Positions 1-43,027 of a stretch of 43,027 nt of DNA are shown piece after piece. This stretch comes from Flavobacteriales bacterium. GTDB lineage: Bacteria; Bacteroidota; Bacteroidia; NS11-12g; UBA955. The notes under the pieces were generated by a model, which was not told where the DNA came from, made no database searches, and saw only the letters and a list, made by a program, of their open reading frames with translations. The position numbers and the translations under genes are program-made. The stretch spans positions 1 through 43,027 of the forward strand of contig CANHRE010000013.1 in assembly GCA_947463095.1 (NCBI GenBank). The letters run 5' to 3'. Position 1 is the stretch's first letter. The number at the start of each line of letters is the position of its first letter.

Positions 1-759
1 ATTGCCCCGGTACATCTGTACGGTCAATGTGCCCCCATGGCGGAAATTCTCGATATCGCACAACAACATAATCTCTACGTAATAGAAGATACGGCACAAG
101 CCATCGGAGCCCGTTATACATTCTCGGACGGTCGTGTGATGCGCGCCGGTACCATGGGCCATATCGGAACCACTTCATTTTTCCCGTCCAAGAATCTGGG
201 CTGCTACGGCGACGGCGGAGCCGTATTTACCCGCGATGCCGTGCTGGCTGAAAAACTGCGTATGATCTGCAACCACGGGCAAAAGGTGAAATACACCCAT
301 GACATCGTGGGGCTGAACTCCCGACTGGACAGCATGCAGGCCGCGGTGCTTTCGGTGAAGCTCAAACATCTGGATGCTTACGAAGCCGCCCGCAATGAGG
401 TTGCCGATGCCTATGATACAGGCCTGGCAGACCTGCCCGGCATTCGTGTGCCCGCACGCGTGCCCAACAGCACCCACGTGTTTCATCAATACACGCTGGC
501 TCTGGGTACCCATGCCATGCGCGAAGCCCTGAGGAGCCACCTGGAGCTTGCCGGCATCCCCAGCATGATTTATTACCCCACGCCGCTGCACCGCCAACGC
601 GCCTATTTCGATGCCTCAGTGCATCTGCCCGGCACCGAAGACCTGTGCATGCGTGTGCTTTCTTTGCCCATCAGCACCGAAATGGATTCCGAACAAGTGC
701 AATACATCATAGGAAGCATTCGTGCCTTCGCCCAAAAAAACCAACAAGAACAGGCATGA
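1..759 (+). CDS. DegT/DnrJ/EryC1/StrS family sugar aminotransferase (3' part; 5' end outside the window)
   Basis: PLP-dependent aminotransferase acting on a nucleotide-linked keto-sugar. The reading frame is open from base 1, so about 252 C-terminal residues of a protein normally near 370 are present. Visible family features are the EDTAQ segment (the Asp that contacts the PLP ring nitrogen, followed by Gln) and SFFPSKNLG, whose Lys (codon 190-192) should form the internal aldimine, followed by GDGGA. Further on come NSRLDSMQAAVL, HVFHQYT and YYPTPLH, which resemble the WbpE/WlbC-type enzymes that make 3-amino-hexuronic acids; that subtype is inference. The stop codon overlaps the start of the UDP-glucose dehydrogenase gene (ATGA, 756-759), indicating an operon for cell-surface polysaccharide sugars. 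Confidence 0.9.
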   Translation: MAPVHLYGQCAPMAEILDIAQQHNLYVIEDTAQAIGARYTFSDGRVMRAGTMGHIGTTSFFPSKNLGCYGDGGAVFTRDAVLAEKLRMICNHGQKVKYTHDIVGLNSRLDSMQAAVLSVKLKHLDAYEAARNEVADAYDTGLADLPGIRVPARVPNSTHVFHQYTLALGTHAMREALRSHLELAGIPSMIYYPTPLHRQRAYFDASVHLPGTEDLCMRVLSLPISTEMDSEQVQYIIGSIRAFAQKNQQEQA

Positions 760-2072
760 AAATTTCAGTAGTAGGAACCGGATATGTAGGCCTGGTAACA
801 GGTACTTGCTTCGCAGAAACCGGCAACAAAGTCATTTGTGTAGATATTGATGCTGCCAAGGTTGCCAAGTTGAAGTCTGGGCAGATTACCATCTTCGAGC
901 CCGGTCTGGAACTCATCTTCAAAAGAAACCTGAAGGAAGGTCGCCTGCATTTCACCACCTCACTGCAAGAGGCTGTGGATGGCAGCGATGTAATCTTTCT
1001 GGCTTTGCCAACGCCTCCGGGTGAGGACGGCAGCGCGGACCTGAGCTATGTACTGAACGTGGCAAAGGAAATAGGCAGTATGCTGAATGACTACCGTGTG
1101 GTGGTCGATAAAAGTACCGTTCCGGTTGGCACGGCAGATCTGGTGCACGCCGCCATCGCCTCCGGCTATTCCGGTGAATTTGATGTGGTGAGCAACCCTG
1201 AATTTCTACGCGAAGGGGTAGCTGTAGATGATTTCATGAAACCCGACCGCGTTGTGGTGGGCTGCAGCAGTGAACGTGCCCGCCAGATGATGCAGGAACT
1301 GTATCAGCCTTTTGTGCGCCAGGGTAATCCCATCATCTTCATGGATGAGCGCAGCGCCGAACTCACCAAATATGCCGCCAACAGTTTCCTGGCGGCGAAA
1401 ATTTCCTTCATGAATGAAATCGCGCAGCTCTGCGAGCGCCTTGGTGCCGATGTAGATCAGGTGCGCCTGGGAATGGGCTCCGATGAACGCATAGGCAAGC
1501 GCTTCCTTTTTCCTGGTATCGGATATGGCGGATCCTGCTTCCCTAAAGATGTAAAAGCGCTGGTACATTCTGCCGACAAGGCTGGCTACGACTTTAAAAT
1601 TCTGAAAGCCGTGGAAGAGGTGAACGCCCTTCAGAAGAAAAGCCTCCTCCCTAAAATACAGTCGCATTTTGGTGACCTGAAAGGCAAGCATTTTGCCGTT
1701 TGGGGATTGGCCTTTAAACCCAATACCGACGATATACGTGAAGCGCCCGCGCTGGAACTGATTGCCGCATTGACACAAGCCGGAGCTACCGTGGCCGCCT
1801 ATGATCCTGAAGCCATGGATAACGTGCAAAAGCTTCACGACTTGGATATCCGCTTCGCCGACAACCAATACGATGCACTGTTGGAAGCCGATGCACTGAT
1901 TATCGCCACCGAATGGCCCGAATTCAGAACGCCCGATTTCGGACGCATCAGGGCATCGCTCAGGCAAAATGTGGTGTTCGACGGCCGCAATGTATTCGAC
2001 CTTGATGCCATGCGCCGTGAAGGTTTTACCTATTTTTCCGTGGGCCGCTCCAACCTGAAAGGCCTGAACTAA
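756..2072 (+). CDS. ugd: UDP-glucose 6-dehydrogenase
   Basis: Cytoplasmic enzyme oxidising UDP-glucose to UDP-glucuronate with two NAD+. The protein is 438 residues, normal for the bacterial family. The N-terminal Rossmann motif GTGYVG lies at residues 7-12. The catalytic Cys is residue 261 in GGSCFPKD (codon 1536-1538), close to the position 260 typical of the family. The C-terminal UDP-binding domain carries the [15 protein letters not shown] block. I chose the ATG at 756 because it starts exactly at the Rossmann strand (MKISVVGTG) and overlaps the upstream stop as ATGA; an in-frame extension to 645 would run through the aminotransferase gene and has no family similarity. The decarboxylase gene that uses its product follows after 4 bp. 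Confidence 0.97.
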
Positions 2073-2076
2073 ATTC

Positions 2077-3072
2077 ATGATGGAACGCAAACGTGTACTC
2101 ATAACCGGTGCTGCAGGATTCCTCGGATCTCACCTGTGCGACCGCTTTATCCGTGAAGGATACCATGTGATTGGCATGGATAACCTCATCACCGGTGACC
2201 TAAGCAACATTGAACACCTGTTCCGCCTGGAACAGTTCGAATTCTACAACCACGATGTAAGCAAGTTCGTCTATGTGCCCGGTGAATTGCATTACATCAT
2301 GCACTTTGCCAGCCCCGCCAGCCCAATTGACTACCTGAAGATTCCCATCCAGACCCTGAAGGTGGGCAGCCTCGGAACGCATAACCTGCTGGGTTTAGCA
2401 AGGGCGAAAAATGCTACCATCATGGTGGCCAGCACCAGCGAAGTATATGGCGATCCGTTGGTGCATCCCCAAAACGAAGATTACTGGGGCAATGTAAACC
2501 CGGTAGGCCCGCGCGGGGTTTATGACGAAGCCAAACGCTTCCAGGAAGCCATCACCATGGCCTACCACACCTACCACGGCGTAGATACGCGCATCGTGCG
2601 CATATTCAATACCTATGGCCCGCGCATGCGCCTGAACGACGGTCGTGTGCTGCCTGCCTTCATAGGCCAGGCCCTGCGCGGTGAAGACCTCACCGTGTTC
2701 GGCGACGGCAGCCAGACCCGCAGCTTCTGCTATGTGGACGACCTGGTGGAAGGCATCTACCGCCTGCTGCTTTCCGGTCATGTGCAGCCCGTGAACGTGG
2801 GCAACCCGGATGAAATTACCATCAGCCAGTTCGCCGAGGAAATCATCCGCCTCACAGGCACCACACAAAAGGTCATCTATAAACCCCTGCCCACCGACGA
2901 TCCGAAACAAAGGCAACCCGACATCACCCGCGCCCGGAATATCCTGGGCTGGGAACCTAAGGTGCATCGTTCCGATGGATTGAAAATCACCTACGACTAC
3001 TTCCGCGCACTGCCGAAGGAACGATTGTACCAAGAAGCCCACGGAAAAAGCTTCAGTTCCTACGCTAAATAA
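2077..3072 (+). CDS. UDP-glucuronate decarboxylase (UDP-xylose synthase), extended SDR family
   Basis: NAD+-dependent enzyme converting UDP-glucuronate to UDP-xylose. The 331-residue protein begins with the nucleotide-binding motif GAAGFLG (residues 11-17), has the [10 protein letters not shown] active-site strand (Ser/Thr and Glu near 119-122) and the catalytic Tyr149-xxx-Lys153 in VYDEAKRF. The TYGPRMR and [14 protein letters not shown] blocks are typical of UXS rather than of epimerases such as GalE. No N-terminal membrane anchor is present, so it is a soluble bacterial form. It lies 4 bp after ugd and completes the UDP-glucose to UDP-xylose route, so the cell probably puts xylose or a derivative into exopolysaccharide or LPS. 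Two adjacent ATG codons are possible starts; either preserves the Rossmann strand. Confidence 0.95.
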
Positions 3073-3087
3073 CAGTTTCTGCAGCGC

Positions 3088-4212
3088 ATGTATGCACGAG
3101 CGAGGTTGTTTGTCATTGGTTCGGTCATCTGTGCGTTGATGCCCGCGCTGAGGGCGCAAAAGGGTACATCCTGGCTCAACGAGTTGCGGCAGCCCTGCGC
3201 TAAGAAATATGCGGTCTATCAGCAGCAGGTTTTGCGCACGCCTTCAGGTTTATATCAATGCCTCCTGATCCCCGTTTCCGGTAAGGATACCCTGCTCAGG
3301 GCTACTTATGACCATCCTTCCTGTAAAGACATGTACCGGCATGGCTCATTTCTTTTTAAAGAAAACGGGCAACTGCGCGACTCCGGGAACTACTTCCGCG
3401 GCAAGCCCGAAGGTTTTGTTTACAAGCGTTTGGATCAGCTGCCGGGATATACGCTGTATGGGTATAAGAATGGTGTGTTGGACGGTCCTTGCATGGCACG
3501 TTATACCAACGGAATACTCGCCGACACGTTCACCATGGTGGAAGGTAAAGAACAGGGTACCCGCCTGAAATACCATCCCAATGGGGTGTTGAAGAACAGC
3601 ATCACCTTCGATCAGGGCAAGAGGCAGGGCATGCAGGCAAGTTGGGATTCCACCGGAAGACTGCAGATCAGAAGCTTTTATAAGGATGACATGCCCGATG
3701 CATTCTATGAGCGTTACGGAACATCGCGTAACCTGAGCGAGAAGGGCAGCAACCGCCGGAATATGCGTGTGGGCTCCTGGTATTTCTACCGCAGCAATGG
3801 CACCATGGCCTCGTATGAACGCTATAGTGATAGTGGAATCATGGTTTTTGTGCAGCATTACGATGAGCAGGGAAAACCGCAGGCCTTTGACAGTCTGAGG
3901 CAAAACAGAAGCGCAACCCCATCAGGAGGAATGAACGCCTTTTATGAGGCGGTGACGAAGGAATATCAGGTGCCTATGGCAGCAGTGAAGCAACATCAGC
4001 ATGCGTTGATAGAACTGTGTTTTTTGGTGGATGAGCAAGGGAAACCCACAAAACTCAAGGTATGCAATGAGCCTCATGTTTCACCGATACTGGAACAGGA
4101 AGCCATACGTTGCTTTAATGCCCTGAATATCCCCTGGCAGGCAGCCTGGGAACACAACCGTCCGGTTCCGGTGTGGCTTAAGCTGCCCATCCGGGTGGAT
4201 GTAATCCATTAA
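3088..4212 (+). CDS. secreted MORN-like (YwqK-type) repeat protein with TonB-like C-terminal domain
   Basis: This 374-residue protein has an N-terminal signal peptide (hydrophobic FVIGSVICALMPALRA, then QKG). Its middle, about residues 75-265, contains repeated units of the YPNG/YKNG type, for example GYKNGVLDGPC, KYHPNGVLKNS and YFYRSNGTMASYE. These resemble MORN-2/YwqK antitoxin-like repeats, which form beta-strand ladders. The last 80 or so residues (LIELCFLVDEQGKPTKLKV, then QEAIRCF and NRPVPVWLKLPIRV) resemble a TonB C-terminal domain. It follows the UDP-xylose gene by 15 bp but a functional link is not evident. Role unknown; an envelope protein that binds other envelope components is the most that can be inferred. 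A real TonB is unlikely because there is no Pro-rich linker. Confidence 0.75.
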   Translation: MYARARLFVIGSVICALMPALRAQKGTSWLNELRQPCAKKYAVYQQQVLRTPSGLYQCLLIPVSGKDTLLRATYDHPSCKDMYRHGSFLFKENGQLRDSGNYFRGKPEGFVYKRLDQLPGYTLYGYKNGVLDGPCMARYTNGILADTFTMVEGKEQGTRLKYHPNGVLKNSITFDQGKRQGMQASWDSTGRLQIRSFYKDDMPDAFYERYGTSRNLSEKGSNRRNMRVGSWYFYRSNGTMASYERYSDSGIMVFVQHYDEQGKPQAFDSLRQNRSATPSGGMNAFYEAVTKEYQVPMAAVKQHQHALIELCFLVDEQGKPTKLKVCNEPHVSPILEQEAIRCFNALNIPWQAAWEHNRPVPVWLKLPIRVDVIH

Positions 4213-4244
4213 GATGCAGTGCTGATTCCGCTCCATCCGGGGCG

Positions 4245-4252
4245 TATTTTCG
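4245..4252 (+). promoter_or_regulatory. candidate -7 element (TATTTTCG), near-leaderless
   Basis: TATTTTCG differs by one base from the Bacteroidota -7 consensus TAnnTTTG and ends 4 bases before the SDR start codon at 4257. The arrangement TATTTTCGCAGCATG closely parallels TATTTTTGCACCATG at the mnmE start in this window (13 of 15 identical). No clear -33 TTG is visible. Function is inferred from the motif and its position. Confidence 0.4.
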
Positions 4253-4256
4253 CAGC

Positions 4257-4976
4257 ATGAATTCCATCAATCTAGAAGGTCAGGTTGCCGTAATCACCGG
4301 CGTAAGTAAAGGCATCGGCCATCATTTGTGTACACAACTGCTGGACAAGGGCGCCGTGGTGTACGGAATGGGTCGCAATGCGCCCGAACTGAACCACAAA
4401 AGCTTCCGCTTTATTGCCTGCGATGTACGTGATGCATCCAACGTTCAAGCGGCTTTTGATCAGGTGTTTCAGGAACAAAACGGGAAGGTGGATATTCTGG
4501 TAAACAACGCCGGACTGGGCTATTTCGGTTTTTGCGAATCGCTGCCGCTGGAACAATGGGATGAACTTTTTGCCACCAACGTTAACGGCGTATTTTACTG
4601 CACGCGTGCGGTTTTGCCGGGTATGAAGCAACGCCAGTACGGACAGATTGTGAACATCTCCAGCATTGCCGGCCTGGAAGGTTACCAGCAGGTATCTGCC
4701 TACTGCGCCACCAAGTTCGCGGTGCGCGGCTTCAGCGATGCCCTGTATAAAGAGGTGCGTGAAGAGGGCATCCGCGTAACTTGTGTATATCCAGGCAGTG
4801 TGAAGACGGACTTCTTCCGCAACAGCCCTTCAATCAAGCCCCACGACTACATGCTCGATCCAGATGATGTAGCCCATGCCATCCTCAACTTCCTGCAAAT
4901 GCCCAAGAATTTCCATACTGTAAACCTGGAAATCAGACCCTTGCAACCTAAAGGCCCTAAGGCTGCCAACGCCTGA
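4257..4976 (+). CDS. short-chain dehydrogenase/reductase (classical SDR)
   Basis: NAD(P)-dependent oxidoreductase of 239 residues. It has the cofactor motif TGVSKGIG (residues 14-21), NNAG (83-86), the active-site Ser in NISS (135-136) and Tyr149-xxx-Lys153 in SAYCATK, so it has a complete SDR catalytic set. Its layout resembles 3-oxoacyl-ACP reductase-like and sepiapterin-reductase-like SDRs, but the substrate cannot be told from sequence. A second, distinct SDR lies at 6664. It is preceded by a near-leaderless promoter-like element at 4245, so it probably starts a transcription unit containing the thioredoxin-fold gene 15 bp downstream. Confidence 0.92.
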   Translation: MNSINLEGQVAVITGVSKGIGHHLCTQLLDKGAVVYGMGRNAPELNHKSFRFIACDVRDASNVQAAFDQVFQEQNGKVDILVNNAGLGYFGFCESLPLEQWDELFATNVNGVFYCTRAVLPGMKQRQYGQIVNISSIAGLEGYQQVSAYCATKFAVRGFSDALYKEVREEGIRVTCVYPGSVKTDFFRNSPSIKPHDYMLDPDDVAHAILNFLQMPKNFHTVNLEIRPLQPKGPKAANA

Positions 4977-4991
4977 TATGAACCATCGCAT

Positions 4992-5675
4992 ATGGCAGTA
5001 TTGAAAGAAGTGCCACTGGCTACTCAGGGTCAGACAGCGGAGCAGGGCATCACGCTGTACTATGTATATGATGCTTTATGTGGATGGTGTTACGGCTTTT
5101 CGCCGGTAATCAACGACATCGAAGCGCAGTTCGCCGGTATAGAGTTGAAACTGGAAGTCATCAGCGGAGGAATGATTGGTGAAGACCAAGCCCAGCCCAT
5201 TAGACACATGGCAGATTATATCCTGCAAACCCTGCCACGGCTGGAATCAATGTCCGGCGTATCGTTCGGCGAGGCCTACAAGGAAGTACTGCGCGAAGGC
5301 ACAAGGGTTTATTCCTCGCTTTGGCCTTCGCGGGCGTTGACGGCCTGGAAACAACAGTTCCCGGAAAGACAGCTGGAATTCGCCACGGCCCTGCAAAAGG
5401 CCATCTTTACGGATGCTGAAACCACAGACAATCCGGAGCTGTTTTCGCAGATTGCCTCAGCACTCGGCGCAGATGTAGATCGGTTTCGTGAGGTACTGAA
5501 CAGCGAATCCAATCACTACAGCACTCAGGTGGAATTCCAGTTTGCGCAGGAACTGGGCATCACCGGTTTCCCGGCCCTTGTCGGATTGAAAGCCGGTAAA
5601 TTCTACCTGCTGGCGCGTGGCTACACACCCTATGAACAACTGGCGGAAACCATGAAGGCATTAATGGCCGATTAA
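4992..5675 (+). CDS. DsbA family (FrnE-like) thioredoxin-fold protein
   Basis: A 227-residue protein with the redox motif C30-G-W-C33 in YDALCGWCYGF, directly after the first beta strand as in the DsbA/FrnE family, and a cis-proline region GITGFPALVG near the C terminus. The helical insertion between these two is the DsbA-type lid. No signal peptide is present, so it is probably cytoplasmic, unlike periplasmic DsbA and like FrnE or 2-hydroxychromene isomerase-like relatives. The CGWC active site suggests disulfide exchange or isomerase activity; the substrate is unknown. It sits 15 bp after the SDR gene and 70 bp before the dioxygenase gene. Confidence 0.88.
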   Translation: MAVLKEVPLATQGQTAEQGITLYYVYDALCGWCYGFSPVINDIEAQFAGIELKLEVISGGMIGEDQAQPIRHMADYILQTLPRLESMSGVSFGEAYKEVLREGTRVYSSLWPSRALTAWKQQFPERQLEFATALQKAIFTDAETTDNPELFSQIASALGADVDRFREVLNSESNHYSTQVEFQFAQELGITGFPALVGLKAGKFYLLARGYTPYEQLAETMKALMAD

Positions 5676-5745
5676 GGCTGCCGCCTGTGTGACGGTTCAA
5701 ATTATCCTACAGAGCACGTTCATCTGAATACGCAGCAACCTATGT

Positions 5746-6609
5746 ATGAATCGTCGCGGTTTTATTCAGCAAAGCGCCCTCGCCGGATTGGGGGTCATCA
5801 CTGCATCTACCATGATTGATCTTAACGCAGAAATAGAACCCGCGCAGCGCATGCCGGCCCTGTTTATCGGGCATGGAAGTCCGATGAACGCCATAGAGCA
5901 GAACGTGTTTCATCAGGAGTGGCAGCGCCTGGGACGTGAATTGCCTCATCCGAAGGCCATCTTGTGTATCTCAGCACACTGGATGACACCCGGAACGCGG
6001 GTTACCGCCATGGACATACCCAAAATCATTTATGATTTCTACGGCTTCCCCGAGGCGCTATATGATGCGAAATATCCTGCTCCCGGTGCGCCGCAACTGG
6101 CAGAACAAACCGCCGGATTGGTGAAGGGCAATGCTGTTACCCGCGACTTTGACTGGGGGCTCGACCACGGCACCTGGAGTGTGCTGCTGCCCATGTTTCC
6201 CAAGGCCAACATACCGGTTTATCAGCTCAGCCTCGACATGAATGCCCCACCGGCCCGCCACTATGAAATTGGCAAAGAATTGTCTGCACTGCGCAATCAG
6301 GGTGTGCTGGTTATCGGCAGCGGCAACATGGTGCATAACCTGGGCCGCATGCAGTGGACGGATGCTGCCTACGACTGGGCCAGGGAGTTTGACGAACGCT
6401 GCAGGATGCATATTGAAGCCGGCGATGTTCAACCGCTGATTGACTACCACAAGATGGGCAGCATAGCTTCCCTGGCCGTTCCCACAGCAGAACATTATCT
6501 ACCCCTGCTGTACATCCTCGGATTGAGAGAGAAATCCGAGTCCCTGTGCTGGTTCAACGAACAGGTAACCATGGGCAGCATCAGCATGCGCAGCCTGATG
6601 CTTGGTTGA
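5746..6609 (+). CDS. YgiD/DODA-type extradiol ring-cleavage dioxygenase with Tat-like leader
   Basis: A 287-residue member of the LigB-like class III extradiol dioxygenase superfamily, closest in pattern to YgiD (4,5-DOPA extradiol dioxygenase). Conserved metal/active-site histidines are visible: His43 in IGHGSP, His78 in SAHW, His141 in DHGTW, His197 in GNMVHNLG and His250 in PTAEHYLPLLY. The enzyme would cleave a catechol-type ring using a divalent metal and O2. The first 30 residues (RRGF at 3-6, then a hydrophobic stretch) resemble a twin-arginine leader, suggesting export of the folded metalloenzyme; E. coli YgiD lacks such a leader. The ATG at 5746 sets this frame; a nearby ATG at 5742 is in another frame. 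Natural substrate unknown. Confidence 0.9.
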   Translation: MNRRGFIQQSALAGLGVITASTMIDLNAEIEPAQRMPALFIGHGSPMNAIEQNVFHQEWQRLGRELPHPKAILCISAHWMTPGTRVTAMDIPKIIYDFYGFPEALYDAKYPAPGAPQLAEQTAGLVKGNAVTRDFDWGLDHGTWSVLLPMFPKANIPVYQLSLDMNAPPARHYEIGKELSALRNQGVLVIGSGNMVHNLGRMQWTDAAYDWAREFDERCRMHIEAGDVQPLIDYHKMGSIASLAVPTAEHYLPLLYILGLREKSESLCWFNEQVTMGSISMRSLMLG

Positions 6610-6663
6610 GGCTGTCCGCAAACAATGCGTGTCATTTTCCGTTTCTAAGGTTAAAAGATTACT

Positions 6664-7470
6664 ATGAAGCATTCGAAAGGTAATGTGCGTGCAGGCATAG
6701 CCCTGATTACCGGAGCATCCGGTGGCCTGGGGCTAGAATTTGCCAAAATGTTTGCTGAAGAAGGGCATGACTTGATTCTTGTGGCCCGTTCCGGAGATAA
6801 GTTGAACCATGTTTGTGCGGAATTGCGCAGCAGTTTTGGTGTTGAAGCCACCAGCTATGTGGTAGACTTATCCGCTCCTGAACAACTGGAACAATTTGTT
6901 CAGGATATTGCGGGCATCCGGATTGACTATCTGGTAAACAATGCGGGCTTTGGCGATACCGGATACTTTTACCTAAGGCCCTGGAAGTTGCAGCTGGAGA
7001 TGATTAACCTGAACATCCTGGCGCTGAGCAGGATTACCCACCACTGTGCTGCCGGCATGGTAGAACGCGGCTTTGGCCGCATTCTGAACATTGCTTCCAC
7101 AGGCGCATTTCAGCCGTCTCCCTTCTTTAACGTATATGCCGCCACCAAGGCTTATGTGCTCAGCTTTACTGAAGCATTGCAGGTGGAACTGCGCGGAACC
7201 GGCGTTACTGCTACGGTATCTTGTCCCGGCCCAACGGAAACAGGCTTTCACGCCCGCGCCGGCTCCTACAGAAGCCGCATCATGAACATGGGGCTGATGT
7301 CCGGTGAACGGGTAGCTAAAAAAGCCTATCGGGCCATGATGAAAGGCCAAAGCCTTGTGTTGCACGGTTTGCGCAATGCGCTGATGGCCTTCAGCATCCG
7401 CCTTACGCCCCGAAGCATTGCCCCTAAGGCGGCGCATTACTTCATGAAATATAACGATGACGCCCAATGA
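6664..7470 (+). CDS. short-chain dehydrogenase/reductase (DltE/YqjQ-like)
   Basis: A 268-residue NAD(P)-dependent SDR with TGASGGLG (residues 16-23), NNAG (92-95), Ser145 in NIAST and the catalytic pair Tyr158 and Lys162 in YAATK. The overall layout, including a C-terminal hydrophobic/basic segment, resembles DltE/YqjQ-type SDRs that are often lipid-linked; the substrate cannot be assigned. Its 3' end overlaps the next gene (ABA4-like) by 14 bp, which implies translational coupling. It is not a duplicate of the SDR at 4257: similarity is limited to the fold motifs. Confidence 0.92.
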   Translation: MKHSKGNVRAGIALITGASGGLGLEFAKMFAEEGHDLILVARSGDKLNHVCAELRSSFGVEATSYVVDLSAPEQLEQFVQDIAGIRIDYLVNNAGFGDTGYFYLRPWKLQLEMINLNILALSRITHHCAAGMVERGFGRILNIASTGAFQPSPFFNVYAATKAYVLSFTEALQVELRGTGVTATVSCPGPTETGFHARAGSYRSRIMNMGLMSGERVAKKAYRAMMKGQSLVLHGLRNALMAFSIRLTPRSIAPKAAHYFMKYNDDAQ

Positions 7471-7885
7471 GCTGATTTTCTCCCTGTCAGGGCTGTTGGC
7501 CATGTGCGGTTGGGTGCCTGCGGTGTTTTTCCCCGCTGCACCCTTTACCCGAATCCTGGTGCACAAAGGACTCATCCCGGCATTGCTGGCCCTGGCCTAT
7601 GGTTACCTGATCAGTCGCTACAGCAGTGAGGCTTCCGGAGGCTTCGGCAGCCTGGAAGAAGTGAAGAAGTTATTCTCGGCTGACGGACTTCTGCTGGCCG
7701 GCTGGTTGCATTACCTGTGCTTCGACCTGCTTATTGGCGCCCGCATAGGACTGGAAGCCCACCATAAAGGGTATTCCAAAATCTGGGTAGTACCTGTTCA
7801 ATTCCTCGTCCTGATGGCAGGCCCCATAGGCTGGCTCACCTATACCGTTGCCGACCGACTGCACACTGCACGCGCCATGCGCTGA
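7457..7885 (+). CDS. ABA4-like (DUF4281) integral membrane protein
   Basis: A 142-residue hydrophobic protein with about four transmembrane segments (roughly residues 6-28, 33-50, 75-95 and 108-130). The segments LFSADGLLLAGWLHYLCFDL and GARI, followed by a late GPIGWL, resemble the ABA4-like family, named after the plant neoxanthin-synthesis protein; bacterial members are found in carotenoid-producing and other lineages. It starts inside the SDR gene (14-bp overlap), so the two are probably co-translated. A pigment or isoprenoid role is possible but not shown by anything else in the window. Confidence 0.8.
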   Translation: MTPNELIFSLSGLLAMCGWVPAVFFPAAPFTRILVHKGLIPALLALAYGYLISRYSSEASGGFGSLEEVKKLFSADGLLLAGWLHYLCFDLLIGARIGLEAHHKGYSKIWVVPVQFLVLMAGPIGWLTYTVADRLHTARAMR

Positions 7886-7925
7886 GGATGTGTATATCAT
7901 GCTTCCTGCAGCGGCCCGCGCCGAA

Positions 7926-7933
7926 TATCTTTG
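7926..7933 (+). promoter_or_regulatory. candidate -7 element (TATCTTTG) for the Asp-box protein gene
   Basis: TATCTTTG matches the Bacteroidota -7 consensus TAnnTTTG exactly and lies 9 bases before the ATG at 7943, so the transcript would have almost no leader. It also argues for the ATG at 7943 over the in-frame TTG at 7931, which lies inside the element. No convincing -33 TTG is visible about 19 bp upstream. Confidence 0.5.
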
Positions 7934-7942
7934 TATCCGCAC

Positions 7943-10900
7943 ATGAACAAATCATTGCTCTTTCTTTCTGCATGGCTGCTGATGAACGCCGCCAATGCCC
8001 AAACTCCAGAAGGCATAATTCTGGGCAACATGAAACCCAGGAACATCGGCCCCTCCGGCATGAGCGGACGGGTTACTTCCATTGATGTGGTGCGCAGTCA
8101 ACCCCAAAGCATCGTCATCGGAACGGCCAGCGGTGGCGTATGGCGCAGCGATGATGGGGGTTTGGAATGGCAGCCGTTGTTCGACAAACAAACCGTGGGC
8201 AGCATCGGCGCCGTGGCCATCCAACAGAACAATCCATCCGTGATATGGGCCGGTACCGGCGAAGGCAATCCCCGCAACAGCCACAACAGCGGTAACGGCA
8301 TCTACAAAAGCATTGATGGCGGCCGCACCTGGACCCGCATGGGCCTGGAACTTACCCGAACCATCCACCGCATCATCATCCACCGCGACAACCCCGAGGT
8401 TGTTTACGCAGCTGCCCTCGGCTCCGCCTGGGGCAATACTGAAGATCGCGGCGTGTATAAAACCACCGACGGCGGTAAAACCTGGTCGCGCATCCTGTTC
8501 ACCAACAACAGCAGCGGCTGCGCTGAACTGATTGTTGATCCATCAAACCCCGATAAGCTGTTTGCCTCTATGTGGGATTTTCGTCGCCAGCCCTGGACCT
8601 TCCGCAGCGGCGGCCCCGGCAGCGGTTTGTATGTAACCCTTGATGGCGGAAAAACCTGGACTAAAAGAACCGATAAAGACGGACTTCCCAAAGGTGATCT
8701 GGGCCGTATTGGCCTGGCCATCTCCAAAAGTAAGCCCAACATCGTTTACGCCATCGTGGAAAGCAAAAATCTGGAGTTCTACCGCAGCACAGACGGCGGC
8801 TATCAATGGCAGAAAATGTCGGCCTCGGAAACCATGGGTAACCGACCCTTCTACTACAACGAAATATACTGCGACCCGCAAAACGAAAACCGCATCTACA
8901 GCCTTTGGAGCCAAGTGTCGAAAAGTGAAGACGGAGGCCGAAGTTGGCAGGTAATGATGAACTGGAACGATGTGCATCCCGATCACCATGCCTTCTACAT
9001 ACACCCCGACCAGCCAAACTACCTCATCAATGGCAACGATGGGGGCCTGAACTTCTCTTACGATGGCGGCAAAACATGGCGCTTCGTGGAAAACCTGCCC
9101 CTGGGCCAGTTCTATCATGTGGATGTGGACCAGGAAACCCCTTACAACATCTACGGCGGCCTGCAGGATAACGGCAGCTGGCGCGGCCCGTCATACATCT
9201 GGAAACAAGGGGGCATCCGCAACAGCTACTGGCAGGAGCTGTTCTTCGGCGATGGCTTTGATGTGGCGCCGTATCCCGGCGACGGAACCAAAGGATATGC
9301 CATGGCTCAAGGCGGAGAACTCGCCTTCTACAACCTGAAAACACACGAAACCTTCGGCATCAAGCCCGTGCATCCGGAAGGAAAGAAGCTGCGCTTCAAC
9401 TGGAATGCAGGCCTTGCACTGGATCCCTTCAGTAATGACGGCCTTTACTATGGCAGCCAATACGTGCATTACAGCAGCGACCGCGGCGCCAGCTGGTCCG
9501 TGATTTCTCCCGACCTCACCACCAACGATACTTCCAAGCAGCATCAGGAAAAAAGCGGTGGCCTGACCATCGATGCCACCAATGCCGAAAATCATTGTAC
9601 CATCCTGGCCATTGCTCCGAATAAACTAGAGAAAGGCCTGATATGGGTAGCTACCGATGATGGTAACCTGCAACTTACCCGCGATGGCGGTAAAACCTGG
9701 AATAACCTGAGCAGCAAGCTGCCCGGCTTGCCCGCGGGTTCCTGGATTCCCTACATTCAAACCGGACATTCCAAACCCGGCGTGGCCTGGGTGGTGGCCA
9801 ATAACTACCGTCGCAACGACTGGGATCCTTACCTGTACTATACCTCCGATTACGGGGCCACCTGGAAACGTATGGCCGATCCGAAAAAAGTACAGGGCCA
9901 CTGCCTCAGCGTATGGCAGGATGCCGTAGAACCCAAGCTGGTGTTTCTGGGTACCGAACAGGGCCTGTGGATCAGCACCGATGAAGGCAATAACTGGACA
10001 CGCTTCAATAAAAACTTCCCCGCTGTTCCGGTAAGCGACCTGAAGGTGCATACGCGCGAGCACGATCTGGTCATCGCCACCTTCGGCAGGGCTATTTGGG
10101 TGCTGGATGACATCACGCCACTGCGCGAAGTGGTTTCCGGAAGAAAGAAACCCCAGGAACAGAACATTACCCTGTTCCCCGTGCAGCCCGCCGTACGCGC
10201 AGCTTATAACCAGCCTGAAGGAGTGCGCTTTCCTGCCAATGGATTCTGGGAAGGGTCCAACAAGAGTAATGGCGCTCAATTATCATTTTATGTGAAGAAA
10301 TCAGCCTCGGATAAAGAAGAGAAAATCAAAGTCACCGGTATGGTGTTCAATGAACAGGGTGCAAAAATCAGAACCCATCGCTTCACGGTGGACAGCAGTG
10401 GATTCTACCGCATCCAATGGCGATTTGTGACTGATGGCATCCGCTTTCCTTCTGAAGGAAAGGTTGATAAAGACGCCGATTTACCGGAAGGCCCCAGGGT
10501 AGCTCCCGGCAGGTACAAACTGCTGCTGCAGTACGGTGCATTTAAGGATTCATCCTGGTGCACAGTGCTGGAAGACCCGCGTAAACCCTTCCAGCGCCAG
10601 GCCTATGATTCAGGCATGTACTTATTCAAACGCTTTGCCGCTGTGGCAACGCGCGCCCACGAAGCCTATGAAGGCATTAAAAATGCAGAGAAGTCACTGC
10701 TTGTCATCCGGGAAGCCATGAACTTCGCTCCGGACAGCCTGAAAGAGCAGCTACAAAAGGAAGGCAAAAAGCTGTCCGACAGCTTGCAGCAGTTTAAAGC
10801 CTTATTTATGTTGCCCGCAGATTTTCGCGGGTATGAAGATGTTACTGTTCGCCTTAACAACTTGTTGTATGAAGCATATGGTTATGTGATGAATGCAGAA

Positions 10901-11065
10901 GCTTATCCCGGTCGCAACGCGCTGGATGCAATCCGCATTGCTGACGACGAAACCAATAGAATTTGCGGTCGCCTGAATGTGTTCTTTGAAGGCTCGTGGA
11001 ATCAGTTCAGGAAACGTGTAGAACAGAACAGGGCGCCGTTGTTTCATGAAAATAAGAAGTTTTAA
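7943..11065 (+). CDS. secreted Asp-box (BNR/sortilin VPS10-like) beta-propeller protein
   Basis: A 1040-residue exported protein with a clear signal peptide (MNKSLLFLSAWLLMNAANAQ). Eleven Asp-box motifs (S/T-x-D-x-G-x-x-W) can be read, for example SIDGGRTW, TTDGGKTW, TLDGGKTW, SEDGGRSW, TRDGGKTW and STDEGNNW, covering about the first 690 residues; these cap beta-propeller blades as in VPS10/sortilin and sialidase-like proteins. The last third is a different, partly helical domain rich in charged residues. No T9SS sorting domain is visible at the C terminus. Such proteins are often annotated as glycosyl hydrolases, but no sialidase catalytic Arg triad could be identified, so the enzymatic label is not supported. 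The RND adaptor gene starts 5 bp downstream, suggesting cotranscription. Confidence 0.88.
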   Translation: MNKSLLFLSAWLLMNAANAQTPEGIILGNMKPRNIGPSGMSGRVTSIDVVRSQPQSIVIGTASGGVWRSDDGGLEWQPLFDKQTVGSIGAVAIQQNNPSVIWAGTGEGNPRNSHNSGNGIYKSIDGGRTWTRMGLELTRTIHRIIIHRDNPEVVYAAALGSAWGNTEDRGVYKTTDGGKTWSRILFTNNSSGCAELIVDPSNPDKLFASMWDFRRQPWTFRSGGPGSGLYVTLDGGKTWTKRTDKDGLPKGDLGRIGLAISKSKPNIVYAIVESKNLEFYRSTDGGYQWQKMSASETMGNRPFYYNEIYCDPQNENRIYSLWSQVSKSEDGGRSWQVMMNWNDVHPDHHAFYIHPDQPNYLINGNDGGLNFSYDGGKTWRFVENLPLGQFYHVDVDQETPYNIYGGLQDNGSWRGPSYIWKQGGIRNSYWQELFFGDGFDVAPYPGDGTKGYAMAQGGELAFYNLKTHETFGIKPVHPEGKKLRFNWNAGLALDPFSNDGLYYGSQYVHYSSDRGASWSVISPDLTTNDTSKQHQEKSGGLTIDATNAENHCTILAIAPNKLEKGLIWVATDDGNLQLTRDGGKTWNNLSSKLPGLPAGSWIPYIQTGHSKPGVAWVVANNYRRNDWDPYLYYTSDYGATWKRMADPKKVQGHCLSVWQDAVEPKLVFLGTEQGLWISTDEGNNWTRFNKNFPAVPVSDLKVHTREHDLVIATFGRAIWVLDDITPLREVVSGRKKPQEQNITLFPVQPAVRAAYNQPEGVRFPANGFWEGSNKSNGAQLSFYVKKSASDKEEKIKVTGMVFNEQGAKIRTHRFTVDSSGFYRIQWRFVTDGIRFPSEGKVDKDADLPEGPRVAPGRYKLLLQYGAFKDSSWCTVLEDPRKPFQRQAYDSGMYLFKRFAAVATRAHEAYEGIKNAEKSLLVIREAMNFAPDSLKEQLQKEGKKLSDSLQQFKALFMLPADFRGYEDVTVRLNNLLYEAYGYVMNAEAYPGRNALDAIRIADDETNRICGRLNVFFEGSWNQFRKRVEQNRAPLFHENKKF

Positions 11066-11070
11066 TTAAG

Positions 11071-12126
11071 GTGAAGCGAATCATCTGGACGATATTGCTT
11101 TTGGCCCTTGCGGCGGCGCTGATATGGCGCATTGCCGGAGGAAGAAGAGCGTCAATGAAGAAAGAGCAGGGTGGTCCCGGCAAGCAGGCATCACCGGTTA
11201 CTGTGGTTATTGCTGTGCCCGGAACAGCTTCCGGGGTTTTGTCGGTGAGCGGCACGCTGCGCGCGCCTGAGCAGGTGCAGCTGCGCGCCGAGATGACCGG
11301 AAGGGTGGTTTGGCTGAATATGCCGGAAGGCACCAGAGTGGTGGAGGGAACGCTGCTGGCGCGCATCAACGATGCCGAACTGCGCGCGGCCCGCAAGAAA
11401 ACCGCTGCGCTGCTGCTGCTGGCCGAACAAAGAACAGCCCGCCTGAAAACACTGCGTACCGCCGGCGGGGTGAGTGCCGACGAGTTGGAGGCTGCCGAGC
11501 AGGAAACAGCAACCCTGAATGCGGAACTGGAACAAACCGATGCCAGGCTGGACCTGTGTGCACTGAAGGCCCCCTTCACCGGTGTGCTGGGTCTTCGGCG
11601 CATCAGCAAAGGCAGCTTTGTTACACCGCAGGATGTGTTCAGCACGCTTACACAAACCGATGGATTACAGCTGGACTTCTCGGTGCCCGCACAATATGCT
11701 GCTTCCCTGAAAACAGGCAGCCGCCTCGCCTTCACCGGAGAAAGTGGCACGGATACCTTCAGCGCCGTGGTCATTGCTGCCGAAGGCGCGCTGGATGAGC
11801 AAACAAGAACGCTGATGGTCAGGGCGCGGATGCTCGGACAGGCTGCTGCCCTTAAACCGGGTATGTTTTGCAAGGTGCTGGTGCCCCTCACGCAACAGGC
11901 AGGAAGCATCAGCCTCCCCTCAGAAGCCCTGGTGCCTGTATTGCGCGGATATCAGGTGTATCTGGTGAAGCAGGGCAAGGCAGTAGCTACGCCCGTAGAA
12001 ATCAGCGAACGCACAGAACAAAGCGTATTCGTGAAACGCGGTTTGCAGGCAGGTGACTCCGTCATTACCCGCGGATTGCTGGGCCTTAGGCCTGGAGCTC
12101 AGGTAAGGGTGGTGTTGAACAGGTAA
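11071..12126 (+). CDS. RND efflux periplasmic adaptor (membrane fusion protein)
   Basis: A 351-residue HlyD/AcrA-family adaptor linking the inner-membrane pump to the outer-membrane channel. Residues 5-23 form an N-terminal membrane anchor. They are followed by a barrel-sandwich half-motif (QLRAEMTGRVVWL), an Ala/Leu/Glu-rich alpha-helical hairpin (about 105-160), the second half-motif (LKAPFTGVLGLR), the beta-barrel and a membrane-proximal domain. The start is GTG at 11071; the next in-frame Met is residue 29 and would remove the anchor. The gene lies 5 bp after the Asp-box gene and 9 bp before the pump gene. Substrate of the system unknown. Confidence 0.92.
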   Translation: MKRIIWTILLLALAAALIWRIAGGRRASMKKEQGGPGKQASPVTVVIAVPGTASGVLSVSGTLRAPEQVQLRAEMTGRVVWLNMPEGTRVVEGTLLARINDAELRAARKKTAALLLLAEQRTARLKTLRTAGGVSADELEAAEQETATLNAELEQTDARLDLCALKAPFTGVLGLRRISKGSFVTPQDVFSTLTQTDGLQLDFSVPAQYAASLKTGSRLAFTGESGTDTFSAVVIAAEGALDEQTRTLMVRARMLGQAAALKPGMFCKVLVPLTQQAGSISLPSEALVPVLRGYQVYLVKQGKAVATPVEISERTEQSVFVKRGLQAGDSVITRGLLGLRPGAQVRVVLNR

Positions 12127-12135
12127 ACAGAAGCC

Positions 12136-15100
12136 GTGTCTTTATCATCCCTCAGCATCAAAAGGCCGGTACTGGCCATCGTGATGAACCTGCTCATCCT
12201 ATTGTTCGGGTTCATGGGCATGCGCTACCTCGGTGTGCGTGAGTTTCCTTCCATAGACCCGCCGGTTATCACCGTGCGCACCAGCTACGCCGGTGCCGGT
12301 GCCGATATTGTAGAGTCGCAAATCACCGAGCCGCTGGAAAAAGCCATCAATGGCATCGCCGGTATACGGTCCATCTCCTCGGCCAGTAATCTGGGATCCA
12401 GCGTGATTACCGTGGAGTTTGACCTGAGCGCAAACCTGGAAGCAGCAGCCAACGACGTGCGCGATAAAGTGTCGCAAGCCGTGCGCAGCCTTCCCCGCGA
12501 CATCGATGGGCTTCCGGTGGTGAGCAAGGCCGATGCCAACAGCGATGCCATCATCACCATGACCGTGCGCAGCGCCAGCCGCGATCCGCTGGAAGTTAGT
12601 GACTTTGCCGAATATGTGCTGGCCGAGCGCCTGCAAACCATCCCCGGGGTATCCAACATCCAAATTTGGGGACAACGCCGCTATGCCATGCGCATCTGGA
12701 TGGATCCGGTAAAGCTTGCCGCCCATCGCCTCACACCGCAGGATGTACAACGCGCCCTTGACCGGGAACATATAGAACTTCCTGCAGGAAAAATTGCCGG
12801 CGACGCTACCGAACTGAGCGTGAAAACCCAAGGCCGGATGCGCAGCGCCAACGACTTTAACCGCCTTATTATCAATGAACAGGATGGTAAAACCGTACGA
12901 CTTTCCGATGTGGGTTACGCCAGCCTCGGCGTAGAAAACGAGGAGACCGTGCTGCGTGAACGCGGCGTGCCTATGATCGGACTGGCACTGGTTCCTCAGC
13001 CCGGCGCCAACTATATTGACATCTCCAACGAGTTCCGTAGGCGTTTTGATGAGATCAAGAAATCCGTACCGGCCGACTATGAAATCAACATGGCCCTGGA
13101 CAATACTGTTTTTGTGCGGCGCTCGCTGGAAGAAGTGGGCGAAACACTCCTCATCGCCCTGCTGCTGGTGGTGGTTATCATCTACCTGTTCTTTCGCGAC
13201 TGGCTTATTGCCCTGCGCCCGCTGATTGACATTCCCGTATCGCTGATAGGTGTGTTCTTCCTGATGTACCTGATGGGCTATTCGGTGAATGTGCTTTCGC
13301 TGCTGGCTATTGTGCTGGCTACCGGGCTGGTGGTAGATGATGGCATTGTGGTTACCGAAAACATCTATAAGAAGGTAGAACGGGGCATGTCGCCTAAAGA
13401 AGCGGCACTGAAAGGATCTTCAGAAATCCTCTTCGCCGTGTTGTCCACTTCGGTAACGCTGGCCGCCGTATTCCTGCCGGTAATCTTTATGCAGGGCTTT
13501 GTGGGGCGTTTGTTTCAGGAGTTCGGCGTAGTGCTTGCCGGTGCGGTGCTTATCTCCGCCTTCGTTTCGCTTACACTTACGCCCATGCTGAATGCCTATC
13601 TGGTGCGCAAGAACAACAAGAAGAGCCGTTTTTATGTTGCCACAGAGCCCTTCTTTCAAAAGCTCAATGAAGCCTATGAGCGCTCGCTTAGTAAATTTCT
13701 GAAGCGACGATGGCTTGCCTTTGTCGTGCTTCTTGCCTGCGTTGCCCTGATTCTGGGTGTGGGAAGCCTGCTGAAAAGCGAACTGGCCCCCATGGAAGAC
13801 CGCGGCTGGATGCGCATGAGCATCACCGCCCCTGAAGGCGCTACCTTTGAATATACCGATGCCTTCCTGCAGCAGCTGAATAACTTTATTGAAGATTCCG
13901 TGCCTGAACGTAGGCTGGCACTGGTGGTTACTGCGCCCTCGTTTTCGGGTTCCGGCGCCGCCAATACCGGCTTTGTTCGTCTCATGCTGAAAGATGAATC
14001 CGAACGCAGGCGGAGCCAAAGCCAGATTGCCCAATACCTCACCAAAAAGGCCGGGGGCTATCCCGATGCCAAAGTATTTGTTATTGAACAACAAACCATT
14101 TCTACCGGCGGCTTTGGAGGATTGCCCGTGCAGTTTGTCATTCAGGCACCCAACTTCGAGGCGCTGAAGCAAAAACTGCCGCTGTTTATGGATGAAGCCC
14201 GCAAGGATAAAACCTTTCAGGTGGTGGATGTGAACCTGAAGTTCAACAAGCCCGAGCTGATGGTAACCATCGACAGGGAAAAGGCTGCAGCCCTGGGCGT
14301 TCAAACGGCAGATGTTGCCCAGACACTGCAACTGGCCTTCGGTGCGCCGCGCCTCGGCTATTTCCCCATGAACAACAAGCAGTATCAGATCATCGGCCAG
14401 TTTGAACGCGCGGGCAGAAACAGCCCGTCCGATCTAACAGGCATTTATGTGCGCAACAAAACGGGCAACATGATACGCCTGGGCGATGTAGTTCAAGTGG
14501 AGGAACAAAGCAACCCACCGCAGTTGTATCACTATAACCGGTATATGTCGGCCACGGTATCGGCGTCGGTGGTCCCCGGAAAAACCATTGCCGATGGCAT
14601 CAAATCCATGAAAGGAATAGCAGGGCGCACGCTGGGAGAAGGGTTCAGCACGGAACTCACCGGTGCCAGCCGCGACTTTGCCGAAAGCTCGGGCAACCTG
14701 CTGCTGGCCTTTGTGTTGGCCCTGCTGCTGGTGTACCTTATCCTGGCAGCGCAGTTCGAAAGTTTCAGCGACCCTTTCATCATCATGCTCACGGTGCCAC
14801 TGGCTATGGCCGGTGCTGTGCTGGCCTTGTGGTACTTCAACCAGACGCTGAACCTCTTCAGCCAGATTGGTGCCATCATGCTGGTGGGGCTGGTAACGAA
14901 AAACGGCATCCTGATTGTTGAATTTGCCAACCAGCGCAGGGCCCACGGTGAAGCAAAGCGCGACGCCATCGTACGCGCCAGCGTATTGCGCCTCCGTCCC
15001 ATCCTGATGACCAGTCTGGCTACCGTGCTTGGTGCGCTGCCCATAGCGGCTTCGCTGGGGGCTGCCTCAGAAAGCAGGCAGGGAATGGGCATCGTGATCA

Positions 15101-15219
15101 TCGGTGGATTGCTGTTCTCGCTGGTACTCACCTTGTTTGTGGTTCCCGCTGCCTATTCCTTGCTGGCCAGAAAACATGTATCCACGGAACTCAAACATGC
15201 CTCCGATGAACTGGACTAA
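12136..15219 (+). CDS. RND multidrug efflux permease (HAE-1/AcrB-like)
   Basis: Inner-membrane proton-driven pump of 1027 residues, typical of the HAE-1 family. The proton-relay residues are present: Asp401 and Asp402 in LVVDDGIVV (TM4) and Lys922 in LVTKNGILIVEF (TM10), corresponding to Asp407/Asp408/Lys940 of AcrB. It has the duplicated layout of TM1, a large periplasmic loop, TM2-6, TM7, a second loop and TM8-12. The start is GTG at 12136 (SLSSLSIKRPVLAIV), matching the family N terminus. The carboxylate/lysine set favours an organic-compound exporter over a metal exporter. The TolC-like gene starts inside its last 14 bp, and the adaptor gene precedes it, so this is a complete three-gene pump. 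Confidence 0.95.
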   Translation: MSLSSLSIKRPVLAIVMNLLILLFGFMGMRYLGVREFPSIDPPVITVRTSYAGAGADIVESQITEPLEKAINGIAGIRSISSASNLGSSVITVEFDLSANLEAAANDVRDKVSQAVRSLPRDIDGLPVVSKADANSDAIITMTVRSASRDPLEVSDFAEYVLAERLQTIPGVSNIQIWGQRRYAMRIWMDPVKLAAHRLTPQDVQRALDREHIELPAGKIAGDATELSVKTQGRMRSANDFNRLIINEQDGKTVRLSDVGYASLGVENEETVLRERGVPMIGLALVPQPGANYIDISNEFRRRFDEIKKSVPADYEINMALDNTVFVRRSLEEVGETLLIALLLVVVIIYLFFRDWLIALRPLIDIPVSLIGVFFLMYLMGYSVNVLSLLAIVLATGLVVDDGIVVTENIYKKVERGMSPKEAALKGSSEILFAVLSTSVTLAAVFLPVIFMQGFVGRLFQEFGVVLAGAVLISAFVSLTLTPMLNAYLVRKNNKKSRFYVATEPFFQKLNEAYERSLSKFLKRRWLAFVVLLACVALILGVGSLLKSELAPMEDRGWMRMSITAPEGATFEYTDAFLQQLNNFIEDSVPERRLALVVTAPSFSGSGAANTGFVRLMLKDESERRRSQSQIAQYLTKKAGGYPDAKVFVIEQQTISTGGFGGLPVQFVIQAPNFEALKQKLPLFMDEARKDKTFQVVDVNLKFNKPELMVTIDREKAAALGVQTADVAQTLQLAFGAPRLGYFPMNNKQYQIIGQFERAGRNSPSDLTGIYVRNKTGNMIRLGDVVQVEEQSNPPQLYHYNRYMSATVSASVVPGKTIADGIKSMKGIAGRTLGEGFSTELTGASRDFAESSGNLLLAFVLALLLVYLILAAQFESFSDPFIIMLTVPLAMAGAVLALWYFNQTLNLFSQIGAIMLVGLVTKNGILIVEFANQRRAHGEAKRDAIVRASVLRLRPILMTSLATVLGALPIAASLGAASESRQGMGIVIIGGLLFSLVLTLFVVPAAYSLLARKHVSTELKHASDELD

Positions 15220-16510
15220 ACCAATGCTCTTGCTGCTGCTGTTTCCTTTTTCTGCCGGGGCACAGGTGCTTTCCCTGAACGAAGCTTTGGACACAGCCTG
15301 GAAACGAAACCTCGGACTGGCCATGGCAAGAAATGAAGCATCAATAGCCGCGCTGCAAAACACGCCGGGAAATGCTGGTATGTTGCCGGTGCTGAGTTTA
15401 AACGGTGGCCTTTCGTTCTCCAATAACAATATAGACCAACGCTTTTCCAACGGTACAGAAATAAGCCGCAACGGCGTGGGTGCCAGCAACAGCAGTGCAT
15501 CGCTGGCCGCCGGCTGGGTATTGTTCGACGGCATGCGGATGTTTGCTGAGCGCAGCAGGCTGCAAGCTTTGCAGGAGCTGGGCGAGCAAGGCGTCGTGCT
15601 GGAAGCAATACGCGTAGCGCTGGATGTGCGCCTGGCCTACCATGCGCTGGCTAGGGAGCAACGCTTATACCGCTATTACAACATCTTACAGGATCAGTCC
15701 AAAAGCATTGCCGAACTCGCAGCATTGCGCAACAGGACGGGATTGGGCAGTACCCTGAATCAACTGCAGGCCGAAAGCGCCTATGAACTGTGGCAGGGAA
15801 GGTTTAGAGAGCAGGAAGGGCGCATCCGCGAAGCGAGGGCCACATTGGCCTATGCCATGTCTGTAAACTCGGAACAGGTTCAAAACGTAAACGATGTTGA
15901 TACGGGCAGCGAACTGCCCGGTCTCGAATTCTGGATGGAAGGAGTGAACCATCACCCTGAGGTGCAGGAGGCCATGCTGAATGAGCGTGTGGCGTTGGCC
16001 GCCGAGCAGTCGGCAAAGGCACAGCGATTGCCTCAATTACGCGCCAACGGCGCATACGCATATAATGCGAACAACAACAAAGGGGGATTCTTTCTGCTGA
16101 ACCAAAGCAATGGCATCAACGGTGGCCTTACCCTGGGCTGGAACCTCTATAACGGGGGGCAAATGCGCCAGCAGATGGCGGTGGCTCACCTCAACCGGGA
16201 GCAGGCTTCGCTGCTTCGACAGGAGCGGCTGCGCACCCTGGAGTCAGAAATTACGCGTGCCTATATACGCTGTAAAACGGCACAAAGCTTCTACCAGCAA
16301 GCCGAACGGGCGCATGAAAAAGCTTCCCGCGCAGCAACATTGGTGCAGCAGCGCTTTGAAGCGGGCACTGCCGTGTTGTTTGAGTTGAATGATGCCCGCA
16401 GAAACGAAGAAGACATCAGGTTGGCCGCAGAGGATGCCCTGTTCCGGCAACGTGTGGCTGAAAGTGAGCTGATGGCCTTATCTGGCAACCTTAGCGGCTT
16501 CCGGCGCTGA
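15206..16510 (+). CDS. TolC-family outer-membrane efflux channel
   Basis: A 434-residue outer-membrane factor forming the exit duct for the preceding RND pump. The signal peptide is MNWTKPMLLLLLFPFSAGAQ, followed by the family-typical opening LSLNEALDTAWKRNLGLAMARNE. Two similar halves of long Ala/Glu/Arg/Gln-rich helices can be seen, each with a beta-strand segment (around 55-85 and 285-315), as expected for the internal TolC duplication. I chose the ATG at 15206 because the signal peptide begins there and it overlaps the pump gene by 14 bp; an ATG at 15197 is possible, and the longer frame reaching back to 15104 reads through pump codons. It ends 11 bp from the convergent WbsX-like gene. 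Confidence 0.92.
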   Translation: MNWTKPMLLLLLFPFSAGAQVLSLNEALDTAWKRNLGLAMARNEASIAALQNTPGNAGMLPVLSLNGGLSFSNNNIDQRFSNGTEISRNGVGASNSSASLAAGWVLFDGMRMFAERSRLQALQELGEQGVVLEAIRVALDVRLAYHALAREQRLYRYYNILQDQSKSIAELAALRNRTGLGSTLNQLQAESAYELWQGRFREQEGRIREARATLAYAMSVNSEQVQNVNDVDTGSELPGLEFWMEGVNHHPEVQEAMLNERVALAAEQSAKAQRLPQLRANGAYAYNANNNKGGFFLLNQSNGINGGLTLGWNLYNGGQMRQQMAVAHLNREQASLLRQERLRTLESEITRAYIRCKTAQSFYQQAERAHEKASRAATLVQQRFEAGTAVLFELNDARRNEEDIRLAAEDALFRQRVAESELMALSGNLSGFRR

Positions 16511-16521
16511 TACCGGTGCCC

Positions 16522-17610
16522 TTAGCCCAGTTCGTCCAAGGCCTCCTTCAGTGCTTCAAGATACCCGCGCCCGAATTTCAGGTCAGGCTCCATATAGTTG
16601 CCTTCCGCCCATTCGTTCCAGGAGCGCAGGAAAATAAGCCTGCTCGATGCCGGCTTCTCCATGGCCAACGCTAATACCTGCTTTACGTGTTTTTTAAAGA
16701 CCGCGGGGCTGGAATGCGTGAAAATATGGCCGCCCCTGCCGGAACGTGGTGAGTGATCCCAGTTGGGGAAAATGCTGGGATAGCAATCCGGTCGTTTGTC
16801 TTCAGGGCCGATAAAATACTTGTAATACTTGCGGTAATCCACAATACGTCCCCGTTTCAGGTACAACCTGCTGAACTTGGTGAGCATGCGCTCAAGCAAG
16901 GTGTATTCATGCTTCATGAAGTGAAACAGCCGCACCACGTTCACTGCATCGAATCCCTTGGCCATCAAGGTGTCAATGTCCCGCTCATCATGGCTGTTGG
17001 CCACAAAATGGATTCCCCTTAAGCCGTTTTCTATTGCCAATTGCTGCCAAAAGCGGATGAAATAGTTTACATCGAAATCTTTGGTGCCGTGGATAAAGAA
17101 GATGGGTTTATCGTCCACACGCATGTATCGTGGGTCTGTGAATGCCTTGAATGCAAAAGCGAAATGCTGACGGTAGTCCTCATCACCGGGGTATTCCTGT
17201 TTGATGAGCATTTTGTTGGTTCCGCCTTTTTTGAACTGTTTGTCTTCCCAACTGTGGTTGGCCCAGCCCAGACAAAAGGGGAAATCGGGCTTGCCGCTTT
17301 CCAGTACTTCATTGAAGGGCCGTTCCAACAGCCGTTTTCCGTTGCCGAACCAATAGTGCCAATAGCAAAATCCTTCGACGCCGTAAGCCCTGGCCAGATC
17401 CGCCTGTGCTTCACGGCTTTCCGGCAGCCGCAGGTCGTAATAGCCCAGGTCGGCAGGCACACGGGGCTGATTATGTCCGCGGAACAAGGACTTAGCCTTG
17501 CCCACATTGGTCCATTCCGTAAATCCTTTACCCCACCAAAGGTCGTTTTCGGGTATGGGGTGAAACTGGGGCAGGTAGAAGGCAATGATGCGGGGTTTCT
17601 GCGCAGACAT
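16522..17610 (-). CDS. WbsX-like (GH99-like domain) polysaccharide biosynthesis protein
   Basis: A 362-residue protein of the WbsX/glycoside-hydrolase-99-like family found in O-antigen and capsule clusters. Diagnostic blocks are IAFYLPQFHPIPEND, WWGKGFTEWTNV, GFCYWHYWF, ANHSWED and RSWNEWAEGNY. The family forms a TIM-barrel fold related to endo-alpha-mannosidases; whether it acts as hydrolase or transferase is unsettled. I chose the start MSAQKPRIIAFY (ATG 17610-17608), 4 bp after the acyltransferase stop; extension to 17685 would overlap that gene and adds nothing recognisable. No signal peptide. With the next two genes it forms a small surface-polysaccharide modification operon. Confidence 0.9.
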   Translation of the reverse strand: MSAQKPRIIAFYLPQFHPIPENDLWWGKGFTEWTNVGKAKSLFRGHNQPRVPADLGYYDLRLPESREAQADLARAYGVEGFCYWHYWFGNGKRLLERPFNEVLESGKPDFPFCLGWANHSWEDKQFKKGGTNKMLIKQEYPGDEDYRQHFAFAFKAFTDPRYMRVDDKPIFFIHGTKDFDVNYFIRFWQQLAIENGLRGIHFVANSHDERDIDTLMAKGFDAVNVVRLFHFMKHEYTLLERMLTKFSRLYLKRGRIVDYRKYYKYFIGPEDKRPDCYPSIFPNWDHSPRSGRGGHIFTHSSPAVFKKHVKQVLALAMEKPASSRLIFLRSWNEWAEGNYMEPDLKFGRGYLEALKEALDELG

Positions 17611-17614
17611 AGGT

Positions 17615-18283
17615 TCAGCGGGGAAAAAGTTTGGCTTTAAGGAGCTGTACATCTTCAAGGGTGTGCAGCGGCGCGTAGATGGCATCTATATACTTGCGGA
17701 TGTCATCATCGCTTAATGTATTCAAGTTGAGCTCCAGCAGTGCTTCTATGACTTCAGGGCTGTGGCGCATTTTGATGATGCGTGCCGGGTTTCCACCCAC
17801 AATGGCATAGGCCGGAACATCTTTGGTAACAATGGCGCCCGCAGCCACGATGGCACCTTTGCCAATGCTTACACCCGACATGATGATGGCGTTGGTGCCC
17901 AGCCATACCTCATCGCCCACCACGATGGGGCCACGCACCAGGGCATCGCGGGTGGAACGTTCCACCAGCCTGGAGTAAAAGGGGAAGGTGGTATAGGTGT
18001 TGAGCTGGTGGTTTACACCCATGAGGAATTGAACGCCTGGGGCAATAGATACGAAGTTGCCTATATGAAGTTGTTCCCCTTCCTGAACGAACAGGCTCTG
18101 CACGTTCAGCATGCCATAGGTGCCCCGGCCTGCATGCACGTTTTCTAGGGGAAACATGCGCTCACCCGGCACCGTGTCGTTGTGCGGATTGCGGAGGCGC
18201 CACAACTTGTTGAAGCGGTTGCGCTCGGCCTTACGCAGCAAGCTCCTGATGCCCGGAATTTTTAATGCAATGCTTCGGATCAT
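17615..18283 (-). CDS. left-handed beta-helix (hexapeptide) O-acyltransferase, CatB-like
   Basis: A 222-residue acyltransferase that probably adds an acetyl group from acetyl-CoA to a glycan. The C-terminal half shows hexapeptide-repeat periodicity ([20 protein letters not shown], then [21 protein letters not shown]) and the closing [12 protein letters not shown], typical of the CatB/LbH-XAT subgroup. The His in GVNHQLN followed by TTFPF is the probable catalytic base. The N-terminal 60 residues are basic and less conserved. Its start overlaps the FkbM gene stop (ATGA, 18280-18283), and the WbsX-like gene follows 4 bp after its stop. Confidence 0.92.
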
Positions 18284-19173
18284 GGTTTCTTCTCCGCCCT
18301 GATGAGGGCAGTACTGAGGCGTTTCCCCCAGTAAATATATCCAGGGTTGAAACTGGTTTGGAAGCCCGCTTCGCGGAAGATGCCACCGATAACCGCTGGG
18401 TCATCCGGACGATGGTACACCGTTACCGAAGCCCGCATCTCGGTATTTTTGTGCAGCAGCGCAGAGGCGCCTGCCAGTGCAGTACGTTCCCAGCCTTCGA
18501 TGTCCATTTTCAGGAAGAGCCGTGGCGGTGTAGCATCCGCAAACAGGGTGTCCAGACGGATGAACTGCTCGTTATCGCGGTCGCCCACATAGCGGTGTAC
18601 TATTTCCACCTTGTGTTTCCAAGGTGCGAAGGTGGCCTGCAGGGGTGCTTGCCAGTATGGTTCGTATTCGAACAGGTAAACCTTGTCCACCAGTTCAATC
18701 ACATCCAGGCTGAAAATACCTTCAGCGGCGCCTACATCCAGCAGCGTCCAGCCTTTCAGCGATTCGTAGGATGCAACGTAGCGGTGGGCAGCTTCAGGAT
18801 CCTGTTCGGTAATCAGGCTGCGGTAAAGTCGCGTAACCTGTTCCGCTTTCATGGTGGCCGGGAAATACAGTTTCCGCTCATTGTGCAGCACCCAGGGCAG
18901 TCCCAGGGCTGAGTCATGTTCTACCTTTATGGGAAGGGTTTTGTATTTGAGTGAATACGCCCCCGGATACGAAGTGATGCCGTGCTTGCCGATGAAGGCC
19001 AGCGCCTGCTCGCGCTCGTTCAGCTTGCGGAACAATCCGGAGAAAGCCTGATAAACACCCTTGATGCGCACCTTTGAATGACGGAGGCTGTGGAGCATCT
19101 TGCCCAGAAAGGCTTCGTAGAGGCTTTTCCTGAATGAGGCAGGAAGTAGGATTCTGTACAGGCGGGCAATCAT
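18280..19173 (-). CDS. FkbM-family SAM-dependent methyltransferase
   Basis: A 297-residue protein with a class I methyltransferase core. Motif I is [14 protein letters not shown] (about residues 147-160), the acidic strand YLFEYEP probably binds the SAM ribose, and [10 protein letters not shown] is the diagnostic FkbM block. This family usually O-methylates sugars in polysaccharide, glycopeptide or polyketide pathways. It is the first gene of the three-gene polysaccharide operon, overlapping the acyltransferase by 4 bp. The N-terminal 120 residues are specific to this protein. A TATATTCG sequence about 33 bp upstream (19207-19214 on the minus strand) may be its promoter. Confidence 0.87.
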
Positions 19174-19206
19174 GGTTTTATACGTGGAAGAACGGTTCCG
19201 CTACCG

Positions 19207-19214
19207 CGAATATA
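19207..19214 (-). promoter_or_regulatory. candidate -7 element (TATATTCG) for the FkbM operon
   Basis: On the minus strand TATATTCG matches TAnnTTCG, the variant also seen at 4245, 33699 and 35025 in this window. It lies 33 bases before the FkbM ATG, inside the 49-bp gap after the photolyase-like gene. No -33 TTG is visible at the expected distance, so this is tentative. Confidence 0.3.
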
Positions 19215-19222
19215 CATTCGGT

Positions 19223-20332
19223 TCAGGAGCTGAACTGCGCGCGGATGCGGCCTTGTATCTTTTTCCAATAGCTGAAAAAGGAGGGATGGAAGCCTTGAAC
19301 CTCCGGTACCATCCAGTCGCGGGCTTCCAGCGCTCCACTGTAATGGGTGTTCAGCGGATGCTCTTTGAAATGAATCGTTGCACCTTTAGCGGCGGTATGC
19401 AGGGCATCAAAAGAGCCGCAGTATACCTGAAGTCCGGGCAGATTCTCTGCAAGGCGCAGCAGGAACTGCAGACAATGTTCGCTTACGGGATACTGTGCAA
19501 AGACCTCGGGTTCCAACAACAATATCCGGTTTGCATCTGTTCCGGCATGCCAGGACGGATCCATGTTGTAGTAGTTGTATAAAAGGATGGGTTTCTGCTG
19601 GTCGAGCTGCAATTCATGGGCAACCGCAGGGAGGATGGTTTGGGCTTCAAAAGAAACCACTTCCCTCAGGGATTCCGGTATTGCACTGGGCGGCAGCATT
19701 TGATAGGAGGTATCCAGGAAGCTGCCGGTTTGTTTGCTGCCGGTGTAGTTGTTGATGTTTTCCTGGTTGGCAAGGTAAATCTTATTGCTGAAGGTTCCGG
19801 CTACCCATTGCCAGCTCAGGGCATTGCTGGCCCAGTCGCCGTCGAGCAGATGGTAGTACATCCAGCGGGCGGGTTGCAGCCAGTGTGCCTGTGCAGCATG
19901 GCAGGCTACGGAGGCAGTGTACATGCGGCAGTGGTTGTGCATGTAGCCGGTATTGTACAATTCGCGGATGGCCGCGTCTATGGCCTCAATACCGGTTTCA
20001 GCCTTATCCAGGGCTGTCGGCAGCAGGTGGGTGTGTACCCGTTCCTGCGCTCTACGCATATCAGCGTTGATGCTATGGCCTACCGACTGCCACACGCGCT
20101 GGTAATAATCGCGCCAGGCCAGCTCCTGTAGTAGTCGTTCACAGGCGATATAGGAATGGTGTTGCGCGAGGTGCAGCATGACCATGCGGGTGCTGATAAC
20201 CCCGCGCGACAGGAAGGGCGATAAACGGGTTACCGCTCCCGTGGTAAAGTTGCGGGTGCGGCTGTATTGCTGCGGACGGATGCCGGGGAGCAGCGCGAGG
20301 ATGTCCTCGTAATGATGCGGGAAGTGGGGCAT
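19223..20332 (-). CDS. photolyase/cryptochrome-like flavoprotein with FAD domain at the N terminus
   Basis: A 369-residue protein. Residues about 1-215 carry the photolyase FAD-binding helical domain: RNFTTGAVTRLSPFLSRGVI, LLQELAWRDYYQRVW, the TGYMHNHCRMY block and DGDWASNALSWQWVAG. Photolyases normally begin with an alpha/beta antenna domain, which is absent before this start. Instead residues about 246-369 look like that domain: strand KPILLYNYYN, RILLLEPEVF, a long helix, LQVYCGSFDAL, and a terminal FHPSFFSYWKKI resembling the segment that normally leads into the FAD domain. The domain order therefore seems swapped. Light-driven DNA repair or signalling is inferred, not proven. The gene stands alone, 46 bp downstream of the PKD protein gene. 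Confidence 0.85.
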   Translation of the reverse strand: MPHFPHHYEDILALLPGIRPQQYSRTRNFTTGAVTRLSPFLSRGVISTRMVMLHLAQHHSYIACERLLQELAWRDYYQRVWQSVGHSINADMRRAQERVHTHLLPTALDKAETGIEAIDAAIRELYNTGYMHNHCRMYTASVACHAAQAHWLQPARWMYYHLLDGDWASNALSWQWVAGTFSNKIYLANQENINNYTGSKQTGSFLDTSYQMLPPSAIPESLREVVSFEAQTILPAVAHELQLDQQKPILLYNYYNMDPSWHAGTDANRILLLEPEVFAQYPVSEHCLQFLLRLAENLPGLQVYCGSFDALHTAAKGATIHFKEHPLNTHYSGALEARDWMVPEVQGFHPSFFSYWKKIQGRIRAQFSS

Positions 20333-20378
20333 GACTTAGGTATAAAACAATAAGCAACGCCTATGGTTCTCACACCCC

Positions 20379-22688
20379 TCAGCGCATCAGGCTGATATCA
20401 CCACTGAAGGCTGTGATTTCGCTTTCCGGATTATTAAAGGTGCAGCGATATACATAAGTTCCCTGCGGACAAACCTTTCCCTTGTAGGTGCCGTCCCAGT
20501 AATTCTTCGGGTCGCGCGTTTGATAGACAATCTCACCCCAAAGGTTGTACACAAGGAGGTTGTAATTGGTAATCGCGTTTTGCAGTGCTGAGGGTGTAAA
20601 CAGTCCAAATTGGTCGTTAACACCGGCGCTGGAACCGGGAGTAAACACGTTAGGGAACCAGTATAAAGGTTTGGATCTGGCGGTCAGTATTGTTGAAGCG
20701 GTGTCATCGCAGCCGTAAGGTGTGTTGGCAATCAGTGTTACGGTGTATTTACCATACATGTCGAAAGTATGCACGGGAGATTCAACATTTTCGTAGAACT
20801 GATCACCGAAATCCCAATACCAGAGGCTGTCATACTGTGATTGATTCCGGAATTGTATCGGCTCCAGCATTCTGGGTTCATCAGGCGTATAATCAAACTT
20901 GGCGATGGCACGTGGATACACCGTCAAGGGCTTTATGACCGTATCGGAGCAGCCGTAGCTGTTGGTTACAGCCATCCAGATCTGGTAGTTGCCGAACTTG
21001 TTGTAGGTTATGGTTTCATCGGCATTGGTGGAGAAGCGCTTATTGCCAAAATCCCATTTGTACTTCGTGATGGTTCCCCCACCCGCTGCCGAGCCGTTTT
21101 TGAAGGTGATGGGCGAGTATTGGCAGTCGTTGCTGAAGCTTATTTGTGCGTAAGGTTTTGGTGCGATGAACAGCTGGCGTTCCGCGGTATCCTTACAGCC
21201 GTTGCTGTTATACACAATCAGTCGAACGGTGGGGATACCCACGCCGCCGTAGAAGTATGAAGCCTGTTTGGCATTCACCTTAGGCCCGCCCATGCCAAAA
21301 TCCCACCAGGTGCCCGTGATGAACCCGGCACCAGGCCAGCTTTGGGATTCAAACTTCACATTGGCATTTTCGCAGGTATCGCTCACCAGGAACTTTGCTG
21401 TAGGCTTGGGGATGATGACCAGGTTTTTATAAGCCGTATCCTGGCATCCGCTTTGGGAACGAATAATTAAACGGGCGGTGTACAGACCGGATGGTGAATA
21501 ATACGCCACCGGGTTCTGCGCGCTGCTCAGCTTTCCGTTGCCGAAGTTCCATTGCCAAGAAGCCACCTTGTCTGTAGCGCCTATGCCGGAAAGGTCTTTA
21601 TAGATGATGCTGTCAGATTCACAGTTGCCGCTGATGGAGAATGCTGCTTTGGGATAAGGCGTTGTATCGGTGATGGTCCAGTTTCCACTGAAGTTTTTGC
21701 CTGCGCGGTAGCTTACCAGGTTGCTGGTGGTGTTTACCGAGCCGTTCGGAGGATAGTTCCAGGTGCTAGTGGCGGGCATCCACTTTATAGCGCCGATGCT
21801 GGCCTCAGTGATGGTATTGTTGCTGGCGGTAAGTTCTGCATCCGCATAAGTAAAGCCGAGTGTAGCATCAGGCTTGGTGGTATAGCCGTCATCTTCTATT
21901 ACCCAGAAGCGGTCAATGAGGCGTTGGCTGTTTTCGCCCTGACATTCATTTTCCGTATGAAATACCCCTGTAGGCATGGGCCTGTTGTTGGGCACGGGAA
22001 CGTTGGTAGTGGGATAAGTACAAACCCTGAAGAAGCCAGAATCGGCTGCAGTTTGCACGCCAAGACTGTTGCAGGTGAATACGAACGGTACCCTCACGCC
22101 GGTTCTGGTAACAAAGGGAACGGTGAACAAAGGTCCGCCCACCCCATCACGTATGTTCCATTGCAGCTTGCTGTACCCCGACCCAGGTGGATTTTCAGAA
22201 ATGATACCACCCGCTCCGGAATTCAAAATGGCCGTAGGGTTTTTGTTGTTAATGATCAGGGTATTGCCCTGAAGATCAAGCGTATTTCCGAACAGGCGCA
22301 GCAAACCGGAACCACCCTTGTTGTATCCTCCTCCCACCAGGATATTCTGGGTGAGGCGCTTCGTGCCAAATCCTACCAGTGACAAGTCGGGGAAGGCAGT
22401 TTGCCGGGTTCCGCCGATGTTCTGATTGAATCCCCAGAGTTCTACCCGGCCGTTGTTGTCTGTAAACACCGGGGTTGTGCCGTTGTTGTTCCAGTCGCCA
22501 TAAATCCTGAAGCGCGCATTGGGATAAAGGGTGATGCGCGCATCGCCGGTGGCTGTATAATCTCCTTGAGCCTGGCTTACCACCACAAAAGCCCCATCGG
22601 TTACCACAATACGGGCACCGGATTGGACCAGACCTTGGGCGAAGGTTTCTGTCCCCAGGCAAGCTAAAAGAACCCAGAAAAAACGCAC
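20379..22688 (-). CDS. PKD-repeat surface protein with gliding-motility/T9SS type B C-terminal domain
   Basis: A 769-residue secreted protein. It has a signal peptide (FFWVLLACLGTETFAQG) and about 330 residues of beta-rich sequence I do not recognise. At least four PKD-type domains follow, marked by WQWNFGNG, GTWWDFG, YKWDFGNK and WYWDFGDQ. The C-terminal sorting domain (about 95 residues) contains FPNVFTPG, the Y-N-LW-GE-IV core, WDGTYKGK and a final SGDISLMR. This domain directs export by the type IX system and surface attachment in Bacteroidota. The start is GTG at 22688, 4 bp after the tail-fibre-like gene, so the two form an operon. It is probably an adhesin or matrix protein; the ligand is unknown. 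Confidence 0.92.
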   Translation of the reverse strand: MRFFWVLLACLGTETFAQGLVQSGARIVVTDGAFVVVSQAQGDYTATGDARITLYPNARFRIYGDWNNNGTTPVFTDNNGRVELWGFNQNIGGTRQTAFPDLSLVGFGTKRLTQNILVGGGYNKGGSGLLRLFGNTLDLQGNTLIINNKNPTAILNSGAGGIISENPPGSGYSKLQWNIRDGVGGPLFTVPFVTRTGVRVPFVFTCNSLGVQTAADSGFFRVCTYPTTNVPVPNNRPMPTGVFHTENECQGENSQRLIDRFWVIEDDGYTTKPDATLGFTYADAELTASNNTITEASIGAIKWMPATSTWNYPPNGSVNTTSNLVSYRAGKNFSGNWTITDTTPYPKAAFSISGNCESDSIIYKDLSGIGATDKVASWQWNFGNGKLSSAQNPVAYYSPSGLYTARLIIRSQSGCQDTAYKNLVIIPKPTAKFLVSDTCENANVKFESQSWPGAGFITGTWWDFGMGGPKVNAKQASYFYGGVGIPTVRLIVYNSNGCKDTAERQLFIAPKPYAQISFSNDCQYSPITFKNGSAAGGGTITKYKWDFGNKRFSTNADETITYNKFGNYQIWMAVTNSYGCSDTVIKPLTVYPRAIAKFDYTPDEPRMLEPIQFRNQSQYDSLWYWDFGDQFYENVESPVHTFDMYGKYTVTLIANTPYGCDDTASTILTARSKPLYWFPNVFTPGSSAGVNDQFGLFTPSALQNAITNYNLLVYNLWGEIVYQTRDPKNYWDGTYKGKVCPQGTYVYRCTFNNPESEITAFSGDISLMR

Positions 22689-22692
22689 GGGA

Positions 22693-24492
22693 TTACTTGT
22701 TAATGGTCTGTTGAAGCTGTTCCAGGAGTTTTTTATTCATGTCCAGCAACTCCTGCTGTTGTTTTCTGAGCTGTTCAATCTGAGCTTGTTGCTCCTGAAT
22801 GGCCTTTACGATGGGCACAACAAATTCCGCATATCGCAAGCCGTAGTCATCTTTTTCATTCTTTGGTGCATCAACACCGCTGAAATCAAACCCCAACGCT
22901 TTGGCAGCCTGTTCCACTTCCTGAGCGATAAAGCCTGTACGACGGTAAAACTCAGCTTCATACTTTTCCTTCCAATACACAGAATCGTGCAGGTTATGGG
23001 TTTGATTGAACTTGCGGATATCCAGCAGGTAGCTCACCGGACGGAGTTTCATGATAAAGGGTAAACCCTGAATATCTTCTTTGATCTGGGTTTTATAGCG
23101 ACCATCGCTCAGGTTGGTCCAGCCTACCACACCCCCAATGGATGTGATTGCAGCATTGCCCAGACGGATCTGGTTGTTGGCCGTAGTATTGGTGCCGTTT
23201 CCCAATGCCGTGGTGTTATTGAATGCGCCATTGCTCGGTCCGGCCAAATATCCAAAGGATGAATTGTAATAGCCTGTTGTTGTCAGATATCCCGCATAGT
23301 ATCCCAATCCGGAGTTGTAATAGCCGGTTGAATTGTAATATGCTGCAGCATAGCCCATAAAGGAGTTCCCATAACCTTGTGAATTGCTCGCAAGGGTATA
23401 GGTTCCATAACCGGAATTATAGTTGCCATAGGTGTTTGACCCCAGTGAGTAATAACCTGATGCCGTATTCAATACTCCACCAACATTATACAATAATGCA
23501 TACATACCTATGCCCACATTATAGGTTCCATTGGTGTTGGAATAGAGGGCGCGATAACCGGCTCCTACGTTGTACACACCAGATGTATTGCTGCTCAGCG
23601 CCTCATAACCAAGACCCACGTTATATGTTCCCGTAGCATTGCTATACAGCGCACTGTATCCAAGTGCGGTATTGTAGGAACCAGAGTTGTTTGCAAACAT
23701 GGCCTGACCCCCTATCGCCGTATTTTGAACACCTCCGTTATTGGCGTTCATCACGCTTCTGCCTAGGGCCAGGTTGTCCGTGCCAGAAGAATTGACATTT
23801 GTTCTGGAACCCAAGGAGATATTGTTATTAACAGGATTTAATTCTCCGAACCAGGCATTATTAGTTCTGATTCTAAGGGGAATATTTGTGGTGGTGCCAA
23901 GAAAATTGGTTGTAGCACTTAAACCGGAGTTCCCTGTGGTGTTCCAGAAACCCTTCAGCGGAACAAAACTGTTATTCTTAGACAGGTATAAGGTGTCATT
24001 GATGAGCCTGAGCGTTTGTAATTCGTTGGTGGTGTCGTTGTCCAGGATTTTTTGTGTGGACACGAGGGTCACCTGACCATAGTCGTTAATGCTCACAATC
24101 GGGAACTCGTTTACTTTCCCATACGTGCCGGTTACCACACCGGTTTTTTTCAAGTCCACAGAACCTTTTCCCTGTATGAAACCACCAGTGAGGCCAGCGC
24201 CAAACGTAAGTGAACGCATCATGGGCACCCATTTGTTCTGCTCATAATACCAGAATCCTACGGTATCGTCGGTTTGATAAATCAGCAAACCATTCGAGGG
24301 TGCCGGAATCAGGAATTTCTGGGCTCTGCTGAGGCGTGGAACCAGCACCCCTTTATTGGTGGCGCTTACATCCAGCATGGCTGAACCTGCCGGCAATGCA
24401 CCGGTTTCATTGATTCCTACATTCTGGGCAAAGGAAGGAATTGAAGTTGCAAACAGGTAGAGGCAAAGGGCCCTAAGTAATTGTTTTTTCAT
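22693..24492 (-). CDS. tail-fibre-like surface protein with 17-residue repeats and endosialidase-type (S74) chaperone domain
   Basis: A 599-residue protein with a signal peptide (LCLYLFATSIPSFAQ). Residues 1-230 are beta-rich head and stalk sequence with an AMLDVSATNKGVL block seen in many Bacteroidota tail-fibre-domain proteins. Residues 239-418 consist of eleven 17-residue repeats of the type YNVGLGYEALSSNTSGV, which probably build a YadA-head-like left-handed beta roll. The end (residues 458-599) is an intramolecular chaperone domain of the S74 type, with LSDGRYKTQI, FIAQEVEQ and DYGLRYAEFVVPIVKAIQEQ, then a coiled coil. In phage tail spikes this domain trimerises the protein and cuts itself off. 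It precedes the PKD/CTD gene by 4 bp. I see no other phage gene nearby. Confidence 0.9.
   Translation of the reverse strand: MKKQLLRALCLYLFATSIPSFAQNVGINETGALPAGSAMLDVSATNKGVLVPRLSRAQKFLIPAPSNGLLIYQTDDTVGFWYYEQNKWVPMMRSLTFGAGLTGGFIQGKGSVDLKKTGVVTGTYGKVNEFPIVSINDYGQVTLVSTQKILDNDTTNELQTLRLINDTLYLSKNNSFVPLKGFWNTTGNSGLSATTNFLGTTTNIPLRIRTNNAWFGELNPVNNNISLGSRTNVNSSGTDNLALGRSVMNANNGGVQNTAIGGQAMFANNSGSYNTALGYSALYSNATGTYNVGLGYEALSSNTSGVYNVGAGYRALYSNTNGTYNVGIGMYALLYNVGGVLNTASGYYSLGSNTYGNYNSGYGTYTLASNSQGYGNSFMGYAAAYYNSTGYYNSGLGYYAGYLTTTGYYNSSFGYLAGPSNGAFNNTTALGNGTNTTANNQIRLGNAAITSIGGVVGWTNLSDGRYKTQIKEDIQGLPFIMKLRPVSYLLDIRKFNQTHNLHDSVYWKEKYEAEFYRRTGFIAQEVEQAAKALGFDFSGVDAPKNEKDDYGLRYAEFVVPIVKAIQEQQAQIEQLRKQQQELLDMNKKLLEQLQQTINK
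23239..23778 (-). repeat. eleven in-frame 51-bp coding repeats
   Basis: Within the tail-fibre-like gene, codons 239-418 form eleven consecutive 17-residue units of the pattern (Y)N-x-[GA]-x-G-Y-x-A-L-x-S-N-x-x-G-x, with the last incomplete. The nucleotide copies have diverged, so these are old protein repeats rather than a recent tandem expansion. The spacing of exactly 51 bp keeps the frame. Confidence 0.85.
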
Positions 24493-24515
24493 GCGTAATG
24501 GTTAGAAATACAAGG

Positions 24516-24545
24516 CAAGTTATCTAATAGCATAGATAATTGCAA
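24516..24545 (-). promoter_or_regulatory. candidate promoter of the tail-fibre/PKD operon with an operator-like dyad
   Basis: On the minus strand a TTG (24545-24543) is followed after 20 bp by TAACTTG (24522-24516), one base short of the Bacteroidota TTG-N19-TAnnTTTG pattern, 23 bp before the ATG at 24492. The spacer contains a perfect dyad, TTATCTA-N6-TAGATAA (24520-24539), placed where a repressor or activator could act. Both calls are motif-based. Confidence 0.35.
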
Positions 24546-24561
24546 TAATTAAAAGGGAAAT

Positions 24562-24596
24562 AGATACTATGCTGGAGGCCTGACAGCATAATATCT
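24562..24596 (-). terminator. terminator-like hairpin after mnmE
   Basis: A 13-bp stem (arms 24562-24574 and 24584-24596, one position that is a G-U wobble in minus-strand RNA) encloses a 9-base loop, beginning about 31 bp after the mnmE stop. On the minus strand it is followed by ATTTCCCTTTTAATT, which is T-rich but broken by Cs. It separates mnmE from the tail-fibre operon promoter. Confidence 0.55.
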
Positions 24597-24627
24597 TGTA
24601 GCAGCGTCTTAATCGTATCCTGCCGTT

Positions 24628-25995
24628 TTATTTACCGATACAAAACCTACCGAATATAGAGCCGAGCAATTCATCGGCCTCAATATTGCCCGTAATGGAA
24701 CCGAGGTGCCTGATGGCTTCTCGGAGGTGAAAGGCCAGCAATTCTCCTCCCAATCCTGCATCCAGTCCATGCAATACATCCTCCAATGCCTTGGCGGTAT
24801 TTGCCAACGCATCATGGTGGCGGAGGTTGCTCACCATCATATTGCCCTGCTGCGATTTTAATTCATCAGGAACAGCAGAAAGTGCTTCTGTTAAATGTTC
24901 AATATGCAGCTGCGCCGCGGCCACCCCAATGGTCCCTGGTATGCTGCCGTAAACGAGGCCGTGGTGTTGTTCCATGCGGTCTGTTTTGTTGCATACGGGA
25001 ATAACGGTGGCCATACCCGTTTCAAGGCTTGCCAAGTCGTTTTGCAGTTCCAGCGGGCTGGTACTGCTTCCGTCGAAAACGTACAGTACAACGCCGGCCT
25101 GTCTGAGTTCTTTACGTGTGCGTTCTATTCCGATACGTTCCACGGTATCGCTGCTTTCCCTTAGACCGGCCGTATCAATCAGCCGAAAGGTAGTTCCGTT
25201 CAGCACAAAGCGTTCTTCTATCGTATCGCGGGTGGTGCCTGCTATTTCACTTACAATAGCGCGCTCTTCGCAGAGCAGGGCATTGAGGAGGGTACTCTTC
25301 CCTGCGTTGGGCCTGCCAGCAATCACCACAGGGATTCCTTGCTTGAGCGCATTGCCCGCATGGAAGGAGTCGCGCAGGCGAACTACCTCTGCCAGAATCT
25401 GATGCAACAGTGTGCGCAGCGAATCTCTGTTGGCAAAGTCCACATCTTCTTCAGCGAAATCCAGTTCCAGTTCAATCAAAGCGGCGTAATCAATCAGCGA
25501 CTGCCGCAATGCTTTCAGGGCCTTGCTGTATCCGCCCCGCATCTGCTTCATGGCCAGCGCATGGCTGCTGCGGCTGTCGCTGGCAATCAGGTCGGCAACA
25601 GCTTCCGCTTCGCTCAGGTCCAGTTTTCCGTTCAGAAACGCGCGAAGGGTGAATTCCCCGGCCTCGGCTTGTCTGGCACCATGTTTACCTAGCAGGGTAA
25701 TTAACTCGTGGATGATGTAGGAAGAACCATGGCAACTTAGTTCCACTACATCCTCTCCGGTATAGCTGTGCGGTGCGCGGAATAGGGTAAGCAGTACCTC
25801 ATCCAGCGGGCGGCCATCATCGTTGATGCTGCCAAAATGAACGCTGTTTCCTGGCTTGTCCTGCAGGGGTTTGCTGAATACAGCTGCCGCAATGTTCAGG
25901 GCTTCCGGACCGGAAAGGCGTATCAGGGCAATTGCTCCTGAACCCTGAGCGCTGGAAAGCGCCACAATGGTATCTCCGCTTTGGTAGGAAGCCAT
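24628..25995 (-). CDS. mnmE: tRNA uridine-5-carboxymethylaminomethyl modification GTPase MnmE
   Basis: A 455-residue GTPase that, with MnmG, installs the 5-carboxymethylaminomethyl group on wobble uridine 34 of certain tRNAs in the cytoplasm. The N-terminal tetrahydrofolate-binding domain begins DTIVALSSAQGSGAIALIRLSG. The G domain inserted in the helical domain has G1 GRPNAGKST, G3 DTAG and G4 NKTD. The protein ends in FCIGK, the invariant C-terminal C-I/L-G-K containing the catalytic Cys. It is full length. The start at 25995 lies only 8 bases after a strong hairpin belonging to the giant-protein gene, and a TATTTTTG element overlaps that hairpin's tail, suggesting its own near-leaderless promoter. 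mnmG is not in the window. Confidence 0.98.
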   Translation of the reverse strand: MASYQSGDTIVALSSAQGSGAIALIRLSGPEALNIAAAVFSKPLQDKPGNSVHFGSINDDGRPLDEVLLTLFRAPHSYTGEDVVELSCHGSSYIIHELITLLGKHGARQAEAGEFTLRAFLNGKLDLSEAEAVADLIASDSRSSHALAMKQMRGGYSKALKALRQSLIDYAALIELELDFAEEDVDFANRDSLRTLLHQILAEVVRLRDSFHAGNALKQGIPVVIAGRPNAGKSTLLNALLCEERAIVSEIAGTTRDTIEERFVLNGTTFRLIDTAGLRESSDTVERIGIERTRKELRQAGVVLYVFDGSSTSPLELQNDLASLETGMATVIPVCNKTDRMEQHHGLVYGSIPGTIGVAAAQLHIEHLTEALSAVPDELKSQQGNMMVSNLRHHDALANTAKALEDVLHGLDAGLGGELLAFHLREAIRHLGSITGNIEADELLGSIFGRFCIGK

Positions 25996-25999
25996 GGTG

Positions 26000-26007
26000 C
26001 AAAAATA
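26000..26007 (-). promoter_or_regulatory. candidate -7 element (TATTTTTG) of mnmE, overlapping a terminator tail
   Basis: Minus-strand TATTTTTG is an exact TAnnTTTG match 4 bases before the mnmE ATG (TATTTTTGCACCATG). Its T-run is the U-tract of the hairpin at 26003-26040. Transcription from it would start at or next to the start codon. There is no -33 TTG at the expected place, which falls inside the hairpin. Confidence 0.5.
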
Positions 26008-26040
26008 AGAAAGCCCTCCGGGTGGAGGGCTTTCTTATTT
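26003..26040 (-). terminator. strong intrinsic terminator of the giant PKD/CTD protein gene
   Basis: A perfect 17-bp inverted repeat (arms 26003-26019 and 26024-26040) with a 4-base loop. It has a G+C-rich upper stem (AGCCCTCC/GGAGGGCT) and an A/T-rich base that supplies the U-tract in either direction. It lies 16 bp after the stop codon at 26057 and 7 bp before the mnmE start. Confidence 0.9.
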
Positions 26041-26056
26041 CAATGCGGTGGTTCAA

Positions 26057-29000
26057 TTAACGAATCAGCGTGATGACACCACTCACTTCTTTTTCTTTTT
26101 CCTGGTTCTTGAACCGGTACTTCAGAACGTAGTAGTAAGTGCCTTCAGGAGCTTCTGCGCCGGTGTTGTTCACACGTCCGTTCCAGTCAATCTTATGATC
26201 TTCTGAGGCGAACATGCGCTGACCCCAACGGTTGAAGATTTTCAGGTCATACATTTCGTGACCTTTGATTGGAATATCGAACACATCGTTCACACCGTCC
26301 TTGGTTTTGTTCGGGGTGAACACGTTCGGAATCTCAATCTTGGAGAAGAAGGTGTTGCACACCAACTTACATACGGTGTCTTTACAGCCGTTGTCGTTCT
26401 CCACAATCAGACACACATACCAGCAGCCAACACTATCGTATTGATTACATACAATCTGGTCGGGTTTGTTGTTGTTCTCAAGGAACATGCCGCCGGTCTG
26501 GGTGATGTCGCTGTCGTGGTAGAAGCCCCAGCGGTACTTGGTAGCATCAACAGACGGAGTGCGGTCGAAGCAGAAGGTAGGAATATTGCTGCTGTCGATG
26601 GTGAAGTCAGCACTTACACCGAGCACAGTAAACTGCAGGGTATCATCTGGCTTGGAGCACCATGGGAAGGGCGACGTAGGCCTGAAGTTGGGCTTCAGAA
26701 TGGCGTAGTAGTCACCTTTAGTGCTGAAGCTTCTGCGCAGGGTGTCGTTACCGGTGGTGATGGTATCCGTTTGATTGGTATTGCGGTTTACGAATGTCCA
26801 TAGATAGCTGTTGTAGATGGTATCGCTCTTATCAATGAAGGTGTTGAGTTCACCGATACAAATGGTCTGTTTTTCCACTTCACCGATTACATCTCTTCTG
26901 GCCAGTACTTCCACAATCATAACGGGCTGACCGCCTTCGGTAGTATCAGGATAGGTAGCTGGGCAGTATCTGCGGATGGAAGGAGGCACCACCAAACTGT
27001 CAAACTGATCGAGGAATACGTAGTAAATACCGGGCTTGCTGTATTTGTGGGTTACATCTACTGGAGTGGTGGTAGTAAATACCGCACCATCGCCAAAGCG
27101 CCACAACCAGTTTGCGTTGGCAGATGGGTTCACGCTGATGTTGCGGAACTTCACGCTGTCGTTTACGCAGATGCGGTTGCTGGTGCTGAATTCAAATACG
27201 GGAATCGGTCCTGGAATCTTGATTTTCAGTTCGAAGCTGTCTTCGCAGCCCAGTTCTGTTTTCACCTTCATGCGCACAGTGAATTCACCGTTGCGGGTAT
27301 AGTCGTGGGCCACACGGCTGGGATATCCGCCGCTGAACACACTGTACTTGTTGTTGCGTTTGCCATCACCCCAGTCAATAAACCATTCAACAATGCGGTC
27401 GCAGGAGCGTCCAAGACGCATCTTGCAGGGGTCGAATACTTTGCTGCTGTCGAAGAGTTCCACGATGCCTTTGCAGGAAGGAACACTCAGATTCAGGCTG
27501 AAATTGGCTTCAACACCGGTTACATAAATGGCCTGGCTGAGGGTATCGCGACAACCAGTTGAGTCGCCAGTGGTTACGCGGCTGGTGAACAGACCGTAGT
27601 CTTTGTAGTACTTGCTGCTGGTAGCACCGCCACCCATTTGAATGCTGGGGTTACCAACGCCTGTTGCACCGTAAGGGAAGTTGCCGAATATGGTGTTGCT
27701 GTTACTCTTGTCGTCGTCTTCTTTAGCCCAGTCCCAGCGTGTGATGCGTTCGCGGTTTGGAACATTGTTCACAATGTCTGCCTGACGTTTGGCATCGCGC
27801 CAGTAGTCAATAGGGTTGAGCAGGCCTTCAAATTCAGGGATGAGCGAGAAGTAACGGAAGGTAGGTTCAGCGGTGAGGGTCTTGGTTCCCGCGCAAAGAA
27901 TGGTATCGCTGTAAGAAACCTTATTGTAGAAGCCTACAACTACGCGCTTGGAAGAGCGCTCGAAACAACCGTTGTTGCTGCGCTGCAGCAGTTCAAGGAT
28001 GTAGTAACCATTATGTTCAGGAACAAACTGCACCGAGTTGGCAAAGGTTTTACCACCGCCAAAGTGGGTATCCATTGGACGGATGCTGGTGTCGCGGTAG
28101 TTCAGAATCTGCATAGATGATTTGTCCGGTACTACATAATAGCGCACCAGGCCACCGAAGCCGGCGGTATCAATACAACCGCGGGAACCTGTTGCTGGCT
28201 GCCCAAGGGTACCCTTGTTGTTCCAGATCATCTTGGCAAGCTGTGTCGGAGTCAGATCATAGATGTCGAAGCCGAGCCTGTCAACAGCGCGCTTGAACAG
28301 ATCCCAGGCCTTGGTAATGTCGGCAGCGGTATCCCACTTGCTGATTACGGAAGTAAGGGTGGTGTCGCGCCATAAGGTAACAGGAATACCACTGGCCGGG
28401 GTTTTCTGGTAATAGCGAATCAAGTAGTTGGCCAGCTTTTTCTTGTTGCTGCCGGGCAGATATACATAGCGCTTGTATTCCTCAGTGAGGTTCAGGCGAT
28501 AGTATTGATCGTAGTTGCGTCCTGCGTTACCGGTGTACAGAGAGTAAGTCTGGTCGGCCAGGTCATCGGTCTTGGTTTTGTTGCCGCCGATGGTGCGAAC
28601 GATGATGGTATCGTTTTTACAGATTTTCAGAGGATTCTTGTTCGGGTACAACACGTCAAAGCGGGGGTCCAGCAGCGGGAAGCATAGGAACTTATTGTAC
28701 CAAACGGTATCCACACACTCGGGCTTTTGACGTGGGGCAGGACCAGGTTTGAAGCCGTTGCCAATAACCAGACCTACAGTTACGCAACCGGATGGGTCTG
28801 CAATCATGGAAGCAGTGTAATAGGTAGAGAATCTATTCGGATATGATCCACCCATCTGGTAGCCGGGGTGTGGCATTCCGGGAGGCCTGTTGCCCTGTGG
28901 GATGCCACCGGTTCCTACCCAGTTGTTGCGGCCGCTGGCAGAATCCAGGTTGATCATAAAGAAGCCCGGAGTACAACCCGGCTTGGTGTCTTCAATTTCG

Positions 29001-30829
29001 AAAGTCACACCATACATGGGGTTCAGTGATCCCAAACATTCAATGGTGTTGGCAGATTTCTTCAAACGCCTGGCTGAAGGAGGCATGATGGCAATCTGCT
29101 GCGTGTTTTCGCTGGTACACTTTAAGGGGTGGGCTGTATCCTGGTGGAAGAGTCTTACCGTGAAGCAGCGTGGTACCGTGCGGTAAAAAATCTTGCGGTA
29201 TTCTGCTGAATCAGCGGGCGTCCAGAAGATGTTCACCGTGGTACAGCGGCGATCAACATCCACAAACAGCGACTTACGCATGGGGCGGTTCTGCTTGATG
29301 AAGGTATCGCGCAGGATGGTTTCCCATGGAGTGTAAAAGTGCTGGGGGAGTGAGTCGCGGCTCCAGCGGCAGTTCTTGCCTACATTTTTACCGGCTTTGG
29401 TATCAGTAGTGCATCTTGGCGCATAATCGTCACCAAAATCCCATAGGCGAACAACATTGTCGCGGTTCCGCACCTGTGGGCTAGCTTTTACGGAAGTTTG
29501 TCCGTTGGGCTTGGGTGAGAAGTTATGTCCCAGACCCCAACCTTTTATGTAGAAGGTGGAGTCGTCATTGACCATGTTCCTGTCGTTGTGATAGAAAGTG
29601 GAGTTGTTCGGGAAATGAACCGTATCACGAGAGATACACTGGTATTTTTCTTCTTCCTTGATCCTGCCGAAAGGAATTTCAATGGTGGATGAAGGTCCGA
29701 GGATCAGGATGGTATCAAAAGAGGTGCGGGGACCACAAACAGGGTGGTTAAAAGTAAGGCGGATACGATACGGGCCGAGACCGGTGAAGTTGTGCTCGGG
29801 AGTCCATGTTTTGTCATCGGTATTGCGGGGGCCTGATGGTGGATCTCCGAAGTTCCACAGGAAGCCCGTTGCGCCATTTGGTGCTCCGCCTTTCACACCG
29901 AAGGTGATTTTCGGATCGGTGATACAGGTAGAATCTCTGTCGGCAATGATGGTAGCGCGGGCTTCAAAAACCTGCGCGGCTGCCGAGAAGGTAAAGGTTT
30001 CTTTACATCCGAATTTAGATTCAACAACCAGGGTGGTATTGTAGGTGCCTTCGCCTTTGAACCATTTGCAGAAGCGTGGGATACCCCAGTTGGTGCTGTC
30101 TTTGGTGCCATCGCCAAAGTTCCAGACGAACTTTTTGATGTCCTGTAATTGGATGTTGGAACGGTTGTCAAAACAGGCCTGTGCTGAATCGCACTTGATG
30201 GGCTTGGTGCTGGTGAAGCGGATACCCAGCTTCGCGCGCACGATGCCTACAGCCTTGAAGGTATCACGGCGGATACAGCCATTGGCGTCTTCCAGTTCCA
30301 CCGTCAGGTCAACCACGCCACCGCGGTCGTCTTTGAAGTCGAAGCAGAAGGTGCGCGGAGGCTGTGTGGTGTATTTGTGCACCAGCAGCTGACCGTCGCT
30401 CACCACAATGCGCATCTCTTTCAAGGTACTGCCGGGAACAGCTTTACTGCTGTCCACAAAGCAGAACTGATTGCCTTCGAAGCACTGTGTCTTCTGGTTT
30501 ACCAGCTTGAGGTTGATGGTGGGCCTTGGTTTGATTTGAAGGCTGAGGGAAGACTGGCAGGGATTGCCGCCGATGGTGGTCTGGTACTTCACCGTGTAGG
30601 TACCCGGTGAGTTGAACACGAATGTGGTGATTTGCTGGCTGCTGGTTCCCTGACCGCCGAAATCCCAGCTATGGGATGTTCCGGCTGGGCTTCCGAAGAA
30701 GCGGATGGGGTTTCCTTCACACAGCGCACCGTCATAAGTGAACTGACACTGTGCCGATGCCGTCCGAGGAGCAGCAATGGCCAGGGCAGTACCAAACAAC
30801 AATACAAGTGTTTTGATATACCTGTTCAT
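26057..30829 (-). CDS. giant PKD-repeat surface protein with gliding-motility/T9SS type B C-terminal domain
   Basis: A 1590-residue exported protein. Residues 1-27 are a signal peptide (YIKTLVLLFGTALAIAA, then SAQ). PKD-type motifs occur near residues 54 (SWDFGG), 235 (VWNFGDG), 324 (LWNFGD), 462 (LWDFGD), 1152 (DWGDGK), 1242 (LWRFGDG) and possibly 1342 (LWTF). A central stretch of about 600 residues (roughly 520-1110) has no domain I recognise. Residues 1498-1590 form the sorting domain: IPNVFTPN, DLKIFNRWGQR, WNGR and final SGVITLIR. Many paired Cys suggest extracytoplasmic disulfides. I chose the ATG at 30829 because it starts the signal peptide and follows a -7 element; extension to 30880 reads through that promoter. 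It lies downstream of the sigma/anti-sigma genes and is probably a T9SS surface adhesin. Confidence 0.92.
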   Translation of the reverse strand: MNRYIKTLVLLFGTALAIAAPRTASAQCQFTYDGALCEGNPIRFFGSPAGTSHSWDFGGQGTSSQQITTFVFNSPGTYTVKYQTTIGGNPCQSSLSLQIKPRPTINLKLVNQKTQCFEGNQFCFVDSSKAVPGSTLKEMRIVVSDGQLLVHKYTTQPPRTFCFDFKDDRGGVVDLTVELEDANGCIRRDTFKAVGIVRAKLGIRFTSTKPIKCDSAQACFDNRSNIQLQDIKKFVWNFGDGTKDSTNWGIPRFCKWFKGEGTYNTTLVVESKFGCKETFTFSAAAQVFEARATIIADRDSTCITDPKITFGVKGGAPNGATGFLWNFGDPPSGPRNTDDKTWTPEHNFTGLGPYRIRLTFNHPVCGPRTSFDTILILGPSSTIEIPFGRIKEEEKYQCISRDTVHFPNNSTFYHNDRNMVNDDSTFYIKGWGLGHNFSPKPNGQTSVKASPQVRNRDNVVRLWDFGDDYAPRCTTDTKAGKNVGKNCRWSRDSLPQHFYTPWETILRDTFIKQNRPMRKSLFVDVDRRCTTVNIFWTPADSAEYRKIFYRTVPRCFTVRLFHQDTAHPLKCTSENTQQIAIMPPSARRLKKSANTIECLGSLNPMYGVTFEIEDTKPGCTPGFFMINLDSASGRNNWVGTGGIPQGNRPPGMPHPGYQMGGSYPNRFSTYYTASMIADPSGCVTVGLVIGNGFKPGPAPRQKPECVDTVWYNKFLCFPLLDPRFDVLYPNKNPLKICKNDTIIVRTIGGNKTKTDDLADQTYSLYTGNAGRNYDQYYRLNLTEEYKRYVYLPGSNKKKLANYLIRYYQKTPASGIPVTLWRDTTLTSVISKWDTAADITKAWDLFKRAVDRLGFDIYDLTPTQLAKMIWNNKGTLGQPATGSRGCIDTAGFGGLVRYYVVPDKSSMQILNYRDTSIRPMDTHFGGGKTFANSVQFVPEHNGYYILELLQRSNNGCFERSSKRVVVGFYNKVSYSDTILCAGTKTLTAEPTFRYFSLIPEFEGLLNPIDYWRDAKRQADIVNNVPNRERITRWDWAKEDDDKSNSNTIFGNFPYGATGVGNPSIQMGGGATSSKYYKDYGLFTSRVTTGDSTGCRDTLSQAIYVTGVEANFSLNLSVPSCKGIVELFDSSKVFDPCKMRLGRSCDRIVEWFIDWGDGKRNNKYSVFSGGYPSRVAHDYTRNGEFTVRMKVKTELGCEDSFELKIKIPGPIPVFEFSTSNRICVNDSVKFRNISVNPSANANWLWRFGDGAVFTTTTPVDVTHKYSKPGIYYVFLDQFDSLVVPPSIRRYCPATYPDTTEGGQPVMIVEVLARRDVIGEVEKQTICIGELNTFIDKSDTIYNSYLWTFVNRNTNQTDTITTGNDTLRRSFSTKGDYYAILKPNFRPTSPFPWCSKPDDTLQFTVLGVSADFTIDSSNIPTFCFDRTPSVDATKYRWGFYHDSDITQTGGMFLENNNKPDQIVCNQYDSVGCWYVCLIVENDNGCKDTVCKLVCNTFFSKIEIPNVFTPNKTKDGVNDVFDIPIKGHEMYDLKIFNRWGQRMFASEDHKIDWNGRVNNTGAEAPEGTYYYVLKYRFKNQEKEKEVSGVITLIR

Positions 30830-30862
30830 AAATGTTGATGTGTTCTTCTTTGGTAGAAATTT

Positions 30863-30870
30863 CAAATATA
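30863..30870 (-). promoter_or_regulatory. candidate -7 element (TATATTTG) for the giant surface protein gene
   Basis: Minus-strand TATATTTG is an exact TAnnTTTG match 33 bases before the chosen ATG at 30829, in the 57-bp gap after the anti-sigma-like gene. No -33 TTG is seen at the standard distance. If real, the giant gene can be transcribed separately from the sigma operon, possibly by another sigma factor. Confidence 0.45.
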
Positions 30871-30886
30871 GTCGTTCCATACTTTT

Positions 30887-31927
30887 TTACTGATTAGATG
30901 CACCTTTTAACCACAACATGACGGTTTTTTCTTGTTCCTGATGGCCGTAAAACCGGTATCGAACCTTGGCGATGTACATTCCTTCCTGCGCTGCATTGCC
31001 GTTGATGCGTCCATCCCATCCCGTCTCCGGGTCTGTAGTTGAAAACAATCTTCTGCCGCTGCGGTCGAAAATGCTGAGCTGGAACTGTTCCGCTCCGCAG
31101 ATAAGAACCCGGTATGGATCGTTGATGCCGTCGGCATTGGGTGTGAATACGTTGGGAATGAGCAGGTTGTTCTCAAGGTCGCAGCCCTGCACGGCAATCT
31201 CCTGTAATCCTGTTTCCGTTTCACAGATTTTGTTTCCCTGATGTTTCAGGTTGATGGTCACCTTGTGCTGATTCAGCACTGTGTACAAGATGCGATGTCC
31301 TCTTCCGGCTTCGCGGCCATTAATGAACCAGACGGGCTCATAGTAGGAGGCAGGTGCATCATGGCATATCAGTTCCAAAACAGAAGGAGCAATTTCGGTA
31401 TAACCAAGCCTGGGTCGTGGTGCGTGTAAGCAGGGATTATCCGTCTTGCCACTGCCATTCCCCTCTGGTTTCGGCACTTCCCCCAATGCAGCCGGATTTT
31501 CCTGCGGCATGGTGCTTTGTGGCAAAACAGAAGGGGATACGCTGCCGTTTTCTGATTCCGGTCGTATTTCTCCTTGTGGTTCAGAAGTTGGTTTAGCCCC
31601 GTTTTTTCTCTCGGGCGCAACTGCCTGCCCGGAATTAGGTTGCGCGGCTTGCGGTGCATTCGAGCTCTGGCCTGTTTCTGTATTTTGAGGAAGTGAATCA
31701 GGCTGTGTGTTTTGCCGTGTATAGGCGCGATAGGCCAGGTAGGAAGATGTTCCGATGAGCAAAGTGGCTGCGCCCTTGATAATCAATCCCTTCAGGGAAG
31801 CGGCGGCACTGCCGGCAGCAGCCTGGGTGGCTATTTGTCCGGAAACAGCCTCCCAAACCCCATCGGGTGCAGGAACTTCCACATGTTCCAGGTGATTCCT
31901 GAACATATCGTCGAACTGCTTATCCAT
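30887..31927 (-). CDS. membrane-anchored anti-sigma-like protein with T9SS/gliding-type C-terminal domain
   Basis: A 346-residue protein. Residues 1-45 are cytoplasmic and look like the short N-terminal segment found in Bacteroidota proteins next to ECF sigma genes (FDDMFRNHLEHVEVPAPDGVWEAV in two pieces: FDDMFRNHLE and PAPDGVWEAV). Residues 46-67 form one transmembrane helix with no signal-peptidase site. Residues 70-165 are a Pro/Gln/Asn/Ser-rich linker. Residues 255-340 match the gliding-motility C-terminal domain (LLIPNVFTPNADGIND, QLSIFDRSGRRLF, GWDGRING, MYIAKVRYRF). The start ATG at 31927 overlaps the sigma gene by 8 bp. Sigma-factor control is inferred from position and topology. A sorting-type domain on an inner-membrane protein is unusual. 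Confidence 0.82.
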   Translation of the reverse strand: MDKQFDDMFRNHLEHVEVPAPDGVWEAVSGQIATQAAAGSAAASLKGLIIKGAATLLIGTSSYLAYRAYTRQNTQPDSLPQNTETGQSSNAPQAAQPNSGQAVAPERKNGAKPTSEPQGEIRPESENGSVSPSVLPQSTMPQENPAALGEVPKPEGNGSGKTDNPCLHAPRPRLGYTEIAPSVLELICHDAPASYYEPVWFINGREAGRGHRILYTVLNQHKVTINLKHQGNKICETETGLQEIAVQGCDLENNLLIPNVFTPNADGINDPYRVLICGAEQFQLSIFDRSGRRLFSTTDPETGWDGRINGNAAQEGMYIAKVRYRFYGHQEQEKTVMLWLKGASNQ

Positions 31928-32477
31928 TGCTGCTGCCCTCCATGGCCGCAATCATCCTCCGGAGCATATTGCGCGCCTTCAGTAACTGTGTCTTGCTTGT
32001 ATTTTCGCTGATGCTCAGCTGGTCGCCGATTTCCTTATGGGTGTACCCTTCAATGGCATACAAGTTGAACACGGTGCGGTATCCTCTGGGAAGCGACTGC
32101 ACGGCGCGCATCAGGTCCTGCATGCCAAGACGGGAAAAGGTTTGGTCATCAACACCAATATGGTAGGCCTCCTGCACATCGCTGAACCAGGGGTCAGATT
32201 TCTCCTTGCGGTACTGTTCAATGCACTGGTTCACCATGATGCGCTTCATCCAGCCTTCGAAAGAGCCTTCGTGGCGGAATTTGGCCAGCGACCGGAACAC
32301 GCGCACAAAACCTTCCTGCAGCATGTCTTTTGCTGTATCGCGGTTGTCGCAGTATCGGAGGCAAAGGGCGTACATCTTGGCTGAATGGTATTCGTATAGT
32401 TCTTTTTGTGCTCGTTGGTCCCCGTCCAGGCAGCGGCGGATGAGTTCGCGGTCCACATGTTCCTTTTCCGTACTCAT
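31920..32477 (-). CDS. RNA polymerase ECF-type sigma-70 family factor
   Basis: A 185-residue ECF (group 4) sigma factor. Region 2 is visible in AKMYALCLRYCDNRDTAKDM, then LQEGFVRVFRSLAKF and GWMKRIMVNQCIEQYRK. Region 4, the helix-turn-helix that reads the -35 element, is in LPRGYRTVFNLYAIEGYTHK and EIGDQLSISENTSKTQL. There is no region 1 or 3. The gene overlaps a membrane-anchored partner gene by 8 bp, the standard sigma/anti-sigma arrangement, and the giant T9SS-sorted protein gene follows; those genes are its plausible targets. The 111-bp upstream region contains a 12-bp direct repeat (32544-32573) that may be a regulatory site. Confidence 0.95.
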   Translation of the reverse strand: MSTEKEHVDRELIRRCLDGDQRAQKELYEYHSAKMYALCLRYCDNRDTAKDMLQEGFVRVFRSLAKFRHEGSFEGWMKRIMVNQCIEQYRKEKSDPWFSDVQEAYHIGVDDQTFSRLGMQDLMRAVQSLPRGYRTVFNLYAIEGYTHKEIGDQLSISENTSKTQLLKARNMLRRMIAAMEGSSNG

Positions 32478-32543
32478 GCAGCCATCCGGTGGTTGGAGTT
32501 GCTATTTAGTCGCAAACAGCTTTGTGTAGGTTGCCTGCAGATG

Positions 32544-32573
32544 GAACAAAACTGAAAAAATGAACAAAACTGA
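32544..32573. repeat. 12-bp direct repeat upstream of the sigma factor gene
   Basis: GAACAAAACTGA occurs at 32544-32555 and again at 32562-32573, exactly 18 bp apart, in the gap between holB and the sigma gene. On the minus strand it reads TCAGTTTTGTTC, with TTTTG resembling promoter -7 ends. It could be a binding site for the sigma factor itself (autoregulation) or for another regulator. Confidence 0.5.
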
Positions 32574-32588
32574 CAGAGAATCAAGGAC

Positions 32589-33692
32589 TTATTTTTTTCT
32601 GAGCTGATGGTGTACCTGCATGGATAGGTCCAACAGCAACACTTTGGAATTCGCATTACGCTCAATGTGGTAGATGCTGCTGTTCAACAGTTTATACAGT
32701 GCTTCGATGCTTTGGGCATTGAGCCGTGTAGACAGTTTGCTGATGAAGTTTTTTTCTGCTTCTCCCAGTCGGACACCCGTTTCCGTATAAGTATTTACCA
32801 GGCAATTGCGCAGCACGTACAGGCCATAGGTGAAGAAGGCCTTGAGTTCTTCCCTGCCATATCCTTGGTATTCCTGGGTCCAGTCGAGCAGCTTCAGTTT
32901 ATTTCCTTCAAAGCAGAGCAGGAACCATTCGCGGAATGGGTTCATCAGTTCGTGTTCGCTTGCCTGGCTCAGGTGCATGGCTTTCAGGTAGCTGCCGTCG
33001 CTGAGCATGGCAATCTGCCTGGCCTGGGTAGCCTCTAATTCCAGGCGCTGTTCCAGGGCCCCGGCAATGGCATCCGCGGCAATAGGGGGGATGCGCACCA
33101 TCTGGGTTCTTGACAGGATGGTGGGCAGTATCCGGTCGCTGTTCTCTGCCACGAGTAGAAACAGGGTTTTGTATGGCGGTTCCTCGATAATCTTCAGCAA
33201 TACGTTTCCTTCATTGCTCAGAAATTCCGGGAACCACATCAACAGCACCTTGTAGTCGCTTTCAAAGGGCTTCAGCGACAGGTTTCGGATGATGGCCCTG
33301 CATTCCTTGATGGGTATGTTTCCCTGCTTTTGCCCTTCCTGGATATAACCCAGCCACTCCTGGTAGCCCATGTAGGGGTTGTCGTGAAGCGCCTTGCGCC
33401 ATACCTCCAGAAATTCCCTTGCCTCTTCTGCCGGCGACAGGAATGGGAAGGAAAAGTGCAGGTCGGGATGAATGTATTTACTGTATTTGCTGCAGTTGTG
33501 GCAGCTTCCACAGGAGTCCAGCGGACTGCGGTTTTCGCAGGCTATATACTGCGCATAGGCCAGCGCCAGGGGAAGTCCGCCGCTGCCTTCCTTCCCAAGA
33601 AACAACTGGGCATGCGGTATCCTTCCCGACTGTACACTTTCGCGCAGCCTTTGCTTCAGGGCCTCCTGCCCGATAACGTCTGCAAACTGCAT
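32589..33692 (-). CDS. holB: DNA polymerase III delta' subunit
   Basis: A 367-residue clamp-loader subunit. It begins MQFADVIGQEALKQRLRESV, the usual delta'/gamma N terminus, with RIPHAQLFLG next. A zinc-binding set of Cys is seen in CENRSPLDSCGSCHNC. The P-loop position reads GKEGSGGLPLAL, lacking the usual GKT/S, and the SRC motif reads ILSRTQ, with Thr in place of Cys. Loss of ATP binding is known for delta', and the SRC Arg is kept as the arginine finger. I chose the ATG at 33692 because the family sequence starts there; the in-frame extension to 33749 overlaps lgt. It lies 11 bp after lgt. Confidence 0.92.
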   Translation of the reverse strand: MQFADVIGQEALKQRLRESVQSGRIPHAQLFLGKEGSGGLPLALAYAQYIACENRSPLDSCGSCHNCSKYSKYIHPDLHFSFPFLSPAEEAREFLEVWRKALHDNPYMGYQEWLGYIQEGQKQGNIPIKECRAIIRNLSLKPFESDYKVLLMWFPEFLSNEGNVLLKIIEEPPYKTLFLLVAENSDRILPTILSRTQMVRIPPIAADAIAGALEQRLELEATQARQIAMLSDGSYLKAMHLSQASEHELMNPFREWFLLCFEGNKLKLLDWTQEYQGYGREELKAFFTYGLYVLRNCLVNTYTETGVRLGEAEKNFISKLSTRLNAQSIEALYKLLNSSIYHIERNANSKVLLLDLSMQVHHQLRKK

Positions 33693-33698
33693 GGCCTG

Positions 33699-33706
33699 CG
33701 AAGTTA
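33699..33706 (-). promoter_or_regulatory. candidate -7 element (TAACTTCG) at the holB start
   Basis: Minus-strand TAACTTCG matches TAnnTTCG; its first three bases are the lgt stop codon TAA, and it ends 6 bases before the holB ATG. It resembles the near-leaderless elements at 4245 and 26000. It could give holB its own transcript or be chance. Confidence 0.3.
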
Positions 33707-34486
33707 AGCGCTGCCAGCCTTTCGCACCTGACGTGCGCGGTAAAACCAAAACCCGGAAACTGCCGCCATGAGCAAGAGGGAAATCAGTTGTGAATGGCTC
33801 AAGAGTCCGCCAAACAGGTGCCCACGCGATTCATCACCCCTCAGGTATTCGAGGCCAAATCTGCCCGCGGCATAAACCAGTACATACAACAGGAACAGCT
33901 GACCTTCGAAGGATTTTCTTTTGTGCATCAGTTGCATGAGTCCAAACAGGCTCAGGATCAGCCCGGCCTCCAGCAGTTGTGTAGGGTACAGTGGTTCGCC
34001 CATGGGTCGGGCATGGGTTTCCGGATGCGTGAAACGTATGCCCCAGGCCGGATCGCACACCCTTCCATAGCAACAACCTGCCATAAAGCAGCCTATACGA
34101 CCGAAGCCATGCACCAGGGTTCCGCAGCCGGCGATGATGTCGAACATGGTCCATACGGGCAGGCGGTGTTTCCGAAACCACCATATGAAGGCCGGCACTG
34201 CCAATAGGAAGGAGCCGTAAAACACGAAACCCGACCCCGGTGATTCCAACATCGCCGAGGGATTTTCGATGTAGCGCATCGGATCTTCCAGATAATAAAA
34301 CAGCTTTCCACCCACAAACACTGCGGCAAAGGCCAACAGGAAAAATCCCGACACATCATCGCTTTTCAGGCCTAAGCTCCTGGTTTTGCGGTACAGGTAG
34401 ATCCAGGCCAGAATGGCCCCGGTCAGAATCATGAACCCGTAGGAATACACGGTGAATTTTCCCAGGTGAAAGAGTTCCGGATACAT
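33704..34486 (-). CDS. lgt: prolipoprotein diacylglyceryl transferase
   Basis: Inner-membrane enzyme of 260 residues that transfers diacylglycerol from phosphatidylglycerol to the lipobox Cys of prolipoproteins, the first step of lipoprotein maturation. About seven hydrophobic segments are visible. The N-terminal FTVYSYGFMILTGAI contains the conserved Tyr/Gly core. The signature HGFGRIGCFMAGCCYGR is the Bacteroidota version of the Lgt signature RxGNFxNGE, with the key Arg conserved. Near the C terminus, RFGLEYLRGDESRG carries the late conserved Arg/Glu. It lies 39 bp downstream of recX and 11 bp upstream of holB. The window encodes at least one probable lipoprotein substrate (37913-38470). 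Confidence 0.95.
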   Translation of the reverse strand: MYPELFHLGKFTVYSYGFMILTGAILAWIYLYRKTRSLGLKSDDVSGFFLLAFAAVFVGGKLFYYLEDPMRYIENPSAMLESPGSGFVFYGSFLLAVPAFIWWFRKHRLPVWTMFDIIAGCGTLVHGFGRIGCFMAGCCYGRVCDPAWGIRFTHPETHARPMGEPLYPTQLLEAGLILSLFGLMQLMHKRKSFEGQLFLLYVLVYAAGRFGLEYLRGDESRGHLFGGLLSHSQLISLLLMAAVSGFWFYRARQVRKAGSA

Positions 34487-34525
34487 GGCGCGCTTTTGTT
34501 TCGAATTAAATGGAAATCCCGGAAG

Positions 34526-35008
34526 TTACCACTCTGCATTTCCGCCTTTCAGCACCTGTTCAGCGGCCTTGAAGGCGTATTCCTGTTCAAAGCCGCGTCC
34601 CTGAAGATAGCGCAGCAGGGAAGCCTTGCGCTGCAGGGGCGCTCCTTTCAGGCTGCGCGCCTTCTTCTCTGCCAGTGTGATCAAGGTTTCCCGGTAATCT
34701 TCCTCGCTGATTTCCGACAAGGCCATATTGATGAGCATCTGGTTCAGGCCTTTTTGTTTCAGGCCCTGCACAATCTTGATGCGGCCCCAGTGCAACTGCC
34801 GGAATTTCCCTCTTGCATAGGAACGCGCGAAGCGTTCTTCATTCAGGAAGCCTGCTTTGATGAGCTGTGACATCAGCTCCCCGCGCTCTTCAGCATTAAG
34901 GCCCAGATCCATCAGTTTGCTTTCCACTTCTGAATGGCAGCGCTCCTGCCATGCGCAGTAGTGTTCGGCCTTGCGGCGGGCTTCCTGTAAGGTGGGTCGG
35001 GTGCTCAT
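34526..35008 (-). CDS. recX: RecX family regulatory protein
   Basis: A 160-residue, highly charged, all-helical protein that modulates RecA filaments. Three tandem three-helix RecX units are visible: around CAWQERCHSEVESKL, AGFLNEERFARSYARGK with LHWGRIKIVQGLKQKG, and YLQGRGFEQEYAFKAAEQVL. The FLNEERFARSY and RGF motifs are typical. The gene starts with ATG at 35008; a TATTTTCG element at 35025-35032 on the minus strand may be its promoter. recA is not in the window. Downstream lgt begins after 39 bp. Confidence 0.93.
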   Translation of the reverse strand: MSTRPTLQEARRKAEHYCAWQERCHSEVESKLMDLGLNAEERGELMSQLIKAGFLNEERFARSYARGKFRQLHWGRIKIVQGLKQKGLNQMLINMALSEISEEDYRETLITLAEKKARSLKGAPLQRKASLLRYLQGRGFEQEYAFKAAEQVLKGGNAEW

Positions 35009-35024
35009 GGGCCAAACGACCCTA

Positions 35025-35032
35025 CGAAAATA
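35025..35032 (-). promoter_or_regulatory. candidate -7 element (TATTTTCG) of recX
   Basis: Minus-strand TATTTTCG, identical to the element at 4245, lies 16 bases before the recX ATG. No TTG is found at the -33 position. It is one of seven such matches close to gene starts in this window. Confidence 0.35.
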
Positions 35033-35155
35033 AGTGTTGCTTCTTAGGCTTGCTTATTTTTCCCACCAACCACAACCCAGCTACGCCGCAAAAGGATCGG
35101 CCTCAAATGATGGGAGGCGTTAAACGCAGCAAGAAGCCGCTAAATGCCAAGGAAG

Positions 35156-35182
35156 CTCCGAGCCCCTCGACTCCGCTCGGGG
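35156..35182. repeat. short G+C-rich hairpin
   Basis: CTCCGAGC (35156-35163) can pair with GCTCGGGG (35175-35182) with one G-T wobble, leaving an 11-base loop. Sequences of this CCTCGACTCCGCTCGGGG type are, as far as I recall, scattered in intergenic DNA of many Bacteroidota genomes; that is memory, not a search result. Confidence 0.5.
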
Positions 35183-35189
35183 ACCTGCA

Positions 35190-35217
35190 CTTACCACTTA
35201 CCACTTATCCCTTACCA
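35190..35217. repeat. four tandem 7-bp repeats (CTTACCA)
   Basis: CTTACCA occurs at 35190-35196, 35197-35203 and 35211-35217, with a degenerate copy CTTATCC at 35204-35210. It is a short tandem array in noncoding DNA, with no evident function. Confidence 0.75.
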
Positions 35218-35236
35218 CTATCAAAGCAGCCTTGAT

Positions 35237-35276
35237 TTTTCTCTTACTTTTTCATCAAGGAAAAAGTAAGAGAAAA
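35237..35276. repeat. 17-bp perfect inverted repeat with an overlapping alternative stem
   Basis: Arms TTTTCTCTTACTTTTTC (35237-35253) and its exact complement (35260-35276) flank the 6-base loop ATCAAG. A second, mutually exclusive pairing joins CCTTGAT (35230-35236) with ATCAAGG (35254-35260). Neither strand has a clean U-tract right after the stem, so it is not a standard terminator. It may be a dispersed genomic repeat element. Confidence 0.7.
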
Positions 35277-35417
35277 GAATAGCATATGGTTGATTCAAAG
35301 TCGGGTTAAAAATCAAAAAAGCAAAATAAAGACAGCTAATTCCTTGATAATCAGCACACTAACTATTCAATAAAAAACGTTATGGGCAGCAGTGAAGCAA
35401 CAATAAGCAAGCGGCGC

Positions 35418-36668
35418 TTAAGCCGTTTCCAGGGTAAACACGGTAATCTCCGGGTTGATGCCCAGCCTTCCGGGATAACCCAGATAGCCGAAGCCCCTGT
35501 TCACGTATAGGTATTGCCCCTGCTCTTCATACAGGTCCATCCATTCTTTGTACACGTATTTCACCGGGCTCCAGCGGTAGTAGCGCGAATCCACGCCAAA
35601 CTGCATCCCATGCGTATGGCCGCTGAAGGTGGCCTGGATGTCTGTTTTGCCCAACACCTCAGCCTTCCAGTGGCTGGGGTCGTGCGACAGCAGCAGCTTT
35701 ACGGGATAGGGGTCCGTGCCTTTCAGCGCCTGCTGCAGCTTGCCATATTTCGGGAATCGTGCTTTGTTGCTCCAGTTTTCCACGCCCAGCAGGGCAATGG
35801 AGGCGCCGTCTTTCTCCAGCACGCGGTGTTCGTTCAGCAGCAGGTTCCAGCCCAGATCGGCATGGTTTTTTTTCAACTGCTCGAGGTTGGCGTGCTTGGC
35901 TTCCGCACTTGGCCAGGGCACATAGTCGCCGTAGTCGTGGTTGCCCAGGATGCTGTACACACCCAGCGGGGCTTTCAGCCTGCTAAATAATTCCTTCCAG
36001 GGTTCCATCTCCTCGGCGCGGTCGTTTACCATGTCGCCGGTGAAGAACACCACATCGGGTTTTTCGTTCAGGATCATATCTACGCCGCGTTTTACAGCGT
36101 CATAACTCCAGAAACTGCCGGAGTGAATGTCGGAAATCTGTACAACCTTCAACCCGCGGAAGGCCTCGGGAAGTCCCTTCAGGCGCAGGCTGCGGCGTCG
36201 TATGCTGTAGTTGTGCGCCCCTTTGGCCACGCCCCAGGTCATGGCGGTAATCAGGCCGGCACCGAGCAGGGCACCCGCCTGCGATAAAAAGCGCAGCCGC
36301 GACACCGTGTTCACAGATTTCCCCGGTTCAGGGGCAGTTACGCCGGTATTTTGCAATACGAGGCGTACCAGACGAATCAGGTCGTCGGTGAGCAGGAAGG
36401 CCATCCAGATGATTTTTCCAACCAGCACCGCAAAGGCCAGGAAGAAAATAAGCTGCAGGCTGGCGCGGTGGAAATCCTGGAGCAGCCCAAAGCGGAAGGT
36501 GAAAAACAGCAGGAAGTTAAACAGGGTGAAGCCCCAATAGGTCCAGCGAATCCAATAGCGGGAGCGCGGCGTAGCATTTTGGAGCAGCACCTTCACCCCC
36601 TGCCAGACGTAAAAGTCTACTGACAGGATGATAAGGGTAACAAAAAGAAAGAAGAAGATAGGTTTCAC
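35418..36668 (-). CDS. membrane-anchored calcineurin-like metallophosphoesterase
   Basis: A 416-residue protein. Four hydrophobic segments occupy the first 155 residues (about 3-20, 42-62, 72-95 and 130-150), and the catalytic domain follows. Metal-binding motifs of the superfamily are all present: DIHSG (D-x-H), FTGDMVND (GD), LGNHDYGD (GNHD), LLSHDPSHW (H) and FSGHTHGMQ (GHxH). The layout resembles the YaeI/YkuE group, which acts on phospholipid or lipid-headgroup phosphates; the substrate here is unknown. The start is GTG at 36668, since the next in-frame Met lies inside the third membrane segment. It follows the enoyl-CoA hydratase gene by 33 bp. Confidence 0.92.
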   Translation of the reverse strand: MKPIFFFLFVTLIILSVDFYVWQGVKVLLQNATPRSRYWIRWTYWGFTLFNFLLFFTFRFGLLQDFHRASLQLIFFLAFAVLVGKIIWMAFLLTDDLIRLVRLVLQNTGVTAPEPGKSVNTVSRLRFLSQAGALLGAGLITAMTWGVAKGAHNYSIRRRSLRLKGLPEAFRGLKVVQISDIHSGSFWSYDAVKRGVDMILNEKPDVVFFTGDMVNDRAEEMEPWKELFSRLKAPLGVYSILGNHDYGDYVPWPSAEAKHANLEQLKKNHADLGWNLLLNEHRVLEKDGASIALLGVENWSNKARFPKYGKLQQALKGTDPYPVKLLLSHDPSHWKAEVLGKTDIQATFSGHTHGMQFGVDSRYYRWSPVKYVYKEWMDLYEEQGQYLYVNRGFGYLGYPGRLGINPEITVFTLETA

Positions 36669-36701
36669 AGCTTCAACAGCAACAATTGAAAGGACAAAAC
36701 G

Positions 36702-37481
36702 TCAATTGCCTGTGAACGCTGCTTTACGTTTTTCGATGAAGGCGGAGGTTCCTTCCTTAAAGTCTTCGGTGCCGAAGGCGCGGCCGAATTCGAATATTTC
36801 TCTTTTGAAGCCGTCGATGCCGCAGCGGTAGTAATCGTTCACGCAGTCGATGACCATGCGCACGGCGGAAGGGCTTTTTCCGGCCACTTTTTCTATGATG
36901 GCAGTGCACAAGGGCAGCAGTTCTTCATGAGTTACTACATGGTTAACCAAGCCCATTTCGTAGGCTTTCTGTGCGTTGATGGCATCGCCGGTGAGCAGCA
37001 TTTCCAGGGCGCGGCCTTTGCCAATCAGTTGGATGAGGCGCTGGGTTCCGCCATAGCCGGGAGGCACGCCCAGGTTCACTTCCGGCTGTCCGAATTTGGC
37101 ATTTTCGGATGCAATACGGAAATGGCAGGCCATGGCCAACTCGCAGCCTCCGCCCAGGGCGAAGCCATTGATGGCACCGATGACCAGCTTGCCGGAGTTT
37201 TCGATGGTGTTCATCACCTCATGTCCGCTGGCACTCATCTGGGTACCTTCCATCACGCTGAACTCGGAGAACTCAGCGATGTCTGCTCCGGCGGCAAAAG
37301 CCTTGCTGCCGCTGCCCGTGATGATGATGCCTTTTACGCTATCGTCCTGCTGGGCCGATTCTACCTCTGTTTTGATTTCCTGCAAGAGCCCGATGTTCAG
37401 GGCATTCATTTTTGCTTCGCGGTTGATGGCAATCACCAGGACGCCATTCCGGTTCTCAGCAAGGATATGTTCGTAAGCCAT
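36702..37481 (-). CDS. enoyl-CoA hydratase/isomerase (crotonase family)
   Basis: A 259-residue cytoplasmic enzyme. The oxyanion-hole segment AFAAGADI (residues 61-68) and GFALGGGCELAMAC (106-119) are present. Glu114 and Glu134 (in GQPEVNLGVPPGYGGTQRL) match the two catalytic glutamates of true enoyl-CoA hydratases, so it probably hydrates short-chain trans-2-enoyl-CoA in fatty-acid or amino-acid breakdown. The PPGYGG segment varies from the common IPGFGG. It lies 15 bp after a B12-binding subunit gene; together they suggest propionate or branched-chain acyl-CoA metabolism, but the rest of that pathway is not in the window. Confidence 0.95.
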   Translation of the reverse strand: MAYEHILAENRNGVLVIAINREAKMNALNIGLLQEIKTEVESAQQDDSVKGIIITGSGSKAFAAGADIAEFSEFSVMEGTQMSASGHEVMNTIENSGKLVIGAINGFALGGGCELAMACHFRIASENAKFGQPEVNLGVPPGYGGTQRLIQLIGKGRALEMLLTGDAINAQKAYEMGLVNHVVTHEELLPLCTAIIEKVAGKSPSAVRMVIDCVNDYYRCGIDGFKREIFEFGRAFGTEDFKEGTSAFIEKRKAAFTGN

Positions 37482-37496
37482 TTGTGTGTTTGTCGT

Positions 37497-37916
37497 TCAG
37501 AAGGGACGATGTTCGGCAACCCAATGATGGATGTAGTCGGTGATTTCCTGCATGGTAGCGCCGGGAGGGAATAACCTGGCTACGCCGCGTTCGTTCAGTT
37601 GCTGCGCATCTGCGTCGGGGATGATGCCACCGCCGGTCAGCAGTACATCGTGCATGTCGTGTTGGGCCATCAGTTCCAGGATGCGCGGGAACACGGTATT
37701 GTGTGCACCGCTCAGGATGCTCACCCCAATCACATCCACATCTTCTTGTAAAGCCGCGCTCACCACCATCTCAGGGGTTTGGCGCAGGCCGGTGTAAATC
37801 ACTTCCATGCCGGCATCGCGCAACGCTGTGGCGATGACTTTGGCACCTCTGTCGTGGCCGTCCAGCCCGACTTTTGCTATCAATACCCTAATGGGCCTTT
37901 TGTCTTCGCTGCTCAT
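37497..37916 (-). CDS. stand-alone cobalamin-binding domain protein (methylmalonyl-CoA mutase small-subunit type)
   Basis: A 139-residue protein made of one Rossmann-like B12-binding domain. The base-off/His-on signature D19-x-H21-x-x-G24 is in [20 protein letters not shown] and [10 protein letters not shown] complete the site. Such small proteins pair with a separate catalytic subunit in acyl-CoA mutases (methylmalonyl-CoA, isobutyryl-CoA or related). No large subunit is present here, so the partner lies elsewhere. I chose the ATG at 37916, which overlaps the upstream stop as ATGA; extension to 37967 would lie within the lipoprotein gene. The enoyl-CoA hydratase gene follows after 15 bp. Confidence 0.9.
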
Positions 37917-38470
37917 GGCATGCGCATCAAATAACCGGCTTGTGCCCGTTTTAGTTTCCGACTGCAAAATTCATAAAATCTTGCGTCATCCATCACATAA
38001 GTTTTCATTATGCCGGAATCTCTTGTGTTTAGGTAGTGGCTCAGGTGCTGCTCGAGGGCTTTTCCCGCATTCAGCGGATACACTTCCAGCCTGCGTCCGC
38101 GGTCTTTGATCACTGTGATGTTCCACACAGCCATGCCGTTTTCCAGCGTATCGGTATTGCCCATGCAATACATCTTCCCGGGCAGTTCATGCAGCCGGAA
38201 ATCTTTATTCAGGGTCATGGTATCGCAGCAGTCAGAATCGTGGGCTGCTGTGCCGCTCCAGATCATGTTGTATTCGCCTACCAGCACCTGCATGCGCTCC
38301 TGCTTCTTTTTGTCTTCATCTATGTAGTAGGTTCCGCGCAGGTTCCAGGGGATGCGGCCTTGTTCGGTGCCGGGTAGCCGGTCGAAATTCAGGCTGGTAC
38401 AGGCCGAGCCGAAGCCCAGCAGCAACAGCGATAAAATGCCCATGGAGGCATTAGCGAAATACGTTTTCAT
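37913..38470 (-). CDS. probable lipoprotein of unknown function
   Basis: A 185-residue protein I do not recognise. The N terminus has a basic Lys, a hydrophobic run ([13 protein letters not shown]) and a Cys at about residue 24 (FGSACTS), consistent with a Bacteroidota lipobox although Gly at -3 is not canonical. The mature part is small, with a YYIDEDKKK segment, CCDTMTL and no known motif. Its start lies inside the 3' end of rsgA (20-bp overlap) and its stop overlaps the B12-binding gene start (ATGA), so it is translated as part of that operon. The four mature-part Cys suggest disulfides in the periplasm. Confidence 0.75.
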
Positions 38471-39368
38471 TGTTGAGGATGCTTAGGTAGTTGTAATAAC
38501 GCTCCGGTGCTATAGTTCCTTGTTCCAGGGCCAGAAGCACGGCACAGCCGGGTTCCTGCATATGCAGGCAGTTGTTGAAGCGGCATTTCGAAATCAGGGG
38601 GCGCATTTCTGCAAAGTAATGGCTGATTTCCCGCGGTTCCAGGTCCACCACGCCAAGGTCGCGGATGCCCGGCGTATCAATAAGGGCTCCGCCTTCCGGC
38701 AGGAAGTGCATCTCGGCAAAGGTGGTGGTATGCTTTCCTTTTTCATGTGCGGTGGAAATGGCACCTGTTTTCAACCCCAGTCCGGGGATGAGCCTGTTGA
38801 TGAGCGTGGTCTTGCCTACGCCGCTGTGGCCGCTGATCAGGCTGGTTTTTCCCGCCATCAACGAATCCAGGGCATCCAGCCCCCTGCCGGTTTTGGCGCT
38901 CACAGGAATCACCGGATAGCCCAGCGAAGCGTACATATTGCTGAACTCCATCAGGGCTTCTTCTGCGCCTGCCAGCATATCGGTTTTGTTGATGATGAGC
39001 AGGGCCGGCACATGATACGCTTCGCAGGTAACCAGAAAGCGGTCAATAAACCCTGTGGAGGTAGCCGGTGCCATGAGGGTAACCACCAGCGCGGCCTGGT
39101 CCAGATTTGCCGCCAGGATTTGCCGCTGACGGCTCAGGTTATTGCTTCGCCTGATAAGGTAATTGCGTCGCGGCAGCACCTCGCTGATCACCAGCAAATC
39201 GGTATTGCCTTCCGCCTGTATCACCACATGGTCGCCCACCGCCACAGGGTTGGTGGTGTCCAGCCCCTGCAGCCGCAGTTTCCCGCGGATGCGCGCGTCA
39301 GCCACCGTGCCGTCCGCACTCAAAATGCGGTACCAGCTTCCGGTTGACTTGACTACGGTGCCCTGCAT
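38451..39368 (-). CDS. rsgA: ribosome small-subunit-dependent GTPase RsgA
   Basis: A 305-residue circularly permuted GTPase acting in late 30S subunit maturation. It has an N-terminal OB-fold (residues 1-65) and GTPase motifs in the permuted order G4 NKTD (127-130), SAK (157-159), G1 GHSGVGKTT (180-188), G3 DTPG (231-234). The C-terminal zinc-binding motif has Cys262, Cys267, His269 and Cys275. The start is ATG at 39368, sharing bases with the metF stop as TGATG; a TTG one codon earlier is in frame. The lipoprotein gene starts 20 bp before its end. Confidence 0.97.
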   Translation of the reverse strand: MQGTVVKSTGSWYRILSADGTVADARIRGKLRLQGLDTTNPVAVGDHVVIQAEGNTDLLVISEVLPRRNYLIRRSNNLSRQRQILAANLDQAALVVTLMAPATSTGFIDRFLVTCEAYHVPALLIINKTDMLAGAEEALMEFSNMYASLGYPVIPVSAKTGRGLDALDSLMAGKTSLISGHSGVGKTTLINRLIPGLGLKTGAISTAHEKGKHTTTFAEMHFLPEGGALIDTPGIRDLGVVDLEPREISHYFAEMRPLISKCRFNNCLHMQEPGCAVLLALEQGTIAPERYYNYLSILNNENVFR

Positions 39369-40324
39369 CAATACACCTGTGAGGCAATCCTGCCTGTAAT
39401 TTCGCTTTTGCCCATGGTGTAAAAATGCAACACGGGCGCCTCGTTCTTCACCAACTCACGACATTGTGCTACGCACCACTCGATGCCGACTTCGCGCACC
39501 TCCTTGTCGTCCTTGCAAGCCTGAACGGCTTCGCTCAGCGCATAGGGAATCTCGATGTTGAAGATGTTGGGCAGGGTGAGCAACTGCTTTTTGGTGGTCA
39601 GGGGCTTGATGCCGGGTATGATGGGCACGTTGATGCCCTTCTCGCGACAGCGTGCCACAAAGTCGTTGAAGTGGCGGTTGTCGAAAAACATCTGGGTAAC
39701 GATGAACTCAGCGCCCGCTTCCACCTTTCGCTTCAGGAAGTTCAGGTCGCTTTCCAGGTTGGGCGCGTCGGCATGCTTCTCGGGGTAACCCGCCGAGCCA
39801 ATGCAGAAGTTGCTTACGGTGGCATTCACCAGCCCTTCGTCAAGATAGATGCCGTTGTTCATGTTCTTGATCTGATAGATCATGTCCAGCGCATTCTTGT
39901 TGCCCCCGTCTTCAGGCACAAAGAAGCGGTCGTCCTTGCGGGCGTCGCCGCGCAGCGCCAGTATGTTGTCAATGCCCACGAAATGCAGGTCAATCAGCGC
40001 ATTTTCCGTGTCTTCCTTGTTGAATCCGCCGCAGATGAGGTGCGGTACCGCATCTACTTTATACTTGTTCTGTATGCCCGCACAGATGCCCACCGTCCCC
40101 GGGCGCTTGCGGGTGGTAATGCGGTCGTACCCGCCATCGGGCCGCTTGCGCATGATGAAGTCCTCCCGGTGGTAGGTAACATCTATAAACGAAGGCTTGA
40201 ACTCCATCAGCGGGTCAATGGCATTCCAGATGCTGTTTATGCTCTCGCCTTTCAGCGGCGGCAGGATCTCGAAGCTGAAGAGGGTACGCCCGTTTCTGCC
40301 GGCGATATGATCGGTGATTTTCAT
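39368..40324 (-). CDS. metF: methylenetetrahydrofolate reductase
   Basis: A 318-residue FAD-dependent TIM-barrel enzyme reducing 5,10-methylene-THF to 5-methyl-THF for methionine synthesis. It begins with the SFEILPPLKGE segment, containing the catalytic-region Glu, and shows FIDVTYHRED, LALRGDARKDDRFF (folate/FAD region), FCIGSAGYPEKH and FIVTQMFFDNRHF, the usual conserved blocks of bacterial MetF. It is full length. The stop codon overlaps the rsgA start; the M28 peptidase gene ends 2 bp before its start. No folate or SAM riboswitch is visible upstream, as it is embedded in an operon. Confidence 0.97.
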   Translation of the reverse strand: MKITDHIAGRNGRTLFSFEILPPLKGESINSIWNAIDPLMEFKPSFIDVTYHREDFIMRKRPDGGYDRITTRKRPGTVGICAGIQNKYKVDAVPHLICGGFNKEDTENALIDLHFVGIDNILALRGDARKDDRFFVPEDGGNKNALDMIYQIKNMNNGIYLDEGLVNATVSNFCIGSAGYPEKHADAPNLESDLNFLKRKVEAGAEFIVTQMFFDNRHFNDFVARCREKGINVPIIPGIKPLTTKKQLLTLPNIFNIEIPYALSEAVQACKDDKEVREVGIEWCVAQCRELVKNEAPVLHFYTMGKSEITGRIASQVY

Positions 40325-40326
40325 GA

Positions 40327-42039
40327 TTACAGGTTTACAGTGATTTGTTGCAGTCCATCTATACCCGGACGGGAATAGTGTACCACCAGGTTTTGTCCTT
40401 TCTGAAGCAGGGAAAGGGCTTTCATATAACCTTCCACGTTGGCTACCGGCGTGTCGCCCAGCGCCATGATGATGTCGCCCTTCTGCAGTCCTGCCTTTTG
40501 CGCGGGTTTGCCTTCGCTCACGCCGTCCAAACGCATGCCCGGGCCTGGGAAGGAATAGTCGGGCATCACACCCAGGCTCACCTTGAACGGACTTCTGCCG
40601 GGGCTCACATCCTTGGTTTTGGTGAATTCCGGCTTGCCGCCGCTCTGGTTTTTGGCGATGAACTGGAGCATGTAGTTCCAGCTTTCGTACATGCCGGCGT
40701 AATTAATGCGTGCTTCGTCGTCGCTGGGCATGTGGTAATCCTGGTGCTGTCCGGTGAAGAAGTGCAGCACGGGAATACCTTCCAGGTAAAAAGAGGCGTG
40801 GTCGCTCGGGCCCAGGCCACTTTCGCTGGTGGTGATGCGCAACACATTCGTATCGGTAGGCAGCGCATCCAGGCTTTTCTTCCAGTTGGGAGAGGTGCCG
40901 GTGCCGTTCACCACCAGGGTCTTGCGCACCGAATCCAGGCGGCCCAACATGTCTATATTCACCATGTAGGCCACCTCTTTGATGTTGATGGAAGGGTTTC
41001 TGGTGAAGTATTTAGAACCAATCAGGCCCAGTTCTTCTCCGCTGAAGGCCATGAACAGGTAGTTGTAGGATTTGTATTTCTTGCTTTTGCTGATGATCCG
41101 TGCCAGTTCCAGCATGGCGGCTGTTCCGCTCGCATTGTCGTCGGCACCGTTGTGGATCTGGTTGCTTGCGGTGGAGCGGCTGCCGCCCAGCTCTCCGTAG
41201 CCCAGGTGGTCGTGGTGAGCGCCGATGATTACGGTATAGCGGGCTTTTTTGTTCGCTTTATAGCCCAGTACATTATGACCTTCACCCTTCAGCACGGTGA
41301 TGTCCAATGCGAGGTCTGCCTCTTTAGCGTTCTTGAGTGCTTCTACTTCGCGGTATGCGTACAGGATTGGGATGGGCCTGGTGGCTGTACCCCGTTTCAA
41401 TTCTCCGTCGGGGTTAGCGCGGGTATCAGGCGAAGGGATGAAGATGATGGCAGCCACACCGCGTTTCTCGGCGGCCTGGATTTTATAGTCCAGCTCTTCA
41501 TAGGGAGCGAAGGGCGAACGCGGGGTTGTTTCCTTGGGAGAGCCCAGCATGATGAGGGCAATTTTACCTTTCAGGTCGCCCGCTTCGCGATAGTCGTTAT
41601 GGCCCAGGCTGTCGGCTTCGATGCCGTAGTTCAGGAACACCAGCGGAGCATTTACTTTACCCTCGTTGGCGCTTTGTGTAAGGGGATAGAAGGCCACATT
41701 CAGGGGCAGGTTGGTTATTGCCCCGTCGGTGCTGCAGCTCAGCGCGGTTTTGCCTCCGGCGATGCGCAGGCGCACGATGTCAAAGGGCTGCATCCAACTG
41801 TTGTTGTCGCCCTTGGGACTCAGGCCTAGGGCGGCGAATTCCTTCGCGATGTAGTCTGCGGAAAGCAGTTCTCCGGGCCAGCCCGTGAGCCTTCCTTCCA
41901 GCGCATCGGCTGCCAGGAAGCTGATGTCTTTTTTAAAGTTTGTCAGCGCACGTTCACGAAGCTTGTCGGGCTTTTGCGCCCAGAGTGGTGCAGCCAGCAA
42001 TGCCAGTGGCAGCAGCAGTTTTATCCGTATAGTTCCCAC
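40327..42039 (-). CDS. secreted M28 family metallopeptidase with PA and PDZ domains
   Basis: A 570-residue exported peptidase. The signal peptide covers residues 1-21 (RIKLLLPLALLAAPLWAQ). A PA-type insert lies at about 105-250. The di-zinc M28 catalytic domain has His275 (AHHDH), Asp300 (NGADDNASG), Glu335/Glu336 (SGEELGL), Asp363 (NIDMLGR) and His436 (YHMPSDDE). A PDZ domain forms the C terminus (about 495-570, GLQKGDIIMALGDTPV). It probably acts as an aminopeptidase in the periplasm or outside the cell. I chose the GTG at 42039, which begins the signal peptide and overlaps the transporter gene by 19 bp; the upstream frame to 42573 is out-of-frame transporter sequence. Confidence 0.9.
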   Translation of the reverse strand: MGTIRIKLLLPLALLAAPLWAQKPDKLRERALTNFKKDISFLAADALEGRLTGWPGELLSADYIAKEFAALGLSPKGDNNSWMQPFDIVRLRIAGGKTALSCSTDGAITNLPLNVAFYPLTQSANEGKVNAPLVFLNYGIEADSLGHNDYREAGDLKGKIALIMLGSPKETTPRSPFAPYEELDYKIQAAEKRGVAAIIFIPSPDTRANPDGELKRGTATRPIPILYAYREVEALKNAKEADLALDITVLKGEGHNVLGYKANKKARYTVIIGAHHDHLGYGELGGSRSTASNQIHNGADDNASGTAAMLELARIISKSKKYKSYNYLFMAFSGEELGLIGSKYFTRNPSINIKEVAYMVNIDMLGRLDSVRKTLVVNGTGTSPNWKKSLDALPTDTNVLRITTSESGLGPSDHASFYLEGIPVLHFFTGQHQDYHMPSDDEARINYAGMYESWNYMLQFIAKNQSGGKPEFTKTKDVSPGRSPFKVSLGVMPDYSFPGPGMRLDGVSEGKPAQKAGLQKGDIIMALGDTPVANVEGYMKALSLLQKGQNLVVHYSRPGIDGLQQITVNL

Positions 42040-42845
42040 AGTGTTTTGATGATGATGGCTGAGTTCAGCGCCGCAAATATACTGCGCAGCGCGGCGGCTG
42101 GCAGTTTCCGTGCCGCCCTGACGCCCAGCGGGCTGAACACCAGCACCCCTGCGGCCATGGGCAGGGAAAAGGTCCAGATCAGGTAGTTGAATTGCGGCAG
42201 CCCCGGGATGCAGGGCGCGGCAGTGGTCATGTACTGGATGATGGTGGGCAGGGCGATGATGGGGATGCAGCCCAGCGACACGGAGGTGGCTTTCTTCAGG
42301 TCGTAATGCAGCCACATGCGGAACAGGGGCACCATGATGACGCCGCCGCCCAACCCGCTCAGAGCCATTACGCAGCCCGCCACCAGGCCAACGCCTAAGG
42401 ACGGCAGGCTTGCCTCCGGCTCGCGGCTTACGGTACCGGCCGCACCTTCCTTCTTTCCGAAGAGCATATTGCCCACGCTCAGCAGCAGGAAGAACAGAAA
42501 CACCAGCAGGAAGTCTTCCCGATGGTACCAGTTGGAGCGGTTGATGAGCCAGGACAGCCCCCAGGCGCTGCACATCCCGGACAGGCCTGTGGCCAGCACG
42601 GCGCCCGTGAAGAAGTTGTTCTGCAGGTACTGGCGACGGCTTCCCGCCAGGCCGCTCAGGGCTACCAGAAGGATGGAGTTGGCCAGCGTAAAACGCACCA
42701 GCTCAGGCCCGCTGATGTGGTACAGTCCGAACAGATGGTGCAGGATGGGTATGAAGATGACGCCCCCGCCCACGCCCAGCATACCGGCAAGGAAGCCGCC
42801 GAGCGCGCCAATGAGGGGCAACAGGAGCCACCACAACAGGGTCAT
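42021..42845 (-). CDS. TauE/SafE (TSUP) family membrane transporter
   Basis: A 274-residue integral membrane protein with about eight hydrophobic segments and the two-repeat organisation of the sulfite exporter TauE/SafE family. The first repeat has LIGALGGFLAGMLGVGGGVI and the second VALSGLGGGVIMVPLF (preceded by VAGCVM). Members export or import small sulfur-containing anions or organic acids; the substrate cannot be inferred. The start overlaps the stop of the upstream peptidase gene (ATGA) and its end overlaps the M28 gene start by 19 bp, so all three belong to one operon. Confidence 0.93.
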   Translation of the reverse strand: MTLLWWLLLPLIGALGGFLAGMLGVGGGVIFIPILHHLFGLYHISGPELVRFTLANSILLVALSGLAGSRRQYLQNNFFTGAVLATGLSGMCSAWGLSWLINRSNWYHREDFLLVFLFFLLLSVGNMLFGKKEGAAGTVSREPEASLPSLGVGLVAGCVMALSGLGGGVIMVPLFRMWLHYDLKKATSVSLGCIPIIALPTIIQYMTTAAPCIPGLPQFNYLIWTFSLPMAAGVLVFSPLGVRAARKLPAAALRSIFAALNSAIIIKTLWELYG

Positions 42846-43027
42846 GGGTGCAGCAGCTTTTCGTAGGTTGTCTTGTCACCCAGCAGGGCAGAAGCCTTGA
42901 GTAGGTCAGGATCCTGGCGGAGGCCCTTTTCGTATTCGGCGCGGTCGTAAAAGAAGCGTCGTGTAATTTCCAGCTCCAGGCGGTACTGGATGCCTTTGCG
43001 CTCTGCGTTCAGCTTGTCGCTGAAGGC
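42842..43027 (-). CDS. C-terminal end of a probable S41 (C-terminal processing) peptidase; 5' part outside the window
   Basis: 61 residues of an open frame entering from the right edge and ending with a TGA that overlaps the transporter start. The segment ITRRFFYDRAEYEKGL, then DPDLLKASALLGD and a Lys-Leu-Leu end, resembles the helical tail of Bacteroidota S41 peptidases, where a D-x-x-L-x-x-A-x-x-L-L-D pattern with a late Tyr is common. None of the catalytic domain is present, so the assignment rests on this tail alone. Confidence 0.5.
   Translation of the reverse strand, partial: AFSDKLNAERKGIQYRLELEITRRFFYDRAEYEKGLRQDPDLLKASALLGDKTTYEKLLHP

Follow-up and report, generated by a model that had tools for sequence, protein, structure and literature searches.

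An ECF sigma factor operon encoding a membrane-anchored anti-sigma-like protein with a T9SS sorting-domain homologue and a giant PKD protein

What could a C-terminal domain (CTD) of the type found on cargo of the type IX secretion system (T9SS) do on a single-pass membrane protein that is encoded beside an ECF sigma factor? The question is raised by three genes in the window, i.e., the whole stretch of 43,027 nucleotides from a Flavobacteriales bacterium analyzed here. Adjacent on one strand, they encode an ECF sigma factor, an anti-sigma-like protein with a single membrane pass, and a giant PKD protein, as an earlier note on this DNA had placed them. The features of the locus are, in window coordinates:

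32507..32535, minus strand: ECF-type promoter GGCAACC-N19-CTA, 58 bp before the sigma ATG (conserved motif)
31920..32477, minus strand: ECF sigma factor, 185 aa (ORF, domain models, orthologues, tree)
30887..31927, minus strand: anti-sigma-like membrane protein with T9SS CTD-like C terminus, 346 aa (ORF, domain models, AlphaFold)
31793..31927, minus strand: its N-terminal anti-sigma domain, residues 1–45 (homology to barrel-type, Dma-like N termini)
31718..31780, minus strand: its transmembrane (TM) helix, residues 50–70 in the model (AlphaFold)
31163..31717, minus strand: its periplasmic tether, mostly disordered, residues 71–255 (pLDDT <50 for most)
30893..31162, minus strand: its T9SS type B CTD-like domain, residues 256–345, without the RWG Trp (family models, AlphaFold)
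26057..30829, minus strand: giant PKD protein with signal peptide and type B CTD, 1590 aa (ORF, domain models, conserved neighbor)
26060..26338, minus strand: the giant's type B CTD, with NRWG (family models)

The sigma factor is clearly of the ECF type (TIGR02937, 91.8 bits; Sigma70_r2 and r4_2), matching generic ECF models only. The anti-sigma gene starts with an ATG at 31927 and overlaps the sigma ORF by 8 bp, stop codon included. The ORF of the giant protein spans 26057–30880, and its best signal peptide fit was obtained from M18 (30829); counted from this start, the protein has the 1590 residues given in the earlier note. It contains PKD domains, and its CTD likewise scores above the cut-offs of the type B families CHU_C and TIGR04131. 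About 3.4 kb beyond it, another PKD protein whose CTD is of type B is encoded (769 aa, 20379–22688, minus strand), with NLWG in its CTD where others have NRWG. Between the two CTD proteins lies the gene of a 599-aa protein (22693–24492, minus strand) with N/S/G/Y-rich repeats and a C-terminal Peptidase_S74 (endosialidase chaperone) domain. The window also encodes a Sortilin-Vps10/BNR-repeat protein (1044 aa, 7931–11065, plus strand) upstream of an AcrB-type efflux gene (12136–15219).

We modeled the anti-sigma-like protein with AlphaFold, using an alignment of 17 proteins. The model has helices at residues 3–12, 24–37 and 50–70, the last of which fits a single TM span, followed by disorder from about 71 to 250 and a β-sandwich at 256–345 with pLDDT mostly >90. 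There is no cleavable signal peptide, and a domain of about 45 residues precedes the TM helix. Among 63 relatives the tether measures 118–300 aa, with a median of 171. The C terminus exceeds both curated cut-offs, i.e., 51.3 bits for CHU_C (PF13585, cut-off 27) and 46.2 bits for TIGR04131 (cut-off 35), and the motifs FTPNxDGxND, W(D/N)G and GxY are kept in the anchored CTDs. The anti-sigma architecture and the type B sorting domain that had been suggested for this protein are hence supported, the latter in the sense of homology to T9SS type B CTDs. TIGR04131 has 30 matches in the source genome; the other short full-length one, a 344-aa frame (C26), was considered as a second anchored CTD and rejected, as it is an ordinary signal-peptide cargo protein.

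A PDB sequence search with the anti-sigma gave no match. In the structure search, the anchored domain resembled the T9SS substrate CTD of NucA (8glk; Z 8.1, 72 of 75 residues), and translocon-bound substrate CTDs (8glk, 8gl8, 8gl6) were found among its structural neighbors together with PorZ (Z 8.0), RemA, RemZ, PorU and the RgpB CTD. Streptococcal Fn3-like domains fitted at equal or higher Z. Because T9SS CTDs have the common Ig-like sandwich and the Fn3-like fits are as good, the fold alone is no proof of a T9SS role, for which the sequence families appear to argue better. Against the alternative of an ordinary Ig-like fold, which the earlier note had named, the family models thus favor a CTD, but non-T9SS folds match the structure equally well or better.

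Dual membrane-spanning anti-sigma factors (Dma) consist of an anti-sigma domain, a TM helix, a disordered tether and a C-terminal barrel, and are encoded beside ECF21 sigma factors; examples are Dma1/Das1 and Dma2/Das2 of Bacteroides thetaiotaomicron (PMC13088901). We compared the 80 loci with the best sigma matches across Bacteroidota, whose downstream proteins have a common N terminus and differing ends. Among 77 ECF-linked proteins, 19 match OMP_b-brl_2, 12 match OMP_b-brl and 18, the window protein included, end in CHU_C, i.e., CHU_C and barrel appear as alternative ends on one scaffold. With barrel-type relatives used in place of Dma1 and Dma2, the N-terminal domain aligned to barrel-type N termini with an hhalign probability of 98.5 (E 3e-15). 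The barrel-type profile matched 63 of 64 CTD-type proteins at E<1e-3, compared with 0 of 64 after shuffling. As the barrel-ended layout is that of Dma and the N termini are homologous, we consider the window protein a Dma-type anti-sigma with its end swapped; since the C-terminal barrel is absent, we class it as a variant of the Dma kind and not as Dma. On the sigma tree the CTD label needs three changes (shuffled mean 32.6), which is compatible with two origins or with one origin and losses. RsgI_N was matched by only one member of the aligned ECF-linked set. Our literature searches found no anti-sigma with a T9SS CTD-like end, and the founding Dma paper (doi 10.1073/pnas.2321910121), which is outside their coverage, may mention one. 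As regards the expectation of a circuit of undescribed kind, a periplasm-crossing anti-sigma as such has a precedent in Dma (PMC13088901); the CTD-ended variant itself we did not find described.

Sigma relatives occur in 57 genomes; within the order, 61 of 108 genomes gave matches to the N terminus. In the 47 relative genomes with a readable adjacent partner of sigma, the sigma and anti-sigma genes are adjacent and the partner carries the CTD in 45, the exceptions being a truncated partner (G059) and one with another end (G016); these counts are inflated by kinship, and many of the relatives are metagenome-assembled genomes. Where downstream DNA was fetched, a giant ORF with a CTD (1605–2025 residues) follows directly, in 20 of 20 genomes from two families. 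The three genes thus co-occur in related genomes and form one operon with CTD cargo, in agreement with what had been expected from the window alone. In a comparison of the window with its congener G001, the sigma factor (94% identity) and the CTD (88%) are the most similar, followed by the N-terminal domain (76%) and the linker (42%); the omega of the anchored CTD is 0.08. We conclude from the conserved CTD next to a diverged linker and from the low omega that selection maintains the anchored CTD. In two anti-sigma genes (L116:8549-9619 and L152:8566-9642) the N-terminal anti-sigma motif is doubled in tandem before the TM helix, and similar doubling is found in short-type proteins, e.g., L098 and L108.

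CTD cargo adjoins 6 of 17 CTD-type loci, with three more giants running off their contigs (L112, L117, L137), and 0 of 59 other ECF loci among the 80 best sigma matches. Crocinitomicaceae-like genomes have CTD-type anti-sigmas without a cargo neighbor, so that the link between anti-sigma and cargo, which the earlier note had suggested testing, is strong, with exceptions. The source genome has SprA, as has every one of the 17 other CTD-type genomes; of 15 genomes with other module types that served for comparison, two gave no match and one a fragment only. Type B CTDs are known to bind PorP-like/SprF barrels (PMC9143113, PMC12618676). No PorP/SprF gene was found beside the window operon; the four of the genome are on contigs 20, 25, 40 and 51, and the window is on contig 13. 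In the source genome, the best match of the anti-sigma CTD is the CTD of the neighboring giant. Across genomes, the identity of anchored and giant CTDs was 35.4% for matched and 34.7% for mismatched pairs (permutation 0.31), i.e., anchored CTDs are no closer to the neighboring giant's CTD than to those of other giants and no co-adaptation shows. Co-evolution of the two CTDs was hence not found across genomes, in spite of the best match in the source genome.

The RWG-strand Trp is present in 27 of 29 cargo CTDs of the source genome, aligned to the genome's cargo profile, and in 20 of 21 giants, whereas 0 of 62 aligned anchored CTDs have it (Fisher 4e-21, kinship ignored). With moderate confidence, this difference leads us to read the Trp-less anchored CTDs as probably docked and retained, not exported. 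The two Trp-less cargo CTDs of the source genome (G000 C40:17984-19145 and C51:7457-8601; L174, L187) adjoin PorP/SprF. The RWG Trp is therefore not an absolute cargo requirement, and the cargo CTDs of this genome may comprise two shuttle classes. In Flavobacterium johnsoniae, none of the five conserved type B motifs can be dispensed with for secretion (PMC12618676); we do not equate the RWG strand with any of the published type B motifs A–E. Natural Trp-less CTDs provide a ready comparison for what makes a type B CTD exportable.

The promoter GGCAACC-N19-CTA lies upstream of the sigma gene with identical spacing and distance in three genus members. Of 78 upstream regions of the CTD group, near-copies among them, 58 contain it, mostly at a similar position. 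In the whole source genome the strict motif occurs seven times, which does not exceed the reversed control. Of these sites, only the one upstream of sigma is not inside a long ORF and has a gene start downstream of it. A regulon search with the strict motif in three genomes gave no more matches than the reversed-pattern control; one further strict match was found in G001 (L235). With the sole convincing strict site ahead of the operon, we predict that the regulon is mainly the operon itself, with caution on degenerate sites, as a weaker or degenerate regulon may exist beyond the strict ones. The motif is also found ahead of some sigma genes from loci with other module types and is thus not specific to the CTD-ended variant. 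A promoter of the GCAACC-N19-CTT type is found upstream of the sigma genes L098, L095, L136, L126 and L147, whose anti-sigmas have neither CTD nor barrel; this promoter type hence belongs to the sigma family at large. In F. psychrophilum, an ECF promoter class includes T9SS genes and one ECF/anti-sigma pair (PMC9723704).

Could the anchored domain be a ligand-sensing Ig-like domain that happens to be a CHU_C member, has no T9SS partner and senses a periplasmic wall or polysaccharide signal in an RsgI-like manner? Non-T9SS Ig/Fn3 folds among its best structural neighbors, the loss of the cargo's RWG Trp and the CTD-type loci without a cargo neighbor would all agree with this. We nevertheless consider it rather unlikely, as the sequence scores above the cut-offs of both families and keeps their three motifs, SprA was found in each CTD-type genome checked, and same-operon CTD cargo occurs across an order.

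The earlier note had proposed that the anchored CTD competes for a T9SS receptor, and that unexported cargo or a jam displaces it and frees sigma. Such a circuit is suggested by the fact that anti-sigma and cargo, encoded in one operon, carry homologous domains, and by the best match to the neighboring giant in the source genome, a relation that fails across genomes. Moreover, the consistent loss of the RWG Trp, together with the missing co-similarity, makes direct competition by a cargo mimic less likely, and with the operon as the only convincing strict target in the source genome, release by a jam would raise the supply of the jamming cargo. We therefore regard this circuit as improbable. 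Very unlikely in our view is a third arrangement, in which the CTD is exported via SprA with the N terminus still in the inner membrane, so that the tether threads the translocon and either senses the outside or transmits a pull of the T9SS motor that releases sigma. The domain does resemble translocon-bound substrate CTDs, and judged from its length, a tether of 118–300 residues would suffice for periplasm and outer membrane; however, the translocon would be blocked, the anchored domains are without a residue kept by most exported ones, and no cleavage site was identified.

We therefore prefer to read the locus, with a probability of about 0.6, as an autoregulated, envelope-spanning switch of ECF sigma and anti-sigma that controls a giant PKD adhesin exported by the T9SS. 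Architecture, homology, conservation, promoter and operon layout support this switch as far as sequences can. Against it count the loss of the RWG Trp from the anchored domains, the missing co-similarity with the giants' CTDs, the cargo-free loci of Crocinitomicaceae-like genomes, the lack of an adjoining PorP/SprF gene and the occurrence of the promoter motif beyond this variant. The short cytoplasmic N-terminal domain would hold sigma, a binding predicted from homology and adjacency, one helix would anchor the anti-sigma in the inner membrane, and the tether would span the periplasm. The CTD-like end may dock on the outer-membrane T9SS or on a shuttle barrel (PorP/SprF- or PorV-like) and be retained there, although the fold does not point to a T9SS component in particular, as the Ig-like sandwich is common and Fn3-like domains fit as well or better; CTD and barrel in trans would then replace the barrel that Dma carries in cis. 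A change at the dock, i.e., in export competence, shuttle occupancy or outer-membrane state, would be passed along the tether and free sigma, which would transcribe its own operon and hence the giant cargo. As for the direction, we tentatively favor release when exporter or shuttle is available, which taken on its own is possible rather than probable; given the cargo operon as predicted target, release upon export competence is more sensible than release by a jam, which would add jamming cargo. Still more speculative, and in our opinion doubtful, is the idea that the anchored anti-sigma gauges T9SS or shuttle availability and so licenses synthesis of the giant cargo, as an FlgM-like checkpoint made from a Dma scaffold and a non-exportable cargo tag.

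The locus points to a second kind of outer-membrane-directed end for envelope-spanning anti-sigmas and shows a regulator that carries a homologue of a T9SS sorting domain. Should the docking prove real, the locus would offer a directly testable route that couples gene expression in Bacteroidota to type IX secretion, for which the worked-out example we found is PorXY-SigP.

With Dma, the window protein shares an adjoining ECF sigma gene, an N-terminal anti-sigma domain, one TM helix, a long disordered tether and a C-terminal module directed at the outer membrane. In contrast to Dma, which has its own outer-membrane β-barrel, it carries a T9SS type B CTD-like (CHU_C/TIGR04131, Ig-like) domain, and its operon, found in T9SS-positive genomes, also encodes giant T9SS cargo. 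The CHU_C/TIGR04131 domain and its motifs FTPNxDGxND, W(D/N)G and GxY are shared with T9SS type B cargo that has a PorP/SprF shuttle, as in SprB-SprF; here, however, an N-terminal cytoplasmic domain and a TM helix are found instead of a signal peptide, the RWG Trp is absent and no PorP/SprF adjoins. In Porphyromonas gingivalis, the CTD protein PorA feeds PorXY-SigP, so that there, too, an ECF sigma factor is downstream of a T9SS CTD-bearing protein (PMC7712824). PorA sits on the surface and acts via a two-component system, whereas in the window it is the anti-sigma in the inner membrane that bears the CTD. RsgI, the anti-sigma of the RsgI/SigI pair, likewise crosses the inner membrane once and has its sensing module beyond it, but it belongs to an unrelated phylum and its sensor modules are unrelated. 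In the FlgM/sigma-28 system, a sigma factor is tied to export status by FlgM, which is soluble and itself exported. If the preferred direction of release is right, the window locus would tie its sigma factor to export status as well, by means of a membrane-anchored protein.
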